IMG/VR virus record: IMGVR_UViG_3300017752_000074
Span: 1-33,245 of that record
DNA length: 33,245 bases
Reading direction: 5' to 3' (one strand)
Source of the DNA: a virus
Shown: positions 1 through 33,245 of the stretch, piece by piece
Layout: each line of letters opens with the position of its first letter
Position numbering within the stretch: the stretch's first letter is position 1
Program-made: the position numbers and the translations under genes
Notes under the pieces: model-generated
Told to the model about the DNA's origin: nothing
Seen by the model: only the letters and a program-made list of their open reading frames with translations
Database searches by the model: none

Positions 1-342
1 ATTGACGAAAGCATCAATAACATCTGGTTTCAAGAGGCATTCCTATACAGCGATAAACTCAAGACTGCTGGTCAGGTTGACTGTATTGCGGAATGGGATG
101 GAGAATTATCAGTAATTGATTTTAAAACATCTCGCCGACCTAAAAAGATAGATCAAATTCAAAACTACTTTATGCAAGCATCCTTTTATGCCGCTGCATT
201 TTTGGAACGAACTGGAGTGCCAATCAAACAAGCAGTCATTCTGATTGCAGTGGATGATAACGAACCTCAAGTTTTTAAAATTAACACTTTCGACTACCTG
301 GAGCACTTTTTAGCAGTACGGAAAAAGTATGATGACTTATGA
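1..342 (+). CDS. PD-(D/E)XK family exonuclease, C-terminal part (5' truncated by window)
   Basis: Reading frame 1 is open from the window edge to the TGA at 340-342, giving about 113 residues of a longer protein. The visible part has the PD-(D/E)XK nuclease core of the Cas4/RecB type: AGQVDC (Asp27 of the visible part), then VIDFKTS with Asp40-x-Lys42, then a helix IQNYFMQASFYAAAF that fits the Q-x(n)-Y motif following the active site in this family. Such nucleases degrade or resect DNA using divalent metal, and T4-like marine phages commonly carry one near replication and recombination genes. The stop overlaps the ATG of the next gene (ATGA), so the two are probably co-translated. The N-terminus and any partner domain lie outside the window. 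Confidence 0.75.
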   Translation: MDESINNIWFQEAFLYSDKLKTAGQVDCIAEWDGELSVIDFKTSRRPKKIDQIQNYFMQASFYAAAFLERTGVPIKQAVILIAVDDNEPQVFKINTFDYLEHFLAVRKKYDDL

Positions 343-560
343 TACAAGCACTAAAATGGATAGCAACAGCAATGTTCCTCACAGCAGGAACTCTCTTATC
401 TCTTAACATTGCCATTTCAAAGATTGGATTTATTCTCTTCTTTAGTGGTCATATTATACTGTTCTTTTTGTTTCTAAAACTTAAGGACAATCCTATGATA
501 GTACAGAATGGATTTTTCATACTTATTGACGCCATTGGTATATACAGATGGTGGTTTTAA
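339..560 (+). CDS. small multi-pass membrane protein, unknown function
   Basis: This 73-residue protein starts at an ATG sharing ATGA with the stop of the nuclease gene, which suggests translational coupling. It is very hydrophobic. Segments at about residues 5-25 and 28-47 look membrane-spanning, and the C-terminal stretch around 53-70 (FFILIDAIGIYRWWF) could be a third. The pattern of a short charged loop (KLKDNPMIVQN) before a last helix resembles small membrane proteins found in other marine phages, but I do not recognise a named family. It is the last gene before the first early-type promoter, so it belongs to the upstream transcription unit. Confidence 0.6.
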   Translation: MIQALKWIATAMFLTAGTLLSLNIAISKIGFILFFSGHIILFFLFLKLKDNPMIVQNGFFILIDAIGIYRWWF

Positions 561-569
561 AAAAAGTTA

Positions 570-621
570 AAATAAATGCAAATAAATGGTTGACATTTGC
601 TCAAGATGGTATATATTAGTA
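570..621 (+). repeat. 52-bp promoter repeat, copy 1
   Basis: These 52 bases are identical to 8743-8794. The block starts in the A/T-rich stretch upstream of the -35 box and runs through the -10 box. The match continues for a further six bases with one mismatch. The flanking genes are unrelated, so this is a duplicated or strongly conserved promoter cassette, not part of a gene duplication. Confidence 0.9.
590..617 (+). promoter_or_regulatory. early sigma70-like promoter P1
   Basis: TTGACA at 590-595, a 16-base spacer and TATATT at 612-617. The A-rich run from 560 could serve as an UP element. It stands immediately before the gene at 652 and is a member of a family of five close copies in this window. 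Confidence 0.85.
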
Positions 622-651
622 TTATAACATATTAATGAAGAGGTTTATATC

Positions 652-891
652 ATGTCTACGGAATTAAGAAATGTTCCAGATTGCGTTGCCAATAACGAAT
701 TGACACAGGTTCGGTTTTGGGGTGGTCAAGACCGCCGGACTTGCATACAGGTCACTCAACGCAAGCCAAAGAATGATGACAATCATTCAAGTAAATTCTT
801 CAACTCATTGCAATTAACCAAGCATCAAGCAAGAATGTTGGCTGTAGAGTTGATGTTGTTTGCAGAAGATCGTGAAGTGGAGGAAGTGTAA
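652..891 (+). CDS. conserved phage hypothetical protein
   Basis: A 79-residue soluble protein and the first gene after promoter P1, with a GAAGAGG ribosome site about 10 bases before the ATG. Two blocks stand out: TQVRFWGGQDRRTCIQVTQR, and FFNSLQLTKHQARMLAVELM followed by an acidic tail. From memory these blocks recur in small proteins of marine and alphaproteobacterial phages of unknown function. It is predicted to be a short beta-strand region followed by helices. Its stop TAA shares a base with the next ATG (TAATG). I infer an early host-takeover role only from its position. Confidence 0.75.
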   Translation: MSTELRNVPDCVANNELTQVRFWGGQDRRTCIQVTQRKPKNDDNHSSKFFNSLQLTKHQARMLAVELMLFAEDREVEEV

Positions 892-1118
892 TGTTGGCTT
901 ATTGTGACTATATAGCAGATCGAATCAAACGTGGTCTGGAATATGATATACGTGAAAATCGGCCATATACTAAAGTTGGTGAAGTAGGTCCTGTCAAATT
1001 GGATCTACACCTGACCGAAGGCTATTTCTTGTCTACTAGAAAGACAATTCACGTCTCTGATTTAAATGGCAAAATGTATAAAGTGACTATCGAAGAGGAA
1101 AATGATTATGAAAATTAA
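891..1118 (+). CDS. conserved phage hypothetical protein (MLAYCDYIADRI type)
   Basis: 75 residues, starting in a TAATG overlap with the preceding gene. The N-terminal MLAYCDYIADRIKRGLEY is an amphipathic helix. The centre carries NRPYTKVGEVGPVKLDL and a TRKTIHVSDLNGKMYKVTIEE strand-rich end. The combination of YCDYIAD, RPYTKVGE and a TxKTIxVxDxNGKxYxVTIEE-like end is one I recall from small proteins of many marine phages, none with an assigned function. The gene overlaps the next one by 11 bases. Confidence 0.75.
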   Translation: MLAYCDYIADRIKRGLEYDIRENRPYTKVGEVGPVKLDLHLTEGYFLSTRKTIHVSDLNGKMYKVTIEEENDYEN

Positions 1119-1269
1119 AGGTGCAATGTCCGTCCTACAACGTCGTGCTCAATTCTATGGCAAACCACTTGGTTGGCTACTTGATGCAATGGAAGCAGGT
1201 ATGGATGAAAACATGACTGTAACAAATGCATTTAATGTATACAAAGCGGAGATGCGCCGTGGACTTTGA
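1108..1269 (+). CDS. short hypothetical protein (53 aa)
   Basis: An ATG at 1108 follows a GAGGAA ribosome site and opens a 53-codon frame to the TGA at 1267-1269. The product begins MKIKGAMSVLQRRAQFYG and ends VYKAEMRRGL. It is predicted all-helical and mildly basic. It overlaps both neighbours (11 bases upstream and 11 downstream if the downstream gene starts at GTG 1259), the arrangement used by its neighbours. It is too short for routine gene finders with high cut-offs. Function unknown. Confidence 0.6.
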   Translation: MKIKGAMSVLQRRAQFYGKPLGWLLDAMEAGMDENMTVTNAFNVYKAEMRRGL

Positions 1270-1465
1270 TCAGCGTCATGGTGGACCTTATGATAGAGGA
1301 ACGGCTGATAGTTACTACGGCCGTGGTTTTAATCCTCACTATTTTAAAGGTTCATCATACCTATCAGATGCTGTTACGATTGATGATATGACAGCAGAGG
1401 AAATTATGGCATATAAAGCCGGCTATGAGGATAATGATGCTGCCGGTGATTTTAAGGAGTGGTAA
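1259..1465 (+). CDS. conserved phage hypothetical protein, GTG start preferred
   Basis: The open frame reaches back to an ATG at 1226, but a GTG at 1259 has GCGGAGAT 6-7 bases upstream and gives MDFDQRHGGPYDRGTADSYY, so I place the start there (68 residues). The protein is rich in Gly, Tyr and Asp, then has an acidic helical end MTAEEIMAYKAGYEDNDAAG. From memory the AGYEDN-AAGDFKEW ending recurs in small proteins of other marine phages, with no known function. If the ATG at 1226 were used instead, the overlap with the gene upstream would grow to 44 bases. Confidence 0.65.
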   Translation: MDFDQRHGGPYDRGTADSYYGRGFNPHYFKGSSYLSDAVTIDDMTAEEIMAYKAGYEDNDAAGDFKEW

Positions 1466-1467
1466 TA

Positions 1468-1608
1468 ATGACTTTGGTCGAGAAATTAGTTTACAGCGTA
1501 GGTTGCATTATGGTTATTGCATGTCTTGGCGCTTATTTGCACCATATTTGGAGTGATTGTTTGGCTGAAAATTCAATCCTTACTTGTATGCGTATGTTAA
1601 ACAAATGA
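1468..1608 (+). CDS. short membrane peptide (46 aa)
   Basis: ATG at 1468 follows an AAGGAG ribosome site about 8 bases upstream. The 46-residue product has one hydrophobic span at about residues 8-27 (YSVGCIMVIACLGAYL) followed by a short cysteine-containing tail. It is probably a single-pass inner-membrane peptide. The stop shares ATGA with the next gene. Function unknown. Confidence 0.6.
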   Translation: MTLVEKLVYSVGCIMVIACLGAYLHHIWSDCLAENSILTCMRMLNK

Positions 1609-1712
1609 CATATACTGTAAACGGCAAAAAATTCAACTGTGTGTTTGATGCTATAGAATATAGAGATATGCTTGACGCACACTATATAAAAGTAATATGG
1701 AAACAATCATGA
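1605..1712 (+). CDS. very short hypothetical protein (35 aa)
   Basis: A 35-residue frame beginning at the ATGA overlap at 1605 and ending in another ATGA overlap at 1709-1712. The product reads MTYTVNGKKFNCVFDAIEYR at its start, a plausible beta-beta-alpha fold. No separate ribosome site is obvious, so translation would depend on coupling. Support is the tiling of this frame exactly between two genes with overlap junctions at both ends, typical of this operon. Confidence 0.5.
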   Translation: MTYTVNGKKFNCVFDAIEYRDMLDAHYIKVIWKQS

Positions 1713-2272
1713 ATATTTTTGTAACTGATATGTGCCCCGTGATCTCAGCACAAAGTGTTTGCGATAAACACTCTTCAAAAATGGTTGTCGAGTCTGGCCA
1801 GATGCTATCAACAGCACATCGAATGTTGGATGGGCATATGGAATTACGTAGATCCAAATCTGGCAAGCGTATGGTAAAATACTTTGTCCATCCCAACAGC
1901 AATCTCGAAGCCGTTCTTTATAAGGCGGTTCATCACTATCATCCCTGTACTGTATGGTCCATGCAATCAAAGGAAAACTATATCTGGCATTATAAGCACT
2001 TTGTTGCTCTCGCTGAAGAGTTCGAGTTCAGATATGGAAAGAACCACATGACTATAAATAAACTTCGTGAGGTTCTTAAAGCACCTCCAAGCAATATTCC
2101 TAGTTTGGGCCTCACTGAATTCCCTCAGGCTATGAGCCACTTTCCAGATTGTAAGGTAGAAGGTAATCCAGTACAAGCCTATAGGAACTACTATCATATG
2201 GCCAAACCTTTTGCCAAATGGGAAAAGGGTAGGTCTGCACCCAATTGGTGGGAAGGTTACAAAGGGATCTAA
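1709..2272 (+). CDS. conserved phage protein with CDKH/ES.QMLSTAH motif
   Basis: I place the start at ATG 1709 (ATGA overlap with the upstream stop) and not at the in-frame ATG 1697, giving 187 residues. The N-terminus MNIFVTDMCPVISAQSVCDK followed by VVESGQMLSTAHRMLDG is a family signature I recall from conserved proteins of T4-like cyanophages and other marine phages. Downstream are an HYHPCTVW block and an NHMTINKLREVLKAPPSNI block. The conserved Asp, Cys, His and Glu residues could form a metal or catalytic site. Some database entries with this start have been labelled DNA glycosylase-like, but I see no DenV similarity and would leave it unassigned. Confidence 0.75.
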   Translation: MNIFVTDMCPVISAQSVCDKHSSKMVVESGQMLSTAHRMLDGHMELRRSKSGKRMVKYFVHPNSNLEAVLYKAVHHYHPCTVWSMQSKENYIWHYKHFVALAEEFEFRYGKNHMTINKLREVLKAPPSNIPSLGLTEFPQAMSHFPDCKVEGNPVQAYRNYYHMAKPFAKWEKGRSAPNWWEGYKGI

Positions 2273-2655
2273 TGGCTAAAAAAACTAGATACATACTCAT
2301 AGATAATAAGCTTGGTGTGTTTTTAGGATCTTATTCAATGCAAGACTTTATTGAACCAAAAGCTATTTTGGAAGGTAAGGTAAACATGCTCAAGGAAGAT
2401 CCTAGATCATATGCATTATTTGCCAAACATAATCCATTCGGTGTGACAGATGCTGAATCATTTGAAAGCAAGGAAGAGGCTGAGCAATTTATCCGTGATG
2501 CTTTTTTTGATGTGAAGGATGTAGGGCTAAGTGCCCAGCCGGTGGATACTGATCTTGATGATCCAGATCTAATTGATATTATAAAAGCAGGTTATGGCGA
2601 TCACACATTTGATATGCTAGAAGGATTGGAAACTTATAATGACACGATACACTAA
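2272..2655 (+). CDS. hypothetical acidic protein
   Basis: The start is taken at ATG 2272, which overlaps the upstream TAA and has AAAGGGA just before it; the longer frame from 2245 would run into the previous gene. The 127-residue product begins MAKKTRYILIDNKLGVFLGS. The central FGVTDAESFESKEEAEQFI looks like a strand-helix unit, and the C-terminal third is strongly acidic (DTDLDDPDLIDIIKAGYGDH). No family recognised. It is probably soluble and cytoplasmic, and its stop overlaps the next ATG. Confidence 0.65.
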   Translation: MAKKTRYILIDNKLGVFLGSYSMQDFIEPKAILEGKVNMLKEDPRSYALFAKHNPFGVTDAESFESKEEAEQFIRDAFFDVKDVGLSAQPVDTDLDDPDLIDIIKAGYGDHTFDMLEGLETYNDTIH

Positions 2656-2978
2656 TGAGTCTTGAACAGTTCTTTGATGAGTCAGATGCTCCAGCAAAAA
2701 CACCTTGGGGTTCAGCCGAGGAGCAGGAAATCCGACTTCGTATAAAACTTTGTGTAGCAGCATATGCTTACGAGATTGATAATAACAGCATTATGTCAGA
2801 TTCTGAATTTGATGGAAAATGCCGACAGGTAAATCTTAACATTAAGACAGGAAATAGAAAACTAGACAACTGGTTTAAGAAACACTTTGATCCTTCAACG
2901 GGCCAATGGATCCACACACACCCAGAAAAATATAAGATAAAGTATGTGTACGAAACTTGGTATAAGGAGAAGGAATGA
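2655..2978 (+). CDS. conserved phage protein with LigA-Ia-like motif
   Basis: A 107-residue protein starting in a TAATG overlap. Residues about 30-60 read CVAAYAYEIDNNSIMSDSEF and continue DGKCRQV. This resembles the YY-x-D-x-P-x-I-S-D-x-E-Y-D motif of the N-terminal Ia domain of NAD-dependent DNA ligases, which binds NMN/NAD. The C-terminal block GNRKLDNWFKKHF followed by STGQWIHTHPE is, from memory, conserved in a widespread phage family with no proven role. No ligase adenylation lysine or other ligase domain is present, so this is at most a domain-like fragment. The next ATG follows its stop directly. Confidence 0.7.
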   Translation: MSLEQFFDESDAPAKTPWGSAEEQEIRLRIKLCVAAYAYEIDNNSIMSDSEFDGKCRQVNLNIKTGNRKLDNWFKKHFDPSTGQWIHTHPEKYKIKYVYETWYKEKE

Positions 2979-3227
2979 ATGTTTACCATAGAGATGGATC
3001 AGGACGAAACGTGCATCACTATACTGGATGACTCTGGTGAGCTCGATGATGTTGGAGTACTCTTGTACGAAGATTATTGCCATATTAGGCAATGGAACGA
3101 AAAGTCCCAAATGTTCGATGTAGTTACTCTTAAACCCGAAATGTATGTGAAACTGATGAAGGCATGGAAGTTACCAGAAGGATCGTACGTAATGGAGTCA
3201 GTGGACGTTAATTACAAAAAAAGTTAA
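2979..3227 (+). CDS. conserved phage hypothetical protein (MFTIEMDQDET type)
   Basis: 82 residues, starting directly after the upstream TGA with AAGGAGAAGG as a strong ribosome site. The N-terminus MFTIEMDQDETCITILDDSG and the block HIRQWNE are, as I recall them, typical of small proteins of marine phages. The product is strand-rich and acidic, and the C-terminus has LMKAWKLPEGSYV. It is the last gene of the P1 unit, followed directly by promoter P2. Function unknown. Confidence 0.75.
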   Translation: MFTIEMDQDETCITILDDSGELDDVGVLLYEDYCHIRQWNEKSQMFDVVTLKPEMYVKLMKAWKLPEGSYVMESVDVNYKKS

Positions 3228-3246
3228 AATAAATGTAAAAAAATGG

Positions 3247-3274
3247 TTGACATTTGCTCTAGATGGTGTATATT
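3247..3274 (+). promoter_or_regulatory. early sigma70-like promoter P2
   Basis: TTGACA at 3247-3252, a 16-base spacer and TATATT at 3269-3274. The surrounding bases match P1 closely, including ATGGTTGACATTTGCTC before the -10 and the A-rich run upstream. It drives the gene at 3314. Confidence 0.85.
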
Positions 3275-3313
3275 AGTAGTATAAGGTTTAAAAACACACA
3301 CAGGAGATAAACC

Positions 3314-3706
3314 ATGGGTACTTCATCAATGATCGCAAATTACAATGAAGACGGAACCGTAACAGCTACATATTGCCATTATGACGGCTATGTTTCATAT
3401 AACGGAAAAATGTTGGTTGAGTTCTATAACACACCCGAGGCAGCTAAGGCTGTTGCAAATGCAGGTTATCTTTCAGGGTTAAAAGAAGACCTACAAACAT
3501 CACTTGATGGCTCAGTCCATTCAAACCAACCCACTGTAACATATAACTCAGTTGAAGACTTTTTGGCAGAAGGGCGTGAATTTGCCTGTGCTGATTACCT
3601 TTACCTGTTTGATGGTGATGCTTGGTTCTTTACATCAACCTCCGGTCCAAAAGGCACATGGTTGATGGAAGAAGTTGAAATAAATCTTGCCGCTGCTGCG
3701 GCATAA
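3314..3706 (+). CDS. conserved phage protein (MGTSSMIA / YCHYDGY family)
   Basis: A 130-residue protein alone between promoters P2 and P3, with an AGGAGA ribosome site. It starts MGTSSMIANYNEDGTVTATY followed by CHYDGYVSYNG. This pattern (MGTRSxIA, YCHWDGY) is, as I recall, shared by a family of phage and plasmid proteins of unknown function. A second conserved-looking block is ADYLYLFDGDAWFF, and the end is alanine-rich (NLAAAAA). Having a private strong promoter suggests high early expression. It could be a host-interaction protein; nothing catalytic is evident. Confidence 0.75.
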   Translation: MGTSSMIANYNEDGTVTATYCHYDGYVSYNGKMLVEFYNTPEAAKAVANAGYLSGLKEDLQTSLDGSVHSNQPTVTYNSVEDFLAEGREFACADYLYLFDGDAWFFTSTSGPKGTWLMEEVEINLAAAAA

Positions 3707-3731
3707 AATGAAAAATAAAAGCAAAAAATGG

Positions 3732-3760
3732 TTGACATTTGCTTTTAAATGATATATATT
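3732..3760 (+). promoter_or_regulatory. early sigma70-like promoter P3
   Basis: TTGACA at 3732-3737, a 17-base spacer and TATATT at 3755-3760. A perfect 7-base inverted repeat, AAGCAAA (3719-3725) and TTTGCTT (3738-3744), brackets the -35 box. It drives the DUF932 gene at 3799. Confidence 0.85.
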
Positions 3761-3798
3761 ACTTATATGATGATTAATAAACTTGAGGAGATTACATC

Positions 3799-4752
3799 AT
3801 GGCACATAACCTTGAAATCGTAGCTGGCCAGGCTCAAATGGCATATCGTGAATCAAAAGGCAAGCCTTGGCATGGCCTTGGCACACCCGTACACGACTTT
3901 ATGACTCCACAAATGATGATGGAAGCAGCTGGTCTTGACTGGGAAGTCGAGAAGGTTGACACATTTATTCGCTATAAAGGAGATAATGTTGCGACTGGTA
4001 CACAAGCTCTCGTACGCTCAAGCGATAGTAAGATCTTAACCCAGGTCGGTCCTGGATGGAATCCTGTCCAAAATGCTGAGGCTTTTGACTTCTTTACAGA
4101 GTTTGTTTCAAATGGTGACATGATTATGGACACGGCTGGTTCCCTGAAGGACGGTCAAATTGTCTGGGCTCTAGCTGATGTTCGTGATGGATTTTCACTG
4201 TTTAACGGTGACGATGTAAAGGGCTACCTTTTGTTTTCAAACCCACATCAATATGGAAAATCAATCGACATTAAGTTCGTAATGGAACGTGTCGTTTGCA
4301 ATAACACTTTGACCGTGGCATTGAACGAAAAAGGAATGCCTGGTGTTCGGGTTAACCACCGTTCTGAATTTAATCCCCAGCGTGTAAAAGAGATCCTTGG
4401 TCTTTCTCACACACGGATTGGTCAGTTCGAAGAGGCTGCAAACTTCCTTGGCTCCAAGCAATACAACAAGTTCGACCTTCAGAAATTCCTTGCTGAAGTG
4501 TTCGGTGAGTCCAAAAAGGAAGGCAAGGAATTGTCTCGCACAGCACAACGTGCTATGGACATTGTGGAATCACAACCCGGTGCAAACTTCCGCCCAGGCT
4601 CATGGTGGAATGCATACAATGCGGTCACCTATATGACTGACCACGAGCTTGGCCGTTCAGCCGATACTCGGATGACATCTGCATGGTTTGGTACAAATGC
4701 CAAGCGTAAGGTTGATGCTCTAAATGTTGCTCTGGAAATGGCAGACGCATAA
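3799..4752 (+). CDS. DUF932 domain protein (phage/plasmid-related, TIGR03299-like)
   Basis: A 317-residue protein with the DUF932 hallmark start: MAHNLEIVAGQAQMAYRESK, then KPWHGLGTPVHDFMTPQMMM and AGLDWEVEK. Downstream are QVGPGWNPVQNAEAFDFFTE, a CNNTLTVAL block around residue 170, NHRSEFNPQRV, and a helical C-terminus ending WFGTNAKRKVDALNVAL. Full length compares well with the family. DUF932 proteins occur widely on phages and plasmids, and their biochemical role is unresolved. A GAGGAG ribosome site and its own promoter P3 suggest strong early expression. It is the largest plus-strand gene in the window and is relatively GC-rich in its C-terminal half. Confidence 0.9.
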   Translation: MAHNLEIVAGQAQMAYRESKGKPWHGLGTPVHDFMTPQMMMEAAGLDWEVEKVDTFIRYKGDNVATGTQALVRSSDSKILTQVGPGWNPVQNAEAFDFFTEFVSNGDMIMDTAGSLKDGQIVWALADVRDGFSLFNGDDVKGYLLFSNPHQYGKSIDIKFVMERVVCNNTLTVALNEKGMPGVRVNHRSEFNPQRVKEILGLSHTRIGQFEEAANFLGSKQYNKFDLQKFLAEVFGESKKEGKELSRTAQRAMDIVESQPGANFRPGSWWNAYNAVTYMTDHELGRSADTRMTSAWFGTNAKRKVDALNVALEMADA

Positions 4753-4814
4753 TACGATAGGTTTTATGGCTTTTCCCCTTAATGAAAGGCCCTCTAACAT
4801 AGAAAGGGATGTAT

Positions 4815-4940
4815 ATGATTGGAAAGTTTTTTAATAAGGTTTCAAGAATGGGACCTCGTGAAGTAATTTTTGCAGGCATATGGCTTGGTCTACTTCTTAT
4901 TTTAATTGATACGGCAATGCCAGGCCGTGGCTTTTTTTAG
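4815..4940 (+). CDS. short membrane peptide (41 aa)
   Basis: ATG at 4815 follows AAAGGGA, and the frame ends at the TAG at 4938-4940. The product has a basic N-terminus (MIGKFFNKVSRMGPREV), one hydrophobic span at about residues 17-33 (FAGIWLGLLLILID) and a short Gly/Phe tail. The positive-inside rule suggests N-in topology. It fills most of the 199-base gap after the DUF932 gene. Function unknown. Confidence 0.55.
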   Translation: MIGKFFNKVSRMGPREVIFAGIWLGLLLILIDTAMPGRGFF

Positions 4941-4951
4941 AATAGATCAAC

Positions 4952-5191
4952 ATGGAGGAAGCACCAAAGGCAAAGTTAATCTTACTTACGGATATTATCG
5001 AGCAGAAGCTTCGTAAGGAAAAGGAATTAGAGTTTTATCAGAAGGAACTTGAAAAGCTTCAGGAGAAAATGTATTGGCTCGGTCGTGAAATCTCCTTAAA
5101 TGAAACCATCATTCGTGTGATTGAAAACGAACAAATTATAGATATAAAGGAAGGTTTATCTAAGAAACTGTTAGAGAGGTCAGATGAATGA
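4952..5191 (+). CDS. small coiled-coil protein
   Basis: 79 residues. Residues about 12-65 are a near-continuous charged heptad pattern (LRKEKELEFYQKELEKLQEK, then YWLGREISLNETIIRVIENE), predicted to be an antiparallel or dimeric coiled coil. No clear Shine-Dalgarno precedes the ATG beyond GGAGGA immediately after it, so the start is somewhat uncertain. The stop overlaps the next start (ATGA). From memory, related coiled-coil genes with the EKMxWLxREI element occur in other marine phages. Function unknown. Confidence 0.65.
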   Translation: MEEAPKAKLILLTDIIEQKLRKEKELEFYQKELEKLQEKMYWLGREISLNETIIRVIENEQIIDIKEGLSKKLLERSDE

Positions 5192-5457
5192 CATGGTTTT
5201 TAATAATATTATTCGCATCGTGGGAAGAATATCCACTTTATGTATTTACGGATCCCACATTTGAAAGCAAACAGGAATGTCTTACATCCGCTAAAGATAA
5301 AGAAGATGTAAAGAAATATGTTTATAAATTGTTAACAGAGTTTGGAAGACCAATGCCTATAGTAGGTGTTGGTTGCGTTAATGAGGATGAATTGGAAACT
5401 ATTTTAAATCAAATCAAGATTGATTTTCAAATGAAGGAACCAGGAATCGCAATATAA
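5188..5457 (+). CDS. conserved phage hypothetical protein with hydrophobic N-terminus
   Basis: 89 residues, ATGA-coupled to the gene before. The N-terminus MTWFLIILFASWEEYPLYVF is hydrophobic for about 10 residues, too short for a certain membrane anchor but compatible with an export signal. Then comes TDPTFESKQECL, a long helix KEDVKKYVYKLLTEFG and an isolated VGVGCVNE. Two cysteines (near residues 31 and 63) could pair if the protein is exported. I recall the YVFTDPTFxSxxEC pattern from other marine phage proteins of unknown function. Confidence 0.65.
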   Translation: MTWFLIILFASWEEYPLYVFTDPTFESKQECLTSAKDKEDVKKYVYKLLTEFGRPMPIVGVGCVNEDELETILNQIKIDFQMKEPGIAI

Positions 5458-5702
5458 TGATGACACCACTTGAAATTTCTGAATATAAAAATAGATGGAT
5501 GGCCTCTGGTGCAAACTGGAGGGTATCCGTTCATAGTGATCTTGCGGACCGGGCTAAAGCCTGGTGCAAACGACACCTTGATAAGCAGAGTTGGCATATA
5601 GTTCAATGGACTGATGTTTACGCACATACATTTTACTTTGAGGATCAGCTTCAAAGTCAAAGTTTTGCCATGGAATTAAACCATAAATTTGAAGGTACGT
5701 GA
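5457..5702 (+). CDS. conserved phage hypothetical protein (EYKNRWM type)
   Basis: 81 residues starting at ATG-ATG at 5457, with TAATG overlap with the gene upstream. It contains EYKNRWMASGANWRVSVHSD, LADRAKAWCKRHLDKQSW and TDVYAHTFYFEDQLQSQSF. This arrangement (SVHSDL, WCKRHL, YxHTFYFE) is familiar from small proteins of many T4-like marine phages. It is predicted alpha/beta. No catalytic motif is evident. Its stop overlaps the next ATG at 5702. Confidence 0.75.
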   Translation: MMTPLEISEYKNRWMASGANWRVSVHSDLADRAKAWCKRHLDKQSWHIVQWTDVYAHTFYFEDQLQSQSFAMELNHKFEGT

Positions 5703-5989
5703 TGCAAGAATCATATCATAATTATATGCTTAGGCGTATTAGAGAAGATCGTCAAAAGGAGGAAAATATGGACGGCCCTTTTAAAGCAGCATTTGATTCT
5801 CACACCACTGGAGTGGTTCGCAGAGAGATTATCACATATCGCTATATAAATGGAATAATGGTTAAGGAAACCGCAACTCGTTCTTATGGACGTGATGGGG
5901 ATTACCACGATACTATTTCCACATTACCGTTGCCAGAGGATGTGCCCGTGAAGACAACTGATCCACGGCAACTTAATTTATCTATTTAA
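5702..5989 (+). CDS. hypothetical protein with possible second start
   Basis: From ATG 5702 (overlapping the upstream TGA) the frame gives 95 residues beginning MQESYHNYMLRRIREDRQKE. An in-frame ATG at 5768 lies 5 bases after a perfect AAGGAGG, which could start a 73-residue form beginning MDGPFKAAFDSHTTGVVRRE. The conserved-looking core is FKAAFDSHTTGVVRREIITY followed by the short strand GIMVKETATRSY. I keep the long form because it leaves no gap in a fully coupled operon. Function unknown. Confidence 0.65.
   Translation: MQESYHNYMLRRIREDRQKEENMDGPFKAAFDSHTTGVVRREIITYRYINGIMVKETATRSYGRDGDYHDTISTLPLPEDVPVKTTDPRQLNLSI
5756..5762 (+). promoter_or_regulatory. internal strong Shine-Dalgarno (AAGGAGG) inside a gene
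   Basis: AAGGAGG followed by 5 bases and an in-frame ATG at 5768. It is one of the strongest ribosome sites in the early region yet lies 20 codons inside the annotated frame, so it either marks the true start or gives a second, shorter product. Confidence 0.5.
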
Positions 5990-6000
5990 TTAGAGGATTT

Positions 6001-6219
6001 ATGACTTTACCTATAGAAAGAACGAATGCCGTTCTAAATACTGAAGCCTTTCTTATAGATCTTTTAGACCCGAAGAAAACACCACGGGTCCCAAAGGATA
6101 TACGCAACCGTGCAGCTAGATGCTTGAGACATTATCCTTCTTACTATAATATGGCGAACATGAAAGAAAGTTTTGAGGAGAAAGATTATGAGAATTATTG
6201 CAGGTCCATGTCAACATGA
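6001..6219 (+). CDS. BPSL0761-family protein
   Basis: 72 residues with an AGAGGA ribosome site. The sequence MTLPIERTNAVLNTEAFLID, then DPKKTPRVPKDIRNRAARCL and RHYPSYYNM, matches the small family named after BPSL0761 (ERTxAV, DPxxTPRVPxxIRxxAxxLLRHYP), found in proteobacteria and their phages with no known function. The basic PRVPxxIRxRA stretch suggests nucleic-acid or phospholipid binding, which is inference. Its 3' end overlaps kdsA by 32 bases, so this gene leads the sugar cassette. Confidence 0.8.
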   Translation: MTLPIERTNAVLNTEAFLIDLLDPKKTPRVPKDIRNRAARCLRHYPSYYNMANMKESFEEKDYENYCRSMST

Positions 6220-6961
6220 ATCTTTCCCACAAAGCTTAGAGATCGCAACAGAATGTAAGCGTGTTTGCGACAAGTATGGCATTGAATATTACTTCAAAGC
6301 AAGTTATGACAAAGCTAACCGTAGCAGTATGCAGGGTAAACGTGGGGTGGGTATGGAAAAAACACTCACTGACTTCCTTGCACTTAAAGTACAGCTGGGT
6401 GTAAAAACATTAACAGATGCACATACTGTAGAACAAATTGGACACATTAAGAATGTATATACTCATTCTGTAGATGCAATCCAAATTCCTGCATTTTTGT
6501 GTCGACAGACTGACCTTATTCAAGCGGCATGCAATTCAGGCAAAATAGTAAATATCAAAAAAGGACAGTTTATGGCACCTTGGGATATGAAAGGTGTAAT
6601 AAGTAAATGTACAAATGCTAAGGAAGTTTGGATAACTGAGAGGGGAACAAGTTTTGGCTATAACAATCTTATCGTTGATTATACTGGCCTTATGTATATG
6701 CTCGACAATTTTGAACATGATATTGTTTTCGATTGTACACACTCTGCCCAAAAACCCGGAGGACAGGGTGACAGTTCAGGTGGCAATCGTGATTACGTGC
6801 CTGGGTTGGCTCGTAGCGGGGCTGCTCTTGGGATTAAATCTTTTTTCCTGGAAGTCCATCCTGAACCTGATTTAGCACCAAGTGATGGTCCTAATATGCT
6901 TAAACTAGAAAATTTTGAGGAGGTAATACGTGACATCATCGGCTATTCTTATTCCCGCTAG
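6188..6961 (+). CDS. kdsA: 3-deoxy-8-phosphooctulonate synthase (KDO-8-P synthase), class II
   Basis: The start is placed at ATG 6188 (AGGAG upstream), giving 257 residues. KdsA condenses phosphoenolpyruvate with D-arabinose 5-phosphate to KDO-8-phosphate, the committed step to the inner-core LPS and capsule sugar KDO. Family signatures are clear: YYFKASYDKANRSS (residues 34-47), DAIQIPAFLCRQTDL (96-110), VNIKKGQF (121-128), TSFGYNNLIVD and EVHPEPDLAPSDGPN (222-236). Cys8 in AGPCQHES plus His185, Glu222 and Asp233 occupy the four metal-ligand positions of class II (metal-dependent) enzymes such as that of Aquifex aeolicus; class I enzymes have Asn instead of the Cys. All expected key residues are present, so it is probably active. 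It overlaps kdsB by 32 bases. Confidence 0.93.
   Translation: MRIIAGPCQHESFPQSLEIATECKRVCDKYGIEYYFKASYDKANRSSMQGKRGVGMEKTLTDFLALKVQLGVKTLTDAHTVEQIGHIKNVYTHSVDAIQIPAFLCRQTDLIQAACNSGKIVNIKKGQFMAPWDMKGVISKCTNAKEVWITERGTSFGYNNLIVDYTGLMYMLDNFEHDIVFDCTHSAQKPGGQGDSSGGNRDYVPGLARSGAALGIKSFFLEVHPEPDLAPSDGPNMLKLENFEEVIRDIIGYSYSR
6917..6923 (+). promoter_or_regulatory. ribosome binding site deciding the kdsB GTG start
   Basis: GAGGAGG, 6 bases before GTG 6930, inside the end of kdsA. No ATG lies upstream of the conserved AILIPARYNSTRFPGKP block, so this site fixes the GTG as the start. Confidence 0.75.
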
Positions 6962-7667
6962 ATATAACAGTACACGTTTCCCCGGCAAGCCGCTCTGCAA
7001 ATTGGGTGGTAAAACCATGATCGAGAGAGTATATGAAAAATGTAAAGCAACAGGATACGACACGTTCGTACTTACAGATGATATGCGAATCGGCAGGATA
7101 TTTGGTTGGGAAATATGTTGGATTGATCAAAAGGCTTTTAACAGTGGCACCGAACGATGCGCTGATGCTATTGGTAATGATTTCTTTAATTCTTATGATC
7201 AATTTATAAATGTCCAAGGCGATATGCCAGATGTAACAGAAGAGATGATTGAGAAGTGCATTGAGCAACTATCATATAATTCTGCAGTGAGTACAGTGTA
7301 CACAGATATGCCTGCTTGTATGCAGAATGATCCAAACACAGTTAAAATGATACGAGCATATCCAAGTAAAGCATTGTGGTTTGGCAGAGGCAATACAGGG
7401 TACGGCGAATGGCATCTAGGTGTGTACGGATATAAGCGGCATGCATTAGTAGCATATCCTAGCCTAGAGGTTACACAAGAAGAAAAAATAGAACAGTTGG
7501 AACAAATACGTTGGTTAAAGAGTGGATGGCAGATTGGCTGTAGTAGGGTAGACTTTGACGGAATAGAAATTAACACACCTGAAGATGCAGACACATGGAA
7601 TGTTAAGGAAGGGATAAAAAATGAAAGCTGGCAAGATATGGGGCCAAACGGAATTGATCCATGCTAA
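6930..7667 (+). CDS. kdsB: 3-deoxy-manno-octulosonate cytidylyltransferase-like (CMP-KDO synthetase)
   Basis: 245 residues, close to the usual 245-250. KdsB activates KDO with CTP to CMP-KDO, the donor for KDO transferases. Seen here: the nucleotide-binding AILIPARYNSTRFPGKP (residues 5-21), SGTERCADA (72-80), FINVQGDMP (92-100), HLGVYGYKRHAL, EKIEQLEQIRWL and INTPEDA (214-220). Two positions depart from the bacterial consensus: GDEP is GDMP (Met99), and the VDTPEDL aspartate that, as I recall, binds catalytic Mg2+ in E. coli KdsB (Asp235) is Asn215. Activity or metal use may therefore be altered. The C-terminal ~20 residues overlap the next gene by 47 bases and look like an extension. Confidence 0.88.
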   Translation: MTSSAILIPARYNSTRFPGKPLCKLGGKTMIERVYEKCKATGYDTFVLTDDMRIGRIFGWEICWIDQKAFNSGTERCADAIGNDFFNSYDQFINVQGDMPDVTEEMIEKCIEQLSYNSAVSTVYTDMPACMQNDPNTVKMIRAYPSKALWFGRGNTGYGEWHLGVYGYKRHALVAYPSLEVTQEEKIEQLEQIRWLKSGWQIGCSRVDFDGIEINTPEDADTWNVKEGIKNESWQDMGPNGIDPC

Positions 7668-7965
7668 CGGCGTATTAGAGTTTCATCGTATCGAATATAA
7701 AGCAGGATATAAATGTTCAGAACATGAGCATCGGTATAAGTGGAATGGCTTTTATGTAGAGTCAGGACAGATGCTTGTGCGTGTATGGCAAGATGATCAA
7801 GGATTAGTTGACGAAACTATTCTTAATCCTGGAGACTTTACACAAGTTAAACCAGGTAAGATTCATCAGTTTGAAGGACTGGAGGACGGTGTAGCATTTG
7901 AACTATACTGGGCTGAATTTAACCACGATGATATTGTTCGTCGTACAAGTGGAACCGAAGTATGA
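7621..7965 (+). CDS. cupin-fold protein, sugar cassette
   Basis: 114 residues with a GGAAGGGA ribosome site in the 3' end of kdsB. A single cupin domain is visible. Motif 1 is CSEHEHRYKWNGFYVESGQM (His35, His37, and the Glu47-x-Gly pattern), and motif 2 is LNPGDFTQVKPGKIHQFEGL (His82). Two to three histidines and a glutamate could bind a divalent metal. Small cupins accompany nucleotide-sugar genes as isomerases, epimerases or sugar-binding proteins. Its tight overlap with kdsB suggests work on KDO or its precursor, but no sequence feature fixes the substrate. I recall similar cupins in marine T4-like phages. Confidence 0.8.
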   Translation: MKAGKIWGQTELIHANGVLEFHRIEYKAGYKCSEHEHRYKWNGFYVESGQMLVRVWQDDQGLVDETILNPGDFTQVKPGKIHQFEGLEDGVAFELYWAEFNHDDIVRRTSGTEV

Positions 7966-8387
7966 AAGTCAAAATAGGAAAGTATCCAACATTTCGCTTT
8001 TACCATAACTGGTTATACAAGTGGTTTGGGTACACACTTAAACAGCGAACAAGCATAAAGATTCACAACTATGACACTTGGAGCATGGACGATACTCTTG
8101 CTCCTATCATTCTGCCTATGTTAAAGCAGTTGAAAGAAACTAAGCATGGCTATCCAGGAAACTTGACAGAACAAGAATGGGATGATATACTAGATGAAAT
8201 GATCTGGGCGTTTGAAGAAAAGTGTAAAGATAATTGGCAAGACCAATATTACGGACCGCACATCCCAAATGATGGTGGCATTGGTGATTTTGAATGGATT
8301 GACCGAGATGGATTAGAGAAGCATCAAAAACGTATGTCCAACGGATTCCGTCTATTTGGTCGCTACTACGAAAACCTATGGGATTGA
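7962..8387 (+). CDS. conserved phage protein (IHNYDTWSMDDTLAPIILPM family)
   Basis: 141 residues, ATGA-coupled to the cupin gene. The block SIKIHNYDTWSMDDTLAPII, the following LPMLKQLKETKHGYP and the acidic WDDILDEMIWAFEE define a family I know from many T4-like and marine phages; no function is established. The C-terminus has WIDRDGLEKHQKRMSNGFRL. The family's repeated appearance in otherwise different phages suggests a basic role in takeover or metabolism. It closes the unit that carries the KDO genes and is followed by promoter P4. Confidence 0.85.
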   Translation: MKVKIGKYPTFRFYHNWLYKWFGYTLKQRTSIKIHNYDTWSMDDTLAPIILPMLKQLKETKHGYPGNLTEQEWDDILDEMIWAFEEKCKDNWQDQYYGPHIPNDGGIGDFEWIDRDGLEKHQKRMSNGFRLFGRYYENLWD

Positions 8388-8419
8388 CAAAATAATTTAA
8401 AATAATTACAAAAAAATGG

Positions 8420-8447
8420 TTGACATATGCTCATAGTATGATAATAT
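8420..8447 (+). promoter_or_regulatory. early sigma70-like promoter P4
   Basis: TTGACA at 8420-8425, a 16-base spacer and TAATAT at 8442-8447. It is the most diverged of the five early copies (CATATGCTCATAG in the spacer) but keeps the AAAAAATGGTTGACAT entry. It drives the gene at 8479. Confidence 0.8.
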
Positions 8448-8478
8448 AGTTATATAAGGTGAAAAAAGGAACTATATT

Positions 8479-8733
8479 ATGAAAAACCACGTAACTGGCT
8501 ACACATACTCAGGCAAAAATGCAGCTATCCTTGCAGCTGTTGGTGTTGACTCTGTCTGTACCTTCAAACAAGCTGTTCGTGAGATGGGTGTGCCTGGAAA
8601 GAACATGAAGGGCATCAAAGCTGTTGCTTCTCTGTTCCGCTTCTCTAAAGAATTGGATGATGAAGGCAATCGCAAGATGATCTGGTATTCAGTGTTTGAT
8701 GCAAAGGCTGTTCTTTCTCGGAAGGCAGCCTAA
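8479..8733 (+). CDS. small basic hypothetical protein
   Basis: 84 residues, the only gene between promoters P4 and P5, with AAAAGGAA ahead of the ATG. It is basic and begins MKNHVTGYTYSGKNAAILAA, then GVPGKNMKGIKAVASLFRFS and a DDEGNRKMIWYSVFDAKAVL end. TFKQAVREMGV could be a helix of a small DNA-binding fold. A private promoter plus a basic charge fit an early DNA- or RNA-binding protein, but no family match is evident to me. Confidence 0.65.
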   Translation: MKNHVTGYTYSGKNAAILAAVGVDSVCTFKQAVREMGVPGKNMKGIKAVASLFRFSKELDDEGNRKMIWYSVFDAKAVLSRKAA

Positions 8734-8742
8734 AAAAGTTTG

Positions 8743-8794
8743 AAATAAATGCAAATAAATGGTTGACATTTGCTCAAGATGGTATATATTAGTA
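8743..8794 (+). repeat. 52-bp promoter repeat, copy 2
   Basis: Identical over 52 bases to 570-621. It includes the A/T-rich upstream part, the -35 box, the spacer and the -10 box. Confidence 0.9.
8763..8790 (+). promoter_or_regulatory. early sigma70-like promoter P5
   Basis: TTGACA at 8763-8768, a 16-base spacer and TATATT at 8785-8790, inside the 52-bp repeat shared with P1. It heads the long gene series beginning at 8823. Confidence 0.85.
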
Positions 8795-8822
8795 CTATAA
8801 GGTGAAAACAGAGGAATACATT

Positions 8823-9197
8823 ATGAAATATCAAATCTTCCAAATCCGTGTTACAGAAGCTGAAGTTAACTTAATCAATAAAACTGGCGACTTCAATGCT
8901 GTGCCAAAGTTTGCAGCAAAGCGTGATCTTGATTTTGCTGAAATGCGCGGTACCACAGTTGAGGCTCTTGCCAAGGAATGTTTTGATAATGGTTACTACA
9001 CTCACGTTGCTAACATCACAGGTTCTGATTTAGAAAATGTGTTTCATATCGGCAACATGGGTCCTGAGGAAAACATTGAGCGCTTGGATCGTATGCATTC
9101 AATTTCAGTTGGTGATCTTGTACTTGACGAGAACAACATTCTTTGGGTTGTTGCTAATTTTGGATTTAATGAAGTCTGTGAACTGGAGGTAGCGTAA
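8823..9197 (+). CDS. conserved phage/plasmid protein with YodL-like end
   Basis: The start is taken at ATG 8823 (AGAGGA upstream) and not the GTG at 8802, giving 124 residues. The body reads YQIFQIRVTEAEVNLINKTG, then GYYTHVANITGSDLENVFHI, and ends GPEENIERLDRMHSISVGDL. The MHSISVGDLV stretch resembles the YodL-type motif (H-S-x-S-V-x-D-V-V) of a domain common on mobile elements and phages. The whole pattern is a well-populated family, as I recall it, without a defined activity. It is the first gene of the P5 unit, and its stop overlaps the next ATG. Confidence 0.8.
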   Translation: MKYQIFQIRVTEAEVNLINKTGDFNAVPKFAAKRDLDFAEMRGTTVEALAKECFDNGYYTHVANITGSDLENVFHIGNMGPEENIERLDRMHSISVGDLVLDENNILWVVANFGFNEVCELEVA

Positions 9198-9736
9198 TGT
9201 CTGCTCTTATTAATCATCTTAATGAACTGAATGCCAAGGCACGTGCCTGGATGGATGCAGAGGAAGGTCGTTGGACTGGATTCTACATTACTGATCCAGA
9301 GCACTGGGCCGACATGGACATTCATACTGTCGAGGACTTTGAGCGGTACGAGCTCCAGTCTACAATCTGGGACACCTATAAGGATGTGCACGGCATCCGC
9401 CCTCGTTTCATGGACTTTGACTCTATGTCTATGGAAGAACTCCAAGCTGAAGCGGATCATCTTTTCACCGCCGCTGAAGCCCATATCGAATATGAAGAAC
9501 TACTGAAAGCGGAATCGCTGGCAGAGTTCAAGGAATTGGTCCAAAAGACCATAGACACGGGAGCAGCTGATGAAAAAACTGCTCTTCGTTGGTTGACCAC
9601 AGCTGAAACATTCTATCATGGACAGTGTGTTGAAGCGTGGGTGTACGATCAGGGCATCCTATTTACTGACTACGGTCGTGAATTGGTAAAGCGGCTGATG
9701 AACATTGTTCGTTTCGAGGATATGGAGTTAGTATGA
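9197..9736 (+). CDS. conserved phage hypothetical protein (HGIRPRFMDFDSMS type)
   Basis: 179 residues, TAATG-coupled. The central HGIRPRFMDFDSMSMEELQA is a conserved block that I recall in marine phage proteins. The N-terminus is helical (LINHLNELNAKARAWMDAEE), and the C-terminal half (LRWLTTAETFYHGQCVEAWV, then YDQGILFTDYGREL) may be a second helical domain. The C-terminal half is absent from some shorter relatives as I remember them, so this may be a two-domain version. It is acidic and soluble. Function unknown. Its base composition is a little more GC-rich than its neighbours. Confidence 0.75.
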   Translation: MSALINHLNELNAKARAWMDAEEGRWTGFYITDPEHWADMDIHTVEDFERYELQSTIWDTYKDVHGIRPRFMDFDSMSMEELQAEADHLFTAAEAHIEYEELLKAESLAEFKELVQKTIDTGAADEKTALRWLTTAETFYHGQCVEAWVYDQGILFTDYGRELVKRLMNIVRFEDMELV

Positions 9737-9996
9737 ATATAAATGATTTTAGATTTACAACTATAGATGCTGAGCCTTTTTATGAAATGCCAGAGCTCAC
9801 CAGAGTCAATACTGGAATTGATGACTTTGATGTAAAGGAATTCCGTTTTTATCTATCCGATAAAGTGGATGATGACGTAAATAACTTGTACCAAGGTGCT
9901 CGTTTGTTACGCCGTCGGTTTGGCTTAAATAAGGAAGAGGCAATGGAACAATTTAAAAATTGGCTCAAAGAGGAGAACGAATATGACTTTTCTTAA
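9733..9996 (+). CDS. small acidic hypothetical protein
   Basis: 87 residues, ATGA-coupled to the gene upstream. The N-terminus is irregular (MNINDFRFTTIDAEPFYEMP). The second half is helical: DVKEFRFYLSDKVDDDVNNL, then YQGARLLRRRFGLNKEEAME and QFKNWLKEENEYD. The RLLRRRFGLNKEEAMEQF stretch looks like a small helix-turn-helix. It overlaps the next gene by 14 bases. Function unknown. Confidence 0.65.
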   Translation: MNINDFRFTTIDAEPFYEMPELTRVNTGIDDFDVKEFRFYLSDKVDDDVNNLYQGARLLRRRFGLNKEEAMEQFKNWLKEENEYDFS

Positions 9997-10201
9997 TAAA
10001 GGTAATTTGTATTCAGCAATTTCAGTACTGATTGTTGTGTCGTTATTTGTTTTTATTGCATATGCAATGGCCTTTGCTACGACATTGCCAGACGTATATT
10101 ACAGCTATTCTACCGACGAATGTGTCAAGGTGGTTAATTATGGCACCGAATATACTTGTGATAACCTTCCCAATAAATTCATTCACGTATGGGTGGAATA
10201 A
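9983..10201 (+). CDS. small exported or membrane-anchored protein with two cysteines
   Basis: 72 residues with GAGGAG ahead of the ATG. Residues about 11-32 (ISVLIVVSLFVFIAYAMAFA) form a signal or anchor segment. The rest, TLPDVYYSYSTDECVKVVNY and then YTCDNLPNKFIHVWVE, would be periplasmic, with Cys47 and Cys59 possibly disulfide-bonded. I recall the CVKVxNY, CxNLPxKxxHVWV pattern as a recurrent small family in marine phages. A cell-envelope role such as superinfection exclusion is a guess. Confidence 0.7.
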   Translation: MTFLNKGNLYSAISVLIVVSLFVFIAYAMAFATTLPDVYYSYSTDECVKVVNYGTEYTCDNLPNKFIHVWVE

Positions 10202-10437
10202 TGTCACAATTGTATAAAGTTGAGGACCTATTCCAGGACGATCCTGAGAACCCAGATCAGCTTCTTTTCAATATCCCTGACGATATATACGAGGCGTTAA
10301 ATCTAGCCGAAGGTGACACTATGGAATGGGAGATAAAAGGCAATAGTGTAATCCTTCGTAAAAAAGACGAGTCAAAAGACGAATATGAAAAGGCTCGTGC
10401 TCAAAAAATTATTGACAATCCAGGTTTTGAGGTGTGA
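10201..10437 (+). CDS. AbrB/MazE-like swapped-hairpin DNA-binding protein
   Basis: The start is placed at ATG 10201 (TAATG overlap), not the in-frame GTG 10189, giving 78 residues. The segment LLFNIPDDIYEALNLAEGDT followed by MEWEIKGNSVILRKK has the strand-helix-strand-strand layout of the AbrB/MazE swapped-hairpin fold (xxIPxxIxxxLxLxEGDxxxxxxxGxxIxLxK). Such proteins bind DNA as dimers and act as regulators or antitoxins. No toxin gene is evident next door, so a regulator of early transcription is the simpler reading. Confidence 0.75.
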   Translation: MSQLYKVEDLFQDDPENPDQLLFNIPDDIYEALNLAEGDTMEWEIKGNSVILRKKDESKDEYEKARAQKIIDNPGFEV

Positions 10438-10439
10438 CA

Positions 10440-10661
10440 ATGAATGATAAGTATGGAATAAAAGCATATCAACCAGATGCTGGATGGGTATGGGTTACGG
10501 AAACTCAGCGCAAAGGGATTCTAAGAACTCGTACAGTTGTTCGTAGAGAATTTGATAGCCTTGCGGCTGCCGAATTGTATTCTGAACAAACTGCCGGTAA
10601 AACAGCAGTGGTTAAACTTGGATCCTCGGATGAGAAGATGTTTGATGGGAGGTCTTCATGA
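10440..10661 (+). CDS. small basic hypothetical protein
   Basis: Start at ATG 10440, with GAGGTG 5 bases upstream (a GTG at 10434 is the alternative). The 73-residue product begins MNDKYGIKAYQPDAGWVWVT. The central LRTRTVVRREFDSLAAAELY and a helical AAELYSEQT portion precede TAVVKLGSSDEKMF. It has a basic middle and is probably soluble. It is ATGA-coupled to the next gene. I do not recognise a family. Confidence 0.65.
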   Translation: MNDKYGIKAYQPDAGWVWVTETQRKGILRTRTVVRREFDSLAAAELYSEQTAGKTAVVKLGSSDEKMFDGRSS

Positions 10662-11191
10662 AATATTTTATTCTTGAACCTAAATGGAAAAAATCAGTCT
10701 ATGAGAGCGAACGCTTCAAGAAAGTGACTAGTGATGGAACTGCCATATATGCTACCCGAGAAACTTGTTGGCGATATGGAAAATGGGTAGTGAGTGTTCC
10801 TGAAACAAATGAGGAATGTGATGAATATCTTGAAGGACACGGCATGGATCTGGAAGACTTTGGTCAGACCTATGAGGAACTCAAAGAATCATTGATGCCT
10901 TCCGAGGATGAGGAAACAACCTTCCACGAAATGGATGATTATGAACATGAGTTCATTGAAACATGGGATGGCTGTAGTGAGGATTGGTCAGTTCACGTTT
11001 GGGGTCCAAGCAAAGATACTGTTGATGTTGTTACACTACAGGAAGAAATAGAAGAACGGTGGAATGAAGAATACGTCGAAGGGATGTATGAACATGGTTT
11101 TGAAGAGGACGGCTTTTGGGTTGAAATCCATTGCCCAGTTATTTTAACTCCCTGTACTAAAGATGGTACCGCGCTTGAGGTAAATAACTAA
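10658..11191 (+). CDS. acidic hypothetical protein
   Basis: 177 residues with GGGAGG before the ATG. It is highly acidic, with Glu/Asp-rich runs such as EECDEYLEGHGMDLEDFGQT and LQEEIEERWNEEYVEGMYEH. The block ETWDGCSEDWSVHVWG may be a metal or ligand site. Five cysteines are spread through the chain. Strong acidity and Trp/Tyr content recall DNA-mimic or host-inhibitor proteins of phages, but that is inference; no family is recognised. Confidence 0.65.
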   Translation: MKYFILEPKWKKSVYESERFKKVTSDGTAIYATRETCWRYGKWVVSVPETNEECDEYLEGHGMDLEDFGQTYEELKESLMPSEDEETTFHEMDDYEHEFIETWDGCSEDWSVHVWGPSKDTVDVVTLQEEIEERWNEEYVEGMYEHGFEEDGFWVEIHCPVILTPCTKDGTALEVNN

Positions 11192-11204
11192 ACAGGAGGA
11201 TTAC

Positions 11205-11501
11205 ATGTATAATTATTTAATCGAATATGCACCATTTAAAGCAATCAATGAAACAGATGATAGGCAGCAAGTAGTCTTGGATTGGCCTACGTTTCAATTG
11301 GTAGTTACCGAAGATTTTGATGATGATGCAAACACAGTTGTATATGATATGGCAATTTTAAAAGAGGATGAAAAGGTCTCTGAACATGGAATTGTTATTG
11401 AGGAAGATAATCTGCATCATGATAATGCCGAGGTAATAGTTACAAATTTGTTAATTGAAAATCTGTGTAGAATTGCAGGAACTGAACCAACACCTTTATA
11501 G
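11205..11501 (+). CDS. small acidic hypothetical protein
   Basis: 98 residues with a textbook AGGAGG ribosome site and therefore probably well translated. The chain is acidic: MYNYLIEYAPFKAINETDDR, then QLVVTEDFDDDANTVVYDMA. It is strand-rich with a hydrophobic C-terminal segment VIVTNLLIENLCRIAG. No family or motif recognised. Confidence 0.65.
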   Translation: MYNYLIEYAPFKAINETDDRQQVVLDWPTFQLVVTEDFDDDANTVVYDMAILKEDEKVSEHGIVIEEDNLHHDNAEVIVTNLLIENLCRIAGTEPTPL

Positions 11502-11510
11502 GAGAACTTT

Positions 11511-11936
11511 ATGTCTTTTGATATAAGACATGCAAATATACTTGATGTAGACGCGGCTATACGACACTATGAGAAAAAGGATGGGGTTACAATTACTTAT
11601 GTGTGTACGACCGACCTGCGTCAGTCAGATCGTCCAGCAGATGTGTTCTATAGGGAAACACCACACCCGGAATTTGGTAATAAGTACTTTGGCCTAATTA
11701 AAACAGGAGACAGTATCTATATTACTAATGCTGATGTTGTAGAGGATCATAATTTTGCTATGATTCAAGATAATGACGGCGCTTTTTGGTATAGTCAATG
11801 TCATCACGACTGTTTGTTTATTGATGGCAAAATGATTGACGGTGGTCGTGAATATATTAGATTCTCTGGGAATGCTGGAGATATTAAAATGTTTAAGGTA
11901 AAAAATGGACAATTTAAACTTGAGAGTGAGGAATAA
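11511..11936 (+). CDS. hypothetical beta-rich protein
   Basis: 141 residues with AGGAGA upstream. It starts MSFDIRHANILDVDAAIRHY and contains TPHPEFGNKYFGLIKTGDSI, then FWYSQCHHDCLFIDGKMIDG. The CHHDC cluster (residues ~101-105) could bind a metal. The pattern alternates strands with short turns throughout. The stretch around this gene is AT-rich. I do not recognise the family. Confidence 0.65.
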   Translation: MSFDIRHANILDVDAAIRHYEKKDGVTITYVCTTDLRQSDRPADVFYRETPHPEFGNKYFGLIKTGDSIYITNADVVEDHNFAMIQDNDGAFWYSQCHHDCLFIDGKMIDGGREYIRFSGNAGDIKMFKVKNGQFKLESEE

Positions 11937-11939
11937 CTT

Positions 11940-12236
11940 ATGGATATAAACGGTGGCTTACCATCTATAATTACAGAAAAGGATCGCAAGAACATCCAAA
12001 ATGCTTTGCGTGAAATGTCTGATTCGATGACCCGGATTGCGGCTGAAAAAGATCATCAGAAGGCTATTGCCGAAAAGATGCTTGACGAGGTCGGAGTCCC
12101 AAAGAAGGATTTCAATAAACTTGCGCGGATTTATCATGCGTCTAGTATAATGGAAGAAGCGGCAAGGAACGAAGAGTTCATGGAATTTGCCGAAGCAGTA
12201 ATGGCTCCACTGGAGCGTCAAATAGAAAGTAGTTAA
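11940..12236 (+). CDS. dsbA: DsbA-like double-stranded DNA-binding protein (late transcription regulator)
   Basis: 98 residues. Helical and charged: NIQNALREMSDSMTRIAAEK, then DHQKAIAEKMLDEVGVPKKD, LARIYHASSIMEEAARNEE. This matches the layout of T4-type DsbA (an N-terminal coiled helix with RIxxEKDxxKxI, then a short domain with KxxxxLARIYH). T4 DsbA binds double-stranded DNA at late promoters. In this window the late module with TATAAATA promoters lies on the opposite strand, consistent with such a factor. The assignment rests on pattern recall. Confidence 0.65.
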   Translation: MDINGGLPSIITEKDRKNIQNALREMSDSMTRIAAEKDHQKAIAEKMLDEVGVPKKDFNKLARIYHASSIMEEAARNEEFMEFAEAVMAPLERQIESS

Positions 12237-12596
12237 ATGAAAAACGTAAAACCCATTGGTTGGGTGACCACTCTTACTGAATTAGTAAATGTACCACGTG
12301 AAATGTGGGACAGTGTAATGACGGTAGAGAAATCCCCACTGCGCAATTTAGATCCCATGGTAGGGCATATGATCTTTCAGTGTCTGTTCTTTATCTGGTC
12401 TGGTATTTTTGCACTTATGGTTGGCAGTTATTTGGCGTTTGGAATTAGCGCTGCATTTCACCTATTGCTTGTGAGTGGTGTAACCATTACAGTTGTGACA
12501 TTTCGTCAAGCAGAAAACAATCCAGGATCTCTAAACAATTTGCTAAAATCAGGCCGTAAATATGATGGTCGTGCAAATGGCGGCGAGCATGAGTAA
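12237..12596 (+). CDS. two-span inner-membrane protein
   Basis: 119 residues starting immediately after the upstream stop. There are two hydrophobic segments, about residues 44-64 (MIFQCLFFIWSGIFALMVGS) and 66-88 (LAFGISAAFHLLLVSGVTIT). They are flanked by an N-terminal amphipathic region (VPREMWDSVM) and a charged C-terminus. The PREMWxSV and RNLDPMV blocks are familiar from membrane proteins of marine T4-like phages. A holin role is conceivable from the topology but unsupported: the position is in the early strand, and no lysis neighbour is seen. Confidence 0.65.
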   Translation: MKNVKPIGWVTTLTELVNVPREMWDSVMTVEKSPLRNLDPMVGHMIFQCLFFIWSGIFALMVGSYLAFGISAAFHLLLVSGVTITVVTFRQAENNPGSLNNLLKSGRKYDGRANGGEHE

Positions 12597-12801
12597 AATT
12601 CAAGAAAAAATTACTGCTGTTATGGATGAAATCCAAGCACTTATGGAATCCCATCCACGAGCGCATCTTGAAGAAGGTACTAATATTCATAAGCTAATGG
12701 CTTCAGCAGGTTTATATTTTCAACACATGAACGATGAGAATAAAGATTATTATCAGTTCGTATCCATGGCGATTGAAGAAGAACGTGAGTGGAACTTATA
12801 A
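12589..12801 (+). CDS. small helical protein
   Basis: ATG 12589 is preferred over 12562, because it lies in a short overlap with the preceding gene and yields MSKIQEKITAVMDEIQALME. The 70-residue product is mostly helical and includes ASAGLYFQHMNDENKDYYQF and an acidic end. It is probably a small oligomeric or protein-binding helical bundle. No family recognised. Confidence 0.6.
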   Translation: MSKIQEKITAVMDEIQALMESHPRAHLEEGTNIHKLMASAGLYFQHMNDENKDYYQFVSMAIEEEREWNL

Positions 12802-12802
12802 A

Positions 12803-12937
12803 ATGTATTATGTAATGAATCTTAAAACTGGAAGTATCATTGACGTGTACGACAGTTTAGGTGAAGCTATGGAACTTGTTGATAGTAATCCAACTTGGAC
12901 TATTATGATAAGGTATAATGATAGGAAGAAAATATGA
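12803..12937 (+). CDS. short hypothetical protein (44 aa), paralogue-like to 13119-13298
   Basis: The start is placed at ATG 12803, which follows the upstream stop by one base. The 44-residue product, MYYVMNLKTGSIIDVYDSLG then EAMELVDSNPTWTIMIRY, has a strand-turn-strand, helix, strand plan. The gene at 13119 has the same plan, with Gly-x-Ile-Ile at the same place. It ends in an ATGA overlap with the next gene. Function unknown. Confidence 0.55.
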   Translation: MYYVMNLKTGSIIDVYDSLGEAMELVDSNPTWTIMIRYNDRKKI

Positions 12938-13119
12938 GTGATAAAACATACTATTGCACAACTAAAGGACTTGGTTGGGCATTCTTAATTATCGTGCTTA
13001 TGCTAACTGCATTGCCCGTATTAATGACCTTGGCAATGGTTGGTCCTGAAGATTATGCACGTTACTGCAAGTTGGCGATCCATTTGCCTTGCTTTGGAAT
13101 TGGAGGCTCGGGAAGCTGA
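12934..13119 (+). CDS. single-pass membrane protein
   Basis: 61 residues, ATGA-coupled, with AGGAAG upstream. Residues about 13-36 (LGWAFLIIVLMLTALPVLMT) form a membrane span; the N-terminus is short, polar and contains Cys8. The C-terminal part has two further cysteines (YCKLAIHLPCFGIGG). Its TGA overlaps the next ATG. Function unknown. Confidence 0.6.
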   Translation: MSDKTYYCTTKGLGWAFLIIVLMLTALPVLMTLAMVGPEDYARYCKLAIHLPCFGIGGSGS

Positions 13120-13298
13120 TGCACATAATCAGAAGAAAAAATGGTGAAATAATTGCAATGGCATCACGTTATGAGGATGCCATTGCAATCGCCGATGGTA
13201 CTCGAGTTGATAAGACTGAGTATGTAATTCAGGAATCATATGACCAGCAAGAATTAGCGGAGGTCTACCGTTCCTACTATGGTACGAGGTCACTATGA
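13119..13298 (+). CDS. small hypothetical protein (59 aa), paralogue-like to 12803-12937
   Basis: The start is set at ATG 13119, within the upstream TGA, rather than the in-frame ATG 13089 that lies inside the previous gene. The product MHIIRRKNGEIIAMASRYED then AIAIADGTRVDKTEYVIQES repeats the layout of the protein at 12803 (hydrophobic start, GxII, helix with A-x-x-hydrophobic, final strand). This suggests an old duplication of a mini-domain separated by a membrane gene. ATGA-coupled to the next gene. Confidence 0.6.
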   Translation: MHIIRRKNGEIIAMASRYEDAIAIADGTRVDKTEYVIQESYDQQELAEVYRSYYGTRSL

Positions 13299-13501
13299 CA
13301 GATGATGAAGTCAGAGTAGCCGCTCAAAAAGAAGCCGAAAAAACCTTTGATGGGTTTATACTATGGTCTAAAAGAACTACCTACGCTTCAATAGCTTTTC
13401 TATTAATTGTGGCGTCGTGTAACTTTGGGGTAGAGGATGACACATATCCCAATTATAACGGAGAACAATATAATCCGTCTGGCCTGAGTGTAAAGAAATG
13501 A
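13295..13501 (+). CDS. small membrane protein resembling aa3 cytochrome oxidase subunit IV
   Basis: 68 residues with one span at about 28-45 (TYASIAFLLIVASCNFG). The segment EKTFDGFILWSKRTTY just before the span is close to the E-K-T-F-D-G-F-I/M motif that precedes the single helix of bacterial aa3-type cytochrome c oxidase subunit IV in alphaproteobacteria. The tail after the helix is short and acidic and differs. Either it derives from that host protein or the likeness is chance in a short stretch. ATGA overlaps on both sides. Confidence 0.6.
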   Translation: MTDDEVRVAAQKEAEKTFDGFILWSKRTTYASIAFLLIVASCNFGVEDDTYPNYNGEQYNPSGLSVKK

Positions 13502-13650
13502 TTGAATATTACGATATAGTAATAGCAATAGTTTTTGCTTGGATCCTACTTAATATGTTGTTTGTTCCATATGTAGGGTTTGTATTTGCATATATGTTAT
13601 ATGAATATGGCTGGGGCTACTATTGTAATTATAGGAAAAATAACTCATAA
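13498..13650 (+). CDS. short hydrophobic membrane peptide (50 aa)
   Basis: ATG 13498 in an ATGA overlap, ending at TAA 13648-13650 just before the terminators. Residues about 5-35 (YDIVIAIVFAWILLNMLFVP, then YVGFVFAYML) are hydrophobic enough for one long or two short spans. The C-terminus is Tyr/Trp-rich (YEYGWGYYCNYRKNNS). It is the last gene of the plus-strand array. Function unknown. Confidence 0.55.
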   Translation: MIEYYDIVIAIVFAWILLNMLFVPYVGFVFAYMLYEYGWGYYCNYRKNNS

Positions 13651-13655
13651 AAAAA

Positions 13656-13675
13656 GGGAAGCCCGAAGGCTTCCC
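13656..13675 (-). terminator. Rho-independent terminator of the late (minus-strand) capsid genes
   Basis: An 8-bp perfect stem GGGAAGCC/GGCTTCCC with a 4-base loop. Read on the minus strand the loop is TTCG closed by C-G, the very stable UUCG tetraloop, and the stem is followed by a run of six T. On the plus strand it lacks a T run, so it mainly serves transcripts coming from gp23. Confidence 0.85.
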
Positions 13676-13695
13676 AAATACTCTTTAATAAAGTG

Positions 13696-13717
13696 GGGCG
13701 GTTGATCCGCCCTTCTT
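13696..13717 (+). terminator. Rho-independent terminator of the plus-strand gene array
   Basis: GGGCGG (13696-13701), loop TTGAT, CCGCCC (13707-13712), then TTCTT. A GC-rich 6-bp stem with a modest T tail, placed to stop plus-strand transcription just before it enters the gp23 coding region on the other strand. Confidence 0.65.
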
Positions 13718-13735
13718 AGTATTGTATAGCTCTAA

Positions 13736-15070
13736 TTAGAACAAGTTAGCTACACGTACACGACGGTAGTATTTGTTCGCATTAGCTGTAAGAGCACCCA
13801 GACCTTGTGAATCTTGGACCGCGCCTTCCGCAAATGGGTTTGCAACCATGCCGTAGCGAGTCTTAAATCCAATTTTTGGCTGGAAGGAATTCTCACCAAT
13901 GGCACGAACCATTTGCAACGGTACATATGGGCAATAGAACAAGCCAGCATCAAAGGCAGAAGAACCTTTGTAACCAACAACCATGTAGTTTGAACCAGCA
14001 TATGGATCAATGTATACACGATAGCGGCCGTTAAGTACACCAGCAAATGTGTTGCCTGTGTCATCAACTTCCAAAGAGTTTCCGTTAAGTGCAGGAGTAT
14101 AATCCAACACACCAGCCATTTGAAGTGCAGAAGCAACATCAGAAGAACAGATAACCATGTTACCTTTTCCACGTCTTGTGTCTTTTGCAATTTGGTTAGC
14201 TTCTTGTTCAATTTGGAACATAAGTCCTTTGAACTTCTCAACAGACCAACGGCCGTTTGCATCAACATCTAGATCAAAGATGCCTGCATTAGCAGTTGAA
14301 GTAGCACCAGCAGAAGCAGTGTTGTAGATTGTACGAACAACTTCCCGGTTGATTTCTGTCAAGATTTCTGATTGCAGAATGTTAGCCAATTCTGATTCAG
14401 CATCCAAGCCGTGAACAGCTTTAAGATCCTGAGCCAATTCAGTGGTGTATTCCGCTTTCAGTGCACGTGACTTAGCAGCAACAGTTACTTTTTCAATAGA
14501 GAAAGCCATTTCTGCGTAGTTACCGCCACCAGCACCGTCGCCTAGGGCTTCAGCAGCACCTGTGGCCATACCTGTGCCTGTGTCAAACAATGAAGTGTTA
14601 CCTGTACCTGCAGCACCAGTTGAACCAACCTGTGCACCTGTACCAGCATGAATTGTATCCGCTTCACCATAGAATGCTTCATTACCTGCCTGCGTATCAT
14701 AGCGTGAACGCATTGCAAAGATAAGACCTGTTGGGCCAGTCATAGGCTGAACACCACAGATGTCATATGCAATTAGGTTCGGCATAGAACGGCGAACAAG
14801 TGAAATCAATACTGGATCATAACCAGCAGTTGGACCGCCAGCGCCTGATGCAGAACCGAAGCCGCCTGTGCCGGCATCATTGGTTGGTGCTTCTGTCAGC
14901 ATGCTCATATTAGCAGACAGATCACCTGATTCATGGAGAGCTCTTTCTGTGTTCTCCAAAATCGTCGCAGTCACGGATTTTCTATGACTGTCCTGAATAG
15001 GTGAAAAAGATTCGTGCTCAAGGATTGGCCCCCACTTTTCCACAAGCTTTTGATAGTTTGTCTCTGACAT
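13736..15070 (-). CDS. 23: major capsid protein (T4 gp23-like)
   Basis: 444 residues. The conserved N-terminus LVEKWGPILEHESFSPIQD, the fold marker RRSMPNLIAYDICGVQPMTG (residues 93-112), AKSRALKAEYTTELAQDLKA and VHGLDAE, plus the end NPFAEGAVQDSQG and YYRRVRVANLF, identify gp23, the HK97-fold hexamer subunit of the head. A likely gp21 cleavage site is SMLTE|APT after Glu60, equivalent to the T4 LTE|A site after Glu65, giving a mature protein of about 384 residues. It is shorter than T4 gp23 (521), with the insertion region replaced by a Gly/Ala/Thr-rich loop near 130-175. Ribosome site AAGGAGAT. It has its own late promoter and terminator, expected for the most abundant virion protein. Confidence 0.96.
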   Translation of the reverse strand: MSETNYQKLVEKWGPILEHESFSPIQDSHRKSVTATILENTERALHESGDLSANMSMLTEAPTNDAGTGGFGSASGAGGPTAGYDPVLISLVRRSMPNLIAYDICGVQPMTGPTGLIFAMRSRYDTQAGNEAFYGEADTIHAGTGAQVGSTGAAGTGNTSLFDTGTGMATGAAEALGDGAGGGNYAEMAFSIEKVTVAAKSRALKAEYTTELAQDLKAVHGLDAESELANILQSEILTEINREVVRTIYNTASAGATSTANAGIFDLDVDANGRWSVEKFKGLMFQIEQEANQIAKDTRRGKGNMVICSSDVASALQMAGVLDYTPALNGNSLEVDDTGNTFAGVLNGRYRVYIDPYAGSNYMVVGYKGSSAFDAGLFYCPYVPLQMVRAIGENSFQPKIGFKTRYGMVANPFAEGAVQDSQGLGALTANANKYYRRVRVANLF

Positions 15071-15108
15071 ATTTCTATCTCCTTGTTAAGTTATTTGATT
15101 ACTGTTAA

Positions 15109-15116
15109 TATTTATA
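15109..15116 (-). promoter_or_regulatory. T4-type late promoter for gp23
   Basis: Exact TATAAATA octamer on the minus strand, ending 38 bases before the gp23 start codon. In T4 this box alone, read by the gp55 sigma factor, defines late promoters. Confidence 0.8.
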
Positions 15117-15132
15117 AAAATTTAATTTTCAA

Positions 15133-16098
15133 TTATTTTCTTGCGTTGAGCGCCTCAACAAGAGCGTTGACAGAAGCATAGTCAGAAACCGTCTTCCCCA
15201 CCGTTACTTGTTCTTCTGTGATAATCTCATCTTCCTCATCAAGAACATTTTCTACTTTTGCAGCAGAAGTTGCCTCCGATACAAAGGTTTCCCTCAAGGT
15301 ATTAAGATTAGTTGTGTACGCCTCAATATCTGAAGTGTCTAATGTCTCAGCAAGAGCACGTAGTCTCTCTCTTTGAGTAATATTCAATTCAGCTGAAGTT
15401 TCTTCAAAAATCTTTTCACATTTAAGAGAAGCAATCTCCTTAGTGAGCTCAATATTTTCATTCACGACGTCATTGGCTCTATCGTTAGATTCTGCCAATT
15501 CTTCTTCCAAATCTTTGACGATATCAAACTTCTCGTCGTCGATTTCAATGTTATGCTCAGTAAACAGATCTTTCAATCCATCCATAAGCGATTCTGCCAT
15601 CTCTACCTTAATTCCGGCTTCGATTGCAACTTCGTTCTCTGTCATCCACTCATTAACTACATAGTCAAGATAGGAGTCAAGATTATCAACGATTTCTGTA
15701 ATTTTTCCGTCAACAGCTTCAGACAATTCGGTTTCAAGCTTAACATTAAGCTCTTCCTCGATTGTTGCAACACGAGCCGTAACAGACTCATTAACTGCCG
15801 CTTCAAAGACCACAGAGATCTTAGATTTAAACTCTTCTGAAAGATCCATGCCTTCGATGATTTGTTGAATTGATTCCTCAACAACAATCACTTCTTCTTC
15901 CACAACTTCAGTTGCTTCCACTTCGGCATCTTCCTTCACTGCACCAGCCTTATCGCCTGCTGCTGGGGTCACTTTATCCATTTTTTCTTCTGGATGACCC
16001 TTTTTCTTTTTATCTTCGCCACCGGCTGGGGTTACAGGCTCTGGTACGCTTGAAACACCATCGTCGGCAACGAATCGTTTTCCTTTTTCTTCTGCCAT
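15133..16098 (-). CDS. 22: prohead core scaffold protein (T4 gp22-like)
   Basis: 321 residues, very acidic, almost entirely helical/coiled coil from residue ~75 on, as expected of the gp22 scaffold that fills the prohead and is later degraded by gp21. Identity rests on position between gp21 and gp23 and on composition: a Lys/Pro/Glu-rich N-terminal tail, then ESIQQIIEGMDLSEEFKSKI and VVFEAAVNESVTARVATIEE, which match the SEEFKxKxxxxFEAAV pattern of marine T4-like scaffolds. Several I/L-x-E sites suit gp21 cleavage. AGAGGAGA ribosome site. Longer than T4 gp22 (269) owing to the N-terminal extension. Confidence 0.88.
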   Translation of the reverse strand: MAEEKGKRFVADDGVSSVPEPVTPAGGEDKKKKGHPEEKMDKVTPAAGDKAGAVKEDAEVEATEVVEEEVIVVEESIQQIIEGMDLSEEFKSKISVVFEAAVNESVTARVATIEEELNVKLETELSEAVDGKITEIVDNLDSYLDYVVNEWMTENEVAIEAGIKVEMAESLMDGLKDLFTEHNIEIDDEKFDIVKDLEEELAESNDRANDVVNENIELTKEIASLKCEKIFEETSAELNITQRERLRALAETLDTSDIEAYTTNLNTLRETFVSEATSAAKVENVLDEEDEIITEEQVTVGKTVSDYASVNALVEALNARK

Positions 16099-16142
16099 CG
16101 GTATTCTCCTCTGTTCGAATATGAATTATTTATTACTAAAAA

Positions 16143-16150
16143 TATTTATA
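16143..16150 (-). promoter_or_regulatory. T4-type late promoter for gp22
   Basis: Exact TATAAATA on the minus strand, 44 bases upstream of the gp22 start codon, between gp21 and gp22. Confidence 0.75.
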
Positions 16151-16154
16151 AAAA

Positions 16155-16853
16155 TCACTTTTTTAACGAAGAAACGAATGTCTCAAACATACGCGCTGCC
16201 GTGTTTTCGTCGATCTTCCTTGTGATTATGTTGTATTGTTTCTTGATTTCCTTCTCAATGCTTTCAACCACTTCCTTTACTTCCTCCTGGCGCTGTGCAG
16301 GCAACCAGTTATTTGAAGCAATGTCATAGTAGTATTCTACGTTTTCCATGATACCATTTACAAAGGCACTAGGTGCCGAAGGATCAGTAACAATATCGAC
16401 AGTTGCAAGATGAAAATCGTCTTGAACCTGCATGATTCCGTCTTTAGTAGCTTTGACGGAACCTAACCCTCTGGTAGATACACCGATCATAACTCCCTCA
16501 TCAATAAAGGTTTTTACAATCTCTCCCATAGGGGTACCTAGAATCTTGGCCTTACCATAAAAGTTAGACCCGTCTCTACGCATTTCTGTAATAAGGTGTG
16601 ATACTCTATCACCATTAATTGCTGGTCCATCTGGATGTCCTAGCTCACCAATAGCTCTTTTCTTAGTAATGAAATCAGTATTATATCTTTGCATTTCTTT
16701 TTCAAGAATTTGGCTAGGATAGATTCTACCATTTCTATTTTTGATGTCACCTTGCATAAAGATGCCCTCAATGAAATAAGACTTCTTACCAGTCTCTTCG
16801 TTGAGCTCGGATCCGACCTCGCAACTTTCGGTAACTTCAGTAATAAGTTTCAT
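16155..16853 (-). CDS. 21: prohead core protease (T4 gp21-like)
   Basis: 232 residues (T4 gp21: 212). A serine protease of the U9/assemblin-like fold that matures the prohead by cutting gp22, gp23 and core proteins at I/L-x-E sites. Visible: IKNRNGRIYPSQILEKEM, the catalytic His in IGELGHPDG (His73), the catalytic Ser in VMIGVSTRGLGSV (Ser126) and TVDIVTDPSAPSAFV (152-166). The C-terminal 60 residues are helical and charged (EEVKEVVESIEKEIKKQYNI) and may be removed by autoprocessing. Lies in the canonical gp20 - core gene - gp21 - gp22 order. Confidence 0.94.
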   Translation of the reverse strand: MKLITEVTESCEVGSELNEETGKKSYFIEGIFMQGDIKNRNGRIYPSQILEKEMQRYNTDFITKKRAIGELGHPDGPAINGDRVSHLITEMRRDGSNFYGKAKILGTPMGEIVKTFIDEGVMIGVSTRGLGSVKATKDGIMQVQDDFHLATVDIVTDPSAPSAFVNGIMENVEYYYDIASNNWLPAQRQEEVKEVVESIEKEIKKQYNIITRKIDENTAARMFETFVSSLKK

Positions 16854-16881
16854 TTTTACACACCTTTTAATATTTTTATTT

Positions 16882-16889
16882 TATTTATA
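16882..16889 (-). promoter_or_regulatory. T4-type late promoter for gp21
   Basis: Exact TATAAATA on the minus strand, 28 bases upstream of the gp21 start codon and close behind the stop of the 391-aa gene. Confidence 0.75.
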
Positions 16890-16892
16890 ACT

Positions 16893-18068
16893 TTACTCAG
16901 CTTCCTTAGCAAATGCCATGATATCTTTAAAACCCTGTGTATCCTTCATCATATTAGATTCCATCTCTTTACGATTTTTAGGATTCAGTGATTTCATTAC
17001 GTCATTTAACATTTTGGCATCTTTTGGGGAAACCTTGACTGATTTGCCATCTTTAAGCTTCATGGTGCCAGCTTTAACACCTTCCACCATTTCTACTTGA
17101 CTTTCTTCTTTCAATGAAGCAGGTCGTTTACCTGAAAGAAAGTGATGTAATGCTTTTTCATGAGCCGCAGCTGTGGATGATTTATTAGCACCAACCGTCC
17201 GAGTAGAAACCGTAGCTTCTTTTGAACCTTTGTCAGTATCACGTTGGTATACGTGATGGTTTGATACTGCGCCTGTTTTATTATTTTTAACATGAACATG
17301 AACTGTGTTGCCATATTCACCTGGTTCCTCATGATGAGGCACACCAGCCTTTTTCATTTTGTTGACTTTTGCAGTTACATGATTAGGAGCACCTTCACTG
17401 CCACCCTTTTTCTTAGGGCCTACGGTGAATGTATAATGTGCATGATCGACGGTACCTTCTTCAAGTGATTCATAATATGAAGAATACATTGGGTAGCCAG
17501 CCGCAAGGTTGGCAATATCATCATCGTCGTGATCATCATGTGGCTCATATCTCTTTCCTTCAGCATATGCATGAAGTGTTTTTAATTGTGCATGAGCCGC
17601 AGCCAATTTATTTTGAAACCACTCTTCAGGATCCATTGCCGTATCGGTCAAATAGTCCTCAATTTCACGAGCAGCATATTCAATAAATCTTAATTGCCCC
17701 ACCATCATGGGAATTTCTTCCGACGGGTCCTCAGTTAATGGGGCCTCTTCTAAAAAACTTTTGAATGATCTCTTTTCTGGAACTGAAGTCTCTTCTTCAA
17801 TTTGTTCTACTTCTTCATTCGTTTCTACTTCTTCCATCTTAGGAGAGGTTTCATTCTTTTTGGAATACGCCTGATCATATGCAGTCGTGTCCTGACCTTT
17901 CATATAATCACCAAGTCTTTTCTTTGGCATAGACTTAGGCTTGTAGCCTTCTTGATCACCCAAACCTAGCGGATCAATAATCTCTACTTGGTGTTGGTCT
18001 TTAAATTTCTTTTCCTCAGCCGGTTTAGGCTCTGCCACCTCGGAAAGAATGTTTTTAAACCTTTTCAT
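16893..18068 (-). CDS. putative prohead core-region protein in the gp67/gp68 slot
   Basis: 391 residues between portal (gp20) and protease (gp21), where T4 has the tiny gp67 and gp68 core proteins. The N-terminus is KRFKNILSEVAEPKPAEEKK, rich in Glu/Lys. Residues ~128-170 hold the helical block QLRFIEYAAREIEDYLTDTA and WFQNKLAAAHAQLKTLHAYA, familiar from marine T4-like phages. A His-rich middle follows (HDDHDDDDIANLAAG, HHEEPGEYGNTVHVHV). The C-terminus is a Lys/Met-rich helix (MLNDVMKSLNPKNRKEMESN). LSE and LTE-type sites suit gp21 processing. It is probably a head-core or internal protein; the central strand-rich His segment is unlike any T4 core protein I know. Confidence 0.7.
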   Translation of the reverse strand: MKRFKNILSEVAEPKPAEEKKFKDQHQVEIIDPLGLGDQEGYKPKSMPKKRLGDYMKGQDTTAYDQAYSKKNETSPKMEEVETNEEVEQIEEETSVPEKRSFKSFLEEAPLTEDPSEEIPMMVGQLRFIEYAAREIEDYLTDTAMDPEEWFQNKLAAAHAQLKTLHAYAEGKRYEPHDDHDDDDIANLAAGYPMYSSYYESLEEGTVDHAHYTFTVGPKKKGGSEGAPNHVTAKVNKMKKAGVPHHEEPGEYGNTVHVHVKNNKTGAVSNHHVYQRDTDKGSKEATVSTRTVGANKSSTAAAHEKALHHFLSGKRPASLKEESQVEMVEGVKAGTMKLKDGKSVKVSPKDAKMLNDVMKSLNPKNRKEMESNMMKDTQGFKDIMAFAKEAE

Positions 18069-18101
18069 TTTTCGATTCCTATAAGCTGTTTATTTTTATT
18101 T

Positions 18102-18109
18102 TATTTATT
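18102..18109 (-). promoter_or_regulatory. late-promoter-like box before the 391-aa gene
   Basis: AATAAATA on the minus strand, one base off TATAAATA, 33 bases before the start codon at 18068 and overlapping the gp20 stop. Confidence 0.45.
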
Positions 18110-19667
18110 AAAGTTCGGGCTCTTGATTATTATCATTATCATTATCGGTATCAAGATCTGCATCAGGATCAGGTTCTGATTCCTTTTCCTGTTCCATTCT
18201 TTCTTGTTCTTCTTTCCAATCATCATCGCTTAATTGGAGAACATTTTTAACTACCCATTCTCTTGAATAATATGTACCAACATGATCTTCAACTTCTCTC
18301 AATGTTGACATACGTTCTCTAAGTATTTCAGCATCTTTGAGTTCATCAAAATAATTTTCTTGAATAAAATCATAACGAATTGAATTTTGTATTTCTGCCC
18401 AATCTTCAGGACTCATTACACCCTTAAGAATAAGTTGTTTTTCAAGAATAATACTGAAGAGCCAGGAAAATCTACTACGGATACGACGGATAAATTTCCC
18501 AAATTTTACCTCATCACGGCTGATTTCAGAAACACGACCAAATGAATACATTGTTTCTGGTTCAAGTCTTGATAAAGGAACCTTTAATGATTTGTATAAC
18601 TTACGCTGGAAGTACTGTAAATTGGTATCGTCTGTTAACCCTGCGGCGTTACCACCTGCCATAACATCTACTTCCGTTGAGCGTTCGCCACCTCTCCGTG
18701 GGAACCAAAAGTCTTCCGTCATAGTCATCATCTTACGAGAGTCTGAAATCTCACCAGTTGATGAATTGTACTGCAACTTATTCTTATGACGAATCATCAT
18801 ATCTCTTAGATATTGTTCAGCTTTCGACTTAGGTAGGTTACCGACATCAATATAGAAGATTCTTCTCTCAGGAGCTCTTGTAAGAGTATAAATGACTGTA
18901 GCATCTTCCAGCATCCTTAATTGGTTCAGAGGTTTAATAGCTGGATGCAAATGTCCTAGAACCATTGAATTGTTTTCATTCATGATTCCAGAGGTCACAC
19001 GAGCAATAGAATCTTTTGAGATCCTATAACCTTGTGTATTACCACCTGCAGACCCTGGCGTAGAATTAGTAAAGCCACTATCAGAATAAAGGTAATATTC
19101 ATTCTTTAGTTTTTTAGTTGGAATACCAGAATGTGGATCCTTTTTACGCTTATCAATCTGTTTTACCAGTTTAATTTTACGAGGATCAATATATCGTAAT
19201 TCAATAATACCTCGTTTTAAATCATCATCATCAATAATAATATGATAATTAAGCCGACCATCCACATAGAACTTATTGAAAATGTCGTAGGCATTATTAC
19301 TAAAATCAAATAACGACAGAACATTTTTAAATTCTTCTGTTACCTTTTCTTTTACCTTATCGGGTAGATCCGTTTCTTCCAAAACAATTTCAACGACATC
19401 ATTGTTAACATCAATCGAAATTGCCTCGTTTACAACCTCATCAATTGCCTGTGCAATTTCTGGTTGGTGTGACATACCGCGGTATTTAGTGACAAGTTCG
19501 GACTCACTTTTAGCAGCACCCTCCATATCAAGAAGAGTGCCATAAAAGCCACCCATAGCGTTGCCAACGGTAATGGCACCATCATCATTTAATGGTTCAG
19601 CGAAAGACACCGGGGCATTGTCTGCCTCGTCCTCAGGTCGCTTAATCTCAAAGCCAAATAATCGCAT
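18108..19667 (-). CDS. 20: portal vertex protein (T4 gp20-like)
   Basis: 519 residues (T4: 524). The dodecameric portal initiates head assembly and conducts DNA. Seen: YRGMSHQPEIAQAIDEVVNE (residues 63-82), FYVDGRLNYHIIID, LRYIDPRKIKLVKQI, ITRAPERRIFYIDVGNLP-type core (here LTRAPERRIFYIDVGNLPKS), EDFWFPRRGGERSTEVDVMA and LKVPLSRLE followed by RISEI-like (here GRVSEISRDEVKFGKFIRRI). The C-terminus ends in a Asp/Asn run (DADLDTDNDNDNN) encoded by simple-sequence DNA. AAAGGAAC ribosome site. No recognisable late box directly upstream, so it probably relies on gp19 transcripts. Confidence 0.95.
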   Translation of the reverse strand: MRLFGFEIKRPEDEADNAPVSFAEPLNDDGAITVGNAMGGFYGTLLDMEGAAKSESELVTKYRGMSHQPEIAQAIDEVVNEAISIDVNNDVVEIVLEETDLPDKVKEKVTEEFKNVLSLFDFSNNAYDIFNKFYVDGRLNYHIIIDDDDLKRGIIELRYIDPRKIKLVKQIDKRKKDPHSGIPTKKLKNEYYLYSDSGFTNSTPGSAGGNTQGYRISKDSIARVTSGIMNENNSMVLGHLHPAIKPLNQLRMLEDATVIYTLTRAPERRIFYIDVGNLPKSKAEQYLRDMMIRHKNKLQYNSSTGEISDSRKMMTMTEDFWFPRRGGERSTEVDVMAGGNAAGLTDDTNLQYFQRKLYKSLKVPLSRLEPETMYSFGRVSEISRDEVKFGKFIRRIRSRFSWLFSIILEKQLILKGVMSPEDWAEIQNSIRYDFIQENYFDELKDAEILRERMSTLREVEDHVGTYYSREWVVKNVLQLSDDDWKEEQERMEQEKESEPDPDADLDTDNDNDNNQEPEL

Positions 19668-19700
19668 ATCGTTCCTTTAATAATATAATAAATTTAATTT

Positions 19701-20234
19701 TTATGTGGTAGGAATACCAGTAACACCCTCTACTCTCCATAAATCGTATTGGAAGGTTACTGTAAACTCTTCGATTGTATCCGATGCACTCCAATCCATT
19801 GGAATACCTTCAACGGATACAGGGAACATTCCTTCAAATATGTATGAACGTAATGCACTGCCATCCTTACCAAATTGTGTAATGATGCCGTTCGATTTAT
19901 AATCTTGTGGAAGTGCTCTGGTGTTTGCATCATGCGAGTTGATCGCATTAGTCCAAGCTTCCATTGCATTTCTGATTGCAAAATCTTCATCATTGATGAT
20001 GGTTACCGTCCAATCTTCAAATACCCTATCGCCTGCGTATTTAACATTCCTACCGAAGTATGGCACCGTGTAGGCACCCAAGCTAGAGCTTGGGATACCA
20101 GCAGCACGTACCAAAAAGGGAACCTTAAAGTCAGCCTCAGGAGCAACAGGATTCAAAATTTGACATTGAAAGAGCGTTGGACGAGCACCACCACCTACTA
20201 GTTGTGATTTAAACTCGTTTATGTTAAAACTCAT
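19701..20234 (-). CDS. 19: tail tube protein (T4 gp19-like)
   Basis: 177 residues (T4: 163). gp19 hexamers stack to form the inner tail tube. Family traits: GGARPTLFQCQILNP near the start, FLVRAAGIPSSSLGAYTVPY followed by FGRNVKYAGDRVFEDWTVTI, and a C-terminal VTFQYDLW. The order VRAAGIP, PYFGRxxKxAGDR, FEDWTVTI is typical of marine T4-like tube proteins. AAGGAGATAAGATATG gives a strong ribosome site. Adjacent to gp18 as in T4. Confidence 0.94.
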   Translation of the reverse strand: MSFNINEFKSQLVGGGARPTLFQCQILNPVAPEADFKVPFLVRAAGIPSSSLGAYTVPYFGRNVKYAGDRVFEDWTVTIINDEDFAIRNAMEAWTNAINSHDANTRALPQDYKSNGIITQFGKDGSALRSYIFEGMFPVSVEGIPMDWSASDTIEEFTVTFQYDLWRVEGVTGIPTT

Positions 20235-20256
20235 ATCTTATCTCCTTGGTTTCTTT

Positions 20257-20264
20257 TATTTATG
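20257..20264 (-). promoter_or_regulatory. late-promoter-like box before gp19
   Basis: CATAAATA on the minus strand, one base off the late octamer, 22 bases upstream of the gp19 start codon; it overlaps the end of gp18. Confidence 0.4.
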
Positions 20265-22263
20265 TCAACTGACCGACGATCTCATCAAATTCCACACCAC
20301 TTCTAGTAGCGACGAATGTCAATTCAATGACATTGATGGATCTAGCAGGTTTGATAAAGATATTAGCCCGGAACTTATTCTGATCAATTACTGTAGGTGT
20401 ATTTATTGACTCATCAGAAACAATTCTGAAGTCAATGATACCTCTACGACCCTGAATATCACGAAGGAATGGATCCACCGCATTTTTAAACTGGGTTTGT
20501 GTAAATTCATCATTCAGTTCAAACAAGAACGACTGTGCCGCAGTAGCAATAGCTTTTTCAACTGCAATAAACAGTCTGCGAACATTGAGTCGGTCGAATG
20601 CACTGTTTGCACCAAGACCTGTTTTATCACCAAATAGAACAATACCTTGTCCAACTTGTGAAATCACTGGGTTGACATCCTTTGCATAAAGCTGATCACG
20701 TTGAGCCTTATCTGGGTTAAATGCAAGTTTAACAACATTTTTGATAACACCCTTACGGAAACCAGCAGGTGATTCCCATGATTCAACACGTGATGAAAGT
20801 CCTGCAGTATCACCATTCAGTGGTACCCAGCGATATACATCGTTGTATTTGTCGTAGCGATACTTATAACCACTATCCATAAACATATATGAAGAGCTTT
20901 GCAACTTATCACGGTATGCAATAACATCTGTCATTTTGGAATTTACGGTTGTGGCATCAACTGCCGCCTCTTTGGATGGTGAAATGTATGCAACACAATC
21001 CTTACGATAATCAGCAATATTTGAGATAATGTAGTTTGCAAAATTACCAGCATCATCACCTTTACCTTGTAGGATAAAGGAAACATCTAGTTCATTTGCA
21101 TTTTTAAATGTATCCCATGCAGCACCCATTGCATTCAATGTAACGGCACTTTCGCCTGCACCAGCAACGGCACCTGCAAGTGTTTCATATTCAGATGTTT
21201 GTGCTTCAAAGTGAGCAGTATTCGATACCTTAATCCAACTGGATTGATTTTCAATTACTGTGTGATAATAGTTATCTGTTCCGTCGCCTAATTGAGCACC
21301 AGCAGTTGTTGAAAGGTTATTATAAACCTCCAAAACGGTACCTTTAGCGCCAGAAATCCCACCATCAGAATCAACAACTGCTATATGATAGGCTGCGGCA
21401 TCCGCGGCTTTACCAAATAGGTTGCTATATTTCCATTTTCTGGTGATATTAACTCTTCCAGGTAATGATTCGGCAATAGTATATCTGCCAGTAAAATCAA
21501 AATCATATTCGTATGCAGAGGCAGCCGCGGTATTTGATTGGTCAACCAATGCGACACCACTGGCATCCAATAATGTCTCGGTAACACCAGAAACTTCCAA
21601 TTCTTGGTAACCAGCGGAATCGGAACCAATTACGACTACATCTGATACAGCAACAGAACCTGGAGCAATACGATTTGCAGCAAGTACCTGAATTTGAATA
21701 GATGTACTGTTAAACTCTAATTCTGGTTGAACTTGAGTAATATCTGCCAGATCCACCGCCAGGGCTTCACCAGTTGTAATAAGTGTGGCTTCAAAATCTG
21801 AGCCTTTGGCGTATGCAACTTCAAGTGAGTTACCCATTTCGCCTTTATATTTTGCTTCGAATGCACCAAAAGTAGTATTGGCGGCATCTAATGCACCAAT
21901 TGAACCTGGGGTGGTACCTTCTACGTATCCGGGTGCTGCTGTATTTGCATAAGCGGTATCAGCAGTAAAAAATACATCAGTCCTACTATCCGCAACAGTG
22001 GCACCATTATCGGCACGTGTTACAAAAATTGGATTGGCGTATGCTAGAAAATCAGCTGCAGTAAAGAACGTTTCGAAATTACTATCATCGGGTGTTCCAA
22101 ATCTACTAACAAGATTATCCTCTGACGTAATAAGAATAGGTTCGTTAACTGGACCCCATCTGAAAACCCCAGCTATTGCGCCGGGTGGTGTTGCGATGGC
22201 CGGTACTGTTGCCGATGCGTCCACCTCTCGAACAATAACGGAAGGACTTACGGTAAAAGCCAT
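20260..22263 (-). CDS. 18: contractile tail sheath protein (T4 gp18-like)
   Basis: 667 residues (T4: 659). Forms the contractile sheath around the gp19 tube. The N-terminus MAFTVSPSVIVREVDASATV followed by PPGAIAGVFRWGPVNEPILI is typical of sheath proteins. The conserved C-terminal domain includes GFRKGVIKNVVKLAFNPDKA, GQGIVLFGDKT, LNVRRLFIAVEKAIATAAQS, FELNDEFTQTQFKNAVDPFL and a NVIELTFVATRSGVEFDEI end. The variable surface region (about residues 130-420) is Ala/Gly/Thr-rich. AAGGAGA ribosome site and an exact late box upstream. Confidence 0.95.
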   Translation of the reverse strand: MAFTVSPSVIVREVDASATVPAIATPPGAIAGVFRWGPVNEPILITSEDNLVSRFGTPDDSNFETFFTAADFLAYANPIFVTRADNGATVADSRTDVFFTADTAYANTAAPGYVEGTTPGSIGALDAANTTFGAFEAKYKGEMGNSLEVAYAKGSDFEATLITTGEALAVDLADITQVQPELEFNSTSIQIQVLAANRIAPGSVAVSDVVVIGSDSAGYQELEVSGVTETLLDASGVALVDQSNTAAASAYEYDFDFTGRYTIAESLPGRVNITRKWKYSNLFGKAADAAAYHIAVVDSDGGISGAKGTVLEVYNNLSTTAGAQLGDGTDNYYHTVIENQSSWIKVSNTAHFEAQTSEYETLAGAVAGAGESAVTLNAMGAAWDTFKNANELDVSFILQGKGDDAGNFANYIISNIADYRKDCVAYISPSKEAAVDATTVNSKMTDVIAYRDKLQSSSYMFMDSGYKYRYDKYNDVYRWVPLNGDTAGLSSRVESWESPAGFRKGVIKNVVKLAFNPDKAQRDQLYAKDVNPVISQVGQGIVLFGDKTGLGANSAFDRLNVRRLFIAVEKAIATAAQSFLFELNDEFTQTQFKNAVDPFLRDIQGRRGIIDFRIVSDESINTPTVIDQNKFRANIFIKPARSINVIELTFVATRSGVEFDEIVGQLT

Positions 22264-22323
22264 ATCTTTCTCCTTTATAAAATTATTTTAGAAACGGTTT
22301 TTTAAATTTCATGTCACTATGTT

Positions 22324-22331
22324 TATTTATA
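22324..22331 (-). promoter_or_regulatory. T4-type late promoter for gp18
   Basis: Exact TATAAATA on the minus strand, 60 bases upstream of the gp18 start codon, between gp17 and gp18. Confidence 0.75.
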
Positions 22332-22342
22332 AAAATATTGTT

Positions 22343-23953
22343 TTAATAAGTCCAGTCCCTTTCAACCGCCACGAATCCCTCGCTATCACCGCTTTCGTCG
22401 CCGATATCAATAAATCCGAAAGGTAGAAGATCTTCTTCTATTTGCTCTTCAGTTTTTTCTCTTAGTGCCATCATCGTATTTATATCAGTCATATCTTTAA
22501 AATATCCCTGATCAGTAAGCCAAGCAAAAATGACTAAATTCATAACCAAATCATCATGTGAACCCGATTCTGCTTCGTATGAGTTACCCTTTTTGGAAAA
22601 ACGTGATAATTCCTGGATAGTATTAAAATCACAAACCAATAACTGATTTTGCTCAATTAACATTTTTAATATAGAACAACCTATTGATTTTACACTCTTG
22701 GTAGTTCTAATCCCACTATCAACTGCCTTCCCGAAGCCACTAGATATTCTTTTACCACTACGCCCTGCGTTTTCGGTATAGAGAACATTTTCGTAACCAT
22801 AATCCATTAATAAAACATCAGCAACTTGTTCACCAATATCGTTGATTTCCACCAACACAGCTGCTTCGTTATAAAAATTGCCTATTCTATATATAACACT
22901 TGCAAAATCAACCGGTGTTATAAGATTATCCCTAAATGTACAAACCTGTTTATAGGGCATTTCTGTAATATCAATTACACTAAATGTTGAATAGTCAAGT
23001 CCTTTTCCTCGAGATACATCACATGTCATTGCATACACACGATCGTCAATTGGTTTTTCATATTGACAGATGTTATCTCTTTCTAACACTGGTCGTTCAT
23101 ACACCAGTTCCTTTAATTTGGAACCATCAATGAGTGTTCCTGAACTACCTAAAAATGCACATTGGTATTCCTGTGCAAACTTTTGTTCGTCATAATCAAG
23201 TGCTGCCAGTGTTTCATTTTTCCAATTATCATCTCTACCAGGAACATCGTTCCACATAACCTTTACAAATTCATATCCGTTGGTTTGCTCTTCAGCACCC
23301 TTGCACGTCTTATAAAAATGATTCAAGCCATTGGGTGTGGATGTCATTAAAAGTTTGGTAGTTTCACCAGATGAGATTGTAGGATAAACAGATGCAAAAA
23401 ACTCATCGTAACCTTCAATAAATGCAACCTCGTCCAGGTATAGAAATGAAATTGATTTACCACGAATAGCGCTTGACGATGTAGTACCAGCATAGATTTT
23501 ACAACCATTTTCGAGAGTGATGTTACCCTTGTTCCACTCCTCTACTCCCTGCTGAATCCATTTTGGAAGTGCTTCATATGCCAATTGAACTCTACTGAGT
23601 ACTTCTCTCGCAGAATCTCCTTTGTTTGCAAGGATAGCGACCGTCTTAAATTCATTAAAGAGTATATAATGGAGAATAACAGCTACTGCTGTAGTTGTCT
23701 TACCTGACTGTCTAGCTGTAAGTACTGCGACCCGACGATTGTTTGTAATCTTTGTGGTAATTTCCTTTTGGTAATCATACATGTCCATTGGAATCAATCC
23801 ACGGTCAACATGTACAATTTTAATATAATTTTCCGCAAAGTAAACTGGATCCTGGGCACACTTCATATACTCCTTAATAAGATCCGGTGTAAACTCAAGT
23901 TCCTCACCGATCTTTTTAAGGTTAGCATTGCCTAGGTATCCAACAGAAAGCAT
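22343..23953 (-). CDS. 17: terminase large subunit, packaging ATPase-nuclease (T4 gp17-like)
   Basis: 536 residues (T4: 610). Motor that pumps DNA into the prohead and cuts the concatemer. ATPase domain: Q-motif-like YDYQKEITTKI, Walker A TARQSGKTT (residues 79-87), Walker B ISFLYLDEVAF (168-178) with catalytic Glu, coupling motif TSTPNG (204-209). RNase H-fold nuclease domain: CDVSRGKGLDYSTFSVIDIT, EINDIGEQVADVLL, and HDDLVMNLVIFAW, which supply the three acidic residues. All key residues are intact. The end is acidic (DIGDESGDSEGFVAVERDW). Its start codon shares a base with the gp16 stop. Confidence 0.96.
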   Translation of the reverse strand: MLSVGYLGNANLKKIGEELEFTPDLIKEYMKCAQDPVYFAENYIKIVHVDRGLIPMDMYDYQKEITTKITNNRRVAVLTARQSGKTTTAVAVILHYILFNEFKTVAILANKGDSAREVLSRVQLAYEALPKWIQQGVEEWNKGNITLENGCKIYAGTTSSSAIRGKSISFLYLDEVAFIEGYDEFFASVYPTISSGETTKLLMTSTPNGLNHFYKTCKGAEEQTNGYEFVKVMWNDVPGRDDNWKNETLAALDYDEQKFAQEYQCAFLGSSGTLIDGSKLKELVYERPVLERDNICQYEKPIDDRVYAMTCDVSRGKGLDYSTFSVIDITEMPYKQVCTFRDNLITPVDFASVIYRIGNFYNEAAVLVEINDIGEQVADVLLMDYGYENVLYTENAGRSGKRISSGFGKAVDSGIRTTKSVKSIGCSILKMLIEQNQLLVCDFNTIQELSRFSKKGNSYEAESGSHDDLVMNLVIFAWLTDQGYFKDMTDINTMMALREKTEEQIEEDLLPFGFIDIGDESGDSEGFVAVERDWTY

Positions 23954-24423
23954 TATTCTTCGCCCTCACCTTTAATCATTTTTAAAAGATCTGCTGTTGA
24001 CACAATTAAGTTATTATTGGTAACATTTGATTCTGCCTTAGGACCTGTATCATCAACAGCGTATTTCTTTTTGGTTGACAGATCAACAAAATCCTTGTTT
24101 GCATCCAAAAGAGTTTTCATCAGAGTTGACACAACTTCAAATGCCCGAGGTGACTCGGATTGTTTTGCAATTTCAACCATTTCCTTTACTGCGTCATCAC
24201 CCATCTCAATAATATTTTGGACGTTTTGTCTTGCCAGTTCAATATCGTTGATGTTTTGGTCATTTGTTTCTTGAACAGCAGGTAAGGTCTCTTCAAATTT
24301 TTCTATATTTGCAGGAGTAGCCTCATCTATTACCTGAGTAACTTCCTTAATTTCCTCATCCGAATCCTGAAGTTCTGCAAGAGGAACGATGCCGAGGGAT
24401 TGTGCAATCTTATCTTCACTCAT
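23953..24423 (-). CDS. 16: terminase small subunit (T4 gp16-like)
   Basis: 156 residues from ATG 24423 (AAGGA 8 bases upstream); ATG 24429 would add two residues. Recognises DNA and stimulates gp17. N-terminus MSEDKIAQSLGIVPL; an acidic linker; the central coiled-coil oligomerisation region IELARQNVQNIIEMGDDAVK then EMVEIAKQSESPRAFEVVST LMKTLLDANKDF is a hallmark of T4-like gp16. The end contains NNNLIVSTADLLKMIKG. Length matches T4 (164). It overlaps both neighbours. Confidence 0.92.
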   Translation of the reverse strand: MSEDKIAQSLGIVPLAELQDSDEEIKEVTQVIDEATPANIEKFEETLPAVQETNDQNINDIELARQNVQNIIEMGDDAVKEMVEIAKQSESPRAFEVVSTLMKTLLDANKDFVDLSTKKKYAVDDTGPKAESNVTNNNLIVSTADLLKMIKGEGEE

Positions 24424-24565
24424 CCTCATTGTCCTTTATTAATTTTCTGGCAGTAACACAAGATCCAAAAGGACGAGCATAGACTGTTTTGCCCTTATCA
24501 GGACTTTCATAAATCATCGGTTCGTTATTTTGTGTTTTATTTTTATCTTTTTCAACTTTATTCAT
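24416..24565 (-). CDS. short conserved protein upstream of gp16 (49 aa)
   Basis: Start set at ATG 24565, with GAGGA about 9 bases upstream and just after the stop of the gene at 24570. The 49-residue product has a Lys/Asn-rich start and the core PMIYESPDKGKTVYARPFGS, a motif I recall as a recurrent 50-90 residue protein next to terminase genes in marine T4-like phages. It overlaps gp16 by 8 bases. The role is unknown; packaging or head completion is suggested only by location. Confidence 0.7.
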   Translation of the reverse strand: MNKVEKDKNKTQNNEPMIYESPDKGKTVYARPFGSCVTARKLIKDNEDE

Positions 24566-24569
24566 ATCT

Positions 24570-25001
24570 TTAATCCTCAGAAGGTGGCTTAGTGCCCCAT
24601 TTACGCTCATATGTATCATCTGTCGCATATGAATCTGCCCATTTATTTTCCGTAAATCTTGCAAATTCGATTAACTTATCAATATCGTCATGAATATCAA
24701 TAATCCATTGCTCTATTTTAGCAAAATCATCTTGAATAAGTCCATTATTATGCTTAATTCTAGTATCGTTGGATTCAATAAATTTGTTTAGCACCTTGGT
24801 AAGATGATTTAGATCATCCCTGAGATCTTTTATATCACGTTCATCATTGATCTTCTGCTCGACTGCTGCCTTTGCTGTAAGACCTTCGACTTCGATTTTT
24901 AATGTATCTATTGTTTGAGCTTGTTGAGCAGTCCACCATACAAATGTACTCACCTGTAGTACGATTGCTACAATAACTCCTATTCCAAATTTTAAATTCA
25001 T
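24570..25001 (-). CDS. membrane-anchored coiled-coil protein
   Basis: 143 residues. An N-terminal membrane span at about 5-24 (FGIGVIVAIVLQVSTFVWWT) is followed by a long coiled coil (~28-110: AQTIDTLKIEVEGLTAKAAV, DIKDLRDDLNHLTKVLNKFI, IEQWIIDIHDDIDKLIEF) and a polar tail YERKWGTKPPSED. Topology with N-in and coiled coil in the periplasm is compatible with an inner-membrane spanin subunit, but no outer lipoprotein partner is seen nearby. ATGA-type coupling with the nucleotidyltransferase gene upstream. The IGVIxAIVxQxSxFVWxTAQQ start is, as I recall, common in marine T4-like phages. Confidence 0.7.
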   Translation of the reverse strand: MNLKFGIGVIVAIVLQVSTFVWWTAQQAQTIDTLKIEVEGLTAKAAVEQKINDERDIKDLRDDLNHLTKVLNKFIESNDTRIKHNNGLIQDDFAKIEQWIIDIHDDIDKLIEFARFTENKWADSYATDDTYERKWGTKPPSED

Positions 25002-25420
25002 TTTTTATCCTTTTCCCTATCGGCAACTCTTTTACGCAGATCAGAGGAAGAGAAACGATGATCACGTTTATTAAAATATAGCTGAATACCACGTGATTTA
25101 CAAATATCCTTGCCTGTAAAATCCTGTTCTTTATATTCCTCGCCCATGATCTTAACGTCAACCTGATACATACTCAAAATATCCTCAAGATCCTTTTCAG
25201 AACCATAAGGAATAATTTCATCGACATAACTTACAGCGTTTAATTGAGTATACCGTTCAACTACGGTTTGGACTGGTGGGTTTTTTGAGGGGCGGTCCAT
25301 GCTTGGATCAAACTGTAAACCACAGATCAAATAATCACACTGTTGTTTTGCTTCTCTCAGCATTTGCACATGTCCTGCATGCAATAAATCAAAAGTACTT
25401 GCCGTAAAACCAATTTTCAT
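24998..25420 (-). CDS. HIGH-superfamily nucleotidyltransferase (TagD/RfaE2-like)
   Basis: 140 residues from ATG 25420, with GAGGA 5 bases upstream; ATG 25432 is the alternative. The N-terminus KIGFTASTFDLLHAGHVQML contains the nucleotide-binding HxGH (HAGH). The C-terminal RFSSSDLRKRV corresponds to the ISSTxxR motif. A middle GLQFDPSMDRPSKNPPVQTV and KIMGEEYKEQDFTGK complete a glycerol-3-phosphate / heptose-phosphate cytidylyl- or adenylyltransferase fold. Substrate cannot be called; together with kdsA and kdsB it points to surface-sugar chemistry. It sits in the late module behind its own sigma70-type promoter, so it may be expressed early. Confidence 0.85.
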   Translation of the reverse strand: MKIGFTASTFDLLHAGHVQMLREAKQQCDYLICGLQFDPSMDRPSKNPPVQTVVERYTQLNAVSYVDEIIPYGSEKDLEDILSMYQVDVKIMGEEYKEQDFTGKDICKSRGIQLYFNKRDHRFSSSDLRKRVADREKDKK

Positions 25421-25467
25421 TTTCATCCTCATTCAGTTACAAATCACAAATATATTTAGACACTTAC

Positions 25468-25496
25468 ATTATATAACATTTTTTCTTAAAAGTCAA
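25468..25496 (-). promoter_or_regulatory. sigma70 promoter reading the nucleotidyltransferase gene
   Basis: On the minus strand TTGACT (25496-25491), a 17-base spacer, then TATAAT (25473-25468), a perfect -10. It is 47 bases before the start codon at 25420. It forms a divergent pair with the plus-strand promoter at 25530. Confidence 0.75.
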
Positions 25497-25529
25497 CAAA
25501 ATCTTTTTTCACTTTTGTTCATTTTTGTG

Positions 25530-25557
25530 TTGACATTATCTTAGTTTGGTGTATAAT
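25530..25557 (+). promoter_or_regulatory. sigma70 promoter pointing antisense into gp15
   Basis: TTGACA at 25530-25535, a 16-base spacer, TATAAT at 25552-25557: full consensus. Bases TTGACATT and TTTGGTGTATA echo the early promoter family (P2 in particular). No plus-strand gene follows; downstream is the 3' end of gp15 on the opposite strand. Confidence 0.75.
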
Positions 25558-25581
25558 TAGACTATGGTCTATAAAATACAA

Positions 25582-26403
25582 TTAAATATTATTTGGATCA
25601 TCTACAAATGACACCGTAGCCCAATTATCATCAAAGTCAATATCATTAAAATCAATTGTAAGGTCGGGATCAGTAGTAGGTTCATTATTAGCAGTCATAC
25701 CTGGTTGTAACACAACAGCAGAATCAAATGTATTATTTGCATCAGAAGCAGGTACCGTAGAGGCAACATTTGTCTGAATAAACTTAATGACCTGTCTCTC
25801 TTTATTTGGTCCAAAATACCAAGCCTTCATTGTGAAATTAAGAGTCCACATGATGGCTCTTCTCTCCAAAAAATCACCTTCATATATTTCTTCATTCTGT
25901 ATGTCATTTAAGACCAATGGAATATCTAACGGATCCAGATCTGGAATTAGTTTAACAGTAGAAGTAAATTCTGGATTAAAAAATGGTATGATTTGTTCTA
26001 CTATCTTTACAGCATCTTCTGCATACGATGCCATAATATTAAGAGAAAATTGGATATTGTATGGTGCTGGAACCCAAAAGTAATTTCTGCTACCTGTAGT
26101 CTCATTGGCTACTGTCTGCAAGACTTTTCTGGTTGGTGCAAGTTTTCTTTCACCATCATAGAACATTGCATTAATTTCAAAGGACATTCTCGGTAGAGTA
26201 ATTGCCTGTGCTTTAAAGTCTGGATCTTGATTGAGTCGTGCAAGAATCTTTTGATGCGGTGCATAAGAGATAGGCACAATCATTTCTTGTACCACAGCAC
26301 CTTCATTATCTTTTCTTTTAATTTTCAGCTGATTAAAGTATGTTCCAAAAAGAGCAACATATTTCCTTGTAAGCTGATTATAAAAATGATTTGCTATTGC
26401 CAT
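25582..26403 (-). CDS. 15: tail sheath stabiliser / tail completion protein (T4 gp15-like)
   Basis: 273 residues (T4: 272). gp15 caps the finished tail and joins it to the neck. Match to the family: NHFYNQLTRKYVALFGTYFN near the start, IVPISYAPHQKILARLNQDP, LPRMSFEINAMFYDGERKL, YNIQFSLNIMASYAEDAVKI and VEQIIPFFNPEFTSTVKLIP, FLERRAIMWTLNFTMKAWYF. The C-terminal 60 residues are acidic and Asn/Asp-rich. It follows gp14 with a one-base gap, the T4 order. The antisense promoter at 25530 fires into its 3' end. Confidence 0.93.
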   Translation of the reverse strand: MAIANHFYNQLTRKYVALFGTYFNQLKIKRKDNEGAVVQEMIVPISYAPHQKILARLNQDPDFKAQAITLPRMSFEINAMFYDGERKLAPTRKVLQTVANETTGSRNYFWVPAPYNIQFSLNIMASYAEDAVKIVEQIIPFFNPEFTSTVKLIPDLDPLDIPLVLNDIQNEEIYEGDFLERRAIMWTLNFTMKAWYFGPNKERQVIKFIQTNVASTVPASDANNTFDSAVVLQPGMTANNEPTTDPDLTIDFNDIDFDDNWATVSFVDDPNNI

Positions 26404-26404
26404 A

Positions 26405-27100
26405 TCATGAATCCTGTATATCTAATGGTTCAACTTCGATTGTTTCACTAAACGGATCCATTTCTGTAAAGTCAATAATCTTGTCAGCCTCTATTTCAAA
26501 CTGCCAGTTATCAGCAAGAGGATCTGTCGCCTCTACCGCAGCCAATGTATTAACAGTATTTGCAGTGAGATCTCTATCAGCAAAATAAGTATCAATATTT
26601 TCACGACCAGTCTGGAATCTTTCTCCTGACCATTCTGCCAATTCACATTTAAGATCATATACTTGTAGAGCACCCATCTGATAGAATATACTCTCATGCT
26701 CAACATGCATGATTTTAAAGAGTTTACCATTTAATGGGAAATAGAAATAATCACCTTCGAAAGGTCTAGTTCTAGCAGGTCTGTCCTTTGTAACAAATCT
26801 TTCATATGTTCTAAATGCGACACTAAATGTAACCTGGTCTCTGATTTGTAGACCGAACTTAGAGAGGAAATCTCCTTCACCCTCGAACCCATCTACATTT
26901 TTAACATAGCCTTCAAATTCAAATGTTTCATCATAGATAGGCAAATCATCTTCATTCAGAATTTCATCAACAGCTCCACTGGAACGGGTGATGTAAATAA
27001 GATCCACACCATAAATTTGAATTGATTCGATTACAAGATCGTCAATTAAATTCTGTTCGTTGAAGTTGTCATAATTCTGAAAATAAACATTCGTTGCCAT
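26405..27100 (-). CDS. 14: neck protein (T4 gp14-like)
   Basis: 231 residues (T4: 256). Part of the gp13-gp14 neck ring that seals the packaged head and accepts the tail. Features: LIDDLVIESIQIYGVDLIYI near residue 20, DEILNEDDLPIYDETFEFEG, FLSKFGLQIRDQVTFSVAFR, RTRPFEGDYFYFPLNGKLFK and MHVEHESIFYQMGALQVYDL. These are typical of gp14 in T4-like marine phages. The start lies 3 bases after the gp13 stop. Confidence 0.92.
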   Translation of the reverse strand: MATNVYFQNYDNFNEQNLIDDLVIESIQIYGVDLIYITRSSGAVDEILNEDDLPIYDETFEFEGYVKNVDGFEGEGDFLSKFGLQIRDQVTFSVAFRTYERFVTKDRPARTRPFEGDYFYFPLNGKLFKIMHVEHESIFYQMGALQVYDLKCELAEWSGERFQTGRENIDTYFADRDLTANTVNTLAAVEATDPLADNWQFEIEADKIIDFTEMDPFSETIEVEPLDIQDS

Positions 27101-27103
27101 GAT

Positions 27104-27847
27104 TTATCCAATAAAATTATATGTGAGGGGTTGAAGATTACCTATGGCATCTTCTTCCATCCTTTGACGTTCGTCTCTTGCCTCTTGCAGTATTTGTTCA
27201 CCGTTAAATGAAACACCACCTACAAGTTGCATATTACTAAATTTTGTAAGATTTAAGCCCCATTGTTCTCTAATTAAAACAGCTGCATAGTTCTGTAACC
27301 AACGATCACTCCATACATCTGTATATGTGTTAGGATCAATTACATCATACGCCTCGACAACCACATATTCACCAGCAACAAGATTCCCGGCACTAGTATC
27401 TATATGTAATCTATTGACGTGCCGATTATATCTAATTAATGGGCGACCAACCAAAATCTCTTGCATAAATTCAAGATTCTGCATTGTCATATAATAGTGC
27501 TGAAGATTATAACTTGTAATGTCTTGGATATTAGTTAATACAAATTGATATTGAACATTAAAAATACCAGACCCAGATGATATTGATGACGATAAATCAA
27601 AGACTTTGGAAATACCTAGAATGTTTTTAGGCATGTCAATCCAGCCATTCTCGACATCATCTTCAGTAAGTTGATGTTTTAAATAAACTAATTGGCTACC
27701 GTTGTAGTGATAATCTCTCCAAAAAGAAACCGCCTCATCTACGCGATCTTCTACCTGATCCTCAGCTACATTGATCTGAATTACAGGAGCACCTATTTTT
27801 CTAAGAACATATTCTACAAATTCTTGTCTTGTATCAGGTTGTGCCAT
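27104..27847 (-). CDS. 13: neck protein (T4 gp13-like)
   Basis: 247 residues (T4: 309). Forms the neck ring with gp14. The N-terminus RQEFVEYVLRKIGAPVIQIN and the following VEDRVDEAVSFWRDYHYNGS are family marks; then WIDMPKNILGISKVFDLSSS, NLQHYYMTMQNLEFMQEIL, YVVVEAYDVIDPNTYTDVWS and WLQNYAAVLIREQWGLNLTK. The ending GGVSFNGEQILQEARDERQR MEED is also typical. An exact late box lies upstream. Confidence 0.94.
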   Translation of the reverse strand: MAQPDTRQEFVEYVLRKIGAPVIQINVAEDQVEDRVDEAVSFWRDYHYNGSQLVYLKHQLTEDDVENGWIDMPKNILGISKVFDLSSSISSGSGIFNVQYQFVLTNIQDITSYNLQHYYMTMQNLEFMQEILVGRPLIRYNRHVNRLHIDTSAGNLVAGEYVVVEAYDVIDPNTYTDVWSDRWLQNYAAVLIREQWGLNLTKFSNMQLVGGVSFNGEQILQEARDERQRMEEDAIGNLQPLTYNFIG

Positions 27848-27877
27848 TTATTGGTACCTTACTATAGTTTTATTTTT

Positions 27878-27885
27878 ATTTATAT
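27878..27885 (-). promoter_or_regulatory. T4-type late promoter for gp13
   Basis: Exact TATAAATA on the minus strand, 30 bases before the gp13 start codon, overlapping the last base of the adhesin gene upstream. Confidence 0.75.
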
Positions 27886-30302
27886 TATTGGCCTGATTCC
27901 GTTTGATGCCCATAGTAGCCTGTTGCTATGATGTTTGCACCACCTGCGTCAGTCGCAATATCAACTTTAGCAGAGCCATTGGCAAAGGTCCATTGTGAAA
28001 CTGCCCATTTAACATCTCTAGTTGATGTTAATGCATGCCAAGTGTTTATAGTGTCTGAATTTGCCGGGGTTGCAGTATCACCAGAATTAGATGAATGCCG
28101 CCAATAATATGTCTGTGAAGGATTGGAAGTATTAATCCAAGAACCTTGTTGGGCGTCACCCGATGAATCACCTATTCTCCAAATTGTTCCGTCTGATCTG
28201 AACTCCCAGCCGATAACAATAGAAACGCCAGGTGTTAAACCAAATGCCAGTACTGGTGAGGCTGAAGAACCACTAAGGCTAACAGTCTCAGTAGGAGTGT
28301 TACCAGTATTATCCCACGTAAAGGTATATCTACCCGATGAGCTAAGATTATAATAAGTTACAGGAGTGTCTGTATTTTTTTGTCTCAGGAAAAATCTAAG
28401 ATATGCAGTACCTGATGAGGAATCAGATTTTTGCCAATACCATTTACGACTGGTTACAACACCATCTCCTATCGGCAGGTCTAGATAAGTATTAAGTGGT
28501 TCAGTAGCAGAGCCATTTGGTGTATCACCACTGCTCTTCTGCATGTAAATTGTGTAGTGAGATCTTGTATTTCCTGGTGATGGTGGTCTGCCGCCATTCC
28601 ATTCTCCAATATAGTATTTCCCACCAGGGTACTGATTACCAAGTCCGTATATTTTACCATCTTCATTAAATTCAATGCCTGGATCTGCAGATGTGTTATC
28701 AGTATCACTTATAGTAATACTACTAAGAATGTCTGCATTTGGATAGACGCTAGCATTTCTTTGTTTTATTTGAAGCATGTCCTCGGGCGCACGTATTCTA
28801 TTATATACATTTCTTTCATAATCCAGGAACCCTCCACCACTACCAAGCAATTGATCAGAGTCTGGCCATCCATAGGTATCTCTTATAGACACCCATGCAA
28901 GAGATTGTCCTCCATAAGTTCCAAGGACTAGACGGTGATTGTATGAAAATAACCCAGATCCTATAAGGACATTTTCGTAGTCATCCGCAGAGGAAGATGT
29001 AAAGTATTGACCTTGTGATGTCCCATCAAGATTAAAGAAACAAAGTACTCCATTTGAATTGGTCTTTGCAGCAACTGATCCTACAAAAATCCGAGCATCT
29101 TCTACTTCAAGTAATGCACCAAATGCCTCTGCTGTTCCGGCAGTAAAGGCACCAAAATTTAGTGTTTTAAGCCATTCACCATTCAGATCATATATGTAAA
29201 CATTACCCTGTGTAGTTGTTTCAGTCTCGCCTGATTGGTACCCAGGTGCAGAAATAAAAATTTTATCAAATGCTATTCGAACTCTTGTTCCAAACATATT
29301 ATTATCTGCTCTATTAGCCACTATTTCTTCGATAGTGTTTATGAGTTGGCCATTTAAATCATAGACATATACTTTGCCGCGGTGGTGTCCTGCATTTCCA
29401 GCAGTCCAAGCATTGGCATTTACGTCTACATCTGACCATAATGGATTTGAAACTACAATTCTACCACATCCAATTTCAGAGCCTTCGCCCCAACCTTCAT
29501 AATCAGTAGGTGGTGCTACCCCTGGTGTAAGATCTGGGTCATACAATATGTGCGTTACTTGAGCATGCTCATTAAGTAATACGGTATTATATTTGTGGTA
29601 ACTTCCACCGGTAACTCCATTATTGGTAGCAATAGTTTTTAAAGAAAGTATTCCATGACCATATCCAGACTCTTCCGAGCCTAAATTGTAAACTGCCATA
29701 AGTGAAGTACTTCCAGTAATTCTGTCTGAAATCTCATCATCTGTAATTTCAGCATGCACATTTCCAAAATAATCAACTAATTGTGCAGACTTTAAGACTA
29801 TAAATCCAGAGCTGGTCCACATCATACCATTTGTACCTTGCTTCATGGAATTTGTCGACAGACTATTTGCTAGTTCCACTCCTCCAGTAGAGTTACCTGG
29901 CGATGGTATAAATGGAGCAAAAAGAACATTCTGTGCAGTTGCTCCATTTGAAGGCTGTGATGAATAGGAATTAATTTTGTTAAGACCAGGGTAACCTGGT
30001 GATCCAGAGACTAGTGTAGCTTCAAAGCTAGGCGGAGGCGATCTGAAAAATCCATCATTATACTTACCTATAATATGGCCGAAGGCGCTATCCTTCCTCA
30101 TTTCCCAGCCCCACGGGCCCGAAGTACTAGTTGATCCGAATGCAAAAAGCCCACCAGATCCTTGTATTCCGCCGGTGGTAGTAAATCCTAAGTCGTTTGC
30201 AGAATCACCCCCTACAAAGGAACTTGTAGCGGTCTGTCCTCCCATCCTACCCATAAAAATACCTGGTCTGGACGTAATGTAGTTGTATGATCTGAATGCC
30301 AT
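27885..30302 (-). CDS. large tail fiber/adhesin with beta-propeller-like repeats
   Basis: 805 residues, strand-rich, Gly/Ser/Thr/Asn-rich, few charged residues: a typical virion adhesin. N-terminus MAFRSYNYITSRPGIFMGRM. Residues ~200-490 carry about five FG-GAP/integrin-like units with the plan G-x-x-R-I-hh-G ... G-x-V-Y-V-Y-D-L-N-G-x-h-h: GCGRIVVSNP ... GKVYVYDLNGQLINTI; FDKIFISAPG ... GNVYIYDLNGEWLKTL; DARIFVGSV ... LCFFNLDGTSQGQYF; and NHRLVLGTYG. The C-terminal third (after ~530) has repeated W-Y-x-x-x-S-x-S strands (RKWYWQKSDSSSGTAYLRFF; QTYYWRHSSNSGDTATPANS), probably receptor-binding or trimerising. Receptor unknown. Confidence 0.78.
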   Translation of the reverse strand: MAFRSYNYITSRPGIFMGRMGGQTATSSFVGGDSANDLGFTTTGGIQGSGGLFAFGSTSTSGPWGWEMRKDSAFGHIIGKYNDGFFRSPPPSFEATLVSGSPGYPGLNKINSYSSQPSNGATAQNVLFAPFIPSPGNSTGGVELANSLSTNSMKQGTNGMMWTSSGFIVLKSAQLVDYFGNVHAEITDDEISDRITGSTSLMAVYNLGSEESGYGHGILSLKTIATNNGVTGGSYHKYNTVLLNEHAQVTHILYDPDLTPGVAPPTDYEGWGEGSEIGCGRIVVSNPLWSDVDVNANAWTAGNAGHHRGKVYVYDLNGQLINTIEEIVANRADNNMFGTRVRIAFDKIFISAPGYQSGETETTTQGNVYIYDLNGEWLKTLNFGAFTAGTAEAFGALLEVEDARIFVGSVAAKTNSNGVLCFFNLDGTSQGQYFTSSSADDYENVLIGSGLFSYNHRLVLGTYGGQSLAWVSIRDTYGWPDSDQLLGSGGGFLDYERNVYNRIRAPEDMLQIKQRNASVYPNADILSSITISDTDNTSADPGIEFNEDGKIYGLGNQYPGGKYYIGEWNGGRPPSPGNTRSHYTIYMQKSSGDTPNGSATEPLNTYLDLPIGDGVVTSRKWYWQKSDSSSGTAYLRFFLRQKNTDTPVTYYNLSSSGRYTFTWDNTGNTPTETVSLSGSSASPVLAFGLTPGVSIVIGWEFRSDGTIWRIGDSSGDAQQGSWINTSNPSQTYYWRHSSNSGDTATPANSDTINTWHALTSTRDVKWAVSQWTFANGSAKVDIATDAGGANIIATGYYGHQTESGQ

Positions 30303-30312
30303 TTATAACACC

Positions 30313-30969
30313 TTAAAAGGTAATGTTGTTAAAGTTTGCAAATGTCGATACATCATTTAAATCAATAGCTTCTAATCTATCAGCTACTTTTCTTTTTCTA
30401 CCTATAAGATTTCCAATAACACGATCATTTTCCTCTGCCTTTGCTATAACCTTAGGTGCAAGAATTGCAACTGTGGTTTCTCTTGCGTCTGCGATTGCGG
30501 TCAGTAGTGGAGTTGGTACTGAGTTGTCAGCTGTATATGCTAGTGCCTCTACTCTTTGCTGTGCAAATGTTGATTTTTCGGTCTCAGAATAGCCATTCGC
30601 GATGGCTGCAGCCAGAACCATTTGGTTAAATGAGCCTTCAGCCTCTGAATTTTTTGCTATTTTATAAGTCTTTGCAGCAGCAATTTTTTCTTCATCAGTT
30701 GTAAATCTATCAAACGCCTCAAAATGTTCTGTCCATACACCATCAACTAAATCAACACTAGTCGTACGAACTGCTTGATCCCAATTCAAAGAAGGAATGT
30801 CTCCCTTCTCTACTATAACATATTCTGCCGGAAGATTTGATTTTAAGTTTTCTAGTTCTGGGTGTTGTTTAATTACTGTCAACAGTTCTGGGTGTTGAAA
30901 ATGATCCAGTAAAGGAAACTCTGCTATTTCATTCGTGTCTGGATTGATCTTAGCAATACGATAAGACAT
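30313..30969 (-). CDS. putative tail fiber assembly protein
   Basis: 218 residues between two adhesin genes. The N-terminus gives YRIAKINPDTNEIAEFPLLD; the middle DIPSLNWDQAVRTTSVDLVD and GVWTEHFEAFDRFTTDEEKI resembles the W-x-Q-x-V..., DGxWxxxxxxxDxTxxEK region of short fiber-assembly or tail-tip proteins. The rest is helical (EGSFNQMVLAAAIANGYSET; ARETTVAILAPKVIAKAEEN), and ends VSTFANFNNITF. Location suggests a chaperone for fiber assembly or a minor tail component. Identity is not secured. Confidence 0.6.
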   Translation of the reverse strand: MSYRIAKINPDTNEIAEFPLLDHFQHPELLTVIKQHPELENLKSNLPAEYVIVEKGDIPSLNWDQAVRTTSVDLVDGVWTEHFEAFDRFTTDEEKIAAAKTYKIAKNSEAEGSFNQMVLAAAIANGYSETEKSTFAQQRVEALAYTADNSVPTPLLTAIADARETTVAILAPKVIAKAEENDRVIGNLIGRKRKVADRLEAIDLNDVSTFANFNNITF

Positions 30970-30981
30970 ATTATAATTCCT

Positions 30982-32559
30982 CTAATTTTGTGTTACACCT
31001 GTAGACTTTTCGATAAGTCCATCATAGGTTGTTGGTATTTTGAATATATTTATACATGCGTCTGTTGTATTCCAGGTATTGGGATGTACAAAGATACCAT
31101 AGCCCATAGCAAATTTGCTAGCGCCTGCTTCAGAGCCAAAAGCTGCTCCCGATGTATTGCCTGCCATATCTTCTGGATATATTGTGTCGATATACCTACC
31201 ATTAATATCATGAAGTTCATAAGGTTTATAGTCTTCTGTATTCGTAGGCGCTCCGGTGTCGGCGGCCGCTTCAAACGGATACAAAACTTTGGTCATAATT
31301 AAGCCACCGTATATTGACAGCCCGACCAGCTGATATGATCTATTAGAGTCACTATCAAGAGCACCCCCACGCGCCCCTACAAGCGACCATAGATAATTAC
31401 CATCCATATCAAAGACGAACTTTGCACCCATATTCCTCTGGCTAGGATTATCCACCCGTTGTCCATCTATTACTATTCTGCCAGATCCTATTCTTACATC
31501 AGCTCCTAGTTTAATACTTGTCTGTAAACTTGATCCATAATTAGTCTGCCATGGATGAAAAAGTATCTTTTCAAAATTTCCGTTGAGATCAAACATATAT
31601 GCAGTTCCCATATTAGCCTGCGTTGCCGCCTGATTGGGAGAATAAAAGATAGAGTCATCCTGAGAACAAATAACTATTTTTCCGCAACCGACGGCTTGTT
31701 GGGCTTGAGATCCTCCGCCGTATGTACGCCCACCAAAACTTGCACTGTAGGCCGGTCTATCATAGTCATACACCATTGGATCTGCATTACCAAATTCATT
31801 TGCTGAAGTAGTCGAATAATATTCCATCTCATTCTTCCAAAGAATATTAGGACATATTATATTTCCGTTATAATCATATATAGTAGCATTTCCTTGAAAT
31901 GAGCCTACGCCAGGGTCACCGCCAGGTGGAGTAAATCTGTAGTTTCCACTAGCTCTTTGCCTACCGACGACTATTCTTCCACAACCTGCCGCTGCGGCCA
32001 TACCAAAAGCATCTGAAGATGAATATAACGTAGATGGAATAGGAAGTGTGCGCAATAAATTGCCCATTTGATCGTAGACATATGTTCTACCGACCTCAAG
32101 CTCGGTGGCACCATTATCGTATGCATTAGGATCGTTATCATAATCATTTGAATGTACTATAAGTAAACCATCAACACATATAACACCCCAACCAAATCCA
32201 GTATCATCCCCGATACTAGTTTCAGGAGCATCTATTCTTCCAAGATAATCTCCTTCAAAACTAAACATAAAAACGGCGCCGACATCATTATTATAGTTAT
32301 ACTGACCTACAAATATTCTGCTGTCACCAATTGCGACACCACCGTTACTAAATCCTGCTGTAACATTGGGCGGCTGTACAGTGATACATGTTGCTTGTAT
32401 ATCACCTGCGGTATAATTACTTAGGGTAGGTTTGTCACCGATGGATTCTGGATTACCTGACCCTAACTGTACATTATCTATGGACGTCAGTATATCTCCT
32501 GCCTTCCCAATGTGTGTTTCGGCTTCAAATCCGGTACCCTGTGAGGTTTTAATTGCCAT
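30982..32559 (-). CDS. seven-bladed beta-propeller-like tail adhesin
   Basis: 525 residues. After an N-terminal docking-type segment (TSQGTGFEAETHIGKAGDIL), about seven repeats of 50-70 residues follow, each with a G-x-G-x-I-hh strand and a closing D-h-x-G-x-h-h strand: DSRIFVGQ ... FMFSFEGDYLGRI; DGLLIVHS ... YVYDQMGNLLRTL; GCGRIVVGR ... TIYDYNGNIICP; GCGKIVICS ... YMFDLNGNFEKIL; GSGRIVIDG ... FVFDMDGNYLWSL; YGGLIMTKV ... ELHDINGRYIDTI; MGYGIFVHP ... NIFKI. This is the FG-GAP/integrin-alpha-like propeller plan. The Ala/Gly-rich stretches resemble phage structural proteins. Related to the genes at 27885 and 32571, so probably a paralogous array. Confidence 0.78.
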   Translation of the reverse strand: MAIKTSQGTGFEAETHIGKAGDILTSIDNVQLGSGNPESIGDKPTLSNYTAGDIQATCITVQPPNVTAGFSNGGVAIGDSRIFVGQYNYNNDVGAVFMFSFEGDYLGRIDAPETSIGDDTGFGWGVICVDGLLIVHSNDYDNDPNAYDNGATELEVGRTYVYDQMGNLLRTLPIPSTLYSSSDAFGMAAAAGCGRIVVGRQRASGNYRFTPPGGDPGVGSFQGNATIYDYNGNIICPNILWKNEMEYYSTTSANEFGNADPMVYDYDRPAYSASFGGRTYGGGSQAQQAVGCGKIVICSQDDSIFYSPNQAATQANMGTAYMFDLNGNFEKILFHPWQTNYGSSLQTSIKLGADVRIGSGRIVIDGQRVDNPSQRNMGAKFVFDMDGNYLWSLVGARGGALDSDSNRSYQLVGLSIYGGLIMTKVLYPFEAAADTGAPTNTEDYKPYELHDINGRYIDTIYPEDMAGNTSGAAFGSEAGASKFAMGYGIFVHPNTWNTTDACINIFKIPTTYDGLIEKSTGVTQN

Positions 32560-32570
32560 ATTCTATTATC

Positions 32571-33245
32571 CTATCCGCTATATATTTGTGGTGATTGCCA
32601 ACTTAAGCCTCGGGTGCCAGCAATATCAATGGTTGAATTATATTTTCTCCAGCGATGTGCTTTACTCATCACATCTCTTGGTCTCATTGGCTTTGTACCT
32701 GCTCTTATCTCTAAGTATTCTGTTCCAGTACTGTTTAGCGAATATCCTAATATGTTAAATTCCATGGAGGTACAATTTTGAGCCACATAATGAGTTCGAG
32801 TACCATAACTGAAACCACCTGAGATTGAAAAATCATCCATGACATTATGTGCATATCTGTCATATGCAATTAAGTGGTTATTATTAAGCCTACCCATTGA
32901 TTTGTATCTTCCAAATCCATTATATGTGACTGTGTTGTTCGGGGGCTCTATATGACTTATGTATATTCCACTCATCGTATCATATGTAAATATTTTTTTA
33001 TTAGTGTCGTTTCCTATTCCAACAAAAAGATGTGTACCATCTCCTTCAATCCAATTACCAAAGCCTGTAATTGTAGCTGCTCCATCCGTTGATCCCAGTG
33101 CCAAGGTCATAGGAGGTCCTATTTCACCAATAAATTTTCGGCTAAGTGAACTGAACATATATACTGCTCCGACATTATTACCCGTAAAAGGAGCACCTAT
33201 AAAGAGCTTATCATCAATTACTTTCATACACCAACCATACTTATC
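32571..33245 (-). CDS. tail adhesin with propeller-like repeats, 5' part beyond window
   Basis: The frame stays open through the internal ATG at 33227 to the window edge (DKYGWCMKVIDDKLFIGAPF), so at least 225 residues and the true start lies outside. Visible repeats: DDKLFIGAPF ... VGAVYMFSSLSRKFIGEIG; GTHLFVGIG ... KKIFTYDTMSGIYISHIE; NNNHLIAYDRY. The C-terminus leaves the repeat plan: NCTSMEFNILGYSLNSTGTE then YLEIRAGTKPMRPRDVMSK. It is probably the last piece of a third propeller adhesin related to its two neighbours. Confidence 0.72.
   Translation of the reverse strand, partial: DKYGWCMKVIDDKLFIGAPFTGNNVGAVYMFSSLSRKFIGEIGPPMTLALGSTDGAATITGFGNWIEGDGTHLFVGIGNDTNKKIFTYDTMSGIYISHIEPPNNTVTYNGFGRYKSMGRLNNNHLIAYDRYAHNVMDDFSISGGFSYGTRTHYVAQNCTSMEFNILGYSLNSTGTEYLEIRAGTKPMRPRDVMSKAHRWRKYNSTIDIAGTRGLSWQSPQIYSG

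Follow-up and report, generated by a model that had tools for sequence, protein, structure and literature searches.

Antisense transcription over phage late genes is known from single phages, and no description that ties it to a conserved promoter class was found in the open-access literature; subscription journals could hold one. At the T4 origin oriE, in a T4-like phage as here, an RNA is annotated that is complementary to the transcript of a late structural gene. However, oriE has iterons together with repEA/repEB, none of which is known from the site described here; this site lies at a gene boundary and has a palindrome at its expected start. Noncoding antisense transcripts over structural genes, with a proposed regulatory role, are likewise described for the Pseudomonas phages LUZ100, LIT1 and LUZ7 (PMC10134795), but these phages are of unrelated types and are not known to have a conserved sigma70 class with a palindrome. 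An antisense RNA in a marine T4-like phage is also known from cyanophage S-PM2, where CfrI (~225 nt) runs antisense to both psbA and a gene for a homing endonuclease, and is not placed at a late-operon boundary (PMC2984593). In bacteria, the excludon and convergent interference repress a neighbouring gene in cis, which is the mechanism that we propose for the present locus, although excludon RNAs double as mRNAs (PMC7154746), whereas the antisense RNA expected here codes for nothing recognisable.

The two promoters between gp15 and the nucleotidyltransferase gene

The window, by which we mean the whole 33,245-nucleotide (33-kb) stretch of DNA that was analysed, is part of the genome of a T4-like phage. 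Its plus strand carries small early-type genes (to 13.5 kb), and the late genes, among them gp23, terminase, gp15, gp14 and gp13, are on the minus strand. Strong terminator-like hairpins on both strands lie between these convergent modules (13656-13713), the one on the minus strand having TTCG as its loop and a run of T behind it. The features at and around the gap are given below, where L001-L010 are the ten nearest relatives.

25530..25557, plus strand: antisense sigma70 promoter TTGACA-N16-TATAAT, a 12/12 match, aimed into the 3' end of gp15 and found intact in L010 as well as in L001 and L002
25468..25496, minus strand: nucleotidyltransferase sigma70 promoter TTGACT-N17-TATAAT, an 11/12 match, kept in all ten nearest relatives
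25558..25571, no strand: palindrome TAGAC-TATG-GTCTA, centred on the expected start (about 25564)
25446..25460, minus strand: conserved block TCTAAATATATTTGT, downstream of the nucleotidyltransferase promoter, identical in the window and L001-L010
24998..25432, minus strand: cytidylyltransferase-like nucleotidyltransferase gene (PF01467, phrog_7878), likely start 25420
25582..26403, minus strand: gp15, tail sheath stabiliser (PF16724, phrog_227), a late gene read antisense, its stop 24 bp from the -10
26405..27847, minus strand: gp14 and gp13 (phrog_460, phrog_211), the genes that an antisense transcript would reach next if unterminated

The sequences, strands and coordinates of the two back-to-back promoters are those of the original prediction, and the gap length of 161 bases given there holds with the ATG at 25420 as the start codon of the nucleotidyltransferase, equivalent to the start used in its relatives (MKIGFTAS...); counted from a start at 25432 the gap is 149 bases. 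Its GC content is 23%, compared with 39% for the window. With 12/12 and 11/12 hexamer positions at spacings of 16 and 17 bp, within the 16-18 bp of sigma70-type promoters, both promoters are above chance. The plus-strand promoter is the sole 12/12 match in the 33-kb window; such a match arises in 0.07% of dinucleotide shuffles of the 149-bp gap, and shuffles of the whole window contain 0.07 of them per window.

As had been predicted, the plus-strand promoter is antisense and has no gene ahead of it. L001 and L002, which are of the same species, retain it unbroken, and in L010, whose gp15 is 71% identical, both hexamers are perfect and the spacer is one base longer and of different sequence. 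The segment is absent from L003-L009 (gp15 86-88% identical), which indicates that the plus-strand promoter is dispensable at the gp15 junction.

The plus strand of the window also holds five near-identical early promoters (590, 3247, 3732, 8420, 8763), which have in common the motif GGTTGACATTTGCTC..TATATTAGTA.TATAAGG with an A-rich stretch upstream, and GGTTGACATTTGCTC...TAGTA. On a model built from these five members, the plus-strand site of L010 scores 16.8, while random sequence gives at most 6.3; the window site scores -0.7 on the same model, and 20 of 66,290 positions score as high.

The suggestion that the transcript is a conserved small RNA or peptide was not upheld. The sequence downstream and the 15-codon frame at 25564-25611 are not conserved in L010; the frame itself is present in the window as described, and L010 has no ATG there. 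Scans of the window for tRNAs and Rfam families gave no matches, and a terminator scan of 25558-33245 found no plus-strand terminator. A 98-aa antisense frame within gp15 (25787-26083) was rejected, as it is not kept in L010 or L009.

Antisense boundary promoters and the palindrome at their expected start

In 1.09 Mb of related contigs we found 18 intergenic antisense promoters with perfect hexamers, including about three early small-gene cases and near-identical copies, where 60 permuted motifs averaged 0.05; the gene calls in this census were mechanical open reading frames. Such sites number a few per large contig, and the 3' ends that they target belong to gp15, gp13, the gene before gp13, uvsW, a nucleotidyltransferase-cupin fusion and a tail fibre-like gene. 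The gene read antisense is uvsW in L204 and the nucleotidyltransferase-cupin fusion in L208, and both precede a 135-aa gene (phrog_3758 in L204). That the gene read antisense differs while the position is alike speaks more for an effect of position than for one particular target of the RNA.

Loci with gp55 were collected with two queries, taking the best 80 for each, which samples two broad clades of T4-like phages. Among these best 80 loci per query, an antisense promoter matching at least 11/12 is present in 88 of 116 distinct junctions between uvsW-X and gp55, with 55 of them perfect, and in 0 of 118 control stretches inside gp55. A sense promoter is found in 78 of the same 116 junctions and both directions in 56, and each of the 88 junctions with an antisense promoter has the end of a same-strand gene shortly ahead, at a median of 33 bp. 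Over the class the distance from the -10 to the upstream stop has a median of 31-33 bp and percentiles of 24-49 bp; the window site, aimed at the 3' end of gp15 with the stop 24 bp from the -10, lies within that interval.

Cultured phages have the arrangement as well. In the Pelagibacter phage HTVC008M, the gap that separates gp55 from the gene following uvsW holds an antisense TTGACA-17-TATAAT, arranged back to back with TTGACTTTT...TATAAT in the sense direction, as in the window. Mosig, also a cultured Pelagibacter phage, has a perfect antisense promoter at the gp55 junction with the palindrome AACGG-TGT-CCGTT, and 11/12 antisense versions occur at this junction in cyanophages Syn1, S-H9-2 and S-RIM8. 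No antisense match of at least 10/12 was found at the gp55 junction of Melnitz, and no perfect antisense promoter in the cultured rhizobial relatives phiM12 and phiN3, in the T4 region 75-122 kb or in the examined regions of P-HM2. Overall, the plus-strand site of the window is very probably a real promoter belonging to an antisense boundary class of marine T4-like phages. Since the class recurs at the late sigma factor gene, also in Pelagibacter isolates, a role in the early-to-late switch is directly testable. In the Pseudoalteromonas phage XG4 (L228), a promoter with the long leader AAACACGTAGTGTCTAATTAATTCTAATCACCC occurs twice, at 27151 (plus strand) and 46309 (minus strand); both resembled the class but were set aside, and the one at 27151 appears to drive a plus-strand gene (27310-27627) among minus-strand genes.

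Among 103 distinct intergenic antisense promoters, 68 have a palindrome of the set strength directly behind the -10; the share is 4 of 57 for gene-driving promoters (Fisher 4e-14) and 6% for shuffles, although the sites are related by descent, so that neither the Fisher nor the shuffle figures are exact probabilities. The centre of the palindrome falls 6.98 +/- 1.31 nt past the -10, at the position expected for the start. The window has such a palindrome in this position (p about 0.02 taken alone), and that of L010 is weak. When 24 gp55 sites are aligned without gaps, the two arms covary, the score being 0.649 compared with 0.187 when shuffled and at most 0.253 when slid. Changes on both arms affect 30 cells, whereas shuffling gives 12.2 such cells and sliding no more than 13. 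A wobble test of which strand might fold gave 9 G-T and 3 A-C mismatches, which favours neither strand clearly.

Three familiar roles for such an element were considered and set aside. A repressor operator was rejected because the arms differ between sites of one phage (L208 and L215 of G006). With the expected start inside the loop, a single arm would enter the antisense RNA and both arms the late sense RNA, which does not agree with a hairpin at the 5' end of the antisense RNA. As for an intrinsic terminator, which would have a G+C-rich stem and a run of T behind it, the palindrome is absent from the terminator scan and is followed on the sense strand by ATTATA. It is tempting to speculate, and we do so tentatively and with more doubt than belief, that these sites are a distinct promoter type, in which the start is centred in a palindrome conserved in structure and not in sequence, and which acts by its shape. 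Within the initially transcribing complex such a palindrome might, for example, fold the non-template strand into a hairpin; it might also be a double-use element, giving a hairpin in the late sense RNA and belonging to the promoter of the early antisense RNA. If the double-use reading is true, each late-operon boundary would be a phase-dependent insulator.

Proposed action and rival explanations

The explanation that we favour overall, with modest confidence, is that of a working early host sigma70 promoter of this class, directed antisense into gp15 and acting in cis at the late-operon boundary. For cis-interference as the mechanism the case is about evenly balanced. Judged by its sequence, the plus-strand promoter would be fired early by host sigma70 into the 3' end of gp15, and the antisense transcription would act in cis on whichever gene lies upstream. 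Head-on interference would hold down read-through on the late strand until the polymerase is converted by gp55; the outcome would be transcriptional interference or insulation at the late-operon boundary and not a specific RNA product. The layout of the class comprises consensus -35 and -10 hexamers, the -10 lying ~30 bp from the upstream late stop, and a palindrome centred on the expected start, often with a second, back-to-back promoter for the next gene. The element retains its place and direction although the gene upstream varies, and there is no conserved RNA product, which favours a cis effect.

The early antisense transcript might instead form an R-loop over the AT-rich junction and prime an origin as at T4 oriE, where NC_000866 annotates a primer RNA complementary to the transcript of late gene 5. 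The low GC content of the gap relative to the window and the few sites per large contig are in line with this, as is the priming of oriF by R-loops at an AT-rich unwinding element, with UvsW removing R-loops late (PMC3016281). However, the AT content downstream is not above that of gene-driving promoters (0.705 vs 0.738) and there is no skew switch at 25.5 kb, and we consider a replication primer unlikely. A shade less probable is a coupling by supercoiling, in which divergent antisense transcription would leave negative supercoils between the two promoters that stimulate a partner promoter (that of the nucleotidyltransferase, of gp55, or a late promoter) and the RNA would have no role. It would be consistent with the back-to-back promoters of the window and of 56/116 gp55 junctions (best 80 loci per query), and with an antisensed gene that can change between phages, but 32 of the 88 antisense junctions in that sample lack a sense sigma70 promoter matching 11/12 or better, ATAAATA lies at most 60 bp behind only 7 of the 103 antisense promoters, and the palindrome is left unexplained.

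Equally small is the chance that a defined antisense RNA works as a molecule that pairs with late mRNA, in trans or as a substrate of RNase III, and makes this mRNA less stable or less well translated. CfrI of S-PM2 (PMC2984593) offers a precedent, and antisense RNAs mapped over structural regions of LUZ100 are hypothesised to regulate structural genes there and in LIT1 and LUZ7 (PMC10134795); nevertheless, no conserved RNA or terminator lies downstream of the present site, and the target genes vary between phages. Least probable, in our estimate, is a neutral promoter left from a lost plus-strand gene, as the original prediction had entertained, or carried along with an inserted nucleotidyltransferase. 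The loss of the site in L003-L009 would fit, and so would the mobility of the nucleotidyltransferase gene, which has antisense promoters before it elsewhere (L119/L120, L125/L128), but no relative compared has a plus-strand gene at this spot, the hexamers are kept in L010, and the class is conserved and covaries without a nucleotidyltransferase.

The nucleotidyltransferase gene and its promoter

The minus-strand promoter had been expected to serve the nucleotidyltransferase, and this agrees with its position ahead of that gene in L001-L010 and with a perfect TTGACA-17-TATAAT before the same gene, right after gp15, in further relatives (L013, L015, L017-L022, L031-L033). With a sigma70 promoter of its own in both groups, the gene therefore travels with its promoter at the gp15 junction. 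The gene is also mobile among junctions, and it is preceded by antisense promoters in L119/L120 and L125/L128 too. In L120 the oxygenase-like gene of L128 is gone, and a fragment like its 3' end (VSNPP...) adjoins the antisense promoter.

The conserved block TCTAAATATATTTGT contains CTAAATA and, judged by its letters, may be a variant of a late promoter, for which the motif of marine T4-like phages is NATAAATA (PMC2984593); TCTAAATA has a single minus-strand copy, inside this block at 25446..25460. If so, the nucleotidyltransferase could be read both early and late. In HTVC008M, TTGACTTTT..TGATATAAT promoters (30353 and 47020 in L231, 698 in L230) stand before gp55, the DNA polymerase gene and a gene near the helicase loader, and promoters of the TTGACTTTT type are possibly a class for replication-phase genes. 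The nucleotidyltransferase promoter of the window likewise begins with TTGACTTTT.
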